DNA from: Haloarcula limicola
GTDB lineage: Archaea > Halobacteriota > Halobacteria > Halobacteriales > Haloarculaceae
Assembly (NCBI RefSeq): GCF_010119205.1
Contig: NZ_WRXM01000001.1
Location: 310,001-374,000, forward strand
DNA length: 64,000 nt
Direction of reading: 5' to 3'
Shown: positions 1 to 64,000 of the stretch, in pieces
How the letters are laid out: the number at the start of each line of letters is the position of its first letter
How positions within the stretch are numbered: the stretch's first letter is position 1
Translations under genes and position numbers: made by a program
Notes under the pieces: model-generated
Databases searched by the model: none
Seen by the model: the letters and a program-made list of their open reading frames with translations, nothing else
What the model was told of the DNA's origin: nothing

Positions 1-311
1 AGCGCCTCCAACTGCGTTCCGAGCGTCTCGACGTCGAGTTCGACGTTCAGCGGGGCGAGCGTCAGTCCGCGGCGCATCGCCCCGAACAGGAGGCGACCGA
101 CCGCCGGCCGGGTGTCCAGCAGCGTCGCGACGCGGCGGTTCGGCGTGTCCAGCGCCTCGAACGCGGCCGCGACCTCGTCGACGGCGGCGTCCAGTTCGCG
201 GTAGGTCGCGGTCTCGCCCTCGTCGGCGTCGACGACGGCGGTCCGCTCGGGCGTCGTCTCGGCCCGATGGGTCAGCAGGTCCCGCGTCGGCCACTCCATC
301 GGCTCACGCAT
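1..311 (-). CDS. menE: o-succinylbenzoate--CoA ligase, N-terminal part
   Basis: Only the first 103 codons lie in the window; the rest runs off the left edge. The visible N-terminus reads like an acyl-adenylate-forming ligase: a TYRELD segment near residue 37, then a RVATLLDTRP stretch and LLFGAMRRGLTLAPLN, matching the start of AMP-binding enzymes. The signature P-loop and catalytic lysine are not visible. The MenE identity rests on position: the ATG (309-311) lies inside the last codons of menC, whose stop is at 304-306, in the order menA-menC-menE. MenE would activate o-succinylbenzoate with CoA in menaquinone synthesis. Confidence 0.8.
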   Translation of the reverse strand, partial: MREPMEWPTRDLLTHRAETTPERTAVVDADEGETATYRELDAAVDEVAAAFEALDTPNRRVATLLDTRPAVGRLLFGAMRRGLTLAPLNVELDVETLGTQLEA

Positions 312-1335
312 CGGTTCGCACCTCCGAAGGGTCGACGCCGAGACCAGCGGATCGGGGAACGGAAATCTGCCCGTCCGAGACGGTCGCCGGGTCTGCCGCG
401 AGGTCGCGGGCGAGTCGGTCGCCCGTCGCCAGTCCGCAGGCCGCCACGTCGGGAATCGCCGCGGCGACGTGGACCGCGGCGAGGCGAGCGACGACGGCGT
501 CGATGGTGGTCGTCACGACCGGCTCGATACCCCGCTCGCGGGCCTGCATCGCCAGCGTGTAGGCGTCGCCCGGCCCGCCCAGTACCATCGGTTTCAGAAT
601 CAACACGTCCGCCGCGTCGGCGTCGAAGACGGCCCCAGCGCGTTTCTGAGCGAGCGACTCGTCGAGGGCGACGCCGACGCTCCCGCCGCGGAGGTCCGCG
701 TGGCCGGCGAGGTCGTCGGCCGCGAGCGGCTGTTCGACGTATTCGACTCCGAGCGACGCGAAGCGATCGAACGCGGATTCGGCCTCCGAGCGGGTCCACG
801 CGCCGTTGGCGTCGGCCCTGAGCGTCACGTCCTCGCCGATTCCCTCTCTGACCGCTCGGACGCGCTCGACGTCTTCCTCGACCGAGCGCCCGCCGACTTT
901 CAGCTTACAGCACCCGAAGCCCGACTCGACCGCTTCGGCTGCGGCCGCGACGGTCTCCTCGGCCGTCCCGTCGCCGACGGTGGCGTTGGCCGGGATCGAC
1001 CGACAGCGGCGGTCGGCGTCGAACCACCGATAGAGGGGAAGACCGTCGGCTCGCGCGTCGGCGTCCAGCATCGCGGTGGCGGCCCCGTGGCGGGCCGCTG
1101 GCACTTCGGCGGCGTCGAGTTCGCGCAGCGCACCGGAGTCAGCCACCGAGGCGGTATCGAGCGCTGTCCGGCAGTCGTCCAGCGACTCCGTCCAGCCGGG
1201 CAGCGGCGTCGCCTCGCCGACGCCGGTCTCGCCGCGGTGGTCGCTCCGAACCACGAATCCCCTGCGCTCGTCGATGGTCCCGCCGGCGGTTTCGAGCGGC
1301 GACGCCAGCGGGAGCGAGAACGGTTCGACAGTCAT
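304..1335 (-). CDS. menC: o-succinylbenzoate synthase
   Basis: A 343-residue enolase-superfamily enzyme that dehydrates SHCHC to o-succinylbenzoate. The family catalytic set can be read in order: KxK in CCKLKVGG, the metal ligand Asp in RADANGAW, Glu in YVEQPL, Asp in VALDES, and the second catalytic Lys in LILKPMVLGG. The N-terminal capping domain includes the GVGEATPLPGW segment. The start ATG overlaps the menA stop as ATGA, and the end overlaps the menE start, so the three genes should be translationally coupled. Length is normal for the family. Confidence 0.93.
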   Translation of the reverse strand: MTVEPFSLPLASPLETAGGTIDERRGFVVRSDHRGETGVGEATPLPGWTESLDDCRTALDTASVADSGALRELDAAEVPAARHGAATAMLDADARADGLPLYRWFDADRRCRSIPANATVGDGTAEETVAAAAEAVESGFGCCKLKVGGRSVEEDVERVRAVREGIGEDVTLRADANGAWTRSEAESAFDRFASLGVEYVEQPLAADDLAGHADLRGGSVGVALDESLAQKRAGAVFDADAADVLILKPMVLGGPGDAYTLAMQARERGIEPVVTTTIDAVVARLAAVHVAAAIPDVAACGLATGDRLARDLAADPATVSDGQISVPRSAGLGVDPSEVRTDA

Positions 1336-2291
1336 AGGAATCGAGGGAGGGCGAGGCCGGCGGCGAACAGCAGCGAGTGGACGAACAGCGTCTGGCCGAC
1401 GCGTTCCAGCGCCGGGTTCAGCGCCTCGCCGTCGGTGTGGGTCAGCACCGTCTTCGTCACCGATGCGGCAAGCGGGAGCGAGAGGAGCGGCGCGAGCGCC
1501 CAGAGTCCGTACTCGGGGTCGAGCGCGAACAGGATCGGCACGACGTAGGCCATGCCCACGACGGCGAGAAATTCGACGCGGCTCCAGCCGTAGCCGAGAT
1601 AGACGGCCAGCGTCTTCTTTCCGGTGGCCATGTCCGTCTCGCGGTCGCGGACGTTGTTGACGACGAGGATGGCCGTCGAGAGGCCGGCGGCGGGGAGGCT
1701 CGCAGTTATCGCCGCGGCGGTGACGCTGCCCGCGGGGAGGCCCATCGGGAACGTCCCGACGGCGGGCATGCTCGCGACCGCCTGCACGTAGTAGGTCCCC
1801 GTCACTGCGACCAGCCCGAAGTAGACGAAGACGAACAGGTCGCCCAGTCCCCGGTAGCCGTAGGGGAAGGGGCCGCCGGTGTAGAGGACGCCGGCAGCGA
1901 TGCCCGAGAGACCGACGACGACGATGGGTAACCCGCCGATGGCGACGAGGTAGACGCCGACGACGACGGCCAGCGCGTAGGTGAGGATCATCGCTCGCTT
2001 GACCGCGTCGGGTTCGATGAGGCCGCCGGCGGTCACGCGCGTAAAGCCCTCGCGGTCGTCGGTGTCCGCGCCCTTCACCGCGTCGTAGTAGTCGTTGGCG
2101 AAGTTCGTCCCGATCTGGATGAGCAGCGCCCCGATCAGCGCCGCGAGCGCCGGAATCGGGGCGAACACGTCCGCGTGGACGGCCACCCCCATACCGACGA
2201 CGACCGGCGCGGCCCCCGCGGGGAGCGTCTGTGGCCGGGCCGCCATGAGCCACGCTTTCCGCTTCGAGACGTCTGCCGTCGCTGCACTCAT
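1332..2291 (-). CDS. menA: 1,4-dihydroxy-2-naphthoate polyprenyltransferase
   Basis: A 319-residue UbiA-family integral membrane prenyltransferase, with about eight or nine hydrophobic helices. It attaches the polyprenyl chain to dihydroxynaphthoate at the membrane. Both Asp-rich prenyl-diphosphate/Mg sites are visible: [14 protein letters not shown] near residue 63, and [19 protein letters not shown] near residue 205, which is the MenA form of the second motif. It is the first gene of the menA-menC-menE operon. No other gene lies between it and the hairpin-rich gap to its right. Confidence 0.94.
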
Positions 2292-2498
2292 TGGGCGGAA
2301 CTCGGGACGCTACCCCCAAAGCGACTGTGGTTCGGTGGGCGGGACGCCGGGCGGTCGGGCACCGCCACGCTCGAAGACGGCACGGAGAACTAGAGGACCC
2401 TCGCGCTCGGGAAACAGGATCTGAGAGCGTCCCTGTTGCGGTAGCGGTGCGGTAAGCGGTCGACAGTCAGCGGTCGCGGTAGTTGCGACCGACTCGTA

Positions 2499-2637
2499 CC
2501 GGAATCGCCTCCGGCGATTCCGGCCTTTTTCATCGACGTTCGTCAGAGCTCTGCTCTGACGCAGCCCATCAGAAATCTTCGATTTCTGAGGACGTTTTTG
2601 GGCGGGGGTTGAGGGCGCGAAGCGCCCGATGCCCCCG
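2499..2637. repeat. cluster of four hairpins with 3-base loops (gap menA/menB)
   Basis: The 360-base gap 2292-2651 has no gene. It holds four adjacent perfect inverted repeats, each closing on a 3-base loop: 2499-2523 (11-bp stem CCGGAATCGCC, loop TCC), 2541-2561 (9-bp stem CGTCAGAGC, loop TCT), 2569-2589 (9-bp stem TCAGAAATC, loop TTC) and 2613-2627 (6-bp stem GGGCGC, loop GAA). The last is nested within an outer pair CGGGGG/CCCCCG (2603-2608 with 2632-2637). T- or A-runs separate them. On the menB strand a run of five T follows the stop codon (2641-2645) and probably terminates transcription, so the hairpins lie just beyond it. Confidence 0.85.
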
Positions 2638-2651
2638 TCGAAAAAGGTCGT

Positions 2652-3554
2652 TTAGTAGTGCCACGGGGTGTCGTCGAAGTCCGGCTCTCGCCCCTCGTTG
2701 AAGGCGTCGCGGCCCTCCTGGGCCTCGTCGGTCATGTAGGCGAGCCGGGTCGCCTCGCCGGCGAAGACCTGCTGGCCGACCATGCCGTCGGAATCCAGGT
2801 TGAAGGCGTACTTCAGCATCCGCATCGCCGTCGGCGACTTCTCGTTCATGCGCTCGGCCCACTCGATGGCGGTGGCCTCTAACTCCTCGTGCGGGACGGC
2901 CTCGTTGACCATGCCCATCTCGGCGGCTTCCTCGGCGTCGTAGGTCTTCCCGAGGAAGAACACCTCGCGGGCCTTCTTCTGGCCGACCTGTCGGGCGAGA
3001 TACGCCGAGCCGAACCCGCCGTCGAAGGAGCCGACGTCGGGGTCGGTCTGGAGGAACTTCGCGTGCTCCTCGCTGGCGATGGTGAGGTCACAGACGACGT
3101 GCAGCGAGTGGCCGCCGCCGACGGCCCAGCCGGGGACGACGGCGACGACGGGTTTCGGGATGTGGCGGATCTGGCGCTGGACCTCCAGAATGTGGAGGCG
3201 ACCGACGTTCTCGGGGGCGTCGGAGTCACCGATAGCAGCGTCGTCGTCGTACTCGTAGCCGCTCTCGCCGCGAATGCTCTGGTCGCCGCCGGAACAGAAC
3301 GCCCATCCGTCGTCCTTGGGGGAGGGGCCGTTACCGGTGATGAGGACACAGCCCACGTCGGTGAGGCGCTTCGCGTGATCCAGCGCCTCGGAGAGTTCGT
3401 CCACTGTCTCCGGGCGGAAGGCGTTGCGCTTCTCGGGGCGGTCGAAGCCGATGCGGACCGCGCCCGTCTCCGTCGAGCGGTGGTAGGTGATGTCGGTGAA
3501 GTCGAAGCGCTCGACGGGTTCCCAGCGGTCGGGATCGAATAGCTCTGAGACCAT
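2652..3554 (-). CDS. menB: 1,4-dihydroxy-2-naphthoyl-CoA synthase
   Basis: A 300-residue crotonase-fold enzyme that cyclises o-succinylbenzoyl-CoA. MenB-specific features are seen: RPEKRNAFRPETVDEL, the oxyanion-hole segment FCSGGDQSIRG, the insert with GRLHILEVQRQIRHIPKPVVA, and the GWAVGGGHSLHVVCDLTIAS block. The C-terminus EPDFDDTPWHY is the typical MenB tail. The start is taken at ATG 3552-3554; an in-frame ATG three codons upstream (3561-3563) is possible. The frame stays open for another 100 bases through the promoter region, but that part does not resemble the family. Confidence 0.95.
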   Translation of the reverse strand: MVSELFDPDRWEPVERFDFTDITYHRSTETGAVRIGFDRPEKRNAFRPETVDELSEALDHAKRLTDVGCVLITGNGPSPKDDGWAFCSGGDQSIRGESGYEYDDDAAIGDSDAPENVGRLHILEVQRQIRHIPKPVVAVVPGWAVGGGHSLHVVCDLTIASEEHAKFLQTDPDVGSFDGGFGSAYLARQVGQKKAREVFFLGKTYDAEEAAEMGMVNEAVPHEELEATAIEWAERMNEKSPTAMRMLKYAFNLDSDGMVGQQVFAGEATRLAYMTDEAQEGRDAFNEGREPDFDDTPWHY

Positions 3555-3585
3555 ACCGAGCATGATGGTGCGCCCCGCAAAAAGA

Positions 3586-3601
3586 TTCGCCGTACGGCGA
3601 A
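3586..3601. promoter_or_regulatory. perfect 16-base palindrome between divergent genes
   Basis: TTCGCCGTACGGCGAA is a perfect palindrome in the gap between menB (minus) and the small membrane protein at 3637 (plus). The T-rich stretch GTTTTTATAGG beside it (about 3603-3613) reads as a TATA box on the plus strand, and its complement CTATAAAAAC fits one on the minus strand. Such a dyad between two promoters looks like a repressor site. The binding protein is unknown. Confidence 0.5.
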
Positions 3602-3636
3602 CGTTTTTATAGGTGGTTAGAGCACGAGGAGAACGC

Positions 3637-3957
3637 ATGCCCTCCGAAACGAACGACCGAACGCTCAAGATCGGACTCGCGGCGCTCTCGGTGCTGGTCC
3701 TCGCGTACAGCCTCGTGATACAAGCGGAGATTCTCTTCGGGTTACTCCTCGTCTTCGCGATCTGGAGCGTCTACCTGTTCTACCGACTGGTTCTCGTCCT
3801 CGCGCGCATCGCGAGCGCGCTGGAGCAACTGGCTCGGCAACGCGTCGAGGACCCCGCGACTACCCGAACTACCGGGACGACTGAAGCGGAAGCGACCGAG
3901 GCGACGGCGACCGGCCGGTCGACGGACGCCCGGCGAGAGCCGGATCGAGAGTTCTGA
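3637..3957 (+). CDS. small two-helix membrane protein
   Basis: 106 residues. Two adjacent hydrophobic helices (about residues 11-31 and 34-58, for example LAALSVLVLAYSLVI and LFGLLLVFAIWSVYLFY) are followed by an ARIASALEQLARQR segment and a low-complexity Thr/Glu/Ala tail. The start is placed at ATG 3637 because a GAGGAG ribosome-binding site lies six bases before it (3626-3631) and a TATA box about 25-30 bases upstream. It resembles short conserved halobacterial membrane proteins of unknown role. It may share regulation with menB through the palindrome at 3586. Confidence 0.7.
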   Translation: MPSETNDRTLKIGLAALSVLVLAYSLVIQAEILFGLLLVFAIWSVYLFYRLVLVLARIASALEQLARQRVEDPATTRTTGTTEAEATEATATGRSTDARREPDREF

Positions 3958-3998
3958 TAATCGGGGAGGTGGATTTTTACGCGGCTGTTTCGGAGTGG

Positions 3999-5012
3999 AT
4001 GGCACACCAGCCCTCCATGAGCGAGACGTTCTACGAGGTACTCGGCGTCGCCGAGGACGCGACGACCGACGAGATCGAATCGGCCTATCGGGAGCGCCTG
4101 AAGGAGACCCATCCCGACGTGAGCGACGACGCCGACGCTCGCGTCGCGACCCGCAGGCTCGTCGAAGCCCGCGACGTCCTCGCCGACGAGGCGGAGCGAG
4201 CGCGATACGACAGGGTCGGCCACGCCGCTTACGTCGGCGACGGGCCCGAGCCGGGCGGTAGCGACGTCGCTAGAGCGGCGCGGAACGCCGGCTACGGAGG
4301 GGGAAGCGAACAGTCGAACCGGGGGGCATCGAACACGGGCGACGCCGACCGTTCGGTCGACGAGACCGACGGGCGCGCTCGACGGCGGAGCGGCGACCGG
4401 ACGCGACGCGAGCGGCGGGCGAGCGAACGCGTCCGCGAGGAGAGGGCCGAGCGAGAGACCGTCGCGGGGGCCGCGAGCCGAACCGAGGTTACGGCGGAGA
4501 CGGGGACAGCGGGAGCGGGCACGACGGAGACGTCTGCTACTGCGACGACGACGAGCGGGACGGCGACAGACGGGACCGATACGGGCGCTACGGCCGCGGG
4601 AGCCGCCGGGGACCGCGATGGCGGCGTGTGGAACGCCTCCGCGGGATACACCGTTAGGGAGAGCGTCGAGGTCAGCCAGCGCCGCGTCCGTCTCTTTCCG
4701 ACCGGGAGCGAACTGACGATGCTCGGGCTCATGGCCGTCCTCTACCCCGCGCTACTGTTCACCACGGTGATGCCGGGCTTTCCGCTCTACGTCAACGCCA
4801 TCGTCGGCGCGTGCGGACTGCTGGTTGTCGGCTACCTCCAGTCGATGCCGCGCGTCGCGCTGCTCGTCTTCGGCGGCTGGAGCCTCGTCACGCCGCTGGC
4901 GCTGCTCGCGCTCGACGTCGGCTTCCTCTCCATCGTCGGGATCGTCGCGCTCTGTGGGACGTGGCTGCCCTTCGGATTCTCGGTGCTGACGTTCTCCGTC
5001 CTGCGGTTGTGA
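3999..5012 (+). CDS. DnaJ-domain membrane protein
   Basis: 337 residues. The J domain occupies about residues 9-70 (FYEVLGV through ARYDRVG) with the HPD tripeptide (THPDVSDD) that stimulates Hsp70 ATPase. A long charged then Thr/Gly/Ala-rich linker follows, and three or four hydrophobic helices (LTMLGLMAVLYPALLF onward) end the protein, so it is a membrane-anchored J protein rather than the dnaJ of the dnaK operon. There is no zinc-finger region. The start is chosen at ATG 3999 because a TTTTTA box sits about 24 bases upstream; ATG 4017 (MSETFYEVLG) is an alternative. Confidence 0.82.
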   Translation: MAHQPSMSETFYEVLGVAEDATTDEIESAYRERLKETHPDVSDDADARVATRRLVEARDVLADEAERARYDRVGHAAYVGDGPEPGGSDVARAARNAGYGGGSEQSNRGASNTGDADRSVDETDGRARRRSGDRTRRERRASERVREERAERETVAGAASRTEVTAETGTAGAGTTETSATATTTSGTATDGTDTGATAAGAAGDRDGGVWNASAGYTVRESVEVSQRRVRLFPTGSELTMLGLMAVLYPALLFTTVMPGFPLYVNAIVGACGLLVVGYLQSMPRVALLVFGGWSLVTPLALLALDVGFLSIVGIVALCGTWLPFGFSVLTFSVLRL

Positions 5013-5046
5013 TAACCCCTATACGTTCGGGCCACCTCGATGCGGT

Positions 5047-5838
5047 ATGGCCCGGTCACGCCGCTCGGTCCTCGCGTCGCTCGCCGCCGCGGCCGGACTC
5101 TCCGGTTGCTCCGGCGTCGTCGAACGACTCCCGGACGACGGCTCCGCGCTCGAAGAGCGAGTTCGAACGGCGGCGGAGGCGGCCGGCGATCAGGTCGACG
5201 GGAGAGACCCGCCGACCGAACCGTTCGACGAGGCGACGAGGGAACGGGCGTCCGAGACCGGACGGCAGATTCGCGATTCGGTCGTCGTCCTGGAGACCGA
5301 CCGCCGGCGCGGGACGGGATGGGCGGTCGGCGACGGACAGATCGTCACGAACGCTCACGTCGTACTGGGCGCGCCGTCGATGTCCGTCGAGACGTTCGAC
5401 GAGACGACCGGCACCGCGGAGCGAGTCGGCTACTACGAGGACATGCGGCCCGACCTCGCGCTCCTCGAAACCGACGTGTCGGTCCCGACGCTCTCGCTCG
5501 GCGACTCGGCCGACCTCGAGTACGGCGACCCGCTGATCACGGTCGGCCACCCGGGGCGACTCGGGAAGTGGCTCATCACGCTCGGGCGCTTCTATCGGCG
5601 ACCCCGCGGCATCGACTGGCTGCTCTCGACGGTGCCGGTCCAGCAGGGCAACAGCGGCGGCCCGCTCGTCACCCTCGACGGGGACGTCGTCGGCGTCGTC
5701 TCGGGGAGCACGACCGGCGGCGACCGACCGGACTTCAGCAAGAACGACACGGCCTTCACCGAACTCCCGGAGACCGAGGGCGAGACGACGGCGGTCCCGG
5801 AGGGGACCCTCGAAGAGTCGCTCAGCGAGTGGCGATAG
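5047..5838 (+). CDS. Tat-exported lipoprotein, trypsin/HtrA-like serine protease
   Basis: 263 residues. The N-terminus has a twin-arginine stretch (RSRRSVL) and a lipobox LSGC with Cys21, so it is probably exported folded and lipid-anchored outside the cell. A chymotrypsin-fold protease domain follows: His in TNAHVV (about residue 104), Asp in RPDLALLE (about 137) and Ser in QQGNSGGPLV (about 202), a complete catalytic triad. No PDZ domain is present, unlike classical HtrA. A CTATACG box lies about 25 bases before the ATG. Its last 17 bases overlap the end of menD on the other strand. Confidence 0.88.
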   Translation: MARSRRSVLASLAAAAGLSGCSGVVERLPDDGSALEERVRTAAEAAGDQVDGRDPPTEPFDEATRERASETGRQIRDSVVVLETDRRRGTGWAVGDGQIVTNAHVVLGAPSMSVETFDETTGTAERVGYYEDMRPDLALLETDVSVPTLSLGDSADLEYGDPLITVGHPGRLGKWLITLGRFYRRPRGIDWLLSTVPVQQGNSGGPLVTLDGDVVGVVSGSTTGGDRPDFSKNDTAFTELPETEGETTAVPEGTLEESLSEWR

Positions 5839-7606
5839 CCCGGCGGCTGCGCTCGGTCAGCTCCTCGCGCCGGTCGTGGCTCTCCCCGGAATCGAACTGG
5901 ATCTCGATGACTTGCGTGCCCGCGCTATCGACCGACTTCTCGAACGCTTCTTCGAACGCCGCTCGGTCCCCGACGCGGCGGAACTCCAGTCCGTAGAGAT
6001 CGCCCGTCGGGCCGAAGTCCAGCCCGTGTGGCGTCCGGAACTGCGACTCGAAGGTGTCGTGCTCCGCGATAGGTAAGATACCGAAGATGCCGCCGCCGTC
6101 GTTGTTCACGAGGACGATGGTCGCGTCGACGCCACAGCGACCCAGCGCGAGCAGCCCGTTCATGTCGTGGTAGTACGCGAGGTCGCCGGTCACCAGCACT
6201 AGCGGGTCGTCCGTCGCGCTGCCAGCGCCGAGCGCCGTCGACGTGATGCCGTCGATCCCGCTGGCTCCGCGGTTGCCCAGCACGGTGAGATTCGCGGTTC
6301 GAGGGCGGCCGAAGCGGTCCAGGTCGCGGACGGGCATGCTGTTGGAGACGAACAGCGTCGTCGGGTCGGGCGCGAGCCGGGCCGCGTCGGCCAGCACGCC
6401 GCCCTCCCAGTAGCGTTCGCCGGGCGCGAGCGCGTCCTCGACCGCGTTCCAGTGAGCGCGCTCCGCGGCGGCGAACCGCCTCCGCCACGACGCCTCGCCG
6501 CGGGCCGTCACGCGTTCCGCGAGAGCGCTCGCGGTGGCGTTCGGGTCCGCGACCAGCAGGTCCGAGGCGGTGAACTCCGCTTCGGTCCACCCGCCCGCCG
6601 GGTCGACGACGAACTGGCGGCAGTCCGAGTCCCGGAGGGAGTGCCGGAGCGGCTTGGACGTGGGCGACGCGCCGAAGCGCAACACTACGTCGGGGTCGGC
6701 CCACGACGCGACGGCGTCGGACCCGAGGTAGGCGTCGTAGCCGCCACAGACCGGCGCGTCGAGGCGGTCGACGTGCGGGCCGAACCGGAGGTCAGACAGC
6801 GGGTCCGCGAGGACCGGGAAGCCGGTGGCTGCCGCGAGCTTTTCGAGCGCTTCGGGCGCGAGGCCGTCGTCGGCCGGACCGGCGACGAGGAGCCCCCGGT
6901 CGGCGGCCTCGACGGCGCGAGCGACGCGGACGACCTCGTCGGCCGGCAGTTCGGGTCGCCCCTGCTCGGTCCGGACGAACGGGCCGTCCCGACCCTCCGC
7001 GGCCGATCGGTCGCCGTCGGCCCAGTCGTCGGGTACGCCCTCCGGGTCGTCGTCGGGAACCGGCGTCGGTTCGAGCGGTTTGCGAAAGCGGCAGTTGAGG
7101 TGGACCGGGCCGGGAGTACTGCCGGTCGCCGCGGCGAGCGACCGAGCGGCGGTGGTTCGCAGCATCCTGACCTTTCGGGGTTCGGCCTCGGGCTCGGGCA
7201 TGTCCCGGTACCAGCGGACCGCGTCGCCGTACAGCTTCTCCTGGTCGACGGTCTGGTTCGCGCCGCTATCCGTGAGTTCCGGCGGCCGATCGGCCGTGAG
7301 CAAGAGCATCGGCACGCCGGACTGATCGGCTTCGATCACCGCCGGGTGGAAGTTCGCGGCGGCGGTTCCGGAGGTACAGACCAGCGGCGTCGGCTTTCCC
7401 GTCCGGCGCGCGCGACCGAGCGCGAAGAACGCCGCGGAGCGCTCGTCGAGGTGCGAGAACGTCCGTATCTCGGGGTGTTCGGCGAAGGCGACCGTCAGCG
7501 GCGTCGAGCGGCTGCCCGGCGAGAGACAGACCGCGTCGACGCCGCCGGCGGCGAGTTCCTCCGCGAGCGTCTCGGCCCACAGCGTGTTGACGTTCGGATA
7601 CCCCAT
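5822..7606 (-). CDS. menD: SEPHCHC synthase (ThDP-dependent)
   Basis: 594 residues, the full family length. MenD adds a succinic semialdehyde unit from 2-oxoglutarate to isochorismate. Seen: the N-terminal SPGSRSTPL and HLDERSAAFFALG blocks, CTSGTAAANFHPAV, and a C-terminal thiamine-diphosphate site with GDLAYYHDMNGLL followed by VNNDGGGIFGILP. It starts three bases after the stop of menF on the same strand, so the two form an operon that carries chorismate to SEPHCHC. The 3' end overlaps the protease gene tail to tail. Confidence 0.96.
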   Translation of the reverse strand: MGYPNVNTLWAETLAEELAAGGVDAVCLSPGSRSTPLTVAFAEHPEIRTFSHLDERSAAFFALGRARRTGKPTPLVCTSGTAAANFHPAVIEADQSGVPMLLLTADRPPELTDSGANQTVDQEKLYGDAVRWYRDMPEPEAEPRKVRMLRTTAARSLAAATGSTPGPVHLNCRFRKPLEPTPVPDDDPEGVPDDWADGDRSAAEGRDGPFVRTEQGRPELPADEVVRVARAVEAADRGLLVAGPADDGLAPEALEKLAAATGFPVLADPLSDLRFGPHVDRLDAPVCGGYDAYLGSDAVASWADPDVVLRFGASPTSKPLRHSLRDSDCRQFVVDPAGGWTEAEFTASDLLVADPNATASALAERVTARGEASWRRRFAAAERAHWNAVEDALAPGERYWEGGVLADAARLAPDPTTLFVSNSMPVRDLDRFGRPRTANLTVLGNRGASGIDGITSTALGAGSATDDPLVLVTGDLAYYHDMNGLLALGRCGVDATIVLVNNDGGGIFGILPIAEHDTFESQFRTPHGLDFGPTGDLYGLEFRRVGDRAAFEEAFEKSVDSAGTQVIEIQFDSGESHDRREELTERSRRAIATR

Positions 7607-7609
7607 CTG

Positions 7610-8947
7610 TCACTCCAGTTCGTCCAGCATCGGACGGTACTTGAGCTGCACTTCGTCCCACTCCCTGTCGGGGTCGCTGTCGGCGACGATGCCGGCCCCG
7701 GCGAACAGCGTGGCCGTTCGGTCGCGGGCGACCGCCGAGCGGATTCCGACGGCGAACGTCCCGTTGCCGGCGGCGTCGACCCAGCCGACGGGCGCGGCGT
7801 ACCACCCGCGGTCGAAGGCCTCCGTCTCGCGGATGGTCCGCAGGGCCTCGTCCGGCGGTAAGCCGCCGACCGCCGGCGTCGGGTGGAGGGCTTCGACCAG
7901 CGAGAGGACGTGTTCGTCTTCTTCGAGCTCGGCGGTGATCGACGTTCTGAGGTGCTGGACCGTCGCCAGTCGACGGACGGTCCGCTCGCCGATGCGCACC
8001 GAGGAGGCGAACGGCTCCAGCTGGTCGCGGATGGCGTCGGCGACGAGCTGGTGCTCGTGGACGTCCTTCTCGCTGTCGAGCAGCTCCGCGGCCAGCCACT
8101 CGTCTTCGGCGGGGGTGTCACCGCGGCCGGTCGACCCGGCCAGCGCCTCGGTCCTGACAGTTCGGCCCCGGAGCGAGACGAGTCGCTCCGGCGTCGCGCC
8201 GAAGAACGTCCCGTCGCCGGGCGGCGCGAACATGAACCGGTAGCAGTCGGGGTACGTCTCGGCCAGCCGGTCGAGGACGGCCGGGACCGATAGCGCTCCG
8301 CGCAGGCTCACGCGCAGCGCCTGCGCGAGGACGACCTTCTGGAGGCGGCCGCTGTCGACTCGCTCCAGCGCGTTGCCTACCTGCTCGCGCCAGACGGCCT
8401 GCGAGGGGGTTCGTTCGCGGGCGTCCACGCCCGGCGGGTCGGCCCGGGGCGACGCGGCGCCGTCGGCCAGCCGGTCGTGCCACGTCTCGAGCAGTCGGTC
8501 GGCGTCGGCCTCGGCCGACGAGCCGGTCCCCGTCGTCGTGAGCCACGTCTCGCCGTCGCGCTCGGTCACTTGCACTTCGGGGAGGAAGAACGCGGCTCCG
8601 GGAAAGCCGTCCCACGGGGAGTCGTCGCCGTCGCGGTCGCCCTCGTGGAAGGCGAAGCCGCCGAACAGGCGGGGGCGCGCGGCGCTCGGGAGCTCCGCCG
8701 AGACCTCACAGCGGTCGAAGAGCCCCTCGGCGGCCGTCTGCACGTCGGCGAAGCGCGAGGACCCGCCGGCGGTCACGAGGGCGGCGGCACCGCTCGCGGC
8801 GACCGTCTCCGAACCGGTGGCCCACGCGAACGTCGGACGCGTCTCGGCGTCGAGAACAGCTCGGGTCGCCCCGCGCTCGACTCGACGACCGCGCGTGACG
8901 ACCGCCGTCTCGCCCACCGTCCGCTCGTCACCACGCAGTGGTTCCAT
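7610..8947 (-). CDS. menF: isochorismate synthase
   Basis: About 445 residues; a chorismate-binding enzyme that begins menaquinone synthesis. The C-terminal catalytic domain shows KVVLAQALRV, the FGATPERLVSLRGRTVRTEALAGST block, HPTPAVGG and WYAAPVGWVDAAGNGTFAV, all typical of the isochorismate/salicylate/anthranilate synthase family. The start is given as ATG 8945-8947; the GTG immediately before it (8948-8950) is also possible. menD follows after three bases. The gap upstream to 9161 is AT-rich and holds the divergent promoters. Confidence 0.94.
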   Translation of the reverse strand: MEPLRGDERTVGETAVVTRGRRVERGATRAVLDAETRPTFAWATGSETVAASGAAALVTAGGSSRFADVQTAAEGLFDRCEVSAELPSAARPRLFGGFAFHEGDRDGDDSPWDGFPGAAFFLPEVQVTERDGETWLTTTGTGSSAEADADRLLETWHDRLADGAASPRADPPGVDARERTPSQAVWREQVGNALERVDSGRLQKVVLAQALRVSLRGALSVPAVLDRLAETYPDCYRFMFAPPGDGTFFGATPERLVSLRGRTVRTEALAGSTGRGDTPAEDEWLAAELLDSEKDVHEHQLVADAIRDQLEPFASSVRIGERTVRRLATVQHLRTSITAELEEDEHVLSLVEALHPTPAVGGLPPDEALRTIRETEAFDRGWYAAPVGWVDAAGNGTFAVGIRSAVARDRTATLFAGAGIVADSDPDREWDEVQLKYRPMLDELE

Positions 8948-9124
8948 CACGTCGGTCTTAGGATGCCGTCCCTTTGAGCCTGACTATACCCGAAACCGGC
9001 GGTGCCCCACCGCTCGCTGACCCGCCGCTGGTTCGCGATATGGGAACTGAATATAAGATTTCGAAAACCAAATCATTCTGGAACGGAGTAATAATTGTCC
9101 AATACCGTAACGACCCCCGTCAGG

Positions 9125-9132
9125 TTTAAATA
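9125..9132 (+). promoter_or_regulatory. TATA box of the ribbon-helix-helix gene
   Basis: TTTAAATA lies about 29-36 bases before the ATG at 9161, which suits a transcript starting a few bases before, or at, the start codon. It decides between this ATG and an in-frame ATG at 9095, which would place the promoter inside the gene. Confidence 0.6.
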
Positions 9133-9160
9133 TGCCTTCCCCAAAGGTGGCAACGTTGCG

Positions 9161-9376
9161 ATGCCAAAGGTAGAGATCAACGTCCCGGAACATCTAGAGA
9201 TGCAGATCGCTCAGCTGGTCGAGCGAGGCGAGTTCCTCAACCGCGAGGAAGCCATCGAAGACCTCCTCTCCACCGGGCTGAAAGCGTACAAGACGTCCGG
9301 CCCGCAGGACGAGGACGAGGAACCCGGATTCGAGGAAGACGGGATGATGGGTCACGACGACGAGTACGTCTTCTGA
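9161..9376 (+). CDS. CopG-like ribbon-helix-helix protein, acidic tail
   Basis: 71 residues. The first 45 (MPKVEINVPEHLEMQIAQL through EAIEDLLSTGLKAY) have the pattern of a short beta strand plus two helices seen in ribbon-helix-helix DNA-binding proteins, including the FLNREEAIEDLL second helix. The rest is a short acidic tail with DEDEE and a final DDEYVF. It matches a conserved haloarchaeal family usually annotated as a CopG-family regulator. It probably binds DNA as a dimer; the target is unknown. The start is set by the TATA box at 9125. Confidence 0.75.
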   Translation: MPKVEINVPEHLEMQIAQLVERGEFLNREEAIEDLLSTGLKAYKTSGPQDEDEEPGFEEDGMMGHDDEYVF

Positions 9377-9450
9377 TCGGCGGACCGTGCCAGTCTGGTA
9401 CCCTCTCCCAAGCAATTCTTATACGAGTCCCGTCGAATACACATCACAAT

Positions 9451-9732
9451 ATGCACAAAGACGAGCTACTGGAGCTTCACGAGCAGATGGTGACGATCAT
9501 GGAGTTCTTCCGCGACGAGATGGACAGCGTCGACCCGTCGCTGTTCGACCCCTACGACGAGCTCGACGTCCGCCCCTCGGACGTACACAAGTCCAAGAGC
9601 GAGCACAAACACGCCGTCTTCGTCCTCGGCAACGCGCTGGCGACGGCGATGAGCGAGGACGAGTTCTCCGACGCCGGGCGAGTCGGCAAGCGGATGAAGG
9701 AACTGGCCGAGGACGCCGAGCGGAAACTCTGA
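9451..9732 (+). CDS. UPF0058 family protein
   Basis: 93 residues, all-helical and acidic, starting MHKDELLELHEQMVTIMEFF and containing HKSKSEHKHAVFVLGNALA. This is the pattern of the archaeal UPF0058 family, a small conserved protein of unknown function. A CTTATAC box about 27-30 bases upstream supports the ATG at 9451. There are no catalytic or metal-binding motifs that I can recognise. Confidence 0.8.
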   Translation: MHKDELLELHEQMVTIMEFFRDEMDSVDPSLFDPYDELDVRPSDVHKSKSEHKHAVFVLGNALATAMSEDEFSDAGRVGKRMKELAEDAERKL

Positions 9733-9755
9733 GCCGGACTCTCTGTCTCTCTTCT

Positions 9756-10268
9756 CTACTCTTCGTGTAGCGCGGTGAACATCTCCGGGTCGGTCTGGAA
9801 CTTCAGAACGTTGTGGACGACGGAGTTGCGCACGTTCTGGACGACGTCGCCGTGGTTCTTGTAGAACTCGTGGATCCACCGGGACTCGGCGGTGCGGGTG
9901 GGGAACATCATCACCGATTTCCACTGGTACTCCCCGTCGGAGAGGAAGTAGATGAGCGTGTGCTCGTCGTCGCGGATCGCGACCATCGCGTCGTGCCACG
10001 CGTCGGCGAAGTGCTCGGGGTTGAACTTGAACTCGAAGAGCGCGAAGTTGAACAGCGACTCGTTGGGGATGATGGCCTCCCGGAAGACGTCCTCCTCGCG
10101 CATCTTCCGGATGGACTCGCTGACGGTGACGTGCGAGACGTCGATGTCGTACTTCGTCTCGAGGATGTCCGCGAGCTCGCGCGAGGACCGCTGGGGTTCG
10201 GCGGCGAGTTCCCGCAGTATGTGAACGTCCCGCTCTTTGAACTCCCAGTCCGGAGTCTCGGCTACCAT
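9756..10268 (-). CDS. Lrp/AsnC-like winged-helix regulator
   Basis: 170 residues. Residues about 10-60 form a winged helix (DVHILRELAAEPQRSSRELADILETKYD, then SHVTVSESIRKMREEDVF), close to the Lrp/AsnC DNA-binding domain. The remainder (FNFALFEFKFNPEHF through FPTRTAESRWIHEFYKNHG) may be an alpha/beta sensor part, but it does not read as the standard RAM domain. It is a conserved halobacterial family of unknown target. It stands alone between UPF0058 (convergent) and the R2-like gene. Confidence 0.78.
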   Translation of the reverse strand: MVAETPDWEFKERDVHILRELAAEPQRSSRELADILETKYDIDVSHVTVSESIRKMREEDVFREAIIPNESLFNFALFEFKFNPEHFADAWHDAMVAIRDDEHTLIYFLSDGEYQWKSVMMFPTRTAESRWIHEFYKNHGDVVQNVRNSVVHNVLKFQTDPEMFTALHEE

Positions 10269-10314
10269 ACGGACACTCGACTATCCGCGGATTTGACAGT
10301 TGTGGCTCGCACGG

Positions 10315-11214
10315 TCAGCTCTCCAGCGCGACCAGCGTCTCTACGTCCGGGAGGGAGGCGGATTCGTCGGTTATCTGCTCCATCCGCTCGGTGTGCTTCT
10401 CGGCGGCGTACGTCTGGAGGTCGGCGGCCGATGGACCCGGCGTCTCGCGGCTCGAACCCGCGCTGACGCCGTCGGTGGTCGTCCGCTGGACCAGCGGCAG
10501 GAGCTCGTTGACCGTGTCGTGCAGCAGCTGCGGGTCGACGCCGTCGGCGACCAGCTCCTTCAACTGCGACATCCCGAAGCCGACGTGTCGGCCCTCGTCG
10601 CTCCGGATGGCCCGAATCCCCTCGGTGAATCCCGGCAGCGTCGGGAGGTCGGACTCGCCGGGACCGAAACTCCGTTGCAGCCCCCAGTAGGCCGTCTGTG
10701 CGAGAATGCCTTCGATGGTCAAGTGGTAATGGCAGTAGGCGACGGCGCGATTCTCCGGCGTATCCGCCTCCAGCAGGCGGTGCATCGCCTCGTCGGTGCG
10801 GGCGAGCAGTTCGTCGTAGGCCGCGTTGATCCAGCGGTCCTCGGTCGGCGAGGTGGGGTCGAGGCCGCGCGCCTCCTCGACGGGGTTGACGACTTCGCGC
10901 CAGTAGCGCTCGAAGAAGTCGAGGTGACGGGCCTCCTCGTACAGCTGCGTCGAGAGGTACGCCTGCGACTCGGCGTCCGAGAGCGCGACGGCCAGCGGCG
11001 CGAGGTCTTCGGTCACCGCTCGCTCGCCCGCGCCGAACTTCGCTACCGTCGCTCGGAAGTTTTCGAACGTCTTCGGGTGGGCGTCGACCAGCGGGTCGCG
11101 GTCCCGCGCGATATCGACGTCGGCCGGGTCCCAGTGGCGTTCGACTGCGTTGCGGTAGTACCGAAACGACCGGTCGTCGCGATTCACCGCCAACCGGAAC
11201 GTGTCGTCGGACAT
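10315..11214 (-). CDS. ferritin-fold R2-like di-iron protein
   Basis: 299 residues. The two di-iron motifs of ribonucleotide reductase R2 proteins are visible: a Glu in TEDLAPLAVAL, an ExxH in YEEARHLDFF (about residue 92), a Glu in LTIEGILAQTAYW, and a second ExxH in SDEGRHVGFG. The protein is shorter than R2 (about 340-380) and closer to the R2-like oxidase group. It may be a metal-dependent oxidase rather than a reductase subunit, because no large reductase subunit is in the window. Whether a radical tyrosine is present cannot be decided by eye. Confidence 0.72.
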   Translation of the reverse strand: MSDDTFRLAVNRDDRSFRYYRNAVERHWDPADVDIARDRDPLVDAHPKTFENFRATVAKFGAGERAVTEDLAPLAVALSDAESQAYLSTQLYEEARHLDFFERYWREVVNPVEEARGLDPTSPTEDRWINAAYDELLARTDEAMHRLLEADTPENRAVAYCHYHLTIEGILAQTAYWGLQRSFGPGESDLPTLPGFTEGIRAIRSDEGRHVGFGMSQLKELVADGVDPQLLHDTVNELLPLVQRTTTDGVSAGSSRETPGPSAADLQTYAAEKHTERMEQITDESASLPDVETLVALES

Positions 11215-11287
11215 ACGCGCCTCGTCAACCCCATAGTAGAAAAGGGTTGACGATACGAGCCGGTGTCGCCCGACCGCTTTCGCTCGC

Positions 11288-12082
11288 TCAACGTCCCTCG
11301 AATTCGGGGTCGCGCTGTTCCATGAACGCCGTCGCGCCCTCCTCGTGATCGTCAGTCGTGAAGGCGAGGCCCTGCGCGGTCGCCTCGCGGTCGAGCGCCT
11401 GTTCGAAGGTCCCCTCGGAGCCCCGGTCCAGCAGTCGCTTGGCCTGCGTGAGCGCGACGGTCGGTCCCTCGGCGATGGTCGTCACGAGGTTCTCGACGCC
11501 CTCCTCGAAGGAGCCTTCCTCGAACAGGCGCGTGAAGATTCCGAGTTCGCGGGCGGCGTCGGCGTCCAGCAGTTCGCCGGTGAAGACGAGTTCCTTGGCC
11601 TTGTTCGGGCCGACGACGCGCGGCAGCGAGTAGGAGACGCCGGAGTCGATGGCGAGCCCGACCTGTCGGAAGCCGAAGCCGATCTTCGCCTCCGGGCTCG
11701 CCAGTTGGAGGTCACATGCCAGCGCCAGCCCCGCGCCGGCCCCGAACGTCGGCCCGTCGATCTTCGCCACGACCGGGAGACGGCAGTCGTAGACGGACTC
11801 CACCGCGGCGTTGATGGCCGAGACGACCAGTTCGGCGCGGTCGGCCGGCGGCTGGTCCTCGGCGACGCCCTCGATCATCGCGCCGATGTCGCCGCCGGCA
11901 CAGAAGGCGGGACCGGCCCCCTCGACGACGACGCAGCGGGCGTCGCTGTCGGCGATGGTCTCGAAGCGGTCGGTGAGTTCGCGGGCGGTGTCGACCGCCA
12001 GCGCGTTCCGCACGTCCGGTCGGTTGAGCGTCACGGTGGCGACGTCGCCTGTGATGTCGAGCACCACGTCGTCGGCAGACAT
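11288..12082 (-). CDS. enoyl-CoA hydratase/isomerase family protein
   Basis: 264 residues of crotonase fold: LNRPDVRNALAVDTARELTD, the oxyanion-hole AFCAGGDIGAMIEG, GPTFGAGAGLALACDLQLAS, and the C-terminal AFMEQRDPEFEG. The Glu/Asp of a true hydratase active site cannot be assigned with certainty, so the substrate is unknown. The start is set at ATG 12080-12082, 25 bases after a TTATT box; the frame is open for 28 more codons upstream but those are not family-like. It is divergent from the photolyase gene. Confidence 0.85.
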   Translation of the reverse strand: MSADDVVLDITGDVATVTLNRPDVRNALAVDTARELTDRFETIADSDARCVVVEGAGPAFCAGGDIGAMIEGVAEDQPPADRAELVVSAINAAVESVYDCRLPVVAKIDGPTFGAGAGLALACDLQLASPEAKIGFGFRQVGLAIDSGVSYSLPRVVGPNKAKELVFTGELLDADAARELGIFTRLFEEGSFEEGVENLVTTIAEGPTVALTQAKRLLDRGSEGTFEQALDREATAQGLAFTTDDHEEGATAFMEQRDPEFEGR

Positions 12083-12174
12083 GTCGCGGACCACCGGGGC
12101 CACCGGAATAACTCTGCCGCCGGGCCAAACCGTGTTGGGTGCGCCTTTTTGCGTGACACGCCCCATCCGTTCGT

Positions 12175-13578
12175 ATGCGCCTCCACTGGCATCGTCGGGA
12201 CCTGCGAGCGGCGGACAACGCCGGTCTCGCGCGGGCGAGCGCGAACGACCCCGTCGTCCCGGCGTTCGTCTTCGATACCGCCGTCCTCGACCACGCCGCC
12301 CCGCCCCGCGTCGCGTTTATGCTCGACGCGCTCGACGCCCTCCGCTCGTGGTACCGCGACCGCGGGAGCGACCTCGTCGTCGCTCACGGCGACCCCCGGG
12401 AGGTCCTACCCGACCTCGCCGACGAGTACGGCGCGGACGTGGTGACGTGGGGAAAGGATTACTCCGGCCTCGCGCGCGAACGCGACGCTGACGTTCGGCA
12501 GGCTCTCGACGCCGCCGACGTGGCCCGCGAGGCGGTCCAAGACGCCGTCCTCCACGAGCCCGGCGAGATAACGACCAACGACGGCGAGCCCTACAGCGTC
12601 TTCACCTACTTCGGTCGGAAGTGGCACGACCGCGAGAAGGACGCCCCCTACGACGTCCCCGAGCGCGACGCGCTGGCCGACGCCGGGGGCGACGACCTGC
12701 CGACGCTCGACGAGTTGGGATTCGACGAACCCGAAGCGGACGTTCCTCCCGCTGGGACCGACCACGCCCGCGATCTGCTCGACTCCTTCCTCGAAGACGA
12801 CGTCTACCGCTACGAGGAGCGTCGGGACTACCCGGCCGACGACTGCACGTCGCGGCTCTCGGCCCACCTCAAGTTCGGCACCATCGGTATCCGCGAGGTG
12901 TACGACGCCACCGCCGAGGCCCGGAGCGCGACGGAACCGGGCAGCGACCGGGATTCCTCCGTCGAGGAGTTCCAGTCCCAGCTCGCCTGGCGCGAGTTCT
13001 ACACGCAGGTCCTCTTCGCGAACCCGAACGTCGTCACGGAGAACTACAAGGAGTACGAGACGGAGATCCGGTGGAACACCGACGAGGAGGGGTTACAGGC
13101 GTGGAAGGACGGCGAGACGGGCTATCCCATCGTCGACGCCGGGATGCGGCAACTCCGCGAGGAGGCGTTCGTGCACAACCGCCTCCGGATGATCGTCGCC
13201 TCCTTCCTCACGAAGGACCTGCTCGTCGACTGGCGAGCGGGCTACGACTGGTTCCGGGAGAAACTGGTCGACCACGACACGGGCAACGACAACGGCGGCT
13301 GGCAGTGGGCGGCCTCGACGGGCACCGACGCCCAGCCGTACTTTCGCGTCTTCAACCCGATGACGCAGGGCGAGCGCTACGACCCCGACGCCGAGTACAT
13401 CAAGCGCTACGTCCCGGAACTGCGAGACGCCGGCGCGGAGATCATCCACAACTGGCACGAGGCGTCGCCGACCCAGCGTCAGAATGCGGCCCCCGACTAT
13501 CCCGAACCGATCGTAGACCACAGCCAGCGTCGGGAGGAAGCTATCGAAATGTTCGAGCGAGCGAGGGGTGACGAGTGA
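12175..13578 (+). CDS. phr: deoxyribodipyrimidine photo-lyase
   Basis: 467 residues with the two domains of the class I photolyase/cryptochrome family: an antenna domain starting MRLHWHRRDLRAADNAGL and an FAD-binding domain with QLAWREFYTQVLF, GYPIVDAGMRQLREEAFVHNRLRM, SFLTKDLLVDWR, HDTGNDNGGWQWAASTG and FNPMTQGERYDPD. It repairs cyclobutane dimers using light. The Trp-rich substrate region and complete FAD motifs argue for a working photolyase rather than a signalling cryptochrome. It starts leaderless or nearly so, after a T-rich box at about 12146. Confidence 0.93.
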   Translation: MRLHWHRRDLRAADNAGLARASANDPVVPAFVFDTAVLDHAAPPRVAFMLDALDALRSWYRDRGSDLVVAHGDPREVLPDLADEYGADVVTWGKDYSGLARERDADVRQALDAADVAREAVQDAVLHEPGEITTNDGEPYSVFTYFGRKWHDREKDAPYDVPERDALADAGGDDLPTLDELGFDEPEADVPPAGTDHARDLLDSFLEDDVYRYEERRDYPADDCTSRLSAHLKFGTIGIREVYDATAEARSATEPGSDRDSSVEEFQSQLAWREFYTQVLFANPNVVTENYKEYETEIRWNTDEEGLQAWKDGETGYPIVDAGMRQLREEAFVHNRLRMIVASFLTKDLLVDWRAGYDWFREKLVDHDTGNDNGGWQWAASTGTDAQPYFRVFNPMTQGERYDPDAEYIKRYVPELRDAGAEIIHNWHEASPTQRQNAAPDYPEPIVDHSQRREEAIEMFERARGDE

Positions 13579-13703
13579 GCGAAGCGAACGAGTCGGTTCT
13601 CGGCGGAACGACGAACGTAGTGACCCGCGAGCGATGAGGGACTGAACGAGCGCGAAACGGCGTACTGTCCCGCGCTCTATGCCGTGTGATACCATACGCT
13701 TCC

Positions 13704-13746
13704 TAAACGTTTAACAGTCGTCCGCGCGACGGTTTCTGTGGAGGAG
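13704..13746 (+). promoter_or_regulatory. sod upstream palindrome and strong ribosome-binding site
   Basis: TAAACGTTTA (13704-13713) is a perfect 10-base palindrome in the promoter region of the superoxide dismutase gene. GGAGGAG (13740-13746) is an unusually complete Shine-Dalgarno site seven bases before the ATG at 13754, so unlike most neighbours this mRNA should have a leader. The palindrome could be a regulator site or simply part of the AT-rich core promoter. Confidence 0.5.
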
Positions 13747-13753
13747 ATTTCAT

Positions 13754-14365
13754 ATGTCAGAACACTCCGAACCGGAGCTACCACCGCTCCCGTACGACTA
13801 CGACGCGCTGGAGCCTCACATCTCCGAGCAGGTGCTCACGTGGCACCACGACACCCACCATCAGGGCTACGTAAACGGGCTGGAATCGGCCGAGGAGACG
13901 CTGGCCGACAACCGCGAGTCGGGTGACTACTCCTCGACGGGCGGTGCGCTGGCGAACGTGACCCACAACGGCTGTGGTCACTATCTCCACACGCTGTTCT
14001 GGAACAACATGGCCCCCAACGGCGGCGGCGAACCCGAAGGCGACCTCCGCGACCGCATCGAGGAGGACTTCGGTTCCTACGACGGCTGGAAGGGCGAGTT
14101 CGAGGCCGCCGCGAAGGCCGCCGGCGGCTGGGCGCTCTTGGTCTACGATCCCGTTGCCAAGCAACTCCGCAACGTCAAGGTCGACAAGCACGACCAGGGC
14201 GCGCTCTGGGGCGCACATCCCGTTCTGGCCCTCGACGTCTGGGAGCACTCGTACTACTACGACTACGGTCCGGACCGCGGCTCGTTCATCGACGCCTTCT
14301 TCGAGGTCGTCGACTGGGACGAGGTCGCAGACGAGTACCAGACCGCGGTCGGTCACTTCGAGTAA
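13754..14365 (+). CDS. sod: superoxide dismutase (Mn/Fe type)
   Basis: 203 residues, full length. It converts superoxide to oxygen and peroxide in the cytoplasm. All four metal ligands are visible: His in LTWHHDTHHQ, His in NGCGHYLHTLFW, and Asp and His in LALDVWEHSYYYDYG. GGALANVTHNGCGHY and FWNNMAPNGGGEP are close to halobacterial Mn-SODs. The GGAGGAG site upstream fixes the start. Confidence 0.96.
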   Translation: MSEHSEPELPPLPYDYDALEPHISEQVLTWHHDTHHQGYVNGLESAEETLADNRESGDYSSTGGALANVTHNGCGHYLHTLFWNNMAPNGGGEPEGDLRDRIEEDFGSYDGWKGEFEAAAKAAGGWALLVYDPVAKQLRNVKVDKHDQGALWGAHPVLALDVWEHSYYYDYGPDRGSFIDAFFEVVDWDEVADEYQTAVGHFE

Positions 14366-14423
14366 CGGCTCCTCACCGCGATATTTTTTCGAGACCCACC
14401 GTCGAGCGCCAGCAGTGAGTCGC

Positions 14424-16106
14424 TCAGTTGCGAGACCGCTCTTCGACGGCCGCGTTCGCCGCGCCGTCTGTCTTCGTCTCAACGCCCGTGATCGCGAGTC
14501 GCGCACCACCGGCGTCGCTCTCGGTTATCGTCGCGTGCCAGCCGTGGGCCTCGGCGACGTGTTCGATAATCGCGAGCCCGAGTCCCGTCCCCTCCTCGCT
14601 CGTCGTGAACCCGTGTTCGAAGACGCTCTCGCGCTCCGCTTCGGGGATCCCCTCTCCGTCGTCGGCGACGTAAAATCCGTCATCGTCGGCCGTGATGGTC
14701 ATCGTCACGCCGTCGCCGCCGTGCTCTACGCCGTTCCGGAACGCGTTCTCGAGCAGTTGCAACAGCTGCTCTTCGTTGCCGACGACGGCGCGGTCGGTAT
14801 CGACTCGTAGCGTCGCGCCGCGGGTCTCGACGTGTCCCCAGGCCTTCTGTGCGACCGCCGCCAGCGATATCGTCGCTTCGTCGGTGACCGACCCGCCGCG
14901 GGCGAGGGTCAGCATCTCGCCGATGAGTTGGTCCATTCGCCCGAGCGAGCGTTCGAGCCTGTCGAAGTGCTGTGGACTGCCGGTCTCACGCGCGAGTTCC
15001 AGGCTTCCGTCCGCGACGTTCAACGGGTTTCTGAGGTCGTGAGAGACGACGGACGCGAACCGGTCTAACTGTTGATTACGGTGTTCGAGTTGGCGCTCGC
15101 GCGTCTTCTGTTCGGTCATCTCGTGGACGAGAATCAGCCGCCCGATACGGTGGTCCCTGTCGTCGTACAGCGGCGTCACGTGCACGTCGAAGTAGCGGTC
15201 GCCTCGGTCGATTTCCGTCCGCGTCTCCGAGGAGACCTCGAGGACGGCGGTATCGCGCAGCGCCGGCCAGTCCGCGAAGGCGTCCGCGACGGGCTCGTTC
15301 ACGACCCCATCCCCATCCAGTAACTGCCGTCCCGCGTCGTTGACCTCGGTGAGTCGGCCCTCGCCGTCGATGACGAAGACGGCGCTGTTCAGCGACTCGA
15401 CGACTTTCTGATGGGCGATCGGGGAGATATCGAGGAAACCGGCCCGCAGGACGGCCCACGAGAGCGCGGCACCGGTCGCGGCGAACGTCACGGGCGTCGT
15501 GTCGACCCCGACGTCGCCGAACAGATAGAGCGCGTTACCCGTCCACGGGACGGCGATCGCGGCGAGCAGGCCGTACACCTGCTTCCGATACAGCTCTCCC
15601 GACGAGAGCGCGAACTGGGCGATCAGGACCGAGGAGACGGCCACGAGCAGATACGAGTACGCGACGTGCGCCCAGAACACGTCGCCGGAGACGACGACCC
15701 ACCCGAGCATCTCGGCCGTGGACCGTCCCTCGACCGTATAGAGCAGTTCCGGAGCGACCGCTGCGACGGCGAGCAACAGCGCGGGCTCGACGGCGAGCAA
15801 CGCGTAGGTTCGCCACCCGAGCCACTTCTCGTGGCCCGTGTATTCGAGCGCGAAGACGAACAGACCGGCCACCGTGACGACGATGCCGACGTACCATGCA
15901 CGCGACCAGAACAGCGCCCACCAGGTCCCTCGTGACAGCACGGCGGCGGCGGCACAGCCACACCAGATCGTCTGTCCGATCAACAGAACTGACAGCGGCT
16001 TAGCACCGACCCGGTCTCGACGGTCCCACGCGTACATCGCCAGCGCGGCGACGAACACCCCCGAGGCCACTAGCACGAACGCGTAGCCGACGAAGACCGA
16101 AACCAT
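14424..16106 (-). CDS. membrane histidine kinase (7-TM sensor, PAS, HisKA, HATPase)
   Basis: 560 residues. The first about 225 form seven or so membrane helices like the archaeal/bacterial 7-TM histidine kinase sensor domain. A PAS-like domain follows (SAVFVIDGEGRLTEVNDAG, about 235-340), then HisKA with the phospho-acceptor H-box FASVVSHDLRNPLN (His about 354), an N-box region (LLQLLENAFRNGVEHGG), and the G-boxes (VADDGEGIPEAERESVF and GTGLGLAII). It should phosphorylate a response regulator; none is adjacent, although a HalX regulator lies 1.9 kb away. The ligand is unknown. Confidence 0.9.
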   Translation of the reverse strand: MVSVFVGYAFVLVASGVFVAALAMYAWDRRDRVGAKPLSVLLIGQTIWCGCAAAAVLSRGTWWALFWSRAWYVGIVVTVAGLFVFALEYTGHEKWLGWRTYALLAVEPALLLAVAAVAPELLYTVEGRSTAEMLGWVVVSGDVFWAHVAYSYLLVAVSSVLIAQFALSSGELYRKQVYGLLAAIAVPWTGNALYLFGDVGVDTTPVTFAATGAALSWAVLRAGFLDISPIAHQKVVESLNSAVFVIDGEGRLTEVNDAGRQLLDGDGVVNEPVADAFADWPALRDTAVLEVSSETRTEIDRGDRYFDVHVTPLYDDRDHRIGRLILVHEMTEQKTRERQLEHRNQQLDRFASVVSHDLRNPLNVADGSLELARETGSPQHFDRLERSLGRMDQLIGEMLTLARGGSVTDEATISLAAVAQKAWGHVETRGATLRVDTDRAVVGNEEQLLQLLENAFRNGVEHGGDGVTMTITADDDGFYVADDGEGIPEAERESVFEHGFTTSEEGTGLGLAIIEHVAEAHGWHATITESDAGGARLAITGVETKTDGAANAAVEERSRN

Positions 16107-16188
16107 CCATCTATCACCTAGCGTAGGGGAACAAAGTTGTTACGGCGGCTTCGAGGGATTTACCCAAGGCCTCTGCGTACCCGGGGTA

Positions 16189-16458
16189 ATGCCAGTCGAG
16201 AAGCGCGAATTCGACGACATCCTCTCCTTCGAGTTGCACGAACCGGCAGACATCCTCGACCCGGAGAAACTGTACACCATCCCCGAGATCGCCCGGCTCC
16301 TGCAGGGGCTCCCGGTCGACGCCGAGTTGAGCGAGTTCAACGAGTCCGTCTTCGTCGACTGGGCCATCCCGTGGATGATCTTCAACCAGGACTCGCTGGT
16401 CTTCGCGGAACCGGACGCCGAGGACGTGGTCGGGCTGTACGGGCTCGACGACGAATGA
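16189..16458 (+). CDS. conserved haloarchaeal 89-residue protein
   Basis: A small acidic protein (MPVEKREFDDILSFELHEPADILDPEKLYTI in two parts) ending GLYGLDDE. I believe it belongs to a conserved halobacterial domain family of unknown function (DUF5827-like); no catalytic or DNA-binding motif is evident. Its stop overlaps the start of the next gene as ATGA (16455-16458), so the two are co-translated. Confidence 0.7.
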   Translation: MPVEKREFDDILSFELHEPADILDPEKLYTIPEIARLLQGLPVDAELSEFNESVFVDWAIPWMIFNQDSLVFAEPDAEDVVGLYGLDDE

Positions 16459-17270
16459 ACCTGCTCGTCGCTGGCGGCGATCGGGTCGACGCCGGCAAGA
16501 CGACGTTCTCCGTCGGCCTGCTGGCACACACCGGCGCGCGCGGATTCAAGCCGCGGGCCGGCAACAACTACTGGTTCGACCACGACGACTTCCTGTACGC
16601 CACCGAGGAGGGCCGCCTCTTCGGAAAGGACGCCAAGCGCCTGGCGGCGGCATCGCCGGGCGAGGTCCGACCGGAGGCCATCAATCCGATTCACCGCCTC
16701 TGGCATCCCTCGCCCGGCCCCAGCACCGGACTGCTCGGGAAGGACGACCAGCAGTTCGTCGTCGACAGGGTCGGAACCGACGGCGACGGCGAGTTCGTCG
16801 TCAACGGCACCGTCGACGTTCCCGACGCCGTCGCCGAGCGCCTCCCGCTCGACGCCGCCCCGCGGGTCACGTCGGTTCCGGACTTCAACGACCTCATGGG
16901 CGTGATGCACGCCGAGGCGCTGGAATCGCTCGCCGAGGACATCGCCGCGACCGAGCGAAGCGTCGTGGAGTCCTACGGCGACGTGGCGCGCCCGCTCGAC
17001 GGGTTCGTCCCGGACGCCGTCGCCGTCGTCGAACCCGGCCGGGCGCGCTTCTACGACGGCGACCGCTACGCCAAAGCCTGCGAGATAGCCACGGGCGGCC
17101 CCGGCGACGGCCAGTTAGAGGAGCGCGTCGAGAAGGTCGTCGACCTCATCGACCGGAAGGGGGCGGTCAGGCTGCCGGCGCTCGACGGCGAGACGCGATC
17201 GGACCCCGAGGCCGTCGCCGAGGCCTACGACCACGCCTACGACGCGCTCCTGGCGACGGCGTTCGAGTGA
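16455..17270 (+). CDS. P-loop ATPase-like protein
   Basis: 271 residues starting MNLLVAGGDRVDAGKTTFSVGLL, a Walker A motif in the form GGDRVDAGKTT at residues 7-17. After that the sequence (KPRAGNNYWFDHDDFLYATEEG, then FNDLMGVMHAEALESLAEDI) reads like the halobacterial P-loop proteins annotated only as ATPase. A Walker B candidate is FVPDAVAVVEPGRARFYDG. The role is unknown. It is coupled to the 89-residue protein by overlap, so the pair probably acts together. Confidence 0.72.
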   Translation: MNLLVAGGDRVDAGKTTFSVGLLAHTGARGFKPRAGNNYWFDHDDFLYATEEGRLFGKDAKRLAAASPGEVRPEAINPIHRLWHPSPGPSTGLLGKDDQQFVVDRVGTDGDGEFVVNGTVDVPDAVAERLPLDAAPRVTSVPDFNDLMGVMHAEALESLAEDIAATERSVVESYGDVARPLDGFVPDAVAVVEPGRARFYDGDRYAKACEIATGGPGDGQLEERVEKVVDLIDRKGAVRLPALDGETRSDPEAVAEAYDHAYDALLATAFE

Positions 17271-17286
17271 GACGCTCGACGAGCCT

Positions 17287-17862
17287 TCAGAACCGAGCGG
17301 CCTGCCACGCCAGTTCGATGTCGTGGTACGCGTTATCGGTGACGCTCGGGCCGTGACCGGTGTGCATCTCGCCGAGATTCTCGTCCACGGTATCGAGGAC
17401 GCGGTCGATGCTCTCGACCAGCTGGTCGCGGTTACCCTCTTCGAGGTCGGTGCGTCCGAAGCTCCCGTTGGCGAAGATCAGATCGCCCGCGAACAGCACG
17501 CTCGCAGCGGACGAGTGGAAACAGAGGTGGTCGTTCTTGTGTCCGGGCGTGTGCAGCGCCTCGTACTCGTGGTCGCCCAACTGGACCGTCTCTCCGTCGG
17601 CGACGGCTCGCGTGACGCCGTCCTGTTCGGTATCGTACCCCCAGACGTCGACGTCGAACGCGGAGACGACGTCGCCGAGGTTGCCGACGTGGTCGTAGTG
17701 GGTGTGCGTCAGCACGACCGCATCGAGCCCGTCGGCGTGGTCTTCGACGGCCGAGACGACGTCGAACTCGTTGCCCACATCTACGAGCACCGTTCGGTCG
17801 CCCGTCACCAGAAACGCGTTGCTCGTGAACGACTGGACGCCCCGAGCGAGGTTTCGTATCAT
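17287..17862 (-). CDS. metallo-beta-lactamase fold hydrolase
   Basis: 191 residues. The zinc-binding motif THTHYDHVGN (HxHxDH) is at about residue 52, with further ligands His in HTPGHKNDH, Asp in LFAGDLIF and His in MHTGHGPS. This is the glyoxalase II/hydrolase branch of the MBL fold, without the long C-terminal domain of true glyoxalase II. The substrate is unknown; a thioester such as a glutathione-like conjugate is possible but not shown. It is convergent with the P-loop gene. Confidence 0.86.
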   Translation of the reverse strand: MIRNLARGVQSFTSNAFLVTGDRTVLVDVGNEFDVVSAVEDHADGLDAVVLTHTHYDHVGNLGDVVSAFDVDVWGYDTEQDGVTRAVADGETVQLGDHEYEALHTPGHKNDHLCFHSSAASVLFAGDLIFANGSFGRTDLEEGNRDQLVESIDRVLDTVDENLGEMHTGHGPSVTDNAYHDIELAWQAARF

Positions 17863-17992
17863 GTTCTCCCGTTCGCCGGGGGGTCCAATGTGGCTGTCGC
17901 TCCGGGCCGGTAACCGGACCTTTCGTGCCCGCTACGGCCGACACCCACAGGGCTATGTAGGTGGATATAGAAACGAGGACAGTAAGAACAGC

Positions 17993-18577
17993 ATGTCTGA
18001 ATCGGACCCGCCCGTCGTGTTGATCGTCGAAGACGAACCGGATGTCGCCGAGACGTACAAGCTCTGGCTAGAGGGCGAATACGAGGTCCGGATGGCCCAG
18101 AACGGGGACGAGGGACTCGAACTGCTCGACGGGTCCGTCGACGTCGTCCTCTTGGACCGGATGATGCCCGGTCTCTCGGGCGACGAGGTCCTGAGTCGGA
18201 TCCGCGAGCGGGAGCTCGACTGCCGCGTGGCGATGGTGACCGCCGTCGAGCCCGATTTCGACATCTTGGAGATGGGGTTCGACGCCTACCTCTCGAAGCC
18301 GATCCGGAGCGAGCAGCTCCACGAGACGGTGACGAACCTCTTGGACCGGTCGGAGTACGACTCGATGCTCCAGGAGTACTACGCGCTCGTCGAGAAGCGA
18401 GCGACGCTGGAGGCGACCAAGTCGGGGGCCGAACTCGCCGAGAACGACCAGTACGAAGAGCTAGACGACGAGATCGAAGAGATGCGAGATGGCCTCTCGG
18501 ATACGCTCGGTGGCATCGAGGACGACGACGACTTCATCGCGACGCTACGTGGACTGAGCAATGGCGAAGAAAACTGA
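17993..18577 (+). CDS. response regulator with HalX output domain
   Basis: 194 residues. The receiver domain (1-120) has the acidic pair in LIVEDEPDVAET, phospho-acceptor Asp in VVLLDRMMPGLSG (about residue 53) and Lys in AYLSKPI. The C-terminal helical part (SMLQEYYALVEKRATLEA, EYEELDDEIEEMRDGL-like) is a HalX domain, found only in haloarchaea. Its partner kinase is not adjacent. The next gene starts 13 bases after the stop and has a strong ribosome-binding site that overlaps this stop. Confidence 0.9.
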   Translation: MSESDPPVVLIVEDEPDVAETYKLWLEGEYEVRMAQNGDEGLELLDGSVDVVLLDRMMPGLSGDEVLSRIRERELDCRVAMVTAVEPDFDILEMGFDAYLSKPIRSEQLHETVTNLLDRSEYDSMLQEYYALVEKRATLEATKSGAELAENDQYEELDDEIEEMRDGLSDTLGGIEDDDDFIATLRGLSNGEEN

Positions 18578-18590
18578 GGGGGTGAATGAT

Positions 18591-19247
18591 ATGTACGATC
18601 TCTCATCGGTTGTCGAATTCGACGCGCTTCGGGAGGTACGGCCCGGGTCGAGTATCCTCATTTCCGGTCCCGCGATGACCGGGAAGGAGCGACTCGCCTA
18701 CGACATTCTGGCGGACGGGGCACGCAACGGCGACGGTGCCGTCGTCGTGACGACGAGCGACAAGGCGGAGGACGTCGTCACCGATTTCCGCGAGCTCGTC
18801 CCGGAACTGAACGACTCGCAGCTCGGTGTCATCGACTGCCGCGGCGAGGGCAGTTCCGGCGGCTCCTTCGAGGGCGCGTACGTCCATCAGGTGTCCTCGC
18901 CCAGCGACCTCACGGGCATCGGGATCGGCATCACGAAGGCGCTCGAAGGCCTCCACAACTCGGGGCGCGAGCGGGGCCGGCTAGCGCTCGTCTCGCTGTC
19001 GACGATGCTCACCTACACGGACAAGAAGACGGTGTTCAAGTTCTGTCACGTCCTCTCCTCGCGGCTGGACGCGGCCGACTACATCGGCGTCTTCACCATC
19101 GACTCGGGGGCCCACGACGAGCAGACGATTCAGGTCATCAAGCAGGCGTTCGACGGGCTCATCGAGGTCCGCGACGCCGACGGCGGCGGCCGCGAATCGC
19201 GCGTGCTCGGTCTCTCGGGCGAACCGACCGACTGGAAGCGACTCTAA
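18591..19247 (+). CDS. RecA/KaiC-like ATPase with degenerate Walker A
   Basis: 218 residues. SSILISGPAMTGKERLAYDIL resembles a Walker A, but the Ser/Thr after the Lys is Glu. A Walker-B-like stretch RGRLALVSLSTML and a RecA-type core follow; it resembles the halobacterial KaiC/RAD55-like family that occurs beside response regulators. The start is set at ATG 18591 because GAGGGGGTGA (18576-18585) is a strong ribosome-binding site; an ATG at 18561 inside the upstream gene is less likely. The stop of the response regulator lies within this ribosome-binding site, so translation is probably coupled. Confidence 0.78.
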   Translation: MYDLSSVVEFDALREVRPGSSILISGPAMTGKERLAYDILADGARNGDGAVVVTTSDKAEDVVTDFRELVPELNDSQLGVIDCRGEGSSGGSFEGAYVHQVSSPSDLTGIGIGITKALEGLHNSGRERGRLALVSLSTMLTYTDKKTVFKFCHVLSSRLDAADYIGVFTIDSGAHDEQTIQVIKQAFDGLIEVRDADGGGRESRVLGLSGEPTDWKRL

Positions 19248-19297
19248 GGCCGGCCGCGGGGAGGAAGAATTTTGCCCCTCGGGCGTTCCCACCCCGT

Positions 19298-20038
19298 ATG
19301 GAAGTCACGCTGCTAGAGGCCACCGACGACCCGGAGGACCTCGTCTGTAAGGCGGCCCGTAACGACTACAGCGACGAGTTCGTCGGCGGCCAGTCGCTCG
19401 AAGCGACGATGGAGACGGTCGAGGGCGATTCGCTCGAAGCCAAGAAGGAGACGCTCATCGGCCACTTACTGGAGCACGGTCACTTCGGCCCGTTCGAACA
19501 CCCGCAGATCACGTTCGCCGTCGAGGGCGTCTCGCGGTCGTGTATGGCACAGATTACTCGCCACCGACACGTCTCCTTCGACGTGCAGTCGATGCGGTAC
19601 GTCTCCTTCGACGAGGTGGACCCCGACGACGTCCGGGCGGGCGAGATGGTCGTCGTCCCGCCGTCGGCGACGGACCCCGACTGGGTCGGCCGAAATCAGA
19701 AGGGCGACGCCGACGAGGACGACATCGAGAGACGCGAGGAGATATTCCGCGACACCGTCGCCGACGCCGTCGAGTCCTACCAGGAACTGCTGGACCTCGG
19801 CATGCCGCCGGAGGACGCCCGGTTCGTCCTCCCCATCGGGACGAAAGTCAACATGGTCATGTCGATGAACGTCCGCATGCTGATGCACGTCGCGGACATG
19901 CGGGCGGCCGCCGACGCCCAGTGGGAGATCAGGACCATGACCGAGGAACTCCTCGACATCGCGGCCGACTGGTGTCCCATCACGTTCGACCACTACGAGC
20001 GCGAGATGAAGAACCGGAAGAACCGACTCGCCCCCTGA
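19298..20038 (+). CDS. thyX: FAD-dependent thymidylate synthase
   Basis: 246 residues. ThyX makes dTMP from dUMP using FAD, NADPH and methylene-tetrahydrofolate. The signature RHRxxSxxxxR is present as RHRHVSFDVQSMR (about residue 88). Other family blocks are HFGPFEHPQITFAVEGVSR, FVLPIGTKVNMVMSMNVRML and WEIRTMTEELL. Full length. It stands alone between the ATPase and livK. Confidence 0.96.
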   Translation: MEVTLLEATDDPEDLVCKAARNDYSDEFVGGQSLEATMETVEGDSLEAKKETLIGHLLEHGHFGPFEHPQITFAVEGVSRSCMAQITRHRHVSFDVQSMRYVSFDEVDPDDVRAGEMVVVPPSATDPDWVGRNQKGDADEDDIERREEIFRDTVADAVESYQELLDLGMPPEDARFVLPIGTKVNMVMSMNVRMLMHVADMRAAADAQWEIRTMTEELLDIAADWCPITFDHYEREMKNRKNRLAP

Positions 20039-20148
20039 CACGTCGACCCGCTGACGAACCGTTCGCCGTCACAGCGACCAATACGCCGCCGTACGGCACC
20101 CGCAGACGGGCAACCTATATTTACTAGTGGGTACAAGTTCGGTCAGAC

Positions 20149-21555
20149 ATGAGTCGTGATAACAGTAGACGGACGTTCCTCAAGCGCACCGGCGCGCTCG
20201 GCACGCTGGGCATCGCCGGCCTCGCCGGGTGTTCGACCGAACCGAGCGACGGCGGAGACGGCGGCGACGGCGGCGACGGCGGTGACGGCGGCGACGGCGG
20301 TGACGGCGGAACCGGCGACGGCGGAAGCACCGGAACCGGCACCGAGGGCGGCGACGGCGGCGCCAGTGACTCGCCCGACGTGTTGATGATCGTCGGCTAT
20401 CCACAGAGCGGCGTCCAGTTGTTCAAGGACTACTACTCCGACTACGGCGACGACACCGTCGACATCCTGGTGACCGACGGGTTACAGGACGGCAGCCTCC
20501 CGGGCGACGTCGGCAACGACATGTCGAACGTCCAGGGGACCGCCCCGTCGGCGTCGGGGCCAGGCGTCGAGACGTTCACGAACCTGTTCCTAGAGGAGTT
20601 CGACTACGAGCAGGCGGGCGTGTTCACCTCGCAGGCCTACGACGCCAGCGCGGTCCAGATCCTGGCGAACCTCATGGCCGGCGCGAACGACGGGGCGGCG
20701 ATCCGCGACCACATGCGCGTCGTCGCCAACCCCGGCGGGACGACCTACACCCCGTCGGAATTGCCCGACGCCGCGGCGGCGGCAGCCGCCGGCGAGAACA
20801 TCGAGTACGCGGGGGCCTCCAGCAACGTCAACTTCGACGAAGCGGGCGACATCACCTCCGCGCAGTACCAGGTGTTCGGCTTCACGCAATCGGGCGTCGA
20901 GACGCGGGACACCATCGACTTCGGCGGATCGGGCGATATCCCGCAGCCGGAACCGTCTGCCAGCGGGAGCGGGAGCGACCGCACTGTCCGGCTCGGCGTC
21001 CTACAGCCGGAGACCGGCGACCTCGGGCCGCTCGGCCAGCCGATTCGGGACGCCGCCCTGCTCCCGGCCATCCAGCTCCGGGACGCCATCGACCAGTCGA
21101 TCGAGACGCAGGTCGGTGACACGCAATCGCAGGCGCAGGCGGCCGTCAACGCGGCCAACTCGCTGGTCAGCGCCGGGTATCCCATGATCACCGGTGCCGC
21201 GGGCTCCGAGGCGACGATTCAGGTCGCCCGGAACGTCCTCGTCGACAACCAGGTCGTCGGCTGCTCGCCGGCCTCTACCTCGCCCGCCATCACGGACCTC
21301 GAAGACGACGACTTCGTCTTCCGGACGCCGCCGAGCGACGCGTTACAGGGACAGGTCCTGGCACAGGTCGCCACCGAGGAACTGGGCGCGTCCTCGGCCT
21401 CGACGCTGTATCTCAACAACAGCTACGGGCAGGCGCTCCAGGAGAGCTTCGCCACCGCCTTCGAGGAACAGGGCGGCTCTATCGTCCAGCAGGTCGGCTT
21501 CGAGTCCCAGCAGTCCTCCTACACCTCGCAGTTGAACAGCGCGCTGAACCAGTAG
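20149..21555 (+). CDS. livK: branched-chain amino acid ABC transporter binding lipoprotein, circularly permuted
   Basis: 468 residues. A Tat signal (SRRTFLKR) and lipobox (LAGC, Cys27) lead to a Gly/Asp repeat linker (residues about 34-75). What follows is out of the usual order. Residues about 78-265 (PDVLMIVGYPQSGVQLF, FTSQAYDASAVQILANL, MRVVANPGGTTYTPSEL) match the C-terminal half of Leu/Ile/Val-type binding proteins. After a second Gly/Ser/Pro linker, residues about 283-468 (TVRLGVLQPETGDLGPLGQP, SPASTSPAITDLEDDDFVFRT-like, NNSYGQALQESF) match the N-terminal half, and the gene stops just where a normal one would enter its C-half. It is convergent with the livHMGF permease/ATPase genes. 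The function is inferred from family and position; the substrate is unknown. Confidence 0.85.
   Translation: MSRDNSRRTFLKRTGALGTLGIAGLAGCSTEPSDGGDGGDGGDGGDGGDGGDGGTGDGGSTGTGTEGGDGGASDSPDVLMIVGYPQSGVQLFKDYYSDYGDDTVDILVTDGLQDGSLPGDVGNDMSNVQGTAPSASGPGVETFTNLFLEEFDYEQAGVFTSQAYDASAVQILANLMAGANDGAAIRDHMRVVANPGGTTYTPSELPDAAAAAAAGENIEYAGASSNVNFDEAGDITSAQYQVFGFTQSGVETRDTIDFGGSGDIPQPEPSASGSGSDRTVRLGVLQPETGDLGPLGQPIRDAALLPAIQLRDAIDQSIETQVGDTQSQAQAAVNAANSLVSAGYPMITGAAGSEATIQVARNVLVDNQVVGCSPASTSPAITDLEDDDFVFRTPPSDALQGQVLAQVATEELGASSASTLYLNNSYGQALQESFATAFEEQGGSIVQQVGFESQQSSYTSQLNSALNQ
20251..20310 (+). repeat. tandem 9-base repeat coding Gly-Gly-Asp linker
   Basis: About seven units of GGCGGNGAC encode the Gly-Gly-Asp linker just after the lipid-anchor cysteine of the livK product. 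Such short tandem repeats can change in number by slippage, in multiples of three codons, without breaking the frame. Confidence 0.85.
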
Positions 21556-21588
21556 CCGCTTCGGCCGAAAACTGCCCTTCTTTGCGGC

Positions 21589-22344
21589 TCAGCCGCCGAG
21601 GAACTCCCGTCTGACCTGCTGGTCGGCCAGCAGCGTCTCGCCGGCGTCCTGATAGCGGTTCTGCCCCTGGACGAGGACGTAACCGCGGTCACAGCGACGC
21701 AGCGCCTCCTTCGCGTTCTGCTCGACCATCAGAATCGCGGTGCCGTCGTCGTTGATGCCGTCGATGCGGTCGAACATCTCCGCGACGAGGTCGGGCGCGA
21801 GCCCCGCCGACGGTTCGTCGAGCAGGAGCAAGTCGGGGTCCAACATCAGCGCGCGACCCATCGCCAACATCTGTCGCTGGCCGCCCGAGAGCGTCCCGGC
21901 CTTCTGGGTCGAGCGCTCGCCGAGGATCGGGAACCGGTCGTACACCGCCCGAATCCGGTCCTCGGGCACCTCGTCTAAGATGTACGCGCCCATCTCTAAG
22001 TTCTCGCGGACGCTCAGCGAGGCGAAGACGTTGTCGGTCTGGGGGACGTACCCGATGCCCTCGTGGATTATCTGGTCCGGCCGGCGCGCGCTGATGTCGG
22101 TGCCGTCGAACAGGATCTCGCCGCCCATGTGCGTCGTCAGGCCGAAGACGGACTTCATGACGGTGGACTTGCCCGCGCCGTTGGGGCCGACGACGACGAC
22201 GTACTCGCCGTCGCCCACGTCCATGTCGACGCCCTCCAGCACCTGTAAGTCGCCGTAGCCGGCGTCCAGGTCGCGGACCGAGAGCAGGCTCTCGGTAGTC
22301 TCCGGAAGCGTCGCGTCCTCGGCTCGGGTGGCTCGCTGGCTCAT
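21589..22344 (-). CDS. livF: branched-chain amino acid ABC transporter ATPase
   Basis: 251 residues. A complete ABC ATPase: Walker A GPNGAGKST, Q-loop YVPQTDNVFASLSV, signature LSGGQRQML, Walker B LLLLDEPSAGLAP and switch-region His replaced by VEQNAKEAL, as is usual in LivF. It powers import together with LivG. Its ATG overlaps the livG stop as ATGA (22341-22344). It is the last gene of livHMGF and ends 34 bases from the stop of the convergent livK. Confidence 0.94.
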   Translation of the reverse strand: MSQRATRAEDATLPETTESLLSVRDLDAGYGDLQVLEGVDMDVGDGEYVVVVGPNGAGKSTVMKSVFGLTTHMGGEILFDGTDISARRPDQIIHEGIGYVPQTDNVFASLSVRENLEMGAYILDEVPEDRIRAVYDRFPILGERSTQKAGTLSGGQRQMLAMGRALMLDPDLLLLDEPSAGLAPDLVAEMFDRIDGINDDGTAILMVEQNAKEALRRCDRGYVLVQGQNRYQDAGETLLADQQVRREFLGG

Positions 22345-23183
22345 ACGTCGCCCCCCAGGTACGCCTCCAGCACGCGTTCGTCGCGCTGGACGGTCTCGGC
22401 GTCGCCCTCCGCGAGGACGCGTCCCTGATGCATGACGATGATGTGCTCGCAGTGCTCCATGATGACGTCCATGTCGTGCTCGACGAGCAGGAACGTCAGC
22501 CCCTCTCGCCGGAGTTCGTCGATGCGGTCCAGCAGCTTCTCTTCGAGCGTCGGGTTGACGCCGGCGAGCGGTTCGTCCAGTAAGACCATCTCGGGGTCGG
22601 TCATCAGGACGCGGGCCATCTCCAGCAGTTTCCGCTGACCGCCCGAGAGGTTGCCGGCGTTCTCGTGTGCGAGGTGGTCGATCTCGAAGAAGGAGAGCGT
22701 CTCCCACGCCTCCTCGACCACGTCGGCCTCGTCGCGCTCCACTTCCTCGCGGAGCCCCGGGAGCACCGCCCGGATCGCCGACTCGCCGACCTGTCCCGGC
22801 GGCGCGAGCATGACGTTCTCCAGCACCGTCATCTCGGAGAGCTCTCGGGCGATCTGGAAGGTGCGGACGAGGCCGCGCTCGGCCAGCGCGTAGGGCGGGA
22901 GCCCGGTGACATCTCGCCCGTCGAACCGGACGGTTCCGGCCGTCGGGTCGTGGATGCCCGTGATGCAGTTAAACGTCGTGGACTTGCCGGCCCCGTTCGG
23001 CCCGATGAGGCCGGTAAACGAGCCGGGAGCGACCCGGAACGACGCGCCGTCGACGGCGGTGACGCCGCCGAACTCCTTGCGGAGCCCCTCGACCTCCAGC
23101 AGCGGCGAGTCGATGGCCTCGCTGGTCGTCGGCACGTCCTCGCTCGGACCGCGTTCCCTCCCGACCGCCTCGGCGTCACTCAT
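22341..23183 (-). CDS. livG: branched-chain amino acid ABC transporter ATPase
   Basis: 280 residues. Walker A GPNGAGKSTTFNCITG, the LivG-specific long helical insert after GLVRTFQIARELSEMTVLENV, signature LSGGQRKLLEMAR, Walker B MVLLDEPLAGVNP and His switch LVEHDMDVIMEHC are all present. About 30 extra residues precede the domain. The start is put at ATG 23181-23183, inside the last codons of livM (8-base overlap); a GTG three codons further up is possible. Confidence 0.94.
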   Translation of the reverse strand: MSDAEAVGRERGPSEDVPTTSEAIDSPLLEVEGLRKEFGGVTAVDGASFRVAPGSFTGLIGPNGAGKSTTFNCITGIHDPTAGTVRFDGRDVTGLPPYALAERGLVRTFQIARELSEMTVLENVMLAPPGQVGESAIRAVLPGLREEVERDEADVVEEAWETLSFFEIDHLAHENAGNLSGGQRKLLEMARVLMTDPEMVLLDEPLAGVNPTLEEKLLDRIDELRREGLTFLLVEHDMDVIMEHCEHIIVMHQGRVLAEGDAETVQRDERVLEAYLGGDV

Positions 23184-24462
23184 CGGCGTCACCCCCGCTG
23201 TCGGCGGGCCGATGTCGCGTCAGGTCGACGCTGGTCGCCGGTTCGCTCCGGTTGCCCAGGATCCCCTGTGGGTAGTTCTGGATGATGTATACGAGGACGA
23301 CGCCGATGAGGACGAAGCGGAGCGTGCTGACGTTGCTGATCGTGTATGCCAGAAGCGGCGTCGGGTCGAGCGACCCGAGCGCGGCGACGGCCTCGACGAC
23401 GTTGCCCGGCGCGTTCGTTCCGAACGTCGGGAAGTACTCGCCGAGGCGAGCGGGCAGGTAGAACAGGAGCGCCGAGAACGTCGCCGCGCCGAGGACGCTC
23501 CCCGTGTTCGAGCCGGACCCGCCGATGATGAGCGCGGCGAAGACGTAGAACGTGATGGCCGGGCGGAACTGCGCGGGGCTGATGTAGCCCGCGCCGCCGC
23601 GGAACAGCGCGCCGGCCAGCCCCATCAGCGCGCAACCGATCATGAACGCCTTGATCTTGAACAGGCGGGTGTCCTTTCCGAGCGACTGGGTCACCGTCTC
23701 GTCCTCGCGGATGGCCTTCAAGACGCGACCGAAGGGCGATTTGGCGAGTCGGTTCAGCACCCAGTACGCGCCGACGACCAGCGCGAGCAGCGCGAGGCCG
23801 TAGGCGATGTTGACGACGTTCGGTCCGGAGACGCCGAGGCTTTCGGCGATAGCGACGAGCGGCCCTCCGAGGCCGTTGACGACGTCGGCGACCACGTCGT
23901 CCGGTGCGGGAAAGGAGATGCCAGTCGCGCCGCCGGTGCCGAACGTCTTGCCGAGCACCTGCACCTCGGAGACGCCCTGCCAGTTGACGAACAGGCGGAT
24001 GATCTCCGAGAGCGCGACGGTGACGATGGCGAGGTAGTCCGCCCGCAGTCGGAGCGCGGGGAGGGCGGCGAGCGCGCCGACCAGCGCGGCCATCGCCATC
24101 CCGCCGAGCAGGCCGAACCACAGCGGGAGTCCGAATCCGGGGACGCCGCCGGCTCCGGGATTCGCGGGCGCGGTCAGGATGGCGGTCGTGTACGCGCCGA
24201 CGGCCATGAAGCCGGCGACGCCGATGTTGAACAGGCCGGTGTAGCCCCACTGGAGGTTCAGCGCCAGCGTGAGCAGCGCGTAGGCCCCGATTAACACGGT
24301 GACGCTGCCGACGAACCCGGCCGCGAGGTTCGCGGACTGGGCCGCGCCGACGGAGAAGGCCAGTATCGAGAGCGCCAGCCAGATGACGAGGACGAACAGG
24401 GCGACGAGCGCGGCGTCGGGGAGGGCGAGCAGTCTCTCACGAACGTCCTCGACGGCGCTCAT
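23176..24462 (-). CDS. livM: branched-chain amino acid ABC transporter permease
   Basis: 428 residues, about nine or ten membrane helices. LivM features: LNLQWGYTGLFNIGVAGFMAVGAY near residue 65, the cytoplasmic EAA-like loop SPFGRVLKAIREDETVTQSLGKDT that contacts the ATPases, and GLAGALFRGGAGYISPAQFRPAITFYV. The C-terminus is a charged tail. The start ATG overlaps the livH stop as ATGA (24459-24462) and the end overlaps livG, so expression is coupled along the operon. Confidence 0.93.
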   Translation of the reverse strand: MSAVEDVRERLLALPDAALVALFVLVIWLALSILAFSVGAAQSANLAAGFVGSVTVLIGAYALLTLALNLQWGYTGLFNIGVAGFMAVGAYTTAILTAPANPGAGGVPGFGLPLWFGLLGGMAMAALVGALAALPALRLRADYLAIVTVALSEIIRLFVNWQGVSEVQVLGKTFGTGGATGISFPAPDDVVADVVNGLGGPLVAIAESLGVSGPNVVNIAYGLALLALVVGAYWVLNRLAKSPFGRVLKAIREDETVTQSLGKDTRLFKIKAFMIGCALMGLAGALFRGGAGYISPAQFRPAITFYVFAALIIGGSGSNTGSVLGAATFSALLFYLPARLGEYFPTFGTNAPGNVVEAVAALGSLDPTPLLAYTISNVSTLRFVLIGVVLVYIIQNYPQGILGNRSEPATSVDLTRHRPADSGGDADE

Positions 24463-25574
24463 GCCGTGCTCACCCCCCCGAAGATGCCCGACGGTCGCAG
24501 GAGCAACACGACGATGAGGACGGCGAAGGCCGCGGCGCGGGTCAGCCCCGACGGGAGCCAGATGAGCGCGAGGCTGTCGACGAGGCCGATGAGGACGCCG
24601 CCGGCCATCGCGCCGTAGATGGAACCGATGCCGCCGACGATGACCGCCGCGAAGATGAGCAGGAGGAGGATCCAGCCGAAGTTGAAGGCGATGGTGCCCC
24701 GTTCCAGCACGAGGAGGTAGCCGCTGACGCCCGCCAGCGCGCCGCCGAGGACCCACGTCAGGCGGACGACTCGCTCGGTGGGGATCCCGGTGACGCGCGC
24801 TAAGTCCTCGTTGTCGGCCATCGCGCGCATCGCCTTCCCGAGTTTCGTCCGCTGGAGCAGGAGGTGAACGGCGAGCATGAGCACCACCGAGACGACCAGG
24901 AGGGCGATCTCGTTGTCCGTGACGGTGACGCCAGCGCCCAACTGGATTTGCGCGCCGACCGTGGCGACGCCGCTGGTCTGCGTGCTGAAGACGAAGGCGA
25001 TGAGATAGCGAAGCGCGAGCGCCACGCCGATCGAGGCGATGAGCAGCGAGATGTTGTCCGCGCCGCGCATGGGTCGGTAGACGAGGCGGTCGACGAGTAA
25101 CACGACGCCGACGGTGCCGACGGCGGCGGCGATCAGGCCGAGGAGGACGAAGGCGTACGTCGAGGCGGTGCTCAGTTGCCGCCCGCCGTCGAACAGGAAC
25201 AGGTCCGCAATTGGGGCGCTCGTCGCCAGGTTGGCGAGGACGAAGGCGGTGACCCACCCCGCGAACGCGCCGACCGTCACCGTATCGCCGTGGGCGAAGT
25301 TGGCGAAGTCGAGGATGCTGTAGGTCATCGAGAGGCCGATGCCGGCCAGCCCGACGGCCAGTCCGACGAGTAAGCCGTCCAGTACCATCGACGCGAGCGA
25401 CCCCACGGTCAGCGATCCGCCCATGACGCGGAAGCCGAGCGCGTACACCGTCGTCCCGGCGAGTTTCGTCACGAGATCGGCCAGTAGATAGGCGACGGCG
25501 ACGGCGACGACGCCGGTCCCGGGTCGCTCGATGGCGACCCGCCGCCCGTCCGCGACTGTGTCAGCGATTCCCAT
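24459..25574 (-). CDS. livH: branched-chain amino acid ABC transporter permease
   Basis: 371 residues. An N-terminal stretch of about 60 residues precedes the LivH core: LVGLAVGLAGIGLSMTYSILDFANFAHGD, the EAA-like loop LLLQRTKLGKAMRAMADNEDLARVTGI and VIVGGIGSIYGAMAGGVLIGL. It is the first gene of livHMGF. The start is placed at ATG 25572-25574; on this strand a GTTATTTACG box lies about 35 bases upstream. The frame is open much further upstream but the extra residues are not family-like. Confidence 0.92.
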   Translation of the reverse strand: MGIADTVADGRRVAIERPGTGVVAVAVAYLLADLVTKLAGTTVYALGFRVMGGSLTVGSLASMVLDGLLVGLAVGLAGIGLSMTYSILDFANFAHGDTVTVGAFAGWVTAFVLANLATSAPIADLFLFDGGRQLSTASTYAFVLLGLIAAAVGTVGVVLLVDRLVYRPMRGADNISLLIASIGVALALRYLIAFVFSTQTSGVATVGAQIQLGAGVTVTDNEIALLVVSVVLMLAVHLLLQRTKLGKAMRAMADNEDLARVTGIPTERVVRLTWVLGGALAGVSGYLLVLERGTIAFNFGWILLLLIFAAVIVGGIGSIYGAMAGGVLIGLVDSLALIWLPSGLTRAAAFAVLIVVLLLRPSGIFGGVSTA

Positions 25575-25779
25575 TGTTGGCTGTGCTTCTGCACTCGAAC
25601 GTAAATAACTCACCGGTGATTTCGGGTCGCTACGCGCCCGGAATCCGGAATCGAGCGGTGGCGTATGACAGCGTATTGTCGAATGGCACGGCTGGTCACC
25701 TCGTCGGACTGGGTCGTGTGGAACGTTGACGGTTACCGACAGCCGACAGTATAACGTCGGCCCGGCCGAACCACCGGAC

Positions 25780-28700
25780 ATGGGCGCTACCGAGCAGGGA
25801 CCGAGCGACGACCCGGCGAGCGACGCGCGAGCGGACTACGACTACCAGACCGACGCCGTGATGCGGCCGGGCATGGTCTCGGACCTCGCGGAGCGAATCG
25901 CGGGCGACGTCCGGTTCGACGAGTACTCCCGGCAGCTGTACGCCACCGACGCCAGCGCGTACGAGGTGACGCCGGTCGGCGTCGTCTACCCCGAGTCGAC
26001 CGAGGACGTGGCGACCGTCGTCGGTTACTGCGCACAGCGGGAGACCCCGGTGCTCCCCCGCGGCGGCGGGACGAGCCTCGCCGGACAGGCGGTCAACGAG
26101 GCCGTCGTCCTCGACTTCACGCGGCACATGGACGGCGTGAGCGAAATCGACCCCGACGGCCGAACCGCGACGGCGGACGTGGGGGTCCGACTCGGCGACC
26201 TGAACGAGAAACTCGCCCCCCACGACCTGAAGTTCGCGCCGGACCCGGCGTGGGGCGATAAGTCCGCGTTGGGCGGTGCGATCGGCAACAACTCCACCGG
26301 CGCGCACTCGCTGCAGTACGGCAAGACCGACCACTACGTCGAGTCCTGCGAGGTCGTCCTCGCGGACGGCACCGTCAGCACCTTCGGCGAGGTGGCCGTC
26401 GAGACGCTCCGGGAGGACGGTGACCCGGAGGGAGACCTCGAAGCGCGGATCTACGCGGAAGTCGCGCGGATCGTGGACGAGGAGACCGACGCCGTCGACT
26501 CGGCGTTCCCGCAGCTGAAACGCAACGTCTCGGGGTACAACCTTGACCGACTCGTCGGCGAGGCCCGCGGCGAGTACGGCGAGGAAGGCACAGTCAACCT
26601 CGCCCGGCTGCTGGCCGGAAGCGAGGGGACGCTCGCGGTCGTCACGGAGGCGACCGTCTCGCTCGAACCGATCCCGGAAACGAAGGCGATGGCGCTGTTA
26701 ACCTACGAGGACCTCGTCTCGGCGATGGAGGACGTGGCCCCAATCCTCGACCACGACCCGGCGGCCGTCGAGGTGCTGGACGACGTGTTGCTCGACCTGG
26801 CGGCCGACACCGAGGAGTTCGGCGACCTCGTCGCCGAGATGCTCCCGGCGGACACCGGCGCGGTGTTGCTCGTGGAGTTCTACGCCGAGGACGACGCCGA
26901 GGGCAAGCAGAAGGTGGCGGACCTGCTGGCCGACCGAGTCGGCGACGTGGCAACCGAGCGCGATCCGAGCGACGGCGCGGCCGACATCACCGCCGCCGAC
27001 GTCCGGGCGTTCCACGCCCGCGAGGCCCACGACGACGACGAGCGAGCGCGCTTCTGGAAGCTCCGGAAGTCCGGTCTGCCGATTCTGCTCTCCCGGACCA
27101 GCGACGCCAAACACATCAGCTTCATCGAGGACGCGGCGGTGCCGCCGGAGAACCTGCCGGAGTACGTCGCGGACTTCCAGGACCTGCTGGAGGAGGAAGG
27201 CACCTTCGCCTCCTTCTACGCCCACGCCGGGCCGGGCTGTCTCCACATCCGCCCGCTCGTGAACACCAAGACCGTCGAAGGCGTCGAGCGGATGGAAGCC
27301 ATCGCCGACGGCGCGACGGACCTCGTCAGAGAGTACGGCGGGAGCGTCTCGGGCGAACACGGCGACGGACGCGCACGCACGCAGTGGAATCACAAACTGT
27401 ACGGCGACGAGGTGTGGGGCGTCTTTCAGGACCTCAAGCGGGCGTTCGACCCCGACTGGCTGCTGAATCCCGGACAGGTCGTCGGCGTCTCCGAGTCGGC
27501 CGTCGAGTCCGGCGAGGCCCCGCGGCGCGCCCGCACCGTCGACATGACCGAGAATCTGCGCTTCTCGCCGGAGTACGACTTCGAGTACGAGTTCGACCCC
27601 GCGCTTTCCTGGCCCAACGAGAACGGGATGCAGGGGATGGTCGAGCTGTGTCACGGCTGCGGCGGCTGTCGCGGCCCGCAGGAGACGACCGGCGGCGTGA
27701 TGTGTCCGACCTACCGCGCGGCCGACGAGGAGGTGACGAGCACGCGCGGCCGGGCGAACATGCTCCGGCAGGCCATGAGCGGCGATCTGCCGGACGACCC
27801 GACCGACGGTGAGTTCGCCTCGGAGGTGATGGACCTCTGTATCGGCTGTAAGGGCTGTGCGAAGGACTGTCCGAGCGAGGTCGACATGGCGAAACTGAAA
27901 GTCGAGGTCGAACACGCCCGTCACGAGCGGGAGGGCGCGAGCCTCCGCGAGCGGCTGTTCGCCAACATCGAGACGGTGAGCAAGGCCGGCAGCGCGCTCG
28001 CGCCGCTCTCGAACTGGGCGCAGCGGCTCCCCGGCAGCGGCGTAGTGAGCGAGAAGTTGCTCGGCATCGCCCGCGAGCGGGACCTGCCGACGTTCGAGTC
28101 CGAGTCGTTCACGGACTGGTGGTCCGACAGAGGGCCGCAGGTGGCGGAGGCCGACGCCGAGCGCCGGGCGCTGTTGTTCCCGGACACCTACAACAACTAC
28201 AGCGACCCGGCGGTCCTCCGCGCGGCCGTCGAAGTTCTGGAGGCGGCGGACGTGCACGTTCGGGTTCCCGACGACGTGACGGCCTCGGGCCGGGCGGCCC
28301 ACTCGAAGGGGTTCGTCGACGTGGCCCGCGACAGAGCGGCGAGAAACGTCGCGGCCGTCGCTCCTCAGGTGCGGGACGGCTGGGACGTTGTCGCCGTCGA
28401 GCCCTCCGACGCGGTGATGGTCCAGTCCGACTACCTGGACCTCCTCGGTCACGACCACGACGCGGCGACGACGGTGGCCGCGAACGCCTTCGGCCTCTGT
28501 GAGTACCTCGACCGGTTCGCGCTCGACGCCGGCGTCGACTGGGAGCCCGACGGGGCGGCGCTGACCTACCACGGCCACTGTCACCAGAAGGCCGTCGGCA
28601 AGGACCACCACGCCGTCGGCGTCCTCCGGCGGGCCGGCTACGAGGTGGACCCGCTGGACTCGGGGTGCTGTGGCATGGCCGGCAGCTTCGGCTACGAGGC

Positions 28701-28887
28701 GGAGCACTACTCGATGAGCAAGGCCATCGCTCGCATCCTCTACGAGCAGGTCGACGGGAGCGCCGGCGAGGCGGTCGTCGCACCCGGCGCGTCCTGCCGG
28801 ACCCAGTTAAGCGACCGACCGCGGGGGAGTAAGCCCACCCATCCGGTCGAGAAACTGGCCGACGCCGTCGGCGGCGTCAGACGGTAG
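25780..28887 (+). CDS. D-lactate/glycolate-type dehydrogenase, FAD and Fe-S domains fused
   Basis: 1035 residues: a GlcD-like half fused to a GlcF-like half. FAD-binding domain: TPVLPRGGGTSLAGQAV and ALGGAIGNNSTGAHSLQYGK; C-terminal FAD-oxidase domain ending GGSVSGEHGDGRARTQW. Iron-sulfur part: CHGCGGCRGPQETTGGVMCP (last Cys 12 residues after the third, usual in the DLD branch) and CIGCKGCAKDCPSEVDM, then one-Cys-rich CCG domains with HGHCHQKA and DSGCCGMAGSFGYE. It probably oxidises a 2-hydroxy acid and passes electrons to the quinone pool; the substrate is not determined. An AGTATAAC box at 25748-25755 sits 25-32 bases before this ATG, so a leaderless start is favoured. Confidence 0.9.
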   Translation: MGATEQGPSDDPASDARADYDYQTDAVMRPGMVSDLAERIAGDVRFDEYSRQLYATDASAYEVTPVGVVYPESTEDVATVVGYCAQRETPVLPRGGGTSLAGQAVNEAVVLDFTRHMDGVSEIDPDGRTATADVGVRLGDLNEKLAPHDLKFAPDPAWGDKSALGGAIGNNSTGAHSLQYGKTDHYVESCEVVLADGTVSTFGEVAVETLREDGDPEGDLEARIYAEVARIVDEETDAVDSAFPQLKRNVSGYNLDRLVGEARGEYGEEGTVNLARLLAGSEGTLAVVTEATVSLEPIPETKAMALLTYEDLVSAMEDVAPILDHDPAAVEVLDDVLLDLAADTEEFGDLVAEMLPADTGAVLLVEFYAEDDAEGKQKVADLLADRVGDVATERDPSDGAADITAADVRAFHAREAHDDDERARFWKLRKSGLPILLSRTSDAKHISFIEDAAVPPENLPEYVADFQDLLEEEGTFASFYAHAGPGCLHIRPLVNTKTVEGVERMEAIADGATDLVREYGGSVSGEHGDGRARTQWNHKLYGDEVWGVFQDLKRAFDPDWLLNPGQVVGVSESAVESGEAPRRARTVDMTENLRFSPEYDFEYEFDPALSWPNENGMQGMVELCHGCGGCRGPQETTGGVMCPTYRAADEEVTSTRGRANMLRQAMSGDLPDDPTDGEFASEVMDLCIGCKGCAKDCPSEVDMAKLKVEVEHARHEREGASLRERLFANIETVSKAGSALAPLSNWAQRLPGSGVVSEKLLGIARERDLPTFESESFTDWWSDRGPQVAEADAERRALLFPDTYNNYSDPAVLRAAVEVLEAADVHVRVPDDVTASGRAAHSKGFVDVARDRAARNVAAVAPQVRDGWDVVAVEPSDAVMVQSDYLDLLGHDHDAATTVAANAFGLCEYLDRFALDAGVDWEPDGAALTYHGHCHQKAVGKDHHAVGVLRRAGYEVDPLDSGCCGMAGSFGYEAEHYSMSKAIARILYEQVDGSAGEAVVAPGASCRTQLSDRPRGSKPTHPVEKLADAVGGVRR

Positions 28888-28936
28888 GGGGACCATTCAC
28901 AGCGCTTTTATGCTGTCCTCGGGTCATAAGACCTAG

Positions 28937-30070
28937 ATGTCTCGCGCGGCCGCCGCCGTCGTCGTCGCTCTTCTGCTCGTTCCCAGCCTCGCCGCCGGAC
29001 CCGCGCTCAGCGCGCCCGAACCGGCGAGCGTGCAGACTCCCGACGGCTTCACGGAGACGACGTTCCGCGTGACGGTGTACGAGAACGGCTCCGCGACGTG
29101 GGCCATCGAACACCAGACGCCGCTGACCAACGAGTCCGAACAGGAGACGTTCGAGGCCTTCGCCGAGGAGTTCGAGAACAACGAGACGGAGCTGTACGTC
29201 GACTTCGTCGAGCAGGCCGGGTTGCTCACGCAGTACGGGACCAACCAGACGGGGCGAGCGATGGGCGCGCGAACGTTCGACCGCTCGGCCTCGGTCAACC
29301 CCGTCCAGAGCACGGGGACGGTTCGCATGTCGTTCCTCTGGACGAACTTCGCCAACGCGACCGGCGAGCGGGTCGTCGTCAGCGACGTCTTCCAGGGCGG
29401 GTTCTACATCGGACAGAACCAGTCGATGGTCGTCGAACGAGGACCGGGACTGGGGTTCGCGGAGGCCCAGCCGTCGCCGGATTCGCGGAGCCAGCCCGGC
29501 TCGCTCGCCCAGAGTGAGACCGTCACCTGGGTCGGCGAGCGGTCCTTCACCGACCGGCGACCATACGTCGAACTCGGGCCGCGAGAGGTCGTGCTGGCGA
29601 ACGAGCCCGGTTCCGGCGGCGGTTCGCTGCTGGCCGGCGACATGCTGCCCCTCGTCGTCGGCGTCGTCGTCCTCGCGCTCGGAGCCGTCGCCGTCGCGGC
29701 GTGGCGTTCCGGTGTCGCCGAAGCCGCTCTGGGAGGCGGAGGCACGGATACCGGGGGAACGCCCACCGAGACGACACCCGGTAGCCGATCCAGAGCGCCG
29801 TCCCAACCGGAACCCGAACCGGCGGTCGCCGACGACGAGTTGCTCACCGACGACGCTCGCGTCCTCAAACTGCTCGAAGCCAACGGCGGCCGGATGAAAC
29901 AGGTCGACATCGTCGACGCCACCGACTGGTCGAAGTCGAAGGTCAGCATGCTCCTTTCGGAGATGGAAGACGACGGCGAGATCAGCAAGCTCCGGGTCGG
30001 CCGAGAGAACATCATCAGTCTCGCCGGCGAGGAACCCGACGCCGCCGGCTCCCCCTTCGAAGAGGAGTGA
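28937..30070 (+). CDS. membrane-anchored protein with extracellular domain and cytoplasmic winged helix
   Basis: 377 residues. A Sec signal peptide (ALLLVPSLAAGPALSA), an extracellular region of about 210 residues rich in N-glycosylation sequons (NGS, NES, NQT, NAT), one membrane helix (MLPLVVGVVVLALGAVAVAAW, about 236-256), a Pro/Glu linker, and a C-terminal winged helix (DDARVLKLLEANGGRMKQVDIVDATDWSKSKVSMLLSEMEDDGEI read in two parts). It fits a haloarchaeal family of one-component membrane regulators that sense outside and bind DNA inside. Signal and target are unknown. Confidence 0.82.
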   Translation: MSRAAAAVVVALLLVPSLAAGPALSAPEPASVQTPDGFTETTFRVTVYENGSATWAIEHQTPLTNESEQETFEAFAEEFENNETELYVDFVEQAGLLTQYGTNQTGRAMGARTFDRSASVNPVQSTGTVRMSFLWTNFANATGERVVVSDVFQGGFYIGQNQSMVVERGPGLGFAEAQPSPDSRSQPGSLAQSETVTWVGERSFTDRRPYVELGPREVVLANEPGSGGGSLLAGDMLPLVVGVVVLALGAVAVAAWRSGVAEAALGGGGTDTGGTPTETTPGSRSRAPSQPEPEPAVADDELLTDDARVLKLLEANGGRMKQVDIVDATDWSKSKVSMLLSEMEDDGEISKLRVGRENIISLAGEEPDAAGSPFEEE

Positions 30071-30137
30071 GAAACCCACACAGAGCGCTTCCGAAACACA
30101 ATCATTATACGTATCTCCGTCCTCCGATTCAATGTAC

Positions 30138-30212
30138 GCTCCGTTGGTGTAGTCCGGCCAATCATATCACCCTCTCACGGTGATGACCAGGGTTCGAATC
30201 CCTGACGGAGCA
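30138..30212 (+). tRNA. tRNA-Glu (anticodon CTC)
   Basis: A 75-base cloverleaf: acceptor GCTCCGT/ACGGAGC, anticodon stem TCACC/GGTGA enclosing loop CTCTCAC (anticodon CTC), T arm CAGGG/CCCTG around TTCGAAT, discriminator A at 30212. CCA is not encoded. A TTATAC box (30105-30110) lies about 28-33 bases upstream. A partial copy of its 3' end follows 122 bases later. Confidence 0.97.
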
Positions 30213-30334
30213 CTTCTCTATTCCAACGTGTCGAACGGTGTGTAATTCCAACGTCGAGTGCGACGAAGGGATTCGAATCACGGCGAACCGAGCGCAGCGA
30301 GGTTCGGCATCGGGTTCGAATCCCTGACGGAGCA
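30213..30334 (+). repeat. tRNA-Glu 3'-end duplication unit
   Basis: Positions 30312-30334 repeat exactly the last 23 bases of tRNA-Glu(CTC) (30190-30212): T-arm half, acceptor strand and discriminator. Within the unit an inverted copy of the T-arm core, GGGATTCGAA (30268-30277), can pair with TTCGAATCCC (30315-30324) across a 37-base loop. A 10-base word ATTCCAACGT also occurs twice near the start of the unit. There is no gene in it. The layout matches the units beside the tRNA-like gene at 48911. Confidence 0.85.
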
Positions 30335-30440
30335 TTTCTTCCTAATCGACGTACCGAGCGATAGCAAAGCCGTTGACTACCGAGATCGGGACCGCGAGCG
30401 GTTCGTCGATTCTTTCACACGACCCGCCGTCCGTAGGTGT

Positions 30441-31013
30441 ATGTCGACACCCGTCTTGCCGACGCTCGCCGCCGTCGTCGTACTGCTCTGCTGTAGCGCC
30501 TTCTTCTCCAGCAGCGAGACGGCGCTGTTCTCGCTCTCGCGAGAGTGGTTGGCGACCGCCGCGACGACGGACCCGCGAGCGGCCGCCGCCGAGGAGGTCT
30601 TGGCGGACCCGCATCGGCTCCTCGTGACGATTCTCGTCGGGAACAACGTCGTCAACATCGCCCTTTCGAGCCTGTTGACCGCGGTGTTCGTCGAGCAGTT
30701 CCAGTCGAGCGTCGCGGTGGTTCTGACGACGCTACTGGCCACCAGCGTCGTCCTCGTCGCCGGGGAGATCGTCCCGAAGTCCTACGGACTCGGTCACGCG
30801 CAGACGTTCGCGCTCCGGGTCGTGACGCCGCTGCGATACGTCGAGCTCCTGTTGTATCCGGTCGTCACCGTCTTCGACGCGTTCACTCGGTGGATCTCGA
30901 CGCGTATCGGCGGACAACAGACCATCGAGGAGACGTACGACGAAGTGGACGGTCCGGCGGGCGCGACCGACGCCAAACAACGGGGAGGCCGCGACGAGGC
31001 GGAGCGTCCGTAG
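30441..31013 (+). CDS. DUF21 (CNNM-type) membrane protein lacking CBS domains
   Basis: 190 residues. It has the DUF21 membrane domain: LLCCSAFFSSSETALFSLSREWL near residue 17, DPHRLLVTILVGNNVVNIALSSL, and VAGEIVPKSYGLGHAQTFAL. CNNM/CorC-type Mg transporters normally continue into two CBS domains and a CorC domain (about 430 residues); this protein ends soon after the last helix with a charged tail. It may still function as an ion transporter or be a natural short form, as occurs in haloarchaea. The start is ATG 30441. Confidence 0.8.
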   Translation: MSTPVLPTLAAVVVLLCCSAFFSSSETALFSLSREWLATAATTDPRAAAAEEVLADPHRLLVTILVGNNVVNIALSSLLTAVFVEQFQSSVAVVLTTLLATSVVLVAGEIVPKSYGLGHAQTFALRVVTPLRYVELLLYPVVTVFDAFTRWISTRIGGQQTIEETYDEVDGPAGATDAKQRGGRDEAERP

Positions 31014-31025
31014 AAGTGAGCCGGT

Positions 31026-31211
31026 TCAGGACTCGTCCCACTCGGCCTTGCAGTCCTCGCTACAGAAGTGGACGGTCTGGACGCTGTCGTCGGCGATCCA
31101 CGTCGTTACCCGGTGTGTGACCTCGTTCGCGATCGCATCGCCACAGACCTCGCAGTTCGGTGCCTCCTCCTCGTCGACGTCCTCGTGGTGGTCCGAAGTT
31201 GGGTCGACCAT
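31026..31211 (-). CDS. small zinc-finger protein
   Basis: 61 residues with two Cys pairs, CEVCGDA and CSEDCKAEW, spaced about 25 apart, plus a His before the second pair (VHFCSEDC). This treble-clef-like pattern is typical of small halobacterial Zn proteins of unknown function. The N-terminus is acidic (HHEDVDEEEAP). It is convergent with the DUF21 gene, 12 bases from its stop. Confidence 0.75.
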   Translation of the reverse strand: MVDPTSDHHEDVDEEEAPNCEVCGDAIANEVTHRVTTWIADDSVQTVHFCSEDCKAEWDES

Positions 31212-31274
31212 CTTACCTGTGCGTCGGTTCCGCCCTACTTAATCCCATAGAATCGCCGCGGATGCGAGGTCGCC

Positions 31275-32456
31275 CTACCGGTCCCGAGTGACGCTCTCGC
31301 CGGGGGTCGTCGTCGCGCCGGGAGAGAGGACGACGCCGGGGTTGAGGCTGGTGTTGATGGCCGTCCGAGCGCCGTCGCCCGCGACGACGCCGAACTTCCG
31401 ACGGCCGGTCGAGACGCGGTCGCCCTTCACCGTCAGCTTCACTTCCGTGCCGTCGTGGCGGAGGTTCGCCACCTGCGTTCCCGCGCCGAAGTTCACGTCG
31501 TGGCCCAGCACGCTGTCGCCGACGTAGGAGACGTGCGGGACGTTCGAATCGGCCATGACGACGGTGTTCTTGATCTCGACGCCGTGACCGATATGCGCGT
31601 TCTCGCCGAGCATCGTCGCGCCGCGGACGTACGCGTTCGGCCCGAGGTGAGCGCCCGACCGGACGAGCGCCGGTCCCTCGATGGTGACGCCCGGCTCGAT
31701 GACCGCGCCTTCCTCGACGACGACGTTGCCGCGGAGCTCCGCGTCGCCGCGGACGTCGCCGTCGACGCGGCGGGTCTGCTCGTCGAGTTTCCACTCGTTG
31801 GCTTCGAGCAGTTCCCACGGCCGGCCCACGTCCAGCCATCGGTCGACTTCGACGGCCGTGACCGAGCGCTCCTCGATGACACGGGCGACCACGTCGGTGA
31901 TCTCGCGCTCGCCGCGGTCGCTAAGTGGGACGTCCAGCCACTCCCGGGCTTCGGCGGGGAAGACGTACGCCCCGGCGTTCGCCAGTTCCGTCGGCGGGTC
32001 TTCGGGTTTCTCGACGATATCCGTGACGCTGTCGCCGTCCGTCGAGAGGACGCCGTAGTTCGAGGGGTCGCCGACGCGGAACGCCGCGATAGAGGGGGCG
32101 GCGTCGAACAGCGTCGAGATGCTCTCCTCGTCGTAGAGGTTGTCGCCGTTGAGAACCGCGAACGGTCCGTCTAAGTATTCGTACGCGGCGCTGACGGCGT
32201 CGGCCGTCCCCTGCTGTTCCTCCTGGACGGCGAAGGAGACCGGCGCACCGCGGTACGTCTCGCCGAAGTACGACCGGACGGCATCTGCCTCGTATCCCAC
32301 CACGAAGATCAGTTCGTCGGCCCCGGCCTCGATGGCCATGTCGGCGGTGTGGGCGACGAGCGGTCTGTCGGCGACGGGCAGCATGGGTTTCGGCGTGTTC
32401 GCGGTCAACGGACGCATCCGTGTACCTTCCCCGGCCGCGAGAACGACTGCTTGCAT
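31275..32456 (-). CDS. sugar-1-phosphate nucleotidylyltransferase / acyltransferase (GlmU-like)
   Basis: 393 residues. The N-terminal nucleotidyltransferase domain has the signature VVLAAGEGTRMRPLTANTPKPML and VLNGDNLYDE. The C-terminal half is a left-handed beta helix of hexapeptide repeats (ELRGNVVVEEGAVIEPGVTI, LGPNAYVRGATMLGENAHIG), as in archaeal bifunctional GlmU. Likely substrates are glucosamine-1-phosphate or another sugar phosphate for cell-surface glycans. Whether the acetyltransferase half is active cannot be decided by eye. Confidence 0.87.
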   Translation of the reverse strand: MQAVVLAAGEGTRMRPLTANTPKPMLPVADRPLVAHTADMAIEAGADELIFVVGYEADAVRSYFGETYRGAPVSFAVQEEQQGTADAVSAAYEYLDGPFAVLNGDNLYDEESISTLFDAAPSIAAFRVGDPSNYGVLSTDGDSVTDIVEKPEDPPTELANAGAYVFPAEAREWLDVPLSDRGEREITDVVARVIEERSVTAVEVDRWLDVGRPWELLEANEWKLDEQTRRVDGDVRGDAELRGNVVVEEGAVIEPGVTIEGPALVRSGAHLGPNAYVRGATMLGENAHIGHGVEIKNTVVMADSNVPHVSYVGDSVLGHDVNFGAGTQVANLRHDGTEVKLTVKGDRVSTGRRKFGVVAGDGARTAINTSLNPGVVLSPGATTTPGESVTRDR

Positions 32457-32531
32457 GTGGTCCGTCTGTCTCGTGGATTGGGGAAATAGCTACTGCCTTC
32501 ACTCTCTTACTGTTCGTTTCGGCGACATCCG

Positions 32532-32612
32532 CACTCGGTATCGGTAGGCTGTCGCGAAGTGGTTCGAGCCTCGACGGCTGGACGCCGTCGGTGTTCGAAC
32601 CCGTCGGCGAGT
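32532..32612 (-). repeat. possible decayed tRNA-Glu(TTC) tail copy
   Basis: Downstream of the minus-strand tRNA-Glu(TTC), the minus strand carries GGGTTCGAAC (around 32594-32603) and GGCTCGAACC (around 32571-32580), facing T-arm-like words, then CCGATACCGAGTG (32532-32545), similar to the tRNA end CATACCGAGCA. The order resembles the tail units at the other tRNAs but is much less exact. The gap 32457-32690 holds no gene that I can support. Confidence 0.3.
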
Positions 32613-32690
32613 TAGCTGTCGCCGCTCCCGATTTCGTAACGCCTGAGAACGTCGCGGACGCTCTACTGTTCCGTTACGTCGATAGAAACG

Positions 32691-32765
<75 letters not shown>

Positions 32766-32923
32766 GCATTCTGGCGTTTCGGGTGCTCCAATTTAACCCC
32801 ATCGAAATCCCGGCTCTCTGAGGCGCGGTCACACGCGCCGCCTGGTCCGTCTCCGAGGCCGTTCGACGACTGGCGGCGTGCGGTCGTGGAAAACGAATGC
32901 GTCGGTATCACCGCGCAGTTCGA

Positions 32924-33000
32924 TCAGAGCTACGCTCTGACAGCGGTCACCTCACTTCCCTTGGAAGTCCGGTTCCCTTCCGAGAGAGCGAGCTCTCTCG
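32924..33000. repeat. hairpin cluster at the 3' end of the beta-oxidation gene
   Basis: Three inverted repeats in the gap 32766-33009: TCAGAGC-TAC-GCTCTGA (32924-32940), ACTTCC-CTT-GGAAGT (32954-32968) and CGAGAGAGC-GA-GCTCTCTCG (32981-33000). The first shares its stem with the hairpin at 2541-2561. Nothing else is recognisable in the gap. Confidence 0.75.
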
Positions 33001-33009
33001 ACGTTCGCC

Positions 33010-34974
33010 CTATTTCCCCTGGAAATCGGGCTCCCCGTCGCCCATGAACGCCGTGACGCCCTCCATGATGTCCTCCGTCCCGAAGAGTTGGCCGAAGGCC
33101 TGACACTCGACCGCGAGGCCCGCTTCGGTGTCGTCGCGGCCGGCGAGCATCGCGCGCTTGGTGTATTTCTGTGCGATCGGCGGGCCGGCGGCGAGGTCGG
33201 CGGCCAGTTCGAACGCGCGGTCTTCGAGTTCGCTGTTGCCGACGACCTCGTTGATGAAGCCGAAGTCGGCCATCTCCTCGGCGTCGTAGCGCTCGGCGGT
33301 GAAGATGATCTCCTTGGCGCGGCCCTCGCCGACGATGTTGGGGAGTCGCTGCGTGCCGCCCCAGCCCGGCATGATCCCGAGGTCGTGTTCGGGCTGGCCG
33401 AGTTCAGAGCGCTTCGAGGCGACGCGGAGGTCCGCACAGGTGGCCAGTTCCATTCCGCCGCCCAGCGCGTAGCCGTCGATGCCGGCGACGACCGGCATCG
33501 GGCACTCCTCCAGTTTGCCGAAGACCTCCTGTCCCTTCTTCGAGAGCTCGACGGCCTCCAGCGGCGACGCGTTGGAGGCCATCGACTGAACGTCCGCCCC
33601 GGCGGAGAACGCCTTGTCGCCGGCACCCGTCAGCAGTATCGCGCGGATCTCGTCGTCGTCGCTCAGGATGTCGATCGCGTCCGCGAGCTCGTCCATCAGC
33701 TCTCGACTGATGGTGTTCATCCGGTGGGGGCGGTCGAGCTCGATGTGGCCGACCATCTCGCCGACGTCGGCGACGTTGATGTTCTCGAACGTCGCTTCCG
33801 AGTCCTCGTCAGCGCCGTAGAACCCGCCCGCTTCGGCGGCCGAGCGCAGGCCATCGGAGACCTCGTAGCGCTCCTCGCCGGTCTCCTCGTGGACGGTCTT
33901 GAGCGTCTCGACGAGCGAGTCCAAACCGGCCTTGTCGGCGAGTTTCGCGGGGCCTTCGGGGAAGCCGCCGCCGAGCATGACCGCCTCGTCGATGTCCGCG
34001 ACGGGCGCGACGTCGTTCTCGACCAGCTTGCCGACTTCGTTGGCCATCACGGCCAGCAGACGGTTCTCGACGTCCTCGCGGCCGGCGTCGGTCGGAATCT
34101 CTGCGCCGCCGTCGTCGTAGTCGTAGAAGCCCTTGCCGGTCTTCTTCCCGAGTTCCTCGCTGTCGACTTTCCGCTCTAAGAGCGGACACGGCTCGTAGGC
34201 GTCGCCGAGCATCTCGTGCATGTACTCGAGGACGTGCAGGCCAACGTCGTTGCCGACCTGGTCCGAGAGCTCGAACGACCCCATCGGGAGGCCGATGTCG
34301 AACTTCGTGGTCGAGTCGACCTCCTCGATACTGGCGACGTCGTCGTGGACGAGCCAGCAGGCCTCGTTCATCAGCGGGACGAGGATGCGGTTGACGATGA
34401 AGCCGGGCGAATCCTTGCGGACGCGGACCGGCGTCTTATCGAACGCCTCGGCGAGTTCCTCGATGGTGTCGAGCGTCTCGTCGGCGGTGTACTCCCCGGA
34501 GATGACCTCGACGAGCTGCATCCGGACCGGGGGGTTGAAGAAGTGCATCCCGCAGAACTGCTCGGGCCGTTCGGTGACTTCCGAGAGCTCGGTGATCGAG
34601 AGGCTGGAGGTGTTCGTCGCGAAGATGGCGTCGTCCTTGGCGTACTTCTCGACGTCGGTGTAGACGTCCTTCTTTATCTCCATCTTCTCGGGGACGGCCT
34701 CGATGACGACGTCGGCGTCGCTGACGGCGTCCTCGACGTCGACGAGCGCGGTGACGCGGTCGAGCGCCTGGTCCGCTTCCTCCTGGGTGAGTTGGTCCTT
34801 CTCGGCGAGCTTGTTCAGCGACCACTCGATGTTGTCGTAGCCGTCCTGGACGAACTCCTCCTTGATGTCGCGCATCTGCACTCGATAGCCGGCGAGCGCG
34901 GCGACCTCGGCGATTCCGTGACCCATGTTGCCCGCGCCGAGCACCGCGACCGTCTCGATGTCCTCGAAATCCAT
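33010..34974 (-). CDS. 3-hydroxyacyl-CoA dehydrogenase / enoyl-CoA hydratase fusion
   Basis: 654 residues. The N-terminal dehydrogenase has the NAD fold [49 protein letters not shown] and the second helical domain with [18 protein letters not shown]. From about residue 400 a crotonase domain follows ([51 protein letters not shown]). The order (dehydrogenase first) is that of archaeal fused fatty-acid oxidation enzymes, reversed from bacterial FadB. It catalyses two beta-oxidation steps. The start is ATG 34972-34974. Confidence 0.93.
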
Positions 34975-35088
34975 GACATATGTCCCCACTGCCGGCCCAC
35001 GTTTCAACGTTTCTCTCACCGAAAAACCTCTGTGGAGTTTATCTCAGATTACGAATCATTAACTGAGCGTCACGTGAACACACCTCAT

Positions 35089-35382
35089 ATGGACTTCGAA
35101 CTGTCCGACGAACAGCGTCAGATTCGGGACGAGGTACGGCGCTTCGTCGAGAACGAGATCGCGCCCGTCGCCACGGAGTACGACCGCGAAGAGAAGTTTC
35201 CCGGCGAGATCGTCGAGAAAGCCGCCGAGGCGGTCCAGATCCACGGCGGCGCAGGCTACGTCGACGATTTCGACGTCGAACGCTTCTACCGCGACGCGAA
35301 GATAACCCAGATCTACGAGGGGACGACCGAGATCCAGAAGAACATCATCGCCCGGGAGCTACTCGGCGAGGGAATGGTGTAG
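35089..35382 (+). pseudogene. internally deleted acyl-CoA dehydrogenase
   Basis: 97 codons, open from ATG to stop. Residues 1-47 ([19 protein letters not shown] onward to EKAAE) match the start of acyl-CoA dehydrogenases; residues 48-97 ([19 protein letters not shown], then [17 protein letters not shown]) match the last 50 residues. The central about 280 codons, with the FAD- and substrate-binding core, are missing. The full-length paralogue at 50528 shows both ends in the same form. The join falls at an AAE sequence common to both flanks in such enzymes, so a short-homology deletion is likely. It cannot be an active dehydrogenase; it lies divergent from the beta-oxidation fusion gene. Confidence 0.85.
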
Positions 35383-35464
35383 CGTGACCGTCGCGAGCAG
35401 CCAAAGCCCGGCTTACCTTCGCGGTAACGCGAGTGCAACGCCGTCACGACGGCCCTTCTCTCCG

Positions 35465-35507
35465 TACCCACTGGGTAACTAAGCGTCGCCCGGGCCTCTC
35501 AGAGGCC
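35465..35507 (+). promoter_or_regulatory. two dyads in the hsp20 promoter
   Basis: TACCCA-C-TGGGTA (35465-35477) lies beside the TATA-like AACTAAG, and GGCCTCT-C-AGAGGCC (35493-35507) ends one base before the ATG at 35509. Both are perfect and centred on a single base. Their placement either side of the expected transcription start is what a repressor of a heat-shock gene would need. Confidence 0.5.
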
Positions 35508-35508
35508 G

Positions 35509-35949
35509 ATGACTCGACAGTCACCGCTCGACAACATGGAGACGTGGCTCGACCAGATGAGCAGGCAGTTCGAGGAAGCCGCCCAGCGGTGGGGGACCGG
35601 ATTAGAGACGTGGTCGACCGAGATGCCGCTCCCCCGGATCGACCTCGTCGACGCGGACGACGAGTTCGTCGTCACCGCCGACCTGCCCGGCTTCGAGAAA
35701 GACGACGTCGACGTGTACATCACCGACCAGACGCTCAGTATCGACGCCGAACGCAGCGAAGAGGTAGACGAGTCCGAGGCGAACTACGTTCGACGCGAAC
35801 GCTCTCAGAAGTCGGTCTCCCGTCGGCTCCGCCTTCCGAGCGAGGTGGACGACCAGGACGTCTCCGCTTCGATGACCAACGGCGTGCTGACGGTCCACGT
35901 CGGGAAAGCCGAACCCGTCTCCGAGGGCCACCGCATCGACATCGACTGA
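35509..35949 (+). CDS. small heat-shock protein, Hsp20 family
   Basis: 146 residues with an alpha-crystallin domain: PRIDLVDADDEFVVTADLPGF, KDDVDVYITDQTLSIDAE and the C-terminal strand NGVLTVHVGKA. The N-terminus is helical and charged, and the protein ends in EGHRIDID. It is an ATP-independent holdase that binds unfolding proteins. The start is set by ATG 35509, just after the second promoter dyad. Confidence 0.9.
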   Translation: MTRQSPLDNMETWLDQMSRQFEEAAQRWGTGLETWSTEMPLPRIDLVDADDEFVVTADLPGFEKDDVDVYITDQTLSIDAERSEEVDESEANYVRRERSQKSVSRRLRLPSEVDDQDVSASMTNGVLTVHVGKAEPVSEGHRIDID

Positions 35950-36001
35950 CGGACCCTCGGCCGTCGAGCGGTCTCTGCGGTCCCCGTCCGAGACACCTTC
36001 C

Positions 36002-36008
36002 ATTTTAT
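36002..36008 (+). promoter_or_regulatory. TATA box of the cysE leader
   Basis: ATTTTAT lies 26-32 bases before the ATG at 36034, the usual distance for a transcript that begins at or next to a start codon. A second AT-rich word, GAATATC (about 36022-36028), is too close to be the TATA box for that ATG. Confidence 0.5.
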
Positions 36009-36033
36009 GCCGCTCCGGCTACGAATATCGGGT

Positions 36034-36114
36034 ATGTCCGCCGGGTGTTCGTCCCGCGACCGAACCGTCCGTGCGACCGCACAGCGCGCCCTCACGATCT
36101 GCTGTCGCTGTTGA
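36034..36114 (+). CDS. Cys-rich leader peptide upstream of cysE
   Basis: A 26-codon open frame from ATG 36034 to TGA 36112. It begins MSAGCSSRDR and ends ALTICCRC, so four of 26 residues are Cys and three of the last four codons before the stop are Cys. It lies 52 bases before cysE, whose product makes the precursor of cysteine, and the TATA box at 36002 would make it leaderless. This is the form of a leader peptide that senses charged tRNA-Cys. It is an inference from position and composition; expression is not shown. Confidence 0.55.
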   Translation: MSAGCSSRDRTVRATAQRALTICCRC

Positions 36115-36166
36115 GGCCTGTTCTCCGCGTCGCACCTGCTTTCGACCACCCGATACCGTATCCACG

Positions 36167-36745
36167 ATGTTCGACATACCCACGATACTCGACACGCTCC
36201 ACGAGGACGTTCGGACGGCACAGGCGAAAGACCCCGCCGCGACCAGCGCCGCGGAGGTCGTCCTCACGTATCCCGGCCTGCACGCCGTCTGGCTGTACCG
36301 CCTCGCCCACGCGCTGTGGGCCGCAGACCACCGCTTCGCCGCCCGGCTACTCTCGCACCTGGCGCGCTTTCTCACCGGCGTCGAGATCCACCCCGGCGCG
36401 GACGTCGGTGATCGGCTGTTCATCGACCACGGGATGGGTACTGTCGTCGGCGAAACAGCCGACATCGGCGACGACGTACTCATGTACCACGGCGTCACGC
36501 TCGGCGGCGCGTCGATGCGCAGAGAGAAGCGCCACCCGACGCTCGAAGACGGCGTCACCGTCGGCGCGGCCGCGACGCTCGTCGGCCCGATCACTATCGG
36601 CGAGAACGCGACGGTCGGCGCGGGAGCCGTCGTCGTCGACGACGTCCCGTCCGAGACGACCGTCATCGGGAACCCGGCGAAACCCGTCGACGAGGCCGAA
36701 CACGAGCGGGACGGGACGCCCGACCCCGCGATCGTCGACGGCTGA
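36167..36745 (+). CDS. cysE: serine O-acetyltransferase
   Basis: 192 residues, the short EpsC-like form. The N-terminal helical part (YPGLHAVWLYRLAHALW) leads into a hexapeptide left-handed beta helix: GVEIHPGADVGDRLFIDHGMGTVVGETA (read in parts), with the catalytic His in FIDHGMG and MYHGVTLGG, ending GNPAKPVDE. It acetylates serine to O-acetylserine, the first step to cysteine. The cysteine synthase gene is not in the window. The upstream 217-base gap holds the leader frame at 36034. The next gene on the right is in a foreign-looking patch. Confidence 0.92.
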   Translation: MFDIPTILDTLHEDVRTAQAKDPAATSAAEVVLTYPGLHAVWLYRLAHALWAADHRFAARLLSHLARFLTGVEIHPGADVGDRLFIDHGMGTVVGETADIGDDVLMYHGVTLGGASMRREKRHPTLEDGVTVGAAATLVGPITIGENATVGAGAVVVDDVPSETTVIGNPAKPVDEAEHERDGTPDPAIVDG

Positions 36746-36791
36746 CCGCCCGACCGCCCCCGGCGTTCGGGCGGCGACGGACGACGGGGAC

Positions 36792-37400
36792 CTACTCTGA
36801 CTCGTAATCGGCCCAGATGTACTTCGTGGCCGCCGAACGGTGTGGACGCCAATCCTCTGCTATCTCACGCATCTCCTCACGAGTCATCTCTTCTCCGTCG
36901 CCGTACAATTCCTGAATACCGTTCCGTACTGCAAGGTCGCCCAACGGGAGGACGTCGGGTCGCTCCATTACGAATAGCAGGTACATTCGAGCAGTCCAAT
37001 CACCGATGCCCTTGATTTCCGTGAGGCGTTCGATGATCTCCTCGTTTGAGTGGTCTGACAGCCCCTCACGGGAGTAGTCTCGTTCCTGGAAAGCCTCCGC
37101 TGCGTTCCGCATATACTCGACCTTCATCCTCGACAGTCCTGCGTCTCGGAGTTTTTCCTCATCGGCATCCAAGATACTCTCGGGTGTTACTTCCTCGTCA
37201 AGCAACTCGAATACCCGTTCTTTCACCGCTGCTGCACTTGCAGTCGAGAGTTGTTGATTGATTATCGAAATACAGAGTCGTTCAAACTCAGTCCAGTTGG
37301 GCTCGGCATACGGGTTGTGCTCTTCCAACAGTTCAGCCATTACAGGATCTTCTTTTAGTACCGATTTGGCCTCATCAACCATTCTTCGATGAAGGTTCAT
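36792..37400 (-). CDS. alkA: DNA-3-methyladenine glycosylase II-like (HhH-GPD)
   Basis: 202 residues. The HhH-GPD fold shows LCISIINQQLSTASAAAVKERVFELL, the hairpin LTEIKGIGDWTARMYLLFVM and the catalytic Asp in VLPLGDLAVRNGI; the C-terminus is DWRPHRSAATKYIWADYESE. It removes alkylated bases. It lacks the N-terminal beta domain of E. coli AlkA. Base composition is clearly lower in GC than the neighbours (codons such as AAA, TCT, CGA are common), so it was probably acquired. ATG 37398-37400 is used; ATG 37380-37382 is equally possible and would avoid overlap with the divergent frame at 37389. Confidence 0.88.
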   Translation of the reverse strand: MNLHRRMVDEAKSVLKEDPVMAELLEEHNPYAEPNWTEFERLCISIINQQLSTASAAAVKERVFELLDEEVTPESILDADEEKLRDAGLSRMKVEYMRNAAEAFQERDYSREGLSDHSNEEIIERLTEIKGIGDWTARMYLLFVMERPDVLPLGDLAVRNGIQELYGDGEEMTREEMREIAEDWRPHRSAATKYIWADYESE

Positions 37401-37676
37401 TTGTCGTCAGAGGACAAAAGGCCAAGGCTTCACTTAGTCAATCTGTCTTATTCGGCAAATAGAGGCCCCGAAACCCCATGTATCACGATTACATGCGAAA
37501 TGAGAATATCAGGTCCAGGGGGGACCCCATCCGTCTTGACGGACACCAGAAATGTCAAGCTAATACTGGACCGCAAGGTAGTCATCCGTAGGCTTCCGCC
37601 TCGGGAAGAATACCAGTCGCCTACGTTATATCAGTGGGATGGGGACGTTGAAAAGCACTTCAACGACCTTGAGTAG
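37389..37676 (+). CDS. hypothetical 95-residue protein
   Basis: An open frame of 95 codons in the low-GC patch, starting MKVHLSSEDKRPRLHLVN. No family is recognised, and no membrane or metal motif is visible; the middle (NVKLILDRKVVIRRLPP) could be beta strands. It overlaps the first codons of alkA on the other strand and the end of the small membrane gene at 37626, so it may not be a gene. Confidence 0.35.
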   Translation: MKVHLSSEDKRPRLHLVNLSYSANRGPETPCITITCEMRISGPGGTPSVLTDTRNVKLILDRKVVIRRLPPREEYQSPTLYQWDGDVEKHFNDLE

Positions 37677-37796
37677 AACGTAAACTCCAACAATCGCCTG
37701 AAATGCCTTAATTAGTATATCATTGACACCATCGCCGCCGATGCTGTTTCCTGTCCCGCTAACGTCGCCAAATCGTAGGTCATCGTCTCCTGTCAT
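37626..37796 (-). CDS. small single-helix membrane protein of the Mrr cassette
   Basis: 56 residues from ATG 37794-37796. A Gly/Asp-rich N-terminus (DLRFGDVSGTGNSIGGDGVN) is followed by one hydrophobic helix (ILIKAFQAIVGVYVLLKVVEV). It begins four bases after the mrr stop codon on the same strand, so it is the last gene of that small operon. No family is recognised. Confidence 0.5.
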   Translation of the reverse strand: MTGDDDLRFGDVSGTGNSIGGDGVNDILIKAFQAIVGVYVLLKVVEVLFNVPIPLI

Positions 37797-37800
37797 TATT

Positions 37801-38244
37801 TTACCAATCGGACGGTTTTCCCTGGCCGTACCAGTCCAGTATCTCACCAGCGTTGTATCGGTGAACTAAGCGAACGAGGTCGTCTCCGTCAATGCACTTG
37901 ACATTGAGACGGTCGGCCAGTTCCAGCGCGTTTCGAGTGAACGAACTGGTCGTAACTACCGTGACCCCGTCAACATCTTCCCACTGTTGTCGAAGAGCCG
38001 CGTACTGCTGGATCTGCTCACTCGATATCTTGTTTCCTTCAGCGTATCGCTTACACTGAACAGCAGTTTTCGCTCCGCCTGTCGGTGGCTGGCCAATTAC
38101 GTCAAGGCCTTTGTCTGGGCCAGCGTCCATCACTTCTGTTGCCCACCCTTGGCACTCCGACCAAACATCAGCCACGAACTGCTCGAAGTGACGTGGTGGC
38201 AGACTTCGGAGCGTCGTTAATGGATCAGAAGAGACTGAACCCAT
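37801..38244 (-). CDS. mrr: Mrr-type restriction endonuclease
   Basis: 147 residues with the Mrr-cat nuclease core: LTTLRSLPPRHFEQFVADVWSECQGW, then the metal-binding DKGLDVIGQ (Asp) and AVQCKRYAEGNKIS (QxK form of the ExK motif), then GVTVVTTSSFTRNALELADRLN. Such nucleases cut modified or foreign DNA. No methylase is nearby, as expected for a type IV-like enzyme. ATG 38242-38244 is used; ATG 38272-38274 is an alternative that overlaps the upstream HTH gene more. The composition is low in GC, like the rest of the patch. Confidence 0.82.
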   Translation of the reverse strand: MGSVSSDPLTTLRSLPPRHFEQFVADVWSECQGWATEVMDAGPDKGLDVIGQPPTGGAKTAVQCKRYAEGNKISSEQIQQYAALRQQWEDVDGVTVVTTSSFTRNALELADRLNVKCIDGDDLVRLVHRYNAGEILDWYGQGKPSDW

Positions 38245-38410
38245 TATCGTCGTTCCAGTTTGGACGGTGTTCATTGAGGGTTTCCTTGGTGTATGACTCG
38301 GAACAGTCGCAGTTGGCCGCGATCTGCTTCGGATTGGAAACCCCCATGTCCCACTGCTGGAGAATCTGGTCTTGCAGTTTCGTCGTGTCGTTGTTGCTAC
38401 CGCCGAACAT
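38225..38410 (-). CDS. small helix-turn-helix protein upstream of mrr
   Basis: 61 residues from ATG 38408-38410. LQDQILQQWDMGVSNPKQIA followed by NCDCSESYTKETLNEH looks like a compact helix-turn-helix of the kind found in small phage or archaeal regulators. Its last 20 bases overlap the start of mrr. An AT-rich box (TTTATTT) about 26-32 bases upstream suits a leaderless start. It probably regulates, or works with, the Mrr nuclease. An in-frame ATG at 38432-38434 is less likely. Confidence 0.55.
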   Translation of the reverse strand: MFGGSNNDTTKLQDQILQQWDMGVSNPKQIAANCDCSESYTKETLNEHRPNWNDDNGFSLF

Positions 38411-38585
38411 GCCCAATATGATAAATGATTGCAAATAAATCTATGCAATATAGCTAATAAGTGGACACACTTACTGGCCACGAGGTAGTATCACAGAGGC
38501 TACGCCTCGGGGAAAGTCACGGCGGCCACGGTGTCCTAATGGGGCGACGGCAGGACTTCGATGATGAGTTACCTACAATCACCTT

Positions 38586-38723
38586 GAGGCAGTCGAGGGC
38601 TGCGATCGGACGGAGATGGCCGAGTACGCCGAGCGGTGGTCCCCGTATCGGAGTTACGCGACGCTGTACCTCTGGCGAGCCGAAGAGGACATCGCCGAGA
38701 GCGTCGCAGAAGTGACCGATTGA
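38586..38723 (+). pseudogene. 3' stump of a resident alkA-like glycosylase
   Basis: 45 codons plus stop on the plus strand. EMAEYAERWSPYRSYATLYL-WRAEED matches the C-terminal end of HhH-GPD glycosylases and lines up with EMREIAEDWRPHRSAATKYIW in the intact gene at 36792. The GC-rich codon use is like the host, not like the low-GC patch. Upstream the frame soon stops (TAA at 38538-38540), and no helix-hairpin-helix or catalytic Asp remains. It looks like what is left after the patch 36790-38480 replaced the 5' part. Confidence 0.7.
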
Positions 38724-39470
38724 CGAGAATTGCGAACTACCGGACTGAACTACAGCAGGGTGGTTCCGTCGAGATCCTCACGGGCTGATAGAACTGGCGT
38801 GCGGATACGGGTGTACTCAGCAGTCGGGCGCTGCTCCGTCGATCAGTGATACCGAGGGTGGGGACAGTTCGAGACGCCCTCGCAGCGCTCTCCGCGACGA
38901 TAGCTGTCCTCTTACTCGCCCCTCTCGTTTTCGCTGTTCCGCCGAGTGACGTGCAGAAGGGATCGGGAATGTACGTCCCTCCTGAAGTCGGTTATAAATA
39001 GGTTATACGATTAAGCTACAGAACAATGCGCTCGCGGGTCGTCTATCCGGTCGTATGGCACAGAGAGCCCGCTCCGATGAGCGAGACAGAGCCGCTGAAT
39101 CGAAATTCTACCTCCCCGCAGGGTCCGCCCCGTCGGTCGTAGCCGATCGACTCGAGCGTATCTGGGCGACGCTGTTCGTCCACGGCGTCGAAACGTCGAC
39201 GTAGCTGCGAACGGATGCGTCGAAACAGCCGTCTCGGGTGAATCGTGGTAATCTCTGATCGGAGCTCCGATCTGACCGACGTACACGAGAGGAAATTACT
39301 TGAACGACGTCCTCGTATCCGAAAACCAGGACCGACCGACTCACTTGACCCATCACACGGCCGCTACTACGGCTTCGGTAGTAAGGCGTCCCCGTGTGGA
39401 TTTTCGTCGAGCGTCTCAAAAACGACCGATTGTGTAGTATCTGATCATCGAAAACAGGCCTCACAGAACA
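38724..39470 (+). other. 747-base region without a confident gene
   Basis: No recognised gene. Two short plus-strand frames have host-like codon use: 38846-39001 (GTG start, 51 codons, with one hydrophobic segment ALSATIAVLLLAPLVFAV) and 39055-39204 (ATG start, 49 codons, beginning MAQRARSDERD). Each is too short to support alone. An AT-rich stretch with GGTTATAAATAGGTTATACG (38990-39009) could be a promoter for the second. Minus-strand frames here look like shadows. Confidence 0.4.
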
Positions 39471-40136
39471 ATGACTGATATCAAGGCGGTCGTCCGAGTC
39501 GAACACCCTGACATAGTGCTTACAGAGACAGTCACTCGTGCCCGAGGAGCGAAAGTCAAATCGGTGTCAGAGGCGGGGACTGACCCGACATCGGGAAAGT
39601 TCTTCTATCACATCGAGTCGTCGGATTTCTCTCAGTTCGAAGACGGATTGCGGAACGATAACACTATCGGCGAGTTCGATCGCGTCATCGAAGCCAGAGA
39701 CGAAGAGGCGATCTATAGCTTCGAGTATACCGACGAAGCGAAGATCCTCTCGCCGGTGATTTCGGCCGCGAACGGTGTCATACTCGAAATGGAGAACGAC
39801 GGAGAGGCTTGGATTTTGACGATATGGATACCCGAGCGAACGAATCTGATACGGCTCTGGGACTATGCGCAACAGAACGGCGTCGATATCGAACTGCTGC
39901 GCGTCAACGAATACGCCAGTTTAGGTAACACGGACGCTGGGTTGACCGATAGCCAGCGAGAAGCACTCCTGGTCGCCTTCGACACGGGATATTTCGAAGA
40001 ACCACGGGACGCGACTCTCGGCGAGGTTGCCGCGGATCTGGATATCTCTCAGCCTGCGGCCAGCGGCCTCCTCCGACGTGGAATCAAGCGGCTCATCGTC
40101 TCGTCGCTGAAGGACGGTACTGAAAAACCGGATTGA
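39471..40136 (+). CDS. Bat-type helix-turn-helix regulator (HTH-10 family)
   Basis: 221 residues. The C-terminus is a bacterio-opsin-activator HTH: LTDSQREALLVAFDTGYFEEPRDATLGEVAADLDISQPAASGLLR in parts, the family hallmark of haloarchaeal regulators. The N-terminal 150 residues (KVKSVSEAGTDPTSGKFFYH onward) act as the sensor half in such proteins; the signal is unknown. Composition is slightly lower in GC than most neighbours. It is a lone gene. Confidence 0.87.
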   Translation: MTDIKAVVRVEHPDIVLTETVTRARGAKVKSVSEAGTDPTSGKFFYHIESSDFSQFEDGLRNDNTIGEFDRVIEARDEEAIYSFEYTDEAKILSPVISAANGVILEMENDGEAWILTIWIPERTNLIRLWDYAQQNGVDIELLRVNEYASLGNTDAGLTDSQREALLVAFDTGYFEEPRDATLGEVAADLDISQPAASGLLRRGIKRLIVSSLKDGTEKPD

Positions 40137-40212
40137 TCGACGGCTGCTCGGTGCAGCGACGATGACACGCTGACGGCGCGAATCGTATCTCCGTTAGCGT
40201 GATAAGATGTAT

Positions 40213-40241
40213 CGTGACCGACTCGCGCCCCGTATTCAGCA
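40213..40241 (+). repeat. direct repeat, copy 1
   Basis: A 29-base sequence beginning CGTGACCGACTCGCGCCC and ending GTATTCAGCA, found again at 40622-40650 with two differences. The copies are 409 bases apart and frame the small gene at 40384. Confidence 0.8.
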
Positions 40242-40383
40242 CGCCCCCAGAGACCTCACCGAACGCTGTCAGAAGTCGCGTGCAACACTCAGAGGGTGAA
40301 TGCAGCAAGCCACTACTCTTTGTTTCACACCTGAGAGCTGAATCGGAGGACGGGAAGCATCTGTAGATACGTTGTCTGGTGAG

Positions 40384-40551
40384 CTACGCCTCCCGTTGAT
40401 CCCACACGAGACCGAGTGCCGCTCCGAGCGCCATCCCGACTCCGATTCCGAGACCGATATTATCTATGGCTACCCCCACGGCGACACCGAGAGCGAGGCC
40501 GACGCCGACACCAAGCGCAACTCCCTGTCCTGTTGTTTCGGACTCAGACAT
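40384..40551 (-). CDS. glycine-zipper small membrane protein
   Basis: 55 residues from ATG 40549-40551 to TAG. After MSESETTGQG the sequence is almost all alternating Gly with Val/Ala/Leu (ALGVGVGLALGVAVGVAI, then GLGIGVGMALGAALGLVW), giving two tightly packed membrane helices of the glycine-zipper type. It ends in DQREA. Such proteins often assemble in membranes; the role here is unknown. It lies between the two copies of a 29-base direct repeat. Confidence 0.7.
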   Translation of the reverse strand: MSESETTGQGVALGVGVGLALGVAVGVAIDNIGLGIGVGMALGAALGLVWDQREA

Positions 40552-40621
40552 GATGGGAAGAGAGTCCCGTCGGTGGGATAAGCTTACTCTCCGCCACTCC
40601 CATCCGATCGAGCCAGTCTTC

Positions 40622-40650
40622 CGTGACCGACTCGCGCCCTGTATTCGGCA
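40622..40650 (+). repeat. direct repeat, copy 2
   Basis: Second copy of the 29-base repeat at 40213-40241; the differences are a C/T at 40640 and an A/G at 40647. Confidence 0.8.
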
Positions 40651-40756
40651 AGTTCGTCCGTGGCTCGAACAGAGCGGCTTCGAAGCGGTGCCGAAACGAC
40701 GGTTCGGCGCGGCGGTCCGGGTAACTCGCTGGTCGGGGCTCGACTGCCGCCGTCAG

Positions 40757-42115
40757 CTATTCGAGCGTCGACTCCTCTTCCTCTTCGGAGTCTAAGTCGT
40801 CGTACTCGTCGTCCGCGCGTCGGTTGACGTTCACCTGGTAGTGCTTGAGGATGTCCCGGCCCAACAGGAGGGGGTACTCCATGTGCGAGCGGTCCTCGAC
40901 GCTGGCGGTGACGGTGTGTTGGGTCCCGCCGATCCCGACGACGAGGTCCACGACCGGCCGCGAGCGGCCGGACTTGACGCTCCCGGACTTCACCTTCACG
41001 ATGTCGAGGATGGGGCCGGTGCCGATGTCCGCGGCGAGCTCGGCGTCGATGCTGGTCCGGGTCGCGCCGGTGTCGGACTTGGCGAGGACGCTCTTGTTGC
41101 CCCGCGTCCCGGAGACGACGACCTCCTCGATGTAGCCGATGGTGACGTTCTCCGGGGTCTGCGTGGTCGGCGTCCGCGGCATCGCGGTCGGTCGGGAATC
41201 GTCGAGCGTGCCGGTGAGCTGCTCGACCTCCTCGTCGGGGACGCTTCCGCCCGCCCGCTCGATCGCCAACTGCGCGATGTAGGGGGCCGGGCTGACGCCG
41301 CTCGCCTTGAACAGGCCGCGGAAGCCGGCGGTCGGGTTGACTTCGAGGACGTAGTAGCCGTCGTTGCCCTGAATGACGTCGACGCCGGCGTAGTCGAGGC
41401 CGATGGCGTCCGTGGCGTTCAGCGCGATCTCCCGGACTCGCTCGGGGAGCTGATCGGTCATGTCCTCGACTTCGCCGCCGAGCGCGACGTTGGTCCGCCA
41501 CTCGCCGTCGGGCGCGTAGCGGTTCATCGCGCCGACGATCCGGTCGCCGACGACGTAGATGCGCAGGTCGTGATGCCGGCTGTCGTCGTGGTCGAGGAAC
41601 TCCTGTAGGAAGGCGTGTCGCTCCCCGACCTGCGCGTTGACCGGGTCGTCGAGTTCGACCATCCACGTCCCGCCGCCGTGGGTGCCGATCGCCGTCTTGT
41701 AAACGGCCCGCTCGCCGAATCGCTCGCGCTCCTCGTTGAGCCGCTTGTTCGACAGCGAGAGGAGCGCGTCGGGGATCGGGATGTCGGCGTCGGCGAGCGC
41801 CGCCGCGCTCGCGAACTTGTGCAGCGCCGTCGTCGCGGCGGTGGGCTCGTTCAGCATCGGCGCGAGGCGGTTGAGCGTCAGCGCCAGGCCGATGCCCTCG
41901 ACCGGATACTCGTCGCTGGAGAGAAGGAGTCGGTTCGCCACCACGTCGACGTCCGGGTCGAGCGTCATCTTCCCGTCGGTCACCGAGACGGTCGTGTTCT
42001 CCTCGCGGAGCCACTCGGTGTCGTATCCGAGGCTATCGGCCGCGTTCAGGATAGCCTTCGTCTCCTTGCTCGAATGGAGGCTCAGAACACCGACGGTGAT
42101 ATCTTCGTCACTCAT
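40757..42115 (-). CDS. RimK-type ATP-grasp ligase fused to a RimB-like aspartic protease domain
   Basis: 452 residues. Residues about 1-290 are an ATP-grasp amino-acid ligase: FGERAVYKTAIGTHGGGTWM, AFLQEFLDHDDSRHHDLRIYVVG, and the metal-binding GYYVLEVNPTAGFRGLF. Residues about 310-440 hold a retropepsin-like domain with the motif KSDTGATRTSIDAELA and LLLGRDILKHY, as in the so-called ATP-dependent zinc protease/RimB family. RimK adds glutamates to protein tails or cofactors; RimB trims them. The tail is very acidic. The start is ATG 42113-42115. A pyrophosphatase and a desuccinylase-like enzyme follow. Confidence 0.88.
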   Translation of the reverse strand: MSDEDITVGVLSLHSSKETKAILNAADSLGYDTEWLREENTTVSVTDGKMTLDPDVDVVANRLLLSSDEYPVEGIGLALTLNRLAPMLNEPTAATTALHKFASAAALADADIPIPDALLSLSNKRLNEERERFGERAVYKTAIGTHGGGTWMVELDDPVNAQVGERHAFLQEFLDHDDSRHHDLRIYVVGDRIVGAMNRYAPDGEWRTNVALGGEVEDMTDQLPERVREIALNATDAIGLDYAGVDVIQGNDGYYVLEVNPTAGFRGLFKASGVSPAPYIAQLAIERAGGSVPDEEVEQLTGTLDDSRPTAMPRTPTTQTPENVTIGYIEEVVVSGTRGNKSVLAKSDTGATRTSIDAELAADIGTGPILDIVKVKSGSVKSGRSRPVVDLVVGIGGTQHTVTASVEDRSHMEYPLLLGRDILKHYQVNVNRRADDEYDDLDSEEEEESTLE

Positions 42116-42273
42116 GGTGTGGTCCTTCAGGTGGCAACCGGAAAAACCCTGATGTGTTCCGCTGACCCTGCCAAACGTCACCTCGGCGGTAGGTCGCTGG
42201 GCTGGTCAGTAGGCCAGTAGGTCGGCGGTCGGAGGCCGATGGGTCGATAGACGGCCGACTTCGGAGACGGCGC

Positions 42274-43197
42274 TCAGCTGAGGGCGTCCTCAAGCGGCGG
42301 GACGACCTGTTTCTTCCGAGACATGACTCCCGGCAGGAACGCTTCCCGGTCCGTGAACGTCGCGTCTAGAGCTTCTCCGACGGTATCTTCGTGGCCGCCG
42401 GCCAGGAGGACAGTCGACTCCTCTTCGAGGAGGTCGGTGACGAGCAAGAGGAGCGTCGCGTACTCGCGCTCGTCGACGACGTCGTCCATCGCGGCGAGGA
42501 CGGCCTCTCGCTGCTCCAGTACCGTCGCCGGCTCGACGGTCTCTACCTGGCCGATTCCGACCTCGTGTGCGCCGAACTCGAACTCCTTGAAGTCCCCGAG
42601 AACCATCTCTCTGGGACTCTTCTCCCCGAGCTTGCTCTTCTGCTGAAGGAGTTCCTTGCCGTACTCCTCGACGTCCAGACCGGCCAATTCGGCCAGTCGT
42701 TCGGCCACCGTCCGGTCCCGGTCGGTGGTCGTCGGCGAGCGGAGGACGACGGTGTCGCTCAGGAGGCCGCTGAGGAGCAGTTGGGCCGTCTCCTCGTCGA
42801 TCGATTCGTCCGCCGCGTCGTACAGCTGCGTGAGGATCGTCGCGGTAGAGCCGACCGGTTCGTTCCGGAAGAAGATCGGGTCGCTGGTCGTCACGTCGCC
42901 GATCCGGTGGTGGTCGACGACCTCGACGATCTCCGCCTCCCGCGCGCCGGACACGGTCTGACTGTGTTCGTTGTGGTCGACGAGCACGAGCCGTTCGCCC
43001 GCGGCGTCGTCTAAGCGGGACGGCGTCTCGACGCCCGCCCGGTCCAGAACGAACTGCGTCTCGGGATTCATCTCGCCGGCCCGGGCCGGAACCGCGTCCG
43101 TCCCCTGCCTCTGTTTCAACCGAGCGTACGCGATCGCGGAGCAGACCGTGTCCGTGTCGGGCTGTTGGTGACCGATGACGTAGAGTGGCTGTGCCAT
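42274..43197 (-). CDS. ppaC: manganese-dependent inorganic pyrophosphatase (family II)
   Basis: 307 residues. The DHH domain shows the metal ligands in GHQQPDTDTVCSA, LVLVDHNEHSQ and EVVDHHRIGD, and the C-terminal DHHA2 domain has the substrate-binding SRKKQVVPPLEDAL. It splits pyrophosphate and so pulls biosynthetic reactions forward. Length matches the bacterial/archaeal family. The ATG is at 43195-43197; the longer open frame upstream is not family-like. Confidence 0.93.
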   Translation of the reverse strand: MAQPLYVIGHQQPDTDTVCSAIAYARLKQRQGTDAVPARAGEMNPETQFVLDRAGVETPSRLDDAAGERLVLVDHNEHSQTVSGAREAEIVEVVDHHRIGDVTTSDPIFFRNEPVGSTATILTQLYDAADESIDEETAQLLLSGLLSDTVVLRSPTTTDRDRTVAERLAELAGLDVEEYGKELLQQKSKLGEKSPREMVLGDFKEFEFGAHEVGIGQVETVEPATVLEQREAVLAAMDDVVDEREYATLLLLVTDLLEEESTVLLAGGHEDTVGEALDATFTDREAFLPGVMSRKKQVVPPLEDALS

Positions 43198-43327
43198 ACG
43201 GCGACGTACACAGCCGTGCCGCATAGTTCCATCCAAAGTCGGACCCGACCGGGGCGAGCGTCGCCCGGCCCGTGCGCGCGATTCCGCGGTCGGGGGGGTT
43301 TTACCACGGGGTCCCCCTTGTACCCGC

Positions 43328-44359
43328 ATGGACGAGGCCGAACCGTTCACGTACGACGGTGGACGGGTTGACCCGGGGGAGACGCAGAACGTGCGGTACA
43401 CGGTCAGTGAGACGTACATGGGCGATCCGGTCCGGGTGCCGGTCACCATCATCAACGGCGAGCGTCCGGGACCGACTGGCTTCCTCTCGGCGGCCGCCCA
43501 CGGCGACGAACTGAACGGGATCGAAGTGGTCCGCGAGGTCGCCCACGAGTGGGACCACTCGACCCTCGCCGGCACGCTGATCTGTCTGCCCGTGCTGAAC
43601 GTCCCGGCGTTTCTCGCACAGGAGCGGTACCTCCCGATTTACGACCGGGACCTGAACCGCTCGTTCCCCGGCAACCCCGACTCGACGAGCGCGAAGCGGA
43701 TGGCCGACCGGATCTTCCGGAACTTCCTCGAACCCTGTGACTTCGGGCTGGACTTCCACACGTCGACGCGCGGCCGGACCAACATGCTCCACGTCCGGGC
43801 GGACATGGAAGACGAGGCCGTCGCGCGGGTGGCCAACGCCTTCGCCTCGAACGTCATCATCTCCTCGACCGGGCCGTCGGGGTCGCTGCGTCGCGAGGCG
43901 AGCGACGCCGACGTCCCGACCATCACGATCGAGATGGGCGAGGCCCACCGCTTTCAGCGCCCGCTCATCGACCAGGCCCTCGACAGCGTCCGGTCGGTAC
44001 TGGCCGAGTTCGGCATCCTCGATACCGAGGTCGTGCGCTGGCCCGGCTGGCGGACCGTCATCGAGAACAGCGACGAGAAGACGTGGATACGCGCCGACGC
44101 CGGCGGCCTCGTCGACATGCACCACAGCGGGGGCGAACTCGTCTACGAAGACGAGGTCATCTGCACCATCGGTAACCCGTTCAAAACGGAGAACACGACG
44201 ATCAGAGCGCCGTTCACCGGGCTGCTAGTCGGCGTCCTCGAAAACCCGCTCGTCTATCCAGGGAACCCGCTCTGCCATCTCGTCCGCCTCGACGACCGGA
44301 CCCGTCGCGCCGCCGAGCGGAGTCAGACCGTAGACATCGAACGGACGCCGTCGTCGTAG
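43328..44359 (+). CDS. succinylglutamate desuccinylase/aspartoacylase family protein
   Basis: 343 residues. A zinc carboxypeptidase-like deacylase: SAAAHGDELNGIEVVREVA (the H..E zinc pair), RDLNRSFPGNPDS and the third His in GLDFHTSTRGRTNM, with IEMGEAHRF near the active-site Glu. The last 100 residues form the beta-barrel tail (ADAGGLVDMHHSGGEL, RAPFTGLLVGVLENPLVYPGNPLCHL). It hydrolyses an acylated amino acid or peptide; the substrate is unknown. It is divergent from the pyrophosphatase and near the RimK fusion. Confidence 0.88.
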   Translation: MDEAEPFTYDGGRVDPGETQNVRYTVSETYMGDPVRVPVTIINGERPGPTGFLSAAAHGDELNGIEVVREVAHEWDHSTLAGTLICLPVLNVPAFLAQERYLPIYDRDLNRSFPGNPDSTSAKRMADRIFRNFLEPCDFGLDFHTSTRGRTNMLHVRADMEDEAVARVANAFASNVIISSTGPSGSLRREASDADVPTITIEMGEAHRFQRPLIDQALDSVRSVLAEFGILDTEVVRWPGWRTVIENSDEKTWIRADAGGLVDMHHSGGELVYEDEVICTIGNPFKTENTTIRAPFTGLLVGVLENPLVYPGNPLCHLVRLDDRTRRAAERSQTVDIERTPSS

Positions 44360-44448
44360 CCGGGCGAGCCGCTCACGTCCCGCGGTCCGCTCGACTGCCG
44401 ATCTGACGCTGTCGACGGCTGTGCCGATTTTTTGGTAATATTTTACAG

Positions 44449-44643
44449 ATGGGAACAGAACGTCAGGGTAGCCGACGCCCGCCGGTGTCGGAAACTGACG
44501 TAGCGTTCGGGCAGCGACGACGAGAAACGGCGTTCAGCAGCTACAGAACGACGCCCCGGAGCGGGGGACTCCCATTCGATGTCTCGGATCGCCCGAGCGG
44601 CCTCACGATTCCCGCCGGTGAAGGCGTGAGACGACACGCGTGA
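44449..44643 (+). CDS. possible small Arg-rich protein upstream of HalOD1
   Basis: A 64-codon frame from ATG 44449, 7-15 bases after an AATATTTTA stretch that may be its promoter or that of the next gene. Its stop (TGA 44641-44643) overlaps the GTG of the HalOD1 gene as GTGA, which favours translational coupling. The product has many Arg and no recognised motif. It may not be a gene. Confidence 0.3.
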   Translation: MGTERQGSRRPPVSETDVAFGQRRRETAFSSYRTTPRSGGLPFDVSDRPSGLTIPAGEGVRRHA

Positions 44644-44882
44644 TCGAGGACGACGCTCTTCCACCGTCAGTTCGCATCGTCGAAGCGTTCGCTCGCTACC
44701 GCGATACCGATCCGCTCGCCCTCCCGTTCACGCTGGAGGAAACGATCGACACCGACGCGCTCGACGCGCTTTTCGCCGGCGGGCAGCGCTCCGTCTCGGT
44801 GACGTTCACCGTCGACGGCCACCGCGTCGTCGCCCGCGAGGCGGTCAGCATCGACGGCCGGGAATTCGACCGCGACGAGTGA
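44640..44882 (+). CDS. HalOD1 output-domain protein
   Basis: 80 residues from GTG 44640. PPSVRIVEAFARYRDTDPLALPFTLEETIDTDALDALF (read in parts) followed by VSVTFTVDGHRVVAREAVSI is the halobacterial output domain 1, which is found alone or in signalling proteins only in haloarchaea. Its function is unknown. Confidence 0.75.
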   Translation: MIEDDALPPSVRIVEAFARYRDTDPLALPFTLEETIDTDALDALFAGGQRSVSVTFTVDGHRVVAREAVSIDGREFDRDE

Positions 44883-44949
44883 GAACCGCTGACAGGATTT
44901 GCCGGCAGAGAAATTCACTCGGGCCGGATTCCGGCGAGACGCGCACGCG

Positions 44950-44960
44950 GTAGTAACTAC
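44950..44960 (+). promoter_or_regulatory. dyad at the sdh promoter
   Basis: GTAGT-A-ACTAC is an 11-base dyad partly overlapping a TACTATTT box about 26-33 bases before the sdhC ATG. It could be a regulator site in the promoter of the sdhCDBA operon. Confidence 0.35.
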
Positions 44961-44989
44961 TATTTGTCCCCGGACTAACCCCCGAGTGT

Positions 44990-45385
44990 ATGAGTCAGTC
45001 TTACAATCGCGGCACCGTCGAGGATTTCGGACGGTGGCGGGAGTTCTCGGCCGGGATGTGGGCCTGGATATTCCACAAGTTCACCGGCTGGGTGCTCGTG
45101 GGGTATCTGTTCACCCACATCGCCGTCCTCAGTACGTCCCTCGGTGGTGCGGACCTCTATACGGGTACCCTGCAGGGGTTAGAGGCCCTGCTCGTCGTTC
45201 GCTTCCTCGAAGTCGGACTGCTCGCCGTCGCCGTCTTCCACATCCTCAACGGGATACGACTGCTGATGGTGGACCTCGGCGTCGGCCTCGAATCACAGGA
45301 CGTGAGCTTCTACGCGTCGCTGGTGCTGACCGGCGCGATCGTCGTCGCCAGCATCCCGACGTTCCTCGGGGGGCCACTAGCCTGA
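44990..45385 (+). CDS. sdhC: succinate dehydrogenase cytochrome b subunit
   Basis: 131 residues with three membrane helices. The SdhC-family pattern [19 protein letters not shown] gives a haem-ligand His, and [16 protein letters not shown] another. It anchors the enzyme and passes electrons to menaquinone. Its stop overlaps the sdhD start (TGATG). First gene of sdhCDBA. Confidence 0.92.
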
Positions 45386-45750
45386 TGGCCGAACACTACT
45401 CCTCCTTCGAGCGCGGCGGCCGTCGATGGCTCTGGCAGCGACTCACGGCGGTGTTCCTCATCGGCGTCCTCGCGTTCCACTTCCTGCTGTTGCACTTTGC
45501 CAATCACGCCGCAAACATCACGTTCGCGGGCACCCAAGCACGGATGAGCCAGATCAGCTACTTCGCCACGATGTGGCTCTTCCTCGTGACGGCGACGTTC
45601 CACGGCGTCAACGGCGTCTACAACGCGCTGGTCAATCAGGGCATCGACGGCACCCAGAAGAACGCCGTCAAGTGGGTCCTCATCGCCGCAGGCCTGCTGC
45701 TTATCGCGCAGGGGACCCGAGTGGCGCTAGCGATGAACGGATTCCTCTAA
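45385..45750 (+). CDS. sdhD: succinate dehydrogenase membrane anchor subunit
   Basis: 121 residues, three membrane helices: RLTAVFLIGVLAFHFLLLHF, SYFATMWLFLVTATFHGVNGV and WVLIAAGLLLIAQGTRVAL. His in FHFLLLHF and in TFHGVNG are candidate haem or quinone ligands. It overlaps sdhC at its start and ends three bases before the sdhB ATG. Confidence 0.9.
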   Translation: MAEHYSSFERGGRRWLWQRLTAVFLIGVLAFHFLLLHFANHAANITFAGTQARMSQISYFATMWLFLVTATFHGVNGVYNALVNQGIDGTQKNAVKWVLIAAGLLLIAQGTRVALAMNGFL

Positions 45751-45753
45751 CTC

Positions 45754-46638
45754 ATGAGCACACAGATCGAGAAACAGGAGACGGAGACCGAAGAACAGGA
45801 GAGCGAACCGGCCGTCGAATCGCCGGGCGAGAAGCGTCGGGAGCAGAAACGACAGCGCCAGGCCGAACGCGAGGCCCAGCGAGAGACCGAGGAGGCGACC
45901 CTCGACGACGAGGAGACGGTCACGCTGAAGGTCTTCCGCTACGACCCCGAGGTCGAAGGCAAGCAGGAACCCCGGTTCGACGACTTCCGGGTCCCGTTCC
46001 ACAAGGGGATGACGGTGCTGGACGCGCTCATCTACGCGCGGGACCGCTACGACTCCTCGCTGACGTTCCGGCACTCGTGTCGACAGGCGGTGTGCGGGTC
46101 GGACGCGCTGTTCGTCAACGGGCGACAGCGACTCGGCTGTAAGACCCAGCTGTCGGACCTCGACGGGCCGGTTCGCATCGAACCGCTCCCCCACCAGGAG
46201 GTCGTCAAGGACCTCGTCGTGGACATGGAGCACTTCTACGAGCAGATGCACGCGGTCGAGCCGTACTTCGACGCCGACGAGGTGCCCGAGGGCGACCTAG
46301 AAGAGCAGCGCCAGAGCCGGGAGAACCGCGAGAAGGTGAAGATGTCCACGCGGTGTATCTGGTGCGGTGCCTGCATGTCCTCGTGTAACATCGCGGCCGG
46401 CGACAACGAGTATCTCGGTCCCGCGGCCATCAACAAGGCCTACCGCTTCGCCATGGACGAGCGCGAAGGCGAGAACCGCAAGCAGGAACGCCTCCGCATC
46501 ATCGAGCAGGAACACGGCGTCTGGCGATGCCAGACCCAGTTCTCCTGTACCGAGGTGTGTCCGAAGGACATCCCGCTGACCGAGCACATCCAGGAACTGA
46601 AACGCGAATCGGTGAAGAACAACCTGAAGTTCTGGTAG
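45754..46638 (+). CDS. sdhB: succinate dehydrogenase iron-sulfur subunit
   Basis: 294 residues. A charged N-terminal extension of about 55 residues (Glu/Gln/Arg-rich, a likely coiled coil) precedes the usual subunit. The 2Fe-2S ferredoxin domain has SCRQAVCGSDALFVNGRQRLGC; the second domain has CIWCGACMSSCNIA and CTEVCPKDIP for the 4Fe-4S and 3Fe-4S clusters. It carries electrons from FAD to the membrane subunits. The extension is the only odd point. Confidence 0.95.
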   Translation: MSTQIEKQETETEEQESEPAVESPGEKRREQKRQRQAEREAQRETEEATLDDEETVTLKVFRYDPEVEGKQEPRFDDFRVPFHKGMTVLDALIYARDRYDSSLTFRHSCRQAVCGSDALFVNGRQRLGCKTQLSDLDGPVRIEPLPHQEVVKDLVVDMEHFYEQMHAVEPYFDADEVPEGDLEEQRQSRENREKVKMSTRCIWCGACMSSCNIAAGDNEYLGPAAINKAYRFAMDEREGENRKQERLRIIEQEHGVWRCQTQFSCTEVCPKDIPLTEHIQELKRESVKNNLKFW

Positions 46639-46667
46639 TCCTGAACCACACGTAACCACATCACACA

Positions 46668-48494
46668 ATGTACGAACACGACGTTATCGTGGTCGGCGCG
46701 GGTGGCGCCGGCCTCAGAGCGGCGATCGCAGCACACGAGGAGGGCGCAGACGTCGCCCTCGTGACGAAACTCCACCCGGTTCGCAGTCACACGGGCGCGG
46801 CGGAGGGCGGCATCAACGCCGCGCTACAGGAGGGCGACTCCTGGGACCTCCACGCCTACGACACGATGAAGGGGTCGGACTACCTCGGGGACGCCCCGGC
46901 CATCGACACCTTCGCGAAGGACGCCCCCGAAGAGGTCATCCAGCTCGAACACTGGGGGATGCCCTTCTCCCGCGAGGAGGACGGGCGCGTCTCACAGCGA
47001 CCGTTCGGCGGCCTCTCGTACCCGCGCACGACGTACGCCGGGGCCGAGACCGGGCACCACCTCCTGCACACGATGTACGAGCAGGCGGTCAAGCGCGGTA
47101 TCGAGGTCTACGACGAGTGGTACGTCACCAACGTCGCGGTGACCGACCACGACGACCCCGAGAAGCGGGAGTGTCACGGCTGTGTCGCCTACGACATCAA
47201 GTCCGGCAAGATAGAGGGCTTCCGCGCGAACGGCGGCGTCATCCTCGCCACCGGCGGTCTCGGACAGGCGTTCGACCACACGACCAACGCCGTCGCCAAC
47301 ACCGGCGACGGGTGTGCCATCGCCTACCGCGCCGGCGCGCCGATGGAGGACATGGAGATGATCCAGTTCCACCCGACGACGCTCCCCTCGACGGGCGTCC
47401 TCATCTCCGAGGGGGTCCGCGGCGAAGGCGGGATCCTCTACAACGACAACGAGGAGCGGCTGATGTACGAGTACGGCTACGCGAACAACGACGGCGAACT
47501 CGCCTCCCGCGACGTGGTCGCCCGCGCCGAACTCACGGAGGTCAACGCGGGCCGCGGCATCGACGACGAGTACGTCCACCTCGACATGCGTCACCTCGGC
47601 GAGGAGCGCATCATCGACCGGCTGGAGAACATCCTCCACCTCGCGGAGGACTTCGAGGGCGTCGACGGGCTCGACGAACCGATGCCGGTCAAGCCCGGGC
47701 AGCACTACGCCATGGGCGGCGTCGAGTGCGACGAGAACGGCGAGACCTGCATCGACGGGCTCTACGCCGCCGGCGAGACGGCCTGCGTCTCGCTGCACGG
47801 CGCGAACCGCCTCGGCGGCAACGCGCTGCCGGAACTGCTCGTCTTCGGCGCTCGCGCCGGCTACCACGCCGCGGGCAGGGACATGAAGACCGCGGAGATC
47901 CAGACCGGTCCCTCCGCCGAGAGCGAGGCCGGCGACGTCGAACCGCCGGTCGAACCCGGTGCGATCGACAGGGGCAGCGAGGACGTCGCCGCCGACGGCG
48001 CGGCCGTCGAACCGACGAGCGTCATCGAGAACACCGTCGCCCGAGAGCGCGAGCGCATCGAGACGCTGCTCGAGAGAGACGGCATCAACCACGCCGAGGT
48101 CCGGGCCGACGTCCAGGAGACGATGACGGACAACGTCAACGTCTTCCGCCAGGAAGAGGGGCTGAAGACGGCGCTGCGCGACATCCGAGAGGCGCGCAAG
48201 GAGTACCAGAACGTCGCCGTCTCCGACCCCTCGCGCACCTACAACACGGACCTCATCCACACCATCGAGACGCGAAACCTCCTCGACGTGGCCGAGGCCA
48301 TCACGCTCGGCGCGCTGGCCCGCGAGGAGTTCCGCGGCGCGCACTGGCGCGCCGAGTTCCAGGAGCGCCGAGACGAGGAGTGGATCAAACACACCATGCT
48401 GGCGTGGGAGGACGGCACGCCGCGCCTCTACTACAAACCGGTCATCCTCGAAGGCGACGAGGAGACCTACGAGCCGAAAGAGCGCAGCTACTGA
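46668..48494 (+). CDS. sdhA: succinate dehydrogenase flavoprotein subunit
   Basis: 608 residues, full length. FAD-binding VIVVGAGGAGLRAAIAAHEEG, the covalent FAD site in RSHTGAAEGGINA, and the active-site blocks GMPFSREEDGRVSQRPFGGL, QFHPTTLPSTGVLISEGVRGEGG (in two parts), HYAMGGVECD and HGANRLGGNALPELLVFGAR. It oxidises succinate to fumarate in the TCA cycle. A Glu/Pro-rich insert sits near residues 410-455. Last gene of the operon. Confidence 0.96.
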   Translation: MYEHDVIVVGAGGAGLRAAIAAHEEGADVALVTKLHPVRSHTGAAEGGINAALQEGDSWDLHAYDTMKGSDYLGDAPAIDTFAKDAPEEVIQLEHWGMPFSREEDGRVSQRPFGGLSYPRTTYAGAETGHHLLHTMYEQAVKRGIEVYDEWYVTNVAVTDHDDPEKRECHGCVAYDIKSGKIEGFRANGGVILATGGLGQAFDHTTNAVANTGDGCAIAYRAGAPMEDMEMIQFHPTTLPSTGVLISEGVRGEGGILYNDNEERLMYEYGYANNDGELASRDVVARAELTEVNAGRGIDDEYVHLDMRHLGEERIIDRLENILHLAEDFEGVDGLDEPMPVKPGQHYAMGGVECDENGETCIDGLYAAGETACVSLHGANRLGGNALPELLVFGARAGYHAAGRDMKTAEIQTGPSAESEAGDVEPPVEPGAIDRGSEDVAADGAAVEPTSVIENTVARERERIETLLERDGINHAEVRADVQETMTDNVNVFRQEEGLKTALRDIREARKEYQNVAVSDPSRTYNTDLIHTIETRNLLDVAEAITLGALAREEFRGAHWRAEFQERRDEEWIKHTMLAWEDGTPRLYYKPVILEGDEETYEPKERSY

Positions 48495-48504
48495 GCGCCG
48501 CGGA

Positions 48505-48825
48505 CTACGGCGCGCCGACGAGGACGAACTGGCTCTCCGTCTCGCCGTTCCGGATCTCTCGTTTCGCGTCCGGCTCGATCCGAAGCGCGTCGCCCGCCGA
48601 CATCGCCACGTCGTCGCCGTCGACCGTCACCGTGGCTTCTCCGTCGACGAGGACGTACACTTCCTCCTGGCCGTCGTCGCTGTGATCGTGGGGCTTCCCG
48701 CTCCAGCCGGGTTCGCAGTCGAGGACGCTGACGCCCACGTTCTCGCAGTTCAGTTCGTCTCGGAGGAGGTGAAGCCCCCCGCCGACCGCTTCGGTGTCCG
48801 CGTAGTGCTGTTTCGTGTAGCTCAC
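48505..48825 (-). CDS. cupin-domain protein
   Basis: 106 residues, one cupin barrel: GWSGKPHDHSDDGQEEVYVLVDGEATV carries the first motif with His, His and Glu, and GDALRIEPDAKREIRNG the second, where the usual His is missing. It may bind a metal with three ligands. No substrate can be named. It is convergent with sdhA, 10 bases from its stop. Confidence 0.82.
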   Translation of the reverse strand: MSYTKQHYADTEAVGGGLHLLRDELNCENVGVSVLDCEPGWSGKPHDHSDDGQEEVYVLVDGEATVTVDGDDVAMSAGDALRIEPDAKREIRNGETESQFVLVGAP

Positions 48826-48910
48826 AGCGGGCGTTGGGAGGGATCGAATAAGTATCGCTTGGCCGGCCCCGTCATCTATTTAGTCGCTACGGCCCAAGGT
48901 TTCGCTGTCC

Positions 48911-49011
48911 GGAAGGGTGGCTCAGTGGTAGAGCGCTGCCCGCCAACGTGCCAGAAATTGGCGGCAGTTTCCCTCGCAGGGCTCCGCGTGGTTCGAATCC
49001 CGCCCCTTCCA
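48911..49011 (+). tRNA. atypical tRNA-like gene, isotype not resolved
   Basis: A TATA-like CTATTTA (48876-48882) precedes a 101-base cloverleaf-like RNA. Acceptor GGAAGGG/CCCTTCC with A73, D arm GCTC-AGTGGTA-GAGC. The anticodon arm is a long hairpin: CTGCC..GGCAG continued by GCCAA/TTGGC with one bulged C and an 11-base loop, so there is no normal 7-base anticodon loop with T33, and an intron is possible. A variable region with its own hairpin (CCCT-CGC-AGGG) follows. The T arm pairs GCG(T)GG with CCCGC around TTCGAAT, leaving one bulged T. It may be an intron-containing or class II-like tRNA, or a decayed one. Confidence 0.5.
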
Positions 49012-49370
49012 TCTTGTGGCGAACAGTCCGTGAGCCACAGATGTAGGTCGGGATTCGAGCACGCAAGTCGCAGCGGTCGAACGGAGTGAGGCCGACCGTC
49101 TTGCACCTGTTCGAATCCCGCCCCTTCCACTCTGTCGGGACTCCGTGAGGCGCTCTGTCGCCGAACGACAACGTCCGACAGAGTTGAGTACGCGGAATTC
49201 GCGCCCGAAAGTCGCAGCACGAACGAAGTGAGTGACCGTCTCTCGACGTTCGAATCCCGCCCCTTCCATCTTGTGGCGAACAATTCGTGAGCCACAGATG
49301 TAGGTCGGGATTCGAACACGGCAGGCGCGCGCAGCGAAGCGAGTACGTCTTGCACCTGTTCGAATCCCGC
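49012..49370 (+). repeat. tandem copies of the tRNA 3' end with inverted T-arm words
   Basis: The last 21 bases of the tRNA-like gene (48991-49011, GTTCGAATCCCGCCCCTTCC plus A) recur exactly at 49109-49129 and 49248-49268, and in shortened form at 49358-49370. Units 1 and 3 also share about 45 bases of spacer (TCTTGTGGCGAACA, GAGCCACAGATGTAGGTCGG). Each unit has an inverted T-arm word before the direct one; the best pair is CGGGATTCGAAC (49306-49317) with GTTCGAATCCCG (49358-49369), a perfect 12-bp stem. No gene is present; minus-strand frames here are artefacts of the repeats. Confidence 0.85.
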
Positions 49371-49746
49371 TCTGCGATCGCGTAAAGCTCCAATAACGCG
49401 GGGTAGACGACCAGCGACGGCTGTTCATCTGTGAGTGGTACGGAAAGTAGGGGGTGGGGGGTGCAGGGCACCAGAACGGTGCCGTATCTAATCGGTAAGC
49501 GGGGTGCATAAAATATCTTCTTGCCAAATTATCAACAGCGATACTCGGAGGAAAATAGTGGCCGCAGTCGCTCGTTTCCGAGGTCGGCATCGAGAACCGA
49601 GATAGCAGTTGCAGACGCTATACGCGCTCCTCGAGAAGGTAACGTCGAAAGGATTGTGCGTGGGTGCTGATCCCGGGTAGGGAGAGCACCTGCATCGTGT
49701 GGCGGCATCGCCGCCACGGTGTCGAGGGCGACGCCCTCGCGTGCGA
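49371..49746. other. non-coding gap with two 3-base-loop hairpins
   Basis: No gene is seen. The right end, just past the 3' end of tRNA-Leu on the minus strand, holds GTGGCGGC-ATC-GCCGCCAC (49699-49717) and CGAGGGC-GAC-GCCCTCG (49723-49739). Further left are GGCACC-AGAAC-GGTGCC near 49468 and an AT-rich patch around 49507-49560. Confidence 0.6.
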
Positions 49747-49831
<85 letters not shown>

Positions 49832-49963
49832 TCGCTCTGTCTTACTGCACTCATTCGTTCCCCGTGGGCCAATAAAAGGGCTTTCGTTTGCGCCGCGCCC
49901 CGAGAGGGTGTGTCATTCCCCTGAACCGGACATTTCAAATACGACGAAACCGCTACCGGGGGC

Positions 49964-50470
49964 ATGGCCAAATACTCGACCGGCAGCGGGGGCGACAGCG
50001 CCGGTGGGAGCTGCGAACTCTGCGGTGCCGACGGCGGCGACCTGCAGACCGCGAACGTCGCGGGCGCGACCCTCCAAGTCTGTTCGGACTGCGCGCAGAA
50101 CCACGGCGAGAACGACCGCTCGCAATCGAGCGGCGGCGGCTCGAACGACGAGCGGGACCGCCGTCGCCGCGCCGCACAGAACGCGGCGAAGATACAGGAC
50201 TCACAGCGAGCCGACACCTCTCACTGGGAGGAGGGCGCGGACTACGACGGCGATCAGCTACCCTATCTCGTCAGCGACTACGGGACCCGCGTCACCGAGG
50301 CGCGACAGGACGAGGGTCTCCAGACGGCCGAACTCGCCGAGGAACTCGGTCTCGACGAGAACGACGTGCTCGCGGTCGAGCAGGGCCGGGCGACGCAGGC
50401 GAACGTCGGCGGATCGACCATCGCCGCCCTCGAATCCTTCCTCGACGTGGAACTCGCGGACTCCAGGTAA
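49964..50470 (+). CDS. aMBF1-like zinc-ribbon/HTH protein
   Basis: 168 residues. The zinc ribbon CELCGADGGDLQTANVAG..CSDC (residues about 17-46) is followed by a charged linker and a C-terminal Cro/C1-type HTH (YGTRVTEARQDEGLQTAELA, ENDVLAVEQGRAT). This is the layout of archaeal multiprotein bridging factor 1, which binds the ribosome or transcription machinery. The start is ATG 49964. Confidence 0.88.
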   Translation: MAKYSTGSGGDSAGGSCELCGADGGDLQTANVAGATLQVCSDCAQNHGENDRSQSSGGGSNDERDRRRRAAQNAAKIQDSQRADTSHWEEGADYDGDQLPYLVSDYGTRVTEARQDEGLQTAELAEELGLDENDVLAVEQGRATQANVGGSTIAALESFLDVELADSR

Positions 50471-50527
50471 CCGTCTCTCGGCTTCTCCCGACACTAGACA
50501 TTTGGTAGTTCCACCCATACCGCCGGT

Positions 50528-51661
50528 ATGGACCTCTCGCCCGAACAGCGGGCCGTTCGTGAGACCGTTCGGTCCGTCGCTGCCGAGGAGGTACGACCGA
50601 CGGCGCGCGAGGCCGACCGGACCGAGGAGTTTCCCGAGGACGTCTGGGACAGCCTCGCGGACATCGATCTGACCGGACTGACCACGCCGGAGGAGTACGG
50701 CGGCTTCGACGCCGATATGCGGACCTACGCCATCGTCAACGAGGAGGTGGCCCACGGCTCGCTGGCCGTCGCGACCGCGCTCTCGGTCCACTGTCTGGCC
50801 ACGTCCTGCATCGCTCGCTTCGGCGACGAGTCGGTTCGCGAGGAGTGGCTGCCGGAGATGGTCGACGGTCGGCCCGTCGGCGCGTTCGCGCTCTCGGAGC
50901 CGCAGGCCGGGTCGAACCCCCGGGGGATGACGACCGTTGCGCGGCCGGACGGGGACGAATACGTCCTCGATGGGGAGAAACAGTGGATAACCAACGGCGA
51001 GCGCTCGGGCGTGGTCGTCGTCTTCGCCAAGACGGACCGCGACGACCCCGACTCCGTCACGCAGTTCCTCGTCCCGAAAGACAGGGACGGCCTCTCCGTC
51101 GGCGAGAAGGAGGATAAACTCGGTCTGCGGGCCAGCGACACGACCGGGCTCACGTTCGACGGCGTCCGGATTCCCGAGCGGTACCGCCTCACCGAGGTCG
51201 GGGAAGGCTTAGCCGCCGCCCTCTCCATCCTGAACGGCGGCCGCGTCGCCATCGCCGCACAGTCCGTTGGCCTCGCCCAGTCGGCGCTGGACGAGGCGCT
51301 CGACTACGCGACGGAACGCGAGCAGTTCGACCAGCGGATCGCCGAGTTCCAGACCATCCGGCACAAGCTCGCGGAGATGGCGACGACGGTGCGAGCCGGC
51401 CGACTGCTGACGTGGGACGCCGCGAGCCGGATGGACCGCGGCGAGGACGCCCGGCAGGCCGCGAGCATGGCGAAGTACTTCGCCAGCGAGGGGGCCGTCG
51501 AGGTGGCCGACGAAGCGGTTCAGATCCACGGCGGCTACGGCTACACCACTGACTACCCGGTCGAACGACTCTACCGCGACGCGAAGGTGACGACCATCTA
51601 CGAGGGGACCAGCGAGATTCAGAAGAACATCGTCGCTCGCGCCCTGTTGGACGGACGCTGA
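50528..51661 (+). CDS. acyl-CoA dehydrogenase
   Basis: 377 residues, full length. [15 protein letters not shown] and [20 protein letters not shown] form the FAD/substrate core, [20 protein letters not shown] is the C-terminal helix bundle, and the end [39 protein letters not shown] has the catalytic Glu in YEGTSE. It introduces the first double bond in beta-oxidation. It is the intact counterpart of the deleted copy at 35089. Confidence 0.94.
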
Positions 51662-51701
51662 GGGCGAAGCACATTTGCGAGGCGCTTCCCTACCTCCGGT
51701 C

Positions 51702-52244
51702 GTGAGTTACGACGCCGTAGTGTACGACCTCGACGGGACGCTGGTGCAGTTGGCGGTAGACTGGGACGCGGTCGCGGAAGCCGTCGCGACGCTTCTCCGA
51801 GATCGCGGCGTGGACCCGGACGCGGGCGATCTCTGGGAGCTACTGGAGCTGTCCGACGAGACCGGTCACCGGGCGGCCGTCGAGGCGACCATCACCGACC
51901 ACGAGCGCGTCGGCGCGCGCGAGTCCGAGCGCCTCGCGTTGGCCGACGGTCTGCCCCACGCGGTACCGGTCGGCGTCTGTTCGCTGAACGCCGAGGAGGC
52001 CTGTCGGCTCGCCCTGGAGACCCATAACCTCACGTCGTCGGTCGGTCCCGTCGTCGGCCGCGACACCGTCGGGTCGTCGAAGCCCGATCCCGAGGGACTC
52101 CTCTCGGTCGTCGAGCGACTCGACGCCGACGCCGAGTCGACGGTGTTCGTTGGCGACTCCGAACGGGACGCCGAGACCGCCCGGCGCGCCGGCACCGCCT
52201 TCGCGTGGGCGAGCGAGTTCGATCAGCGGCGATACCGGGCGTAG
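51702..52244 (+). CDS. HAD-superfamily hydrolase
   Basis: 180 residues from GTG 51702. HAD motif I is VVYDLDGTLV, motif III Lys in SSKPDPEGLL and motif IV VFVGDSERDAETARRAG. The cap domain is small and helical. It is probably a phosphatase like phosphoglycolate phosphatase, but the substrate is unknown. Its end overlaps the membrane gene at 52223 tail to tail. Confidence 0.85.
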   Translation: MSYDAVVYDLDGTLVQLAVDWDAVAEAVATLLRDRGVDPDAGDLWELLELSDETGHRAAVEATITDHERVGARESERLALADGLPHAVPVGVCSLNAEEACRLALETHNLTSSVGPVVGRDTVGSSKPDPEGLLSVVERLDADAESTVFVGDSERDAETARRAGTAFAWASEFDQRRYRA

Positions 52245-52450
52245 AGATAGGCGGCGACGGCCGTCAGGAACCAGATGACCGCGCCGACTCGGACGGCGAA
52301 TATCGCCCGACTCGTCCAGGTCGGGAGCGCGGTCCCGATCGAGGCGAGGACGACGATCGGTGACCCGACGAGGATGGTCGTGACGAAGGTGACCTGCATC
52401 ACCCAACCGAAGTCCACGCCGTCGGGGTTCGTCTTCTCGACTGCTGGCAC
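52223..52450 (-). CDS. small two-helix membrane protein
   Basis: 75 residues from GTG 52448-52450. NPDGVDFGWVMQVTFVTTIL leads to two hydrophobic helices (VTTILVGSPIVVLASIGTAL and IFAVRVGAVIWFLTAVAAYLY) and an Arg-rich end YARYRR. It resembles a conserved halobacterial family of unknown function (DUF5822-like, from memory). Confidence 0.7.
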   Translation of the reverse strand: MPAVEKTNPDGVDFGWVMQVTFVTTILVGSPIVVLASIGTALPTWTSRAIFAVRVGAVIWFLTAVAAYLYARYRR

Positions 52451-52538
52451 GAACTGGGATTTCTACGGCGTCGACAAGCAACTTCCGATTCGGCCGTCGA
52501 CCGGACGTTACTTGGGCCGCTCGGTCGAAGCGGCCGCT

Positions 52539-52745
52539 ATGACAGCGGACGAGGAACTCCCGAAGATACCGGTCGTCTGTCCGGCGTGTGAGACCCGGAG
52601 TCGCGTCGCCTTCGACGACGTCGAGTCGGCCGTCGCGCGACACAACGAGCAACTGCACGACGGGGACGCGGTCGCCGAAGTCGACCCGGACGTGATGGAC
52701 CAACTGGCGGACCGCGTGGCCGAGGACCTCGGGCTGTACGAGTGA
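52539..52745 (+). CDS. small CPxC-containing protein
   Basis: 68 residues from ATG 52539. VVCPACETRSRVAFDDVESAV suggests half of a zinc finger, and the rest is acidic and helical, ending VAEDLGLYE. A TTACTTGG box lies about 25-32 bases upstream. Conserved in haloarchaea in my recollection; function unknown. Confidence 0.65.
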   Translation: MTADEELPKIPVVCPACETRSRVAFDDVESAVARHNEQLHDGDAVAEVDPDVMDQLADRVAEDLGLYE

Positions 52746-52767
52746 CTCGCTACCGACGGGGTCCGCG

Positions 52768-53259
52768 GTGATTCGACCGTACGAAGCGGGCGATGCCGGC
52801 GATGCGGACGCGCTCTGGGAGTTGAAACGCGCGTTCGAACTCTCGCTGGGGTCCGGTACCGGAGGCGGCGGGAAAGAGGCGACGTACCGCGAGAAACTCG
52901 ACGCCGACTACCGGGAGTCGTATCTCGCGTGGGTCGACCGCTGCGTCGAGGAGGACGCGCGGACGATCCAGTTGGCCGAGCGCGACGGCGAGGTCGTCGG
53001 CTACGTCTTCGTCCTGCCCGAGTCGCTCGCCCACGTCTGGGACGCCGCGGTGCTGAACGAACTGTTCGTCGACGAGAGCTACCGAGGGGACGGTGTCGCC
53101 GACGACCTGCTGGAGGCGGCGCTGTCGGTCGCCCGGAGCCAGTCGCTGCCGCTCGACCGACTGGTGCTCGACGTGGATCCCGACAACGGGCGCGCGGCGG
53201 CGTTCTACGACCGCTGGGGGTTCGAACCGTGGGGCGAGATGGTCGCACGGGAGCTATGA
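52768..53259 (+). CDS. GNAT-family N-acetyltransferase
   Basis: 163 residues from GTG 52768. The acetyl-CoA site is VLNELFVDESYRGDGVADDLLEAAL (motif A, RGDGVA as the Q/RxxGxG/A element), followed by LVLDVDPDNGRAAAFYDRWGFEPWGE, the usual GNAT end. The N-terminal 80 residues are variable. It may acetylate a small molecule or a protein; the substrate is unknown. Confidence 0.85.
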   Translation: MIRPYEAGDAGDADALWELKRAFELSLGSGTGGGGKEATYREKLDADYRESYLAWVDRCVEEDARTIQLAERDGEVVGYVFVLPESLAHVWDAAVLNELFVDESYRGDGVADDLLEAALSVARSQSLPLDRLVLDVDPDNGRAAAFYDRWGFEPWGEMVAREL

Positions 53260-53319
53260 TGCGACAGCGCTCGCCGCTCGACCCGAACACGTAATAGCGC
53301 GCCGCGCCCGGCCATGCAC

Positions 53320-54129
53320 ATGACCACTGTTCGGGACGTGCGGGCGATGGCCGGTAACGAGCAGATAACGATGCTGACCGCGTACGACGCGGCGACGGCG
53401 GACATCGTCGAAGAGGCGGGGATCGACGTGGTCCTCGTCGGCGACAGCATGGGCAACGCCGTCCTCGGCTACGACGACACACTGCCGGTCACTCTCGACG
53501 AGGTGGCCTCTCGGGTCGGCGCCGTGGCCCGCGGCACCGACGAAGCGCTCGTCGTCGCGGACATGCCGTTTCTCTCCTTCGGCGCGGACCCGGCCGAGAG
53601 CGTCGAGAACTGCGGGCGGATGCTCAAAGAGGAGGGGGCCAACGCCGTGAAACTGGAGTCGGGACCGCACACCGTGGAGCTGACCGAGCGGCTGTCGGAC
53701 GTCGGTATCCCGACGATGGCCCACCTCGGGTTGACCCCCCAGAGCGTCAATCAGACCGGCTACACGCAGCAGGCGACGGACCGCGAGGAAGCGACCGAAA
53801 TTCTGGAACTCGCGGAGGCACACGAGGCGGCGGGCGCGTTCGCCCTCGTCCTGGAACACGTCCCGGCGAACCTCGCCGCCCAGGTCACCGAAGCCGTCGA
53901 GATCCCGACCATCGGCATCGGGGCCGGCGGCGAGTGCGACGGGCAAGTGTTGGTCTTCACCGACGTCGTCGGACTGGCCGAATCGAGCCCGCCGTTCGCC
54001 GCGCAGTTCGGCGACGCGCGGGCGGAGATCCGCGACGCGGTGAGCGACTACGTCGACGCGGTGCGAACGGGCGAGTTCCCGGCCGAGGAACACGGAAACA
54101 CCGAAGACGAACTGGACGACCTCTACTGA
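53320..54129 (+). CDS. panB: 3-methyl-2-oxobutanoate hydroxymethyltransferase
   Basis: 269 residues. PanB adds a hydroxymethyl group to 2-ketoisovalerate on the way to coenzyme A. ITMLTAYDAATADIVEEAGI, LVGDSMGNAVLGYDDT, VKLESGPHTVELTERLSDVG, AHLGLTPQSVNQTGYT and PTIGIGAGGECDGQVLVFTD include the Mg ligands and the catalytic Glu (LVLEHVP). The ATG two codons upstream (53314) is also possible. Confidence 0.95.
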   Translation: MTTVRDVRAMAGNEQITMLTAYDAATADIVEEAGIDVVLVGDSMGNAVLGYDDTLPVTLDEVASRVGAVARGTDEALVVADMPFLSFGADPAESVENCGRMLKEEGANAVKLESGPHTVELTERLSDVGIPTMAHLGLTPQSVNQTGYTQQATDREEATEILELAEAHEAAGAFALVLEHVPANLAAQVTEAVEIPTIGIGAGGECDGQVLVFTDVVGLAESSPPFAAQFGDARAEIRDAVSDYVDAVRTGEFPAEEHGNTEDELDDLY

Positions 54130-54190
54130 GTTCGCTTCGGCTCGGCGAGAACCTTCAAACGTGGCGCCGTCCTAACCCGGACGACACTCG

Positions 54191-55024
54191 ATGTCTGATA
54201 CGAGTAGGGGCGGGTCGACTCCCGACGAACAGGCCGAGGGTGAAGACATCCTCGAACTCCAGATACGACGCGGACTGAGCGAGCTAAACCGGCCGACGAG
54301 CGGCCTGTCGCTCTCCGCGCTCTCGGCCGGTCTCGACATCGGATTCGGTCCCCTGTTGATGGGCGTCATCCTCACGGCGGCGGACCCCGCGTTCGGCGAA
54401 CTCCCGAAGCAACTCCTCCTCGGCGTCGTCTACGGCGTCGGATTCATCCTGGTCGTCCTCGGGCGGTCGGAGCTGTTCACCGAACACACGACCCTCGCCG
54501 TCTTGCCGGTCTTGAATGGGGACGCGAGCGTCGCCCGACTGGGGCGACTCTGGGGACTCGTCTACGTCAGTAACATCTCGGGCGCGCTCGTCTTCGCCGT
54601 CTTCGCCGTGACGATCGGCCCGGCCATCGGCGTCGTCGAGGCGTCGGCGTTCACCGAACTGGCGACGGCGTACACAAAGCTCTCGCCGGGAGTGCTCGTC
54701 GGAGCCGGCGTGCTCGCGGGCTGGCTGATGGGGCTGCTGTCGTGGCTGGTCGCGGCGGCCGATAGCACCATCGCCCGGCTCTCGGTGGTGTGGCTCATCA
54801 CCGCGGCCATCGGCTTCGCGCACCTCCCACACTGCATCGCCGGGACGGTGGAGGTGTTCGGCGGTGTCCTCGTCTCGCCCGAGGTCGGCTACGTCGATTT
54901 CCTCCGATTCCTCCTGTTCTCGACCGTCGGCAACATCGTCGGCGGGACGGTGTTCGTCGCGCTCCTGAAGTTCGGTCACGTGGCCCGAAGCGGTCCGTCG
55001 ACGCGGGAGATACAGTCAGACTGA
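54191..55024 (+). CDS. formate/nitrite transporter (FNT) family channel
   Basis: 277 residues with six hydrophobic segments. The pore fold is seen in GFGPLLMGVILTAADPAFGE, LGRSELFTEHTTLAVLPVLNG and FLLFSTVGNIVGGTVFVAL. The central His region typical of FNT is present as FAHLPHCIAGTVEVFGG. It would pass small monovalent anions such as formate or nitrite; the true substrate is unknown, and no related enzyme is beside it. Confidence 0.87.
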   Translation: MSDTSRGGSTPDEQAEGEDILELQIRRGLSELNRPTSGLSLSALSAGLDIGFGPLLMGVILTAADPAFGELPKQLLLGVVYGVGFILVVLGRSELFTEHTTLAVLPVLNGDASVARLGRLWGLVYVSNISGALVFAVFAVTIGPAIGVVEASAFTELATAYTKLSPGVLVGAGVLAGWLMGLLSWLVAAADSTIARLSVVWLITAAIGFAHLPHCIAGTVEVFGGVLVSPEVGYVDFLRFLLFSTVGNIVGGTVFVALLKFGHVARSGPSTREIQSD

Positions 55025-55105
55025 TCCCGCTTCGTCGGGCGATAACCTCGGACTAGCGACGATAACGCCACTATTACGATACGACCGCGCGGCGACGCGT
55101 GGGGT

Positions 55106-55327
55106 ATGCTTCCACAACTGTCCGGCGTCGCCGCGACCGTAGCGCCCGCGTTCACGCCCCTGCAGATGGGCGGGGGCGGGTTCCTCTCGCTCGCTATCCT
55201 GTTCTTCGTCCTCGCGCTCGTCGCGGCGCTGCTGGGGGCGCGGGGCATCGCCGGCCTCAGCATGGAGATCGCCAAGTGGCTGATCCTCATCTTCCTCGTC
55301 CTCGCGGTGATCTCGCTCCTGCTGTGA
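55106..55327 (+). CDS. small membrane protein, UPF0391 (DUF1328)-like
   Basis: 73 residues. Two hydrophobic helices, [20 protein letters not shown] and [19 protein letters not shown], joined by GIAGLSMEI, which is the pattern of the UPF0391/DUF1328 family. The N-terminus is longer than in bacteria. Function unknown. Confidence 0.75.
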
Positions 55328-55400
55328 GCCGATAGGGTCGCCTTTCGTTCGAACCCCGCTCACCCGAACCTTTATTCGCTCGTCAACTGACGTTGGGAAC

Positions 55401-56516
55401 GTGGTTTACGAGACGGGCAACCGAACGGTAGACGACGCGGTCGCACGCGTGTTAGACGGCGAGCGACTCGACCGGCGGGACGGGCTGGCGCTCGTCGCAC
55501 AGCCGGTCGACGACCTCGCGGCGGGCGCGGACTACGTCCGCTCGCAGTTGGGCGACGACACCGTCGACGCGTGCTCGATCGTGAACGCCAAGGCCGGGAG
55601 CTGCGCGGAGGACTGCGGCTTCTGCGCGCAGTCGGTCCACTTCGATACCGGCATCGACAACTACGGCTTCCTCGGCCCGGAGAAGATTCTGGAAGCCGCA
55701 AAGCGGGCGGAGCGCGACGGCTCACAGCGGTTCGGCATCGTCGTCGCGGAGAAGGGCGTCTCGAAGGAACAGCGCCCCGACGAGTGGGAGGAGGTGCTCG
55801 AAGCCATCCGACTCGTGCGCGACGAGACGGACGTGGAGGTGGACGCCAGCCTCGGCATCCTCACCGAAGAGGAGGCGGCGATACTCGCCGAAGAGGGGCT
55901 GAACCACTACAACCACAACATCGAGACCTCGCCCCGCTACTTCCCCGAGATCGTCCAGACGCACTCCTTCGAGGACCGCGTCGAGACGCTCGAAGTCGCC
56001 AAGGACGCCGGCATGGACCTCTGTGCCGGCGTCATCCTGGGCATGGGTGAGACGCCGACCGACCGCGTCGAGGCGGCCATCGCGTTGCAGGATATCGGCG
56101 TCTCCTCGCTGCCGGTCAACATCCTCAACCCCGTCGAGGGGACACCGATGGCCGAGCGGGGACTGCCCGACATCACGACCGAGGAGGTCATCGAGACCAT
56201 CGCGGTGTACCGCCTGCTCCACCCCGAGGCCCGCGTGCGTCTCACCGGCGGCCGCGAGGTCAACCTCGACACGGACGGGCAGGTGGCCGCGCTGGAGGCG
56301 GGCGCGGACGGAATCCTCACCGGCGACTACCTCACGACCGAGGGCCAGTCGGCGGCCGACGACCTCGAGATCATCGACGAGGCGGGGCTCGAACCCAACA
56401 CCGAAGCCAACGACTTCGATCCGGAGCGCGTTTCCGAACGCGCCGACGACGCCGGCGATCCGGAGACGGCGGCGGGCACCGCACAGAGCAAATCAGAACT
56501 CCAATCAGACGACTGA
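55401..56516 (+). CDS. bioB: biotin synthase
   Basis: 371 residues from GTG 55401. The radical-SAM cluster motif CAEDCGFCAQS and the second-cluster ligands in NHNIETSPRYF and VRLTGGREVNL are present; DLCAGVILGMGET is another family block. It inserts sulfur into dethiobiotin. About 50 extra acidic residues follow the usual C-terminus. A CCTTTATTCG promoter box and a CGTCA-AC-TGACG dyad (55381-55392) precede the start. The next gene begins two bases after the stop. Confidence 0.95.
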   Translation: MVYETGNRTVDDAVARVLDGERLDRRDGLALVAQPVDDLAAGADYVRSQLGDDTVDACSIVNAKAGSCAEDCGFCAQSVHFDTGIDNYGFLGPEKILEAAKRAERDGSQRFGIVVAEKGVSKEQRPDEWEEVLEAIRLVRDETDVEVDASLGILTEEEAAILAEEGLNHYNHNIETSPRYFPEIVQTHSFEDRVETLEVAKDAGMDLCAGVILGMGETPTDRVEAAIALQDIGVSSLPVNILNPVEGTPMAERGLPDITTEEVIETIAVYRLLHPEARVRLTGGREVNLDTDGQVAALEAGADGILTGDYLTTEGQSAADDLEIIDEAGLEPNTEANDFDPERVSERADDAGDPETAAGTAQSKSELQSDD

Positions 56517-56518
56517 GC

Positions 56519-57607
56519 ATGAACGACGTACGATTCGCGGTACTCGGAACGGGCGGTATCGGCCGACGAACACTCGACGTCTCGCGGGAGAAGGACGGTC
56601 TCACGCCGGTAGCGGCCTGTGACCGCAACGGCGTCGCCGTCGACCACGAGGGCCTCGACGTGCCCGAACTGCTGGAGGCGACGGAGGGCAACATCGCGAG
56701 CGGGCCGGAGGACGGCGTGAACGACGATATCGCCACCGACGGCGGGGCGAAAGCCGACGCCGGCACTGCCACCGACGGCGTCAAACAGCACGGCGAGGAG
56801 GCGGGCATCGTCGCCAGCGAACAGGGCCGGCCGACGGAGACGCCCATCGATGATATCATAGCGGAGAGCGACGACATCGACGCCGTCCTCGTGGCGCTCC
56901 CGAACCTCGAACACGACTTCATCCCGCGCGTCGCAGAGCGCTTCGCCGAGGCCGAGTACGAGGGCGTCCTCGTGGACGTGCTCAAACGGTCGCGCGTCAT
57001 CGGGATGCTGGACGACCGCGAGGATCGTCTGAAGGAGTCCGGCATCACGTTCGTCTGCGGCGCGGGCGCGACGCCGGGCTTCCTGACCGGCGCGGCCGCC
57101 CTCGCGGCCCAGTCGTTCGTGGAGGTCGAGGAGGTCGAGATCTGGTGGGGCGTCGGCCTCAAGAGCGGCTACGAGGACAACCGCGGCACCGTCAGGGAGG
57201 ACATCGCCCACCTCGACGGCTACGACATCGAGACGGCCCGCGAGATGAGCGAGGCCGAGATCGAGACACTCATCGAGGACCACGACGGCGTCCTGGAGTT
57301 CCACGACATGGAACACGCCGACGACGTGTTGCTGGAGCGTGCGGGCATCTGTGACGCCGAGGACGTCCACGTCGGCGGCGTCTTAGACGTCCGCTCGGAC
57401 AAGAAACCGACGACGACCACCGTCTCCGTCACCGGGACGACCTTCGACGGCGAGACGGGGACCAACACCTTCGAACTCGACGACGTGACCAGCATGGAGG
57501 CCAACGTCAACGGCCCAGCGCTCGGCTACCTGAAAGCCGGCGTCCGCAACAACCGCGCGGGCCACTACGGCGTCTTCGGCCCGGCGGACCTGATGCCCGG
57601 CTTCTGA
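56519..57607 (+). CDS. saccharopine-dehydrogenase-like reductase in the biotin cluster
   Basis: 362 residues. Rossmann fold at the start (VRFAVLGTGGIGRRTLDVS), then VLVALPNLEHDFIPRVAERF and FVCGAGATPGFLTGAAALAA. It resembles NAD(P)-dependent saccharopine dehydrogenase/homospermidine synthase-type proteins conserved in haloarchaea, but the substrate is unknown. An Ala/Gly/Asp-rich insert lies around residues 60-110. It is two bases behind bioB, so it is co-expressed and might serve biotin synthesis. Confidence 0.75.
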   Translation: MNDVRFAVLGTGGIGRRTLDVSREKDGLTPVAACDRNGVAVDHEGLDVPELLEATEGNIASGPEDGVNDDIATDGGAKADAGTATDGVKQHGEEAGIVASEQGRPTETPIDDIIAESDDIDAVLVALPNLEHDFIPRVAERFAEAEYEGVLVDVLKRSRVIGMLDDREDRLKESGITFVCGAGATPGFLTGAAALAAQSFVEVEEVEIWWGVGLKSGYEDNRGTVREDIAHLDGYDIETAREMSEAEIETLIEDHDGVLEFHDMEHADDVLLERAGICDAEDVHVGGVLDVRSDKKPTTTTVSVTGTTFDGETGTNTFELDDVTSMEANVNGPALGYLKAGVRNNRAGHYGVFGPADLMPGF

Positions 57608-57639
57608 GCGGTCACTCTCGCCCTTCGATTTCTCGCCAG

Positions 57640-58959
57640 TCAGACGCCAGCGGCGTCCTCGAAGCAGGCGACTGCCTGGGCGATCTCCCGCTCTCTGACG
57701 TCCAGCGGCGGGAGCAGTCTGAGCGTCTTTCGACCGCAGGGGAGCGTGAGCAACCCCGCGCTCGCGCAGGCGGCGACCATCTCGTCGCGGCGGGCCTTCG
57801 TCTCGAACTCGACGGCGACCAGCGAGCCGAGGTTCCGCACGTCCACACAGCCGTCGACGGGGTCGGCGTCGAGCGACGCCGCCAGTTCGTTACCCCGCTC
57901 TTTCGCGTTCCGCCGGAGGTTCTGGCTCCCGATGACGTCGATGGTGAGCGCGCCGACCATCGAGGAGAGTAGGTCGCCGCCGCCCCACGTCGATGAGAGG
58001 CGACCCGCCTCGTCGGGGAACAGCTCCCCGCGGCCGACGGTCGCACCGACGCGGAGGCCCTTCGCCACCGCGAGGACGTCCGGTTCGATGGCGAAGTTGT
58101 CCGCGCCCCACCACTCCCCGGTCCGCCCCATCCCGGACTGTATCTCGTCGGCGATGAGCGGGATCTCGAACTCCCGACAGACGGCGGCCACCTCCTCCAT
58201 GAACGCCTCGCTGGGGATTCGGTAGCCGCCCTCGCCCTGCACCGGTTCGAGGATGACGTACGCCACCGACTCGGGGTCGATGCTGCCGTCCAGGCCGAGG
58301 CGGCGGCGGAGCCACGACCCCCCGGATTCGTCGGGGAAGAACCCACAGGAGCAGGTGCTCGGGTCGCAGGCCCGATCCTCGCAGAACGGCACCGACGAGA
58401 CGCCGGACATCTCGGGGAACGCCCGGCGGTGGACGGCCTTCGAGCGGTTGAGCGAGAGCGCGCCCAGCGTCCGCCCGTGGAACGCCCCCTCGAAGGTGAT
58501 ACCGTACTCCGCGCCCTCGCGGGCGTCGTAGCAGATCTTGATGGCGTTCTCGACGGCTTCAGCGCCCGTGTTCGAGAGGAACACCGTGTCGTGACCGGTG
58601 GGCGCGATGTCGGTCAGCCGTTCCATCAGCTCCGTGGGTCCGGGGAGGTCGCCGAGGTCGGCGTAGAAATCCTGGCCCGCGAACTTCAGCGGGTCGACGA
58701 GGTCGAACTCGTCGAGGCGGTCGAGCAGATGCGGGTTGTTGTAGCCGAGGGGGGCGGCGGCGACGTGGGACGTGAAATCGAGGAGGACGTTCCCGTCTAC
58801 GTCGGTACAGTAGGGGCCGATAGCGTCGGCCGTCGGGTCCCAGACGAACTCGTAGACGTGCGTGCTCGGCGCGGCGACGGCGGCGTGACGGCTGGCGCGG
58901 TCCCGAGCGCGCGGTCCCGGGAACGAGTCGACGACTGGTTCGGCTGTGTCGCGGTCCAT
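57640..58959 (-). CDS. class III aminotransferase
   Basis: 439 residues. The PLP domain shows FLSNTGAEAVENAIKICYDA, FEGAFHGRTLGALSLN, LEPVQGEGGYRIP, LIADEIQSGMGRTGEWWG and the PLP-binding Lys in VLAVAKGLRVGA. A Cys-rich insert CEDRACDPSTCSCGFF (about residue 205) is unusual and could bind metal. Similar archaeal enzymes are annotated as 4-aminobutyrate, ornithine or lysine aminotransferases. Being divergent from bioF by 84 bases and with no other DAPA aminotransferase gene in the cluster, it may supply the BioA/BioK step; this is inferred. Confidence 0.85.
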   Translation of the reverse strand: MDRDTAEPVVDSFPGPRARDRASRHAAVAAPSTHVYEFVWDPTADAIGPYCTDVDGNVLLDFTSHVAAAPLGYNNPHLLDRLDEFDLVDPLKFAGQDFYADLGDLPGPTELMERLTDIAPTGHDTVFLSNTGAEAVENAIKICYDAREGAEYGITFEGAFHGRTLGALSLNRSKAVHRRAFPEMSGVSSVPFCEDRACDPSTCSCGFFPDESGGSWLRRRLGLDGSIDPESVAYVILEPVQGEGGYRIPSEAFMEEVAAVCREFEIPLIADEIQSGMGRTGEWWGADNFAIEPDVLAVAKGLRVGATVGRGELFPDEAGRLSSTWGGGDLLSSMVGALTIDVIGSQNLRRNAKERGNELAASLDADPVDGCVDVRNLGSLVAVEFETKARRDEMVAACASAGLLTLPCGRKTLRLLPPLDVREREIAQAVACFEDAAGV

Positions 58960-59043
58960 GCCCACTAGTGTCACACCGCGGACGTAAAACCGTATCTGCG
59001 GAAAGCTGCAGTCATAAGGGGGTTCGCTCCGACGGTGCTGACG

Positions 59044-60267
59044 ATGACTCACGGGTTCGACTTGGACGCCCGGCTGCAAGCGCGGGCAGACGACGACCTC
59101 CGCCGGCGACTGGAAGTCGCCGAGAGCGTCGGCGACCGGACGCGCCTCGCGGACGACCCCAAGGGCGACGCGCCCGAGTTCGGCGACGAATCGGTCGTCT
59201 TCGCCGCGAACGACTACCTCGGACTGACCGACGACGACCGCCTCCAGCGCGCGGCGGAACTCGGCGCTCGCACGGTCGGGACGGGCGCGGGGGCCTCCCG
59301 CCTCGTCACCGGCGATACGGTCGCCCACCGGGCGCTCGAACGCGACCTCGCCGACTGCAAGGGGACCGAACGCGCCCTGGTCTTCTCGTCGGGCTACGCC
59401 GCGAACGTCGGCATCGTCGACGCGCTCTCGCCGGACGTGGTCTTCTCGGACGAACTCAACCACGCCTCGATCATCGACGGCTGTCGACTCGGCGCGGGCG
59501 AGACGGTGGTGTACGACCACTGCGACGCCGACGACCTCCGGGCGAAGATGGAGGAGCGGGCCGATGACGGAGCCGCGGCGGCAGACGGGGACACGGCCGA
59601 CGGGCGGTGGCTGGTCGTCACCGACTCCGTGTTCTCGATGGACGGCGACGTGGCCCCGCTCTCGGCGCTCTGTGACGCTGCCGAGGAGCACGGCGCGTGG
59701 CTCATGGTGGACGAGGCCCACGCCACGGGGCTGTTCGGCGAGCGCGGGGGCGGCGTCGTCCAGCGCGAGGGGCTGAGCGACCGCGTGGACGTGCAGATGG
59801 GGACGCTCTCGAAGGCCCTCGCCAGCCAGGGCGGCTACGTCGCGGGGGACGAGGCGCTCGTCGAGTACCTGCTCAACGCCGCGCGCTCGTTCGTCTTCTC
59901 GACCGGGCTCGCGCCGCCCGCCGCCGCATCGGCCCGCGAGGCGCTCCGCATCGCCCGCGAGACCGACCAATCGGACCGACTGTGGTCGAACGTCGAGACG
60001 CTTCGGAACGGCCTCGAAGCGATGGGCTACGAGGTGCTGGGCGAGACTCATATCCTCCCGGTGCTCGTTGGCGACCGCGCCGACGCCCTCGAACTCGACG
60101 AGCGCCTGCGCGACCGCGCCGTCGTCGCGCCCGCCATTCGGCCGCCGACAGTGCCCGAGGGAACCTCGCGCATCCGCGTCGCGCCGACGGCCACGCACAC
60201 CGATCAGGAACTGCAGCGGTGTCTCGATGCCTTCGAGGCGGCCGGGGAGGAGGTGGGTCTGCTGTGA
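59044..60267 (+). CDS. bioF: 8-amino-7-oxononanoate synthase
   Basis: 407 residues. A PLP-dependent alpha-oxoamine synthase: VVFAANDYLGLTDDDRLQRA, GTGAGASRLVTGDTVAHRALE, FSSGYAANVGIVDALS, FSDELNHASIIDGCRL, LMVDEAHATGLFGERGGGV and the PLP lysine in GTLSKALASQGGYVAG. The start is ATG 59044; a GTG three codons upstream is possible. The stop overlaps the bioD start as GTGA. Confidence 0.93.
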   Translation: MTHGFDLDARLQARADDDLRRRLEVAESVGDRTRLADDPKGDAPEFGDESVVFAANDYLGLTDDDRLQRAAELGARTVGTGAGASRLVTGDTVAHRALERDLADCKGTERALVFSSGYAANVGIVDALSPDVVFSDELNHASIIDGCRLGAGETVVYDHCDADDLRAKMEERADDGAAAADGDTADGRWLVVTDSVFSMDGDVAPLSALCDAAEEHGAWLMVDEAHATGLFGERGGGVVQREGLSDRVDVQMGTLSKALASQGGYVAGDEALVEYLLNAARSFVFSTGLAPPAAASAREALRIARETDQSDRLWSNVETLRNGLEAMGYEVLGETHILPVLVGDRADALELDERLRDRAVVAPAIRPPTVPEGTSRIRVAPTATHTDQELQRCLDAFEAAGEEVGLL

Positions 60268-60953
60268 GCGACGAGACGACCGGCGACGCGGGCGACCTCT
60301 TCGTCGTCGGGACGGACACCGGCGTCGGCAAGACCGTCGTCACCGCCGGACTGACTGGGTGGCTCCGCGAGCGGGGGCGGGACGCCATCGCGGTCAAGCC
60401 CTGCCAGACCGGCTACCCGCCGGACGACGACGCCGCGTTCGTCGCCGAGGCCTGCGGATCAGAGGCGGCCGCGACCTGTCTCAGACGGCTCGAGCCGCCG
60501 CTCGCACCCGCCGTCGCCGCCGACCGGACCGACGCCGACCTCGCCTACGGCGAGATTCGCGAGGGCGTCGAAGCCGCCGTATCGGCCCACGGGACCGCCG
60601 TCGTCGAGGGCATCGGTGGCCTACGGGTGCCGCTGGCCGACGGTAGGGAAGTGCTGGACCTCGTAGCCGATATCGGCCTGCCGGCCGTCGTTGTCGCCCG
60701 GTCGGGGCTGGGGACGCTCAACCACACCGGCATGACCGTCGACGCGCTTCGCGGGCGCGGCGTCCCGGTTCGCGGCATCGTCCTCAATCAGTACGAGGGC
60801 GCGACGACGGCCGAGCGAACGAACCCCGAGGTGCTGGAAGACATGACCGACTGTCCGGTGTGGCCGCTCCCGCCGCTCTCGCTCTCGGACCCGTCCGCCG
60901 CTGTCACGGGCGTTCGAGAGCACTTGCCGGCGACCGTCTTCGACGGTCTATAG
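60264..60953 (+). CDS. bioD: dethiobiotin synthetase
   Basis: 229 residues from GTG 60264. The P-loop FVVGTDTGVGKTVVTAGL, AVKPCQTGYPP (substrate Lys), VEGIGGLRVPLADG and GLGTLNHTGMTVDALRGRG are BioD blocks. It closes the ureido ring of dethiobiotin using ATP and CO2. It is translationally coupled to bioF. Confidence 0.93.
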   Translation: MSDETTGDAGDLFVVGTDTGVGKTVVTAGLTGWLRERGRDAIAVKPCQTGYPPDDDAAFVAEACGSEAAATCLRRLEPPLAPAVAADRTDADLAYGEIREGVEAAVSAHGTAVVEGIGGLRVPLADGREVLDLVADIGLPAVVVARSGLGTLNHTGMTVDALRGRGVPVRGIVLNQYEGATTAERTNPEVLEDMTDCPVWPLPPLSLSDPSAAVTGVREHLPATVFDGL

Positions 60954-60990
60954 CCGCGGCTCGCGGGCGTTCTCCGGTCAAAGGGTAGAA

Positions 60991-61046
60991 CGGGGAACGG
61001 GGTTCCCCGAGCGTGTGACACTACGGAGCCTCTCGGCTCCACAGTG
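60991..61046. repeat. two hairpins after bioD
   Basis: CGGGGAAC-GGG-GTTCCCCG (60991-61009) has a perfect 8-bp stem and 3-base loop. GGAGCC-TCTC-GGCTCC (61025-61040) lies inside an outer CACT/AGTG pair (61019-61022 with 61043-61046). They are in the 205-base gap between the convergent bioD and DRTGG genes and may act as terminators or belong to the hairpin family seen elsewhere. No gene is in the gap. Confidence 0.7.
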
Positions 61047-61158
61047 AGATAGTGCGTCGGACAACTTAAAACTCAGAGGTGCGTTTCGTCTGGAGATAGC
61101 GACAGTAACGCGGCGAAACGCCGGTTCTAGCCGTTCGGAATCGCAGCCGAAACCGGGG

Positions 61159-62235
61159 CTACTCGTCGAAGCCGAGCAGGGAGGTGACGTCGACGCCGTC
61201 GTCCAGTAACGCCTGCATTCGCTCGACGGTTTGCTCGTTTCGCGTCCGGCCCGAGCGGAGGACGTCCTCCATCCGGTCGATGGTAGTACGGGTGTCCGAC
61301 TGGACCAGCAGGATGGGGACGTTCTCCTCCTCGGCGCGGCCGAGGACGGCGCTCGCCGGGCGGAACCCGCCGGTGAGCAGGAGCGCCTTGATCCCCGATG
61401 CTTCGAGCGCGGCGGTCTGGACCTCCGAGCGGTCGCCGCCGGTGACCATCACGGCGTCGCGAGTCCGACGGAACTGGTCCAAGGCGGTGTTGCCGCCCAT
61501 CGCTCCGACGGTGAACCGTTCGACGTGGACGTCCGTCGAGGCCTCGTTGGTGAGGACGTCCGCGCCGAGGCTCCGCGAGAGGTCCTCGACCGTGATGCCC
61601 GCGAGTTCCTGCACGCGCGGGAGCGACCCGAACACCGGCACGCCGCGGCCTTCGAGGAAGGGGAGCACGTCGTCGGTCAGGTCGTCCATCGCCGCGTCGG
61701 CGACGCCGTTGAACAGCACGCCGGCCAGTCGGTCGCCGAGCGTTCGGGCGGCCGCGAGCACCTCGTCGGTGTCGCCCGCGTCGGTGTACCCGCAGACGAG
61801 GAGGACGCGCGCGTCGAGCGCCTCGGCGATGTCGGCGTCCGTCAGGTCGACGATGCCGCCCGTGTCGAGGCGGTCGCTGCCCTCGACGACCATCAGGTCG
61901 GTCCCCTCGGCGAGCGCCTCGAAGTTCTCGACGATCCGCTCGCGGAGCTCTGTGGGGTCCTCGCGGCCGCGGATGGCCTCCTGGACGAACGTCGGCGAGT
62001 AGACGATGGGCTCCATCTCGTGGATCTCCGCGTCCAGTTCGAGGAGTTCCCGGGCGAGCATCGGGTCCTCGTCGCGGGTCTTGCCCACGGCGCTCTGGAG
62101 GCGCGTCCCCTTCGGTTTCATGTAGCCGACCTCGCGGCCCGCCTCTCTGGCCGATTTCGCGAGCGCGAGGGCGATTGCGGTCTTGCCGATACCTTCCTCA
62201 GTCGACGTGACGAGTAGCGTGTTCGAGTCGGTCAT
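61159..62235 (-). CDS. BioD-like/DRTGG-domain protein (phosphotransacetylase N-terminal-like)
   Basis: 358 residues. The N-terminal half is a BioD-like P-loop domain (LLVTSTEEGIGKTAIALALA, then VVEGSDRLDTGGIVDLTDAD), the C-terminal half a DRTGG domain (AMGGNTALDQFRRTRDAVMVTGGDR in parts, then ALLLTGGFRPASAVLGRAEE). The same two domains precede the catalytic domain in long bacterial phosphate acetyltransferases, but that catalytic domain is missing here. Its start overlaps the stop of the acetyl-CoA synthetase gene as ATGA, so it may sense acetyl metabolites for that enzyme; the role is inferred. Confidence 0.82.
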   Translation of the reverse strand: MTDSNTLLVTSTEEGIGKTAIALALAKSAREAGREVGYMKPKGTRLQSAVGKTRDEDPMLARELLELDAEIHEMEPIVYSPTFVQEAIRGREDPTELRERIVENFEALAEGTDLMVVEGSDRLDTGGIVDLTDADIAEALDARVLLVCGYTDAGDTDEVLAAARTLGDRLAGVLFNGVADAAMDDLTDDVLPFLEGRGVPVFGSLPRVQELAGITVEDLSRSLGADVLTNEASTDVHVERFTVGAMGGNTALDQFRRTRDAVMVTGGDRSEVQTAALEASGIKALLLTGGFRPASAVLGRAEEENVPILLVQSDTRTTIDRMEDVLRSGRTRNEQTVERMQALLDDGVDVTSLLGFDE

Positions 62236-64000
62236 AGTTCCTCTTGGTCGATGGTGAGTCGCAGGTCGACCGCCTGCACCCCGTCGGGGGTCGCGACGAG
62301 CGGGTTGATGTCCAGTTCGACGATCGCCGGGAAGTCGGTGACGAGCTGCGAGAGCCGCTGGACCGCCTCGACGAGGGCGTCCTCGTCGACCGGATCGCGG
62401 CCGCGCGCGCCCCGGAGCAGCGGCGCGGACTCGATGTCGTCCAGCATGCCTCGGGCGTCCGATTCGCTCACGGGCGCGACTCTGACGGTGTTGTCTTCGA
62501 GCACCTCCACGAAGATTCCGCCGAGGCCGAACAGCAGCAGCGGCCCGAACTGCGGGTCGCGGTTCATTCCGAGGATGGTCTCCGTTCCCGAGTCGAGGTC
62601 CACCATCTCCTGGACCTGGACGCCCAGTATCGCGGCGTCACGCTGGTAGTTCCGGGCGCGAACCACTAAGTCTTCGTAGGTGTCTCGGACCTCCTCGGGC
62701 GGGACGCCGACCTCGACGCCGCCGATGTCGGACTTGTGGAGGATGTCCGGGCTGACGATCTTCATCACCACGTCGTCGCCGATGTCCTCGGCCAGTTCCT
62801 CGGCCTCCGTGGGCGAGGAGACGACGCCGCCCGCGGGCGTCGGGATGCCGTAGGCGTCGAGCAGTTCCATCGCCTCGACGCCGAGGCGGTTGGTGTCCCG
62901 CCGGGCCGCGGACTCCAGTATCTCGCGGGCGCGCTCCCGGTCCACGTCGAACGCCGCCGGTTCCTCGTACTCCCGGGACTGTATCTCGTCGTACTCCCGG
63001 AGCGCGTCGAGGCTCTCGACGGCGCGGGCCGGGTCGAAGTAGTTGGGGATGCCGGCCTCGCTCAAAATATCTCTGCCCGCTCCCACGGACTTCCCGCCCA
63101 TCAGCGTCGTGGCGATCGGCGTCTCGTGGGCCCGCTGTTGGGAGACGACGACCTCGGCGAGTTCCTCGAAGGAGAGCACCGCGGTCGGACAGGCGACGAC
63201 GACGGCCATGGCGACGTTGTCGTCCTCCAGAACCGTCGAAAGCGCCGCCTCGAAGCGCTCGGCGGGGGCGTCGCCGATGATGTCGACGGGGTTGTAGATG
63301 TTGGCCTCCTCTGGCATCGTCTCGCGGAGCGCGTCGAGCGTCTCGTCCTCGAACGAGGACAGCGAGAGGTCGGAGTCGCCGACGGCGTCCGTCGTCATCA
63401 CGCCGGGACCGCCGGCGTTCGTGACGATGGCGATCTCCTCGCCGTCGGGCAGCGGTTGGCCCGAGAGGATCTGCGCGAAGTCGAACAGCTCCTGTACGGA
63501 CTCCACGCGGAGCGTCCCGGCCTGTTCGAGACCCGCCTCGTAGGCGCGTTCGGAACCGGCCATCGCGCCGGTGTGAGACGCGGCGGCGCTGGCCCCCGCG
63601 TCCGTGCGCCCGGACTTGACGAGGACGATGGGCGTCTCCTGCGTCACCTCGCGGGCGGTCTGAACGAACGCTTCCCCGTCGTTGATGTCCTCCAGATAGC
63701 CGAGGATGACCTCGGTCTCGGGGTCGTCACCCCACTCGGCGATGAAGTCGTCCTCGTCCAAGATGGCCTTGTTGCCGAGCGAGACGATGTCCTTGAAGCC
63801 CACGTCGCGCTCTGCGGCCCAGTCCAGTACGGCGGTCACGAACGCCCCGGACTGGCTCATGAAGGAGATGTCTCCCTCGGTCGCCATCTCGTTGCCGAAC
63901 GTGGCGTTCAGCCCCCGCGGCGTCGACATGACGCCGAGGCTGTTCGGCCCGACGAGGTTGAGGTCGTACTCCTCGGCGGCCTCCCGCAGGTCGCGTTCGC
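62232..64000 (-). CDS. acetate--CoA ligase (ADP-forming), fused subunits, partial
   Basis: The 5' end lies beyond the right edge; 588 codons are visible plus the stop. Visible are the end of the CoA-binding domain (EYDLNLVGPNSLGVMSTPRG), the succinyl-CoA-ligase-like domain with the phospho-His in SHTGAMAGSERAYEAG, and the ATP-grasp beta part (AMELLDAYGIPTPAGGVVSS, then VMKIVSPDILHKSDIGGVEVGV and AIVELDINPLVATPDG). The alpha and beta parts are fused in one chain, as in haloarchaea. It makes acetate and ATP from acetyl-CoA, ADP and phosphate. Confidence 0.93.
   Translation of the reverse strand, partial: ERDLREAAEEYDLNLVGPNSLGVMSTPRGLNATFGNEMATEGDISFMSQSGAFVTAVLDWAAERDVGFKDIVSLGNKAILDEDDFIAEWGDDPETEVILGYLEDINDGEAFVQTAREVTQETPIVLVKSGRTDAGASAAASHTGAMAGSERAYEAGLEQAGTLRVESVQELFDFAQILSGQPLPDGEEIAIVTNAGGPGVMTTDAVGDSDLSLSSFEDETLDALRETMPEEANIYNPVDIIGDAPAERFEAALSTVLEDDNVAMAVVVACPTAVLSFEELAEVVVSQQRAHETPIATTLMGGKSVGAGRDILSEAGIPNYFDPARAVESLDALREYDEIQSREYEEPAAFDVDRERAREILESAARRDTNRLGVEAMELLDAYGIPTPAGGVVSSPTEAEELAEDIGDDVVMKIVSPDILHKSDIGGVEVGVPPEEVRDTYEDLVVRARNYQRDAAILGVQVQEMVDLDSGTETILGMNRDPQFGPLLLFGLGGIFVEVLEDNTVRVAPVSESDARGMLDDIESAPLLRGARGRDPVDEDALVEAVQRLSQLVTDFPAIVELDINPLVATPDGVQAVDLRLTIDQEEL

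Follow-up and report, generated by a model that had tools for sequence, protein, structure and literature searches.

The livK gene of the analyzed window, a stretch of 64,000 nucleotides from Haloarcula limicola, encodes what looks like a branched-chain amino acid-binding protein with its two halves in exchanged order. This raises the questions of whether such an order is genuine, whether a protein built in this way could still serve an ABC importer, and how, and how many times, it came about. The initial annotation, made from the sequence alone, had read the product as a signal peptide, a Gly/Asp-rich tether, the C-terminal half, a linker, and the N-terminal half, and this reading was borne out by alignments to Pfam and to PDB entry 3td9: a Tat/lipobox signal and a Gly/Asp tether are followed by the C-half, a 19-residue linker, and the N-half (Table 1). 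The borders needed slight adjustment, as the start of the N-half, previously placed near residues 283 to 285, is a few residues off from its exact position at residue 278. The signal is matched by the TIGR01409 (TAT_signal_seq) model with an E value of 0.0084 and a score of 16.4 bits, slightly under the cutoff of 16.7 bits, and the lipobox, LAGC with Cys28, was recognized in the sequence by eye. Most of the relatives that carry a lipobox have a Gly/Asp-rich tether of variable length at the equivalent place.

TABLE 1 Features of the permuted livK gene and the adjoining transporter genes (positions in the window)
Feature	Coordinates	Strand	Evidence
livK gene	20149..21555	+	single open frame, 468 aa
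Tat lipoprotein signal peptide, residues 1-27 (RRTFLK ... LAG-C28)	20149..20229	+	TIGR01409 and sequence
Lipobox Cys28 and flexible Gly/Asp-rich tether, residues 28-76	20230..20376	+	sequence
C-half, placed first, residues 77-258 (DVLMIVGYP ... TIDF)	20377..20922	+	ANF_receptor, 3td9 C-half profile
New internal linker, residues 259-277, GGSGDIPQPEPSASGSGSD	20923..20979	+	missing from canonical homologs
N-half, placed last, residues 278-468 (RTVRLGVLQPETGD ... SYTSQLNSALNQ)	20980..21552	+	Peripla_BP_6, 3td9, Atu2422
livF, ABC ATPase; convergent with livK, whose cognate transporter it presumably serves	21589..22344	-	open frame, ABC motifs in sequence
livG, ABC ATPase	22341..23192	-	open frame, conserved order
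livM, permease	23176..24462	-	open frame, conserved order
livH, permease	24459..25574	-	open frame, conserved order

The exchange of the halves is evident from profile searches. The protein matches the Peripla_BP_6 family with 88.2 bits (the curated cutoff is 31.7), and this match is split into two stretches, with profile positions 1 to 186 falling on residues 279 to 465, near the end of the chain. The front half, when searched alone, matched only the last third (positions 243 to 352) of the ANF_receptor profile. A canonical relative matches Peripla_BP_6 as one continuous stretch, from position 1 to position 312. Among solved structures, the best sequence matches are to LivK, to leucine-binding proteins, and to the homologous domains of metabotropic glutamate receptors. 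On the chain of Thermotoga LivK (3td9), the N-half aligns to residues 15 to 201 and the C-half to residues 204 to 322 and 324 to 351, so both halves are complete but swapped, with the cut at about residues 201/204 of 3td9 or, in Peripla_BP_6 coordinates, at about 186 to 189 of the 343 positions. The C-half alignment required a profile; as a single sequence, this half found no relative in the PDB. Aligning each half separately, as in one of the checks proposed together with the original reading, gave a reversed match order in both Pfam and 3td9. Because this order is not the co-linear one (N-half, then C-half) of the LivK/LivJ (HAAT) family, the protein is filed here as a permuted variant and not as a standard HAAT member.

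In comparison with canonical LivK and LivJ proteins (Thermotoga TM1135, 3td9, and Escherichia coli LivJ, 1z15), the permuted LivK is homologous in both halves, is encoded in a livHMGF locus, and has the same predicted fold in each half. It differs in the swapped halves, in the tether being on the other lobe, and in the extra linker, which bridges the former C terminus to the former N terminus and is missing from canonical homologs. A motif of this linker, PQPEP..GSGS, is kept across the Haloarcula group. Identity of the C-half to its counterpart in canonical haloarchaeal homologs is 43 to 64%, distant outgroups excluded. The order of the profile matches, the alignment to solved structures, the existence of relatives in both orders, the AlphaFold model, and the conserved locus all support the assignment of this protein as a circularly permuted LivK-type (Peripla_BP_6) substrate-binding protein.

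Modeling of the fold, likewise suggested at the outset, produced a confident AlphaFold2 model from an input that consisted of the window protein and 45 permuted relatives (pLDDT of 89.4, pTM of 0.88), with the linker region among the parts with the lowest pLDDT (block means of 64 and 76). The N-half of the model corresponds to residues 1 to 192 of solved LivK-type proteins: model residues 202 to 392 superpose on this stretch of Atu2422 with a Z score of 13.6, at 2.3 Å over 189 aligned residues (Foldseek, VIA-align). This structural placement covers the N-half, and the C-half is assigned via its sequence profile; the whole permuted chain is not superposable on a canonical chain because the aligners used are sequential. 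Unlike the other listed matches, PDB entry 5er3 from Rhodopirellula baltica aligns over model residues 1 to 365 (235 residues at 4.1 Å), and this chain may have an unusual topology of its own.

Liv-type permeases and ATPases (livFGMH), the gene context of the HAAT family, directly adjoin livK in the window. The block in which livK faces livF, livG, livM, and livH on the opposite strand is found with 35 of the 39 permuted genes and with 39 of the 59 canonical ones, the latter tally including one gene (L153) that was labeled canonical in it and is permuted at a different point (permutant B, see below). Since the same block is common to permuted and canonical genes, the permuted gene fills the standard livK position. 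Other members of the family act as receptors, with mGluR and AmiC among the structural matches, so that the permuted protein might have retained the fold as a sensor or receptor and ceased to be the binding protein of LivFGMH. That reading sits poorly with the 35 loci in which livFGMH adjoins the permuted gene, and also with the N-terminal export signal, which mostly has a lipobox, as in canonical LivK, and with the lack of any fused signaling domain; as judged from these sequence features, a receptor role appears highly improbable.

An order as unusual as this one could also stem from an assembly error, a miscalled frame, or a dead gene, and one relative is in fact broken: in G109:C2 (L124, about positions 5800 to 8600), a permuted livK of group II (see below) is split by a 396-residue open frame resembling an IS-type transposase, with the remainder of the N-half continuing as a 107-residue frame. 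The same full-length permuted order, however, is found in 28 further genomes of the genus, at 74 to 96% identity, and in independently assembled genomes of named species (Haloarcula amylovorans, 97%; Har. japonica; and Har. argentinensis), and it is also carried by the complete chromosome of Halomicroarcula sp. SYNS111. This recurrence in same-genus genomes and in separately sequenced species excludes chance and misassembly. Comparisons of the window gene with three relatives gave overall dN/dS values of 0.043, 0.113, and 0.154 (0.14 to 0.23 for the linker), and the gene has no internal stops. Purifying selection acts on both halves and on the linker. With the identical order in many independent assemblies, including complete chromosomes, dN/dS well below 1, and an uninterrupted frame, the probability of an artefact or a pseudogene is practically nil.

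In the survey of the class Halobacteria, which covered 391 genomes with a threshold E value of 1e-25 or better and with the order counted by hand, a homolog was present in 307 genomes. The canonical order alone was seen in 137 of these, and about 170 have a permuted protein, counting two with a different cut (type B) and one with a disrupted copy. The search for the same order in relatives, another of the checks proposed initially, thus found it recurring both in the genus and in the class. The genome of the window itself encodes five LivK-type paralogs of canonical order (L081 to L085). In a sample of 393 genomes from the phylum, the matches listed outside Halobacteria had either the canonical order or the N-half only, and no permuted form was detected among them by a search that distant forms could escape. 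Wherever both halves are listed for a homolog from elsewhere in the phylum, they stand in the canonical order, which is therefore ancestral.

The number of origins depends on the trees. These included 72 permuted and 59 canonical-order proteins, with L153, one of the 59, relabeled as permutant B; for the livK tree, N-halves and C-halves were aligned separately and then concatenated in the canonical order. The permuted sequences form four groups, whose assignment to genera is based on named records and linker motifs. Group I is the Haloarcula group; group II consists of Halorubrum and its relatives (linker ..ADPVGVD); group III is a large group of Haloferax, Halorussus, Haladaptatus, Natrialba, and others (linker ..ADSxPGG); and the small group IV comprises G035 (L075) and Halobacteriales archaeon YIM A00013 (L211). 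These make up at least three separate groups that are each tied to canonical-order relatives. The livK tree has four label changes in all bootstraps, three of them forced by well-supported branches, and the N-half and C-half trees have four changes each. An independent tree of livF, livG, livM, and livH from the same loci has three.

Uniting all permuted proteins into one clade costs 82 log units in the livK tree (AU test, P = 0.006) and is rejected in the livFGMH tree with P = 2.5e-50, so a single permuted clade is ruled out by both data sets. In pairwise tests on livK, the joining of groups I and II (P = 0.025), I and III (P = 0.037), and II and III (P = 0.030) is rejected with moderate significance; on livFGMH, all three pairs are rejected, with P values from 1.5e-4 to 4e-76. 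Joining group IV to group III (P = 0.32) or to group I (P = 0.18) is rejected in neither case. The linker of group IV is group III-like, but the transporter genes of L211 cluster with those of the Haloarcula group, which might reflect recombination between livK and its operon.

Mixed ancestry of another kind would be expected if the halves had come from different binding proteins and had been fused in swapped order, and the nearest canonical neighbors of group I do differ between the N-half and C-half trees. Against such a chimera, the canonical full-length relatives of one half are also those of the other, with similar levels of identity (64% for the C-half and 58% for the N-half in the case of L131), and both halves of group II point to the same six relatives, which makes this origin very unlikely.

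A permutation that happened a single time is harder to dismiss, as the cuts of all groups lie no more than a few residues apart, in the lobe 2 loop between SYTSxLxxAL and PDxLxVIGYP. The scatter of the permuted proteins over the tree would then result from reversals to the canonical order or from gene conversion, in which canonical paralogs overwrote each half but the permuted layout was kept. Canonical paralogs coexist with permuted genes in many genomes, as do the five in that of the window, and the combination of a III-like linker with a I-like transporter block in group IV hints at mixing. On the other hand, the relatives from outside Halobacteria indicate a canonical ancestor, and the operon tree would have to be read as one gain and about four reversals instead of three gains. 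In all four trees (N-half, C-half, whole protein, and operon), group II is placed with one and the same set of six canonical relatives, so that conversion would need to overwrite both halves right up to the junctions. The linkers of groups I, II, and III differ, despite a weak AD..P.G pattern that II and III have in common. A single origin is therefore improbable, and it is likely that permutation at this loop arose independently at least three times among the livK orthologs of Halobacteria, with one lineage permuted again at a second loop. By a rough estimate, chance alone would be unlikely to place three cuts in one of about twenty loops, which points to a structural or functional preference for this loop.

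The second cut is seen in two proteins from one genus, L153 (positions 6001 to 7185; G402:C1:1362316-1363500) and L190 (G395:C1:3166875-3168059), which are 90% identical to each other. This permutant B begins with the late part of the N-half and continues with the C-half, the linker, and the early part of the N-half. Pfam positions 42 to 312 come first, and the initial 38 residues of the N-half come last; the cut is inside the first lobe, about 38 residues in. Both genes branch from within group III, with full support, and have the same livFGMH locus. The initial annotation had anticipated neither the commonness of the permutation in Halobacteria nor its apparently repeated origin nor this second form.

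Considered jointly, these data are very likely to reflect a permuted LivFGMH binding protein of normal fold that was produced by duplication and trimming, with at least three origins and one re-cutting. In its permuted form, the protein would act as the lipid-anchored substrate-binding protein of the neighboring LivFGMH amino acid importer. With the former termini joined by the 19-residue linker and new ends opened in lobe 2, at the loop between helix and strand, the chain is predicted to fold as a normal two-lobed Venus flytrap, whose cleft would hold an amino acid of the branched-chain or a similar type. As can be expected from what is known of the family, the lobes would close on this ligand and hand it over to LivHM, with LivFG powering the transport. 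Mechanically, the only difference would be that the lipid tether is attached to lobe 2 and not to lobe 1. The permutation is not accounted for by tethering alone, which is unsupported as its general cause, because some permuted proteins (L094b, L095b, L100, and L110) have no lipobox Cys; L100 and L110, which have a signal peptide and no such Cys, are probably not lipid anchored.

As for the genetic route, the initial annotation had proposed duplication followed by loss, that is, an in-frame tandem duplication of livK with subsequent trimming of the first N-half and the last C-half. The same change would have taken place at least three times in Halobacteria, and its product would have been re-cut at another loop in one lineage. 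The position of the linker fits this route, as do tandem pairs of permuted livK genes in G160 and G347, but no N-C-N-C intermediate was seen, and duplication is therefore a step that we infer. Besides permutant B and L138, the fetched loci contained no fused N-C-N-C dimers and no separate half-genes. L138 (about positions 6001 to 7200; G361:C16) was rejected as a half-gene candidate: it is a canonical livK with a single in-frame TAA after GYPDSGI, which makes it either a pseudogene or the product of a sequence error. The tandem pairs (L094 in G160:C2 and L095 in G347:C1) stand in direct tandem upstream of convergent livFGMH genes, and one gene of each pair has neither the lipobox Cys nor the long tether.

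Natural circular permutations are usually regarded as single ancient events whose steps have been lost. DNA methyltransferases with permuted motif order are a family with more than one event of circular permutation; those permutations are at different places and in distant enzyme classes, whereas the LivK cut is in the same loop of orthologous genes within one archaeal class. The closest likeness is offered by TpMglB-2 (Tp0684) of Treponema pallidum, a crystallized permuted glucose-binding protein that was proposed as the founder of Type Ic, or Cluster Bc (PMC4990184). TpMglB-2 is the lipid-anchored binding protein of an ABC importer, and its ligand binding has been demonstrated; the first three strands of its N-lobe have moved to the C terminus, which requires a fourth lobe crossover, and its lineage comprises the sugar-binding MglB proteins of spirochetes and Gram-positive bacteria (PMC4990184). 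Both proteins are natural circular permutations of Type I (Cluster B) binding proteins, that of LivK being known from sequence and a model. The LivK cut is in lobe 2, in another loop, is found in the archaeal LivK/HAAT lineage, and is repeated. Because TpMglB-2 has its cut in the N-lobe and comes from a lineage of sugar-binding proteins, permuted LivK, which would work like it in principle, is not a member of Type Ic. Engineered permuted halves of the Thermotoga ribose-binding protein demonstrated experimentally that the Type I fold tolerates topological rearrangement (PMC9815098); these constructs are single lobes made in the laboratory, whereas permuted LivK is a natural full-length protein. 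The substrate-binding domain of OpuA, considered as a further precedent, was discarded, as the open paper makes no such statement. A literature search that left subscription journals mostly uncovered found nothing relevant on permuted haloarchaeal binding proteins.

The permuted haloarchaeal LivK thus looks like a real, apparently functional, and repeatedly evolved permutation. Several apparently independent events and a second cut make it a rare natural experiment in protein evolution, in which permuted and unpermuted orthologs occupy the same locus in hundreds of sequenced and partly cultivable archaea. Such matched natural pairs allow one to ask why one loop is preferred, what form the intermediates had, and whether moving the tether to the other lobe affects docking to the transporter. 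If the repeated origin is true, the layout of this binding protein would be evolutionarily fluid, with one strongly preferred cut. Co-linear profiles catch about half of a permuted protein, so permuted binding proteins may be missed elsewhere.

Follow-up and report, generated by a model that had tools for sequence, protein, structure and literature searches.

A cysteine-rich, putatively leaderless frame upstream of cysE in haloarchaea as a candidate leader-peptide attenuator

Ribosomes that read codons for the end product of a pathway and thereby control amino-acid genes are a textbook bacterial mechanism. In mycobacteria, polycysteine leaderless small open reading frames (sORFs) were reportedly found by Canestrari and co-workers in 2020 upstream of cysteine-metabolism genes, at several loci per genome, and a ribosome stalled on such a frame is said to open the downstream start. 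In Archaea, T tracts and aCPSF1/FttA serve to terminate transcription, and a hairpin is not strictly needed. Short frames before genes have also been described in a haloarchaeon, namely 16 upstream frames in long 5'-UTRs of Haloferax volcanii, which were identified from transcription start sites and encode peptides of low isoelectric point; the main text of that paper names neither cysE nor cysteine (PMC4983044). The Cys-rich frame studied here resembles these as a short frame before a gene, and eight cysE loci read in the family labeled f4 contained no Cys frame. A search of the open-access literature, with subscription papers mostly outside its scope, returned no archaeal leader-peptide attenuator.

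We analyzed the cysE locus in a 64-kb stretch of DNA from Haloarcula limicola (the window, meaning this whole stretch), where a reading made from the sequence alone had pointed to a Cys-rich frame in front of the gene. The features of the locus are as follows.

36003..36008, + strand: TATA box TTTTAT, its first base 31 nt from the sORF ATG
36034..36114, + strand: predicted leaderless sORF of 26 codons, MSAGCSSRDRTVRATAQRALTICCRC followed by TGA, called from sequence and conserved in Haloarculaceae
36100..36111, + strand: putative regulatory codons TGC TGT CGC TGT (Cys Cys Arg Cys), called from sequence and in-frame conservation
36115..36127, + strand: GGCCTGTTCTCCG, a pyrimidine-rich, A-free tract directly 3' of the sORF stop, candidate weak termination or pause signal
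36115..36166, + strand: spacer of 52 nt from the sORF stop to cysE
36167..36745, + strand: cysE, serine O-acetyltransferase, with TIGR01172 and NF041874 matches

The TATA box, the 26-codon frame, its four Cys codons, and the 52-nt gap to cysE described by the sequence-only reading could all be read back from the sequence. The frame runs from its ATG (36034-36036) to a TGA (36112-36114), carries Cys codons at 36046-36048, 36100-36105, and 36109-36111, and ends in Ile-Cys-Cys-Arg-Cys-stop. A program-made list of open reading frames offers an alternative in-frame ATG at 36007, but since this falls within the TATA box, the 26-codon start at 36034 is the sensible choice. The downstream protein scored 229 bits against TIGR01172 (cut-off 210.65, E 2.6e-68) and 230.6 bits against NF041874 EpsC (cut-off 150). 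An Hsp20-family protein gene lies upstream of cysE on the same strand and an HhH-GPD glycosylase gene downstream on the opposite strand, and with these neighbors the sORF and cysE seem to form a separate transcription unit. Among named relatives, Haloarcula amylovorans is nearest at this locus (93% CysE identity), and Rfam gave nothing above any gathering score in 35500-37000.

We searched 146 Haloarculaceae genomes and 391 class-level genomes for cysE and located it in 132 and 292 of them, respectively. Upstream regions were collected for 169 cysE loci, a dozen of which are second copies that came from another collection, and then for 20 more (189 altogether). With the criterion of an ATG frame that ends with at least two Cys among its last six codons, which defines the architecture we call type A, 70 distinct loci had a frame of 23-30 codons located 45-104 nt before cysE, all of them in Haloarculaceae except one (L234). 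The first Cys of the run stands at codon 23.0 +- 1.8. The TATA hexamer of these loci starts 27-35 nt upstream of the sORF ATG, a range that includes the 31 nt of the window and agrees with the earlier suggestion that the ATG lies at the distance expected of a leaderless mRNA. We also picked the ATG by the TATA box only, so that selection was not on the outcome. Of 105 Haloarculaceae cysE loci, 77 had such an ATG. One or more Cys stood among the last six codons in 75 of the 77 frames, and two or more in 66, counts that come from related loci and are not independent events. The background is low: the window has 184 ATG frames with a length of 15-45 codons, only 2 of which carry two or more Cys among the last six codons, and the sORF before cysE is the one of the two with three Cys in its last six codons. 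When TGY clusters were scored with no length condition, they lay in the ATG frame at 69 of 78 loci and in either off-frame at none of the 78. The Cys codons among the last six of the 70 sORFs are biased toward TGT, with 151 of 194 (78%) against 84 of 175 in the ORFs of the window, as would fit regulatory codons. The sequence-only reading had made its proposal depend on conservation of the Cys codons upstream of cysE in related genomes, and at 66/77 against a background of 2/184 they are indeed conserved. Comparative sequence thus supports its view of the Cys-rich frame as a probable regulatory leader of cysE in haloarchaea. Among 68 cysE loci outside haloarchaea, none was preceded by a Cys-run frame.

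The element persists as the sequence around it diverges, and some Haloarculaceae retain a single Cys. Eleven loci (L048, L049, L050, L153, L164, L170, L180, L181, L183, L190, and L215) carry degenerate or variant type A frames, with a single terminal Cys or with a few extra codons after a Cys run; possibly these are intermediates between types or decaying copies. The frame has been lost in Halorhabdus (L072), and L151, L152, L160, L161, L163, L165, and L205 (genus label g9) are likewise without it. At several g9 loci a TATA-like GATTTAAG or GGTTTAA still stands well 5' of cysE, leaving a leader that has no sORF. Many haloarchaeal genomes also contain, alongside the short CysE gene, a second, distant CysE-like gene (for example G016:C1:1022687) with about 42-46% identity and an open frame near 295 codons.

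A second architecture, type B, occurs in two other haloarchaeal families, f3 and f7 (f2, f3, f4, f7, f8, and f9 are numeric family labels), at L249-L271, L275, and L336-L355. The last-six-codons criterion misses it because the Cys run is not terminal. The run in these frames is CC, CCC, CRC, or a lone C. It begins at codon 22 or 23 in each of the 18 frames that were scored first; two f7 frames carry a further Cys at codon 16. Past the run, the frames go on for some 20-40 codons. With the ATG picked by the TATA box, codon 22 was Cys in 16 of 24 f3 frames and in 4 of 5 f7 frames; at other codons Cys occurred in 0-1 of the 24 f3 frames, except at codon 9 (7/24) and codons 23-26. The extra Cys at codon 9, 13 codons ahead of the main run, was found in 11 of 26 f3 type B frames, for instance L249, L343, L345, L350, and L352. 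The spacer before the run, about 21 codons, is fixed in length and drifting in sequence; its roughly 60 nt are near twice a ribosome footprint, and the relevance of this is uncertain. Apart from L234 (f8), no frame preceded cysE in the f2, f4, f8, and f9 loci read, and none was present upstream of cysE in two Haladaptatus plasmid copies. In a quick CysE tree types A and B cluster but need 16 changes, which indicates that losses or switches of type have occurred.

The stop codon of type B frames lies at 0, +1, +4, +8, or +20 relative to the cysE ATG. In all nine f7 loci it is at +8, and there the leader-frame stop arises from cysE codon 2, which is CTT or TTT; the usual codon 2 of type A is TTC or CTC. 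Overlapping prokaryotic gene pairs favor spacings of -1, -4, and -8 nt, and in both H. volcanii and E. coli translational coupling wanes as the distance reaches 30-40 nt (PMC12548453). The overlap of the type B stop with the cysE start thus gives a coupling geometry that is absent from type A and so from the window: an overlap or a distance within 30-40 nt was confined to the type B frames of f3 and f7, and the type A gaps of 45-104 nt, like the 52 nt of the window, exceed the coupling range. The sequence-only reading had considered the 52-nt gap sufficient for coupling, which is unlikely given that coupling fades by 30-40 nt (PMC12548453). As the f3 and f7 frames end at coupling distances, the output of type B is probably on translation, although coupling by itself predicts that cysE goes down when cysteine is scarce, the opposite of the sign expected below.

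The TGT-rich block of Cys codons might instead be a DNA or RNA motif, for example an operator, or a site bound by a protein, set a fixed distance from the transcription start. Two observations would suit that idea: GGTGTTGTCG is well conserved in f3, and the distance to the 5' end is nearly fixed. Against it, the Cys clusters are in frame with the TATA-picked ATG and almost never off-frame. Moreover, within codons 22-25 position 2 changes slowest (0.253 in f3, 0.021 in f7) and position 3 fastest, stop positions are specific in both types, and the CRC, CCC, CC, and CCRC variants have Cys codons alone in common. We therefore regard the motif explanation as very improbable. A functional Cys-rich small protein, for example a metal-binding one, would likewise account for the 2-5 Cys near the C-terminus of most type A frames. 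However, the sORF body differs at 0.22, 0.25, and 0.23 of codon positions 1, 2, and 3 (cysE, 0.18, 0.12, and 0.31); this even drift, unlike that of cysE, marks the body as a spacer rather than a functional peptide, with the Cys codons being what is kept. Only the Cys and flanking Arg are conserved, and lengths and C-termini differ between types A and B, so that a functional small protein is scarcely credible.

Directly after the type A stop we found a pyrimidine tract with T-runs, present only there. In the type A clade, positions 0 to +18 past the stop are nearly A-free, and T-runs of at least 3 follow the stop in 33% of 45 representatives versus 0-4% in four comparison stretches; the tract of the window is T-poor, its longest T-run being TT. 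The last 25 nt of the type A spacer are G-poor, and opening the cysE start costs 5.6 kcal/mol in type A, whereas type B and the frameless families require 13-14. In H. volcanii, T stretches are what signals transcription termination between genes (PMC7237163), and in Methanococcus tracts of this kind are bound by aCPSF1 (PMC8716108). A type A tract followed by an open cysE start, together with the terminating T stretches of H. volcanii, leads us to propose that type A acts on transcription. A search of type A for terminators and antiterminators gave the pyrimidine tract with its T-runs and no consensus hairpins. Five loci of genus label g15 (L154, which is Natronomonas sp. CBA1123, L156, L158, L167, and L168) have another hairpin, 15-40 nt past the stop, in which the changes look compensatory (GGCCGTCGCTCCCAGTGACGGCC; L168, GTTGCTACCAGTAAC). 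Readthrough of the type A stop, or a frameshift, into cysE was considered and rejected: the frame past the stop is not conserved and the gap modulo 3 varies.

As for RNA folding, leader minimum-energy z-scores were at background level and RNAalifold gave no consensus hairpin for type B. Pairing of the 5' end with the Cys region was more favorable than in shuffled sequences in both types (z -0.55 +- 0.17 in A, n=47; -1.49 +- 0.39 in B, n=18), promoter controls gave z ~0, and some clades have perfect helices of 8-11 bp between the two segments, such as GCGACAGCAC/GTGCTGTCGC in L179. We take this as a hint of pairing within the leader, modestly supported and without a fixed register. The sequence-only reading had also seen room in the gap for an RNA switch; one form of it, pairing between the Cys codons and the cysE start, found no general support, being no better than in shuffled or swapped controls. 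This result also speaks against translational attenuation throughout, in which a stall would open the cysE start by altering ribosome traffic or the fold of the RNA, as proposed for the mycobacterial frames, the pyrimidine tract being a single-stranded linker. The type B stops at 0, +1, +4, +8, and +20 of cysE, seen beside the favored -1, -4, and -8 spacings (PMC12548453), and the stop made by CTT or TTT in f7 speak for it, and in L204 and L210 the Cys codons and stop can pair with bases ahead of the cysE ATG. The type A start, however, is already open, and its gap of 45-104 nt is longer than the coupling range, so we consider translational attenuation in both types rather unlikely.

We lean, by a little, toward the reading in which the sORF would be a leaderless, cis-acting leader-peptide attenuator that senses Cys-tRNA, with transcription as the proposed output in type A and probably translation in type B. 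Judging from the TATA spacing, transcription would start at or beside the sORF ATG and a ribosome would load on the bare 5' end. On the layout shown by sequence conservation, this ribosome would pass a free spacer of about 22 codons before reaching 2-4 Cys codons, on which it would stall when Cys-tRNA is scarce. In type A, including the window, the step proposed to be regulated is transcription past the pyrimidine tract. A stalled ribosome would shield the nascent RNA and break the hairpin of the sORF 5' end with the Cys codons, so that RNA polymerase reads into cysE, and a ribosome that finishes and leaves would expose the tract to termination. From the logic of the pathway we assume that cysE would go up when cysteine is low. 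Since a ribosome that has reached the stop codon covers the Cys codons as well, stalling and normal termination would differ mainly in dwell time.

This candidate attenuator can be set beside the bacterial systems. Like the mycobacterial polycysteine sORFs, it is a short frame, leaderless as judged by TATA spacing, with a Cys run conserved among relatives, and it lies directly 5' of a cysteine-metabolism gene, here cysE with its TIGR01172 match above the cut-off. Unlike them, it appears at cysE only and not at several loci: in a scan with a 39-nt leader model, a weak sequence model, the best match in its own genome was the sORF itself (E 0.003), no further convincing Cys-run frame was found in this genome or in the 20 genomes scanned, and none of 12 PALP-family genes had a Cys-run frame before it. 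Also unlike the mycobacterial frames, the statistically supported pairing in the haloarchaeal leader involves its own 5' end rather than the downstream start, and two architectures exist, one with a tract and an open start and the other with a start-codon overlap. The best reading, by analogy, is that the haloarchaeal frame would work like the mycobacterial polycysteine frames, without necessarily being one of them. The bacterial trp and ilv attenuators (M. tuberculosis ilvB1, PMC13236596) share with it a short frame containing end-product codons and, in type A, a T-containing tract that follows before the gene. In contrast to these attenuators, the haloarchaeal leader is putatively leaderless, and no conserved terminator/antiterminator hairpin pair was found in it.

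Taken as a whole, we give even chances to amino-acid sensing by a leader peptide in Archaea, with a Cys frame that would control cysE in at least three haloarchaeal families through a sensor at an almost constant place near codon 22, counted from the mRNA 5' end, and two exchangeable outputs, transcription in type A and overlap with the cysE start in type B. If this is true, archaeal transcription and translation would be close enough in time for ribosome-read control, and the combination of a leaderless frame, a Cys run, and a cysteine gene would have arisen in both actinobacteria and haloarchaea. Types A and B in related families would then be a natural experiment in which one sensor is wired to two outputs, and the haloarchaeal cysE leader would allow a clear and cheap test of amino-acid attenuation in Archaea.

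Follow-up and report, generated by a model that had tools for sequence, protein, structure and literature searches.

Why should the 3' end of a tRNA gene recur in tandem directly behind the gene itself? This question is raised by an array in Haloarcula limicola that lies behind a tRNA-Trp-like gene in the window, by which we mean the whole stretch of 64,000 nucleotides that was analysed (contig NZ_WRXM01000001.1, positions 310,001 to 374,000). The tail of the gene, (G)TTCGAATCCCGCCCCTTCCA, starts at positions 48991, 49109, 49248 and 49358, the last copy being truncated, in agreement with an original prediction of three downstream copies of a 21-base tail at spacings of 118, 139 and 110. The array has the following parts, in which A, B and A' denote the three successive units.

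48911..49011, + strand: tRNA-like host gene, called tRNA-Trp (CCA, 101 nt) by ARAGORN with introns allowed; Rfam tRNA 45.6 bits, cut-off 29
48992..49011, + strand: repeated segment, the tRNA tail from T54 to the discriminator, by repeat comparison
49013..49040, + strand: unit A hairpin 1, GTGGC-GAAC..GTGA-GCCAC, by fold and family pattern
49046..49061, + strand: unit A inverted T-arm, which is the left arm of hairpin 2; pair 88% complementary
49062..49108, + strand: unit A hairpin 2 core, AGTCGCAGCG..CGAACGGAGTGAG..CGACCGTCT, with matches in many genomes
49110..49129, + strand: tail copy 1, which is the right arm of hairpin 2; 20/20 identical
49130..49248, + strand: unit B; its ortholog in the relative G026 lies directly 3' of the tRNA and is 83% identical
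49130-49183, + strand: unit B's own hairpin 1, CTCTGTCGG..CCGACAGAG
49193, + strand: unit B degenerate inverted T-arm, CGGAATTCGCG
49220-49232, + strand: unit B tip, CGAACGAAGTGAG
49249..49268, + strand: tail copy 2; 20/20 identical
49269..49357, + strand: unit A', by fold and by 93% identity to unit A over 81 bp; core with GCGAAGCGAG tip
49270-49297, + strand: unit A' hairpin 1
49303-49318, + strand: unit A' inverted T-arm
49358..49370, + strand: tail copy 3, truncated after CCCGC

The inverted T-arms at 49046-49061 and 49303-49318 are 88-100% complementary to the next tail copy and pair with it. The claim that every unit carries such an arm thus holds clearly for the first and third units, and has to be relaxed for the second, where the arm is degenerate. 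The spacer said to be common to units 1 and 3 was confirmed by the match between A and A', which falls to 81% over the whole unit; units A and B are 60% identical. The arm pair GATTCGA..TTCGAATC occurs five times in the window, both strands counted, at three places, one of which is the flank of tRNA-Glu(CTC) (shuffles expect 0.00), and both window units fold strongly (DNA parameters, z about -3.4). In an Rfam search with E up to 1, tRNA was the sole match and the rtT family was absent. The host gene at 48911-49011 is itself odd, with an extended anticodon arm bearing a conserved GCCAGA loop, a bulged T-stem and an extra hairpin-like variable region; it is conserved across the genus beside sdhA and a cupin gene, and its ARAGORN label varies among relatives between Trp, Arg(cct) and Arg(acg). 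On the 3' side of the array, positions 49449-49550 hold a G-rich tract (GGGGGTGGGGGG), a palindrome (GGCACCAGAACGGTGCC) and an A/T-rich stretch, a block that nearly every member of the genus keeps at this place, with or without units.

The array is one instance of a feature spread through the class Halobacteria. Within this genome, in a census built from fetched regions, 20/43 tRNA genes have at least one copy of their own 20-base tail (16/20 or better identity) no more than 600 nt downstream and 0/43 have one upstream, and the tails of other tRNAs occur in 3.5% of the downstream regions of these 43 genes; the copies are therefore tied to their own host tRNA, on its 3' side only. The count of 20/43 would increase if degenerate units visible by eye were included. 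A second host with a single unit lies in the window itself.

30138..30213, + strand: tRNA-Glu(CTC), the second unit host in the window
30214..30334, + strand: single unit behind tRNA-Glu, with hairpin arms at 30270-30322 and a tail copy at 30315-30334

Across the class, the arm pair GATTCGA..TTCGAATC, its halves separated by 28-58 bases, was found in 106/116 Halobacteria genomes, with zero matches for the reversed control, and the form that fits tRNAs with a TTCAAAT loop, GATTTGA..TTCAAATC, in 107/116, with three control matches in total. These search patterns are strict, and apparent absence in some genomes may reflect divergence. In a phylum sample, most Halobacteriales were positive, compared with 9 of about 200 other genomes, which had one or two matches each. 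Sampling took the first locus per genome and was therefore not random; nearly all sampled units follow a tRNA, usually at 30-60 nt from its end, and in nearly all of them the right arm runs on into the acceptor half of the unit's own host tRNA. Units built alike thus stand behind many tRNAs class-wide, consistent with the suggestion of a small non-autonomous element targeting T-loops, and the search for similar units behind other tRNAs and in related genomes, on which that suggestion had been staked, was successful. The palindrome TTCGAA proposed as the target is dispensable, because tRNAs with TTCAAAT carry units equally often. In the open-access literature, we found no description of tRNA-tail hairpin cassettes.

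Comparison between relatives revealed that whole units are present or absent. At tRNA-Glu, this genome (G000) has one unit and G026 has none; the G000 flank after the tail copy matches the G026 flank right after tRNA-Glu at 80% (shuffled mean 50%, maximum 56%), and this alignment extends through to the next gene. The tRNA-Glu flanks are empty in most Haloarcula relatives, and a few have units. At tRNA-Trp, the arrangement is tRNA-B in G026 and tRNA-A-B-A' in G000, with the two B units 83% identical, and arrays combine different cassettes. At both tRNAs, the difference between relatives is exactly one unit, with the direct repeat formed by the tail, in a comparison that is unpolarised. Duplication extends to the spacer in about 15-18/74 arrays, which means that some arrays are produced by plain tandem duplication; a target-site duplication that simply copies the tail and its flank was rejected as the general explanation, as it accounts for about 15-18/74 arrays only. 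Overall, whole-unit presence and absence and a repeated segment that starts at the T-loop add to the element reading, and a check for a single recent duplication as sole origin of the copies did not overturn it. In tRNA-Leu(caa) of this genome (L093), the repeated segment is longer than usual: instead of starting at the T-loop, it takes in some of the variable arm, and hairpins lie within it.

The units share a fixed order: tRNA tail, hairpin 1, a short spacer and hairpin 2, whose right arm enters the next tail copy. Each such cassette is about 100-140 bp long and non-coding. Hairpin 2 consists of the inverted T-arm, a type-specific linker, a core with a tandem G.A tip (CGARCGNAGYGAG and relatives), a further linker, and the T-arm with the tail, and a few linker-and-core types recur across genera. 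In the first unit behind the tRNA-Trp-like gene, the core is of type A here and shorter or different in G014 and G001, with similar arms, indicating that the arms are retained as the cores change. Covariation with the host tRNA was seen in the left arm of hairpin 2 at tRNA positions 57, 62, 63 and 64, but not at 65. Two properties of hairpin 2 count against the cassette reading: the inverted arm matches the host tRNA despite lying inside the cassette, unlike in an ordinary element, and cores are common to different tRNAs, which exchange of tails only fails to explain. Hairpin-2 cores fold better in the sense than in the antisense strand, a difference rejected as an RNA signal because it is due at least partly to the tandem G.A tips. 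A second build occurs at two loci of this genome (L071 and L072), in which the inverted arm copies the acceptor half (TGGACTCGCCG..CGGCGAGTCCA) and the linkers are GAACATC and GCTCAATCC.

Whether the stems are paired as RNA or as DNA can be read from their mismatches, since G-U is tolerated by RNA stems. In hairpin 2, G.T mismatches numbered 11 and A.C mismatches 22, but these counts are confounded by register, and the cleaner test on hairpin 1 was therefore used; a test on the arms revealed a G.T excess at one position only, opposite T54, which looks like a cassette-type effect. Hairpin 1 typically has the form TTTTG-NNN-C-GA..GA-G-N'N'N'-CAAA, directly after the tail, and starts 0-5 nt past tRNAs. 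With the inner NNN left free, the pattern matched 150/391 Halobacteria genomes (reversed control, 0), and all 30 of the 30 loci fetched lie behind a tRNA, most immediately at its end and the others behind a tail copy. In the genome collection, haloarchaeal matches are mostly behind tRNAs, and scattered bacterial matches are elsewhere. One bacterial repeat, TTTTGGCGCGAGCGAAGCGAGCGCCAAA, is present in several copies away from tRNAs in Halpernia frigidisoli (L220, L227, L229, L232 and L270), a likeness due either to chance or to convergence. The free NNN positions were complementary in 292/312 pairs, compared with 164 when the arms were re-dealt. Among the mismatches, G.T numbered 6 and A.C 9, compared with 23 and 4, respectively, in the acceptor stems of the same loci; given the acceptor stems, a G.T share as low as that of hairpin 1 has p = 7e-5. 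Hairpin 1 thus covaries and does not favour G-U over A-C in its stem changes, as a structured RNA would, and its pairing therefore seems, from modest counts, to be kept or made at the DNA level.

The explanation we favour, tentatively, is that the array consists of stacked DNA cassettes, non-coding and bearing hairpins. The tail would serve for their gain and loss at the 3' ends of tRNAs. From the sequences we infer insertion in a folded form, a role for the inverted T-arm and a direction of change. A cassette would enter as a folded single strand at a T-loop, either that of the tRNA or that of a tail copy, and its entry would duplicate the tail and leave the tRNA intact. New cassettes would mostly adjoin the tRNA, and arrays would enlarge or contract via homologous recombination between tails. 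The inverted T-arm may be a guide that pairs with the T-arm, or an arm produced by fold-back copying, and the candidate enzyme is a tyrosine recombinase, of host or viral origin, or something else that acts on folded DNA. A bolder version, which we hold to be somewhat doubtful, is that these are undescribed haloarchaeal mobile non-coding cassettes that insert as folded single-stranded DNA into T-loops, with an antisense T-arm guiding them to the host tRNA and a carried tail by which the tRNA survives. If the cassette explanation is true, a whole archaeal class bears an unnoticed repeat family tied to a highly conserved gene set. The host-matched inverted arm together with wobble-free covariation suggests that some process works on tRNA genes while their DNA is folded. 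Tail copies confuse the annotation of tRNAs and att sites, units read antisense yield long spurious ORFs, and why insertions favour tRNA 3' ends becomes testable in the genetically tractable Haloferax and Haloarcula.

The strongest rival to the cassette reading is a mutational by-product, in which replication slippage and template switching at hairpins beside tRNA genes copy the tail in tandem and the T-arm inverted, and palindrome-correcting copying keeps the arms complementary, with neither element nor function. The host-matched inverted arm, the symmetric mismatches and the unit-level tandem duplications all fit this process, as does a protein gene followed by similar hairpins (L147, G000:C2:613950-614350), where about 80 bp of the gene's 3' end are duplicated downstream and two such hairpins split the second copy, which resembles the tRNA case. 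It leaves unexplained the conserved cassette types, with fixed linkers and tips in many genera, and the start of hairpin 1 within 0-5 nt of tRNAs, and we regard it as doubtful. Less probable still is a functional trailer RNA, with the tRNA transcript reading through the unit and a structured RNA being released. The fixed orientation, the placement of units only 3' of tRNAs, the strong fold of both window units and the covarying stems would suit such an RNA, but hairpin 1 lacks the wobble preference that acceptor stems have, units are missing from many orthologous tRNAs of the same genus, and no Rfam family besides tRNA matches; we consider this reading unlikely.

Stacked attachment-site scars of ordinary viruses or plasmids integrated in the tRNA, which the original prediction had also offered, are a poor fit and quite improbable. 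Tail repeats do flank each unit, as direct repeats of the tRNA 3' end should at such scars, the repeated segment starts at the T-loop, a usual boundary of integrases, and haloarchaeal integrations that leave tRNA-end duplications have been reported (PMC3119063). Against this, the units are uniform in their two-hairpin anatomy, vary little in size and reuse the same core types, unlike random remnants, and they contain no gene, nor an integrase gene or remnants of one. The exact unit pattern was absent from the viral collection, in which six contigs matched hairpin 1, none of them near a tRNA. As had been predicted, there is no integrase nearby: tyrosine recombinase matches (PF00589) fall at five loci in the genome, one of them below the cut-off, the closest about 97 kb from the array, and no enzyme could be linked to the units. 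The least probable reading is that an IS200/IS605-type (Y1) transposase mobilises the units as a REP-like or palindrome-associated element. It is in keeping with two hairpins per unit and with the recurrence of the hairpin tips in the REP-like arrays that follow protein genes, but this genome has no match to the Y1 transposase family PF01797, and genomes without pattern hits do carry it (10 matches in G068 and 2 in G071); a Y1 transposase was accordingly rejected as the necessary enzyme. The REP-like arrays of this genome (L142-L159) have the CGARCGNAGYGAG tips and stems that are variable yet complementary (GAGGGGC..GGCCCTC and others). A further repeat, CCACCTTTTTC..GTGGGCGAAAAAGG, with internal hairpins, is found behind tRNAs and genes of this genome (L065, L076, L079, L151 and L153) and looks like a separate small element.

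Among known systems, the 178-bp repeats of Escherichia coli tyrT are tandem units directly behind a tRNA, each with about 19 bases of its 3' end, and are said to release the structured rtT RNA. The haloarchaeal units are likewise tandem and carry the host tRNA tail behind the tRNA gene. They differ in that rtT is one locus, whereas they follow many tRNAs throughout the class; they also come in several cassette types, possess two hairpins and an inverted T-arm, and are without an RNA wobble signature. Integron attC arrays share with them folded-strand hairpins, conserved boxes, inner unpaired linkers, a variable tip and an arrayed position beside a fixed site. However, the haloarchaeal core is GTTCRAA (right arm GTTCRAAT, with C at the fourth position), unlike the GTTRRRY of attC, and, unlike integron cassettes, the haloarchaeal cassettes are without ORFs and have arms that follow the host tRNA. 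Archaeal tyrosine recombinases of the SNJ2, SSV and pNOB8 types also act at the 3' ends of tRNAs, and a tail brought in with the element makes the tRNA whole again (PMC8371274), but their elements are kilobases long with an integrase gene, compared with non-coding units of about 100-140 bp. In Methanopyrus kandleri, the palindrome CGTTA N9 TAACG stands 10 bp behind about half of the tRNA genes, a palindromic motif at a fixed distance behind archaeal tRNA genes as here; unlike the haloarchaeal units, it is a single motif, reported from that species only, with no tail copy and no array (PMC5217627). Finally, REP/BIME sequences and haloarchaeal PATEs are, like the units, short palindromic non-coding repeats present many times per genome, from which the units differ in the absence of a Y1 transposase here, in their host-matched arms and in being tied to tRNA 3' ends.
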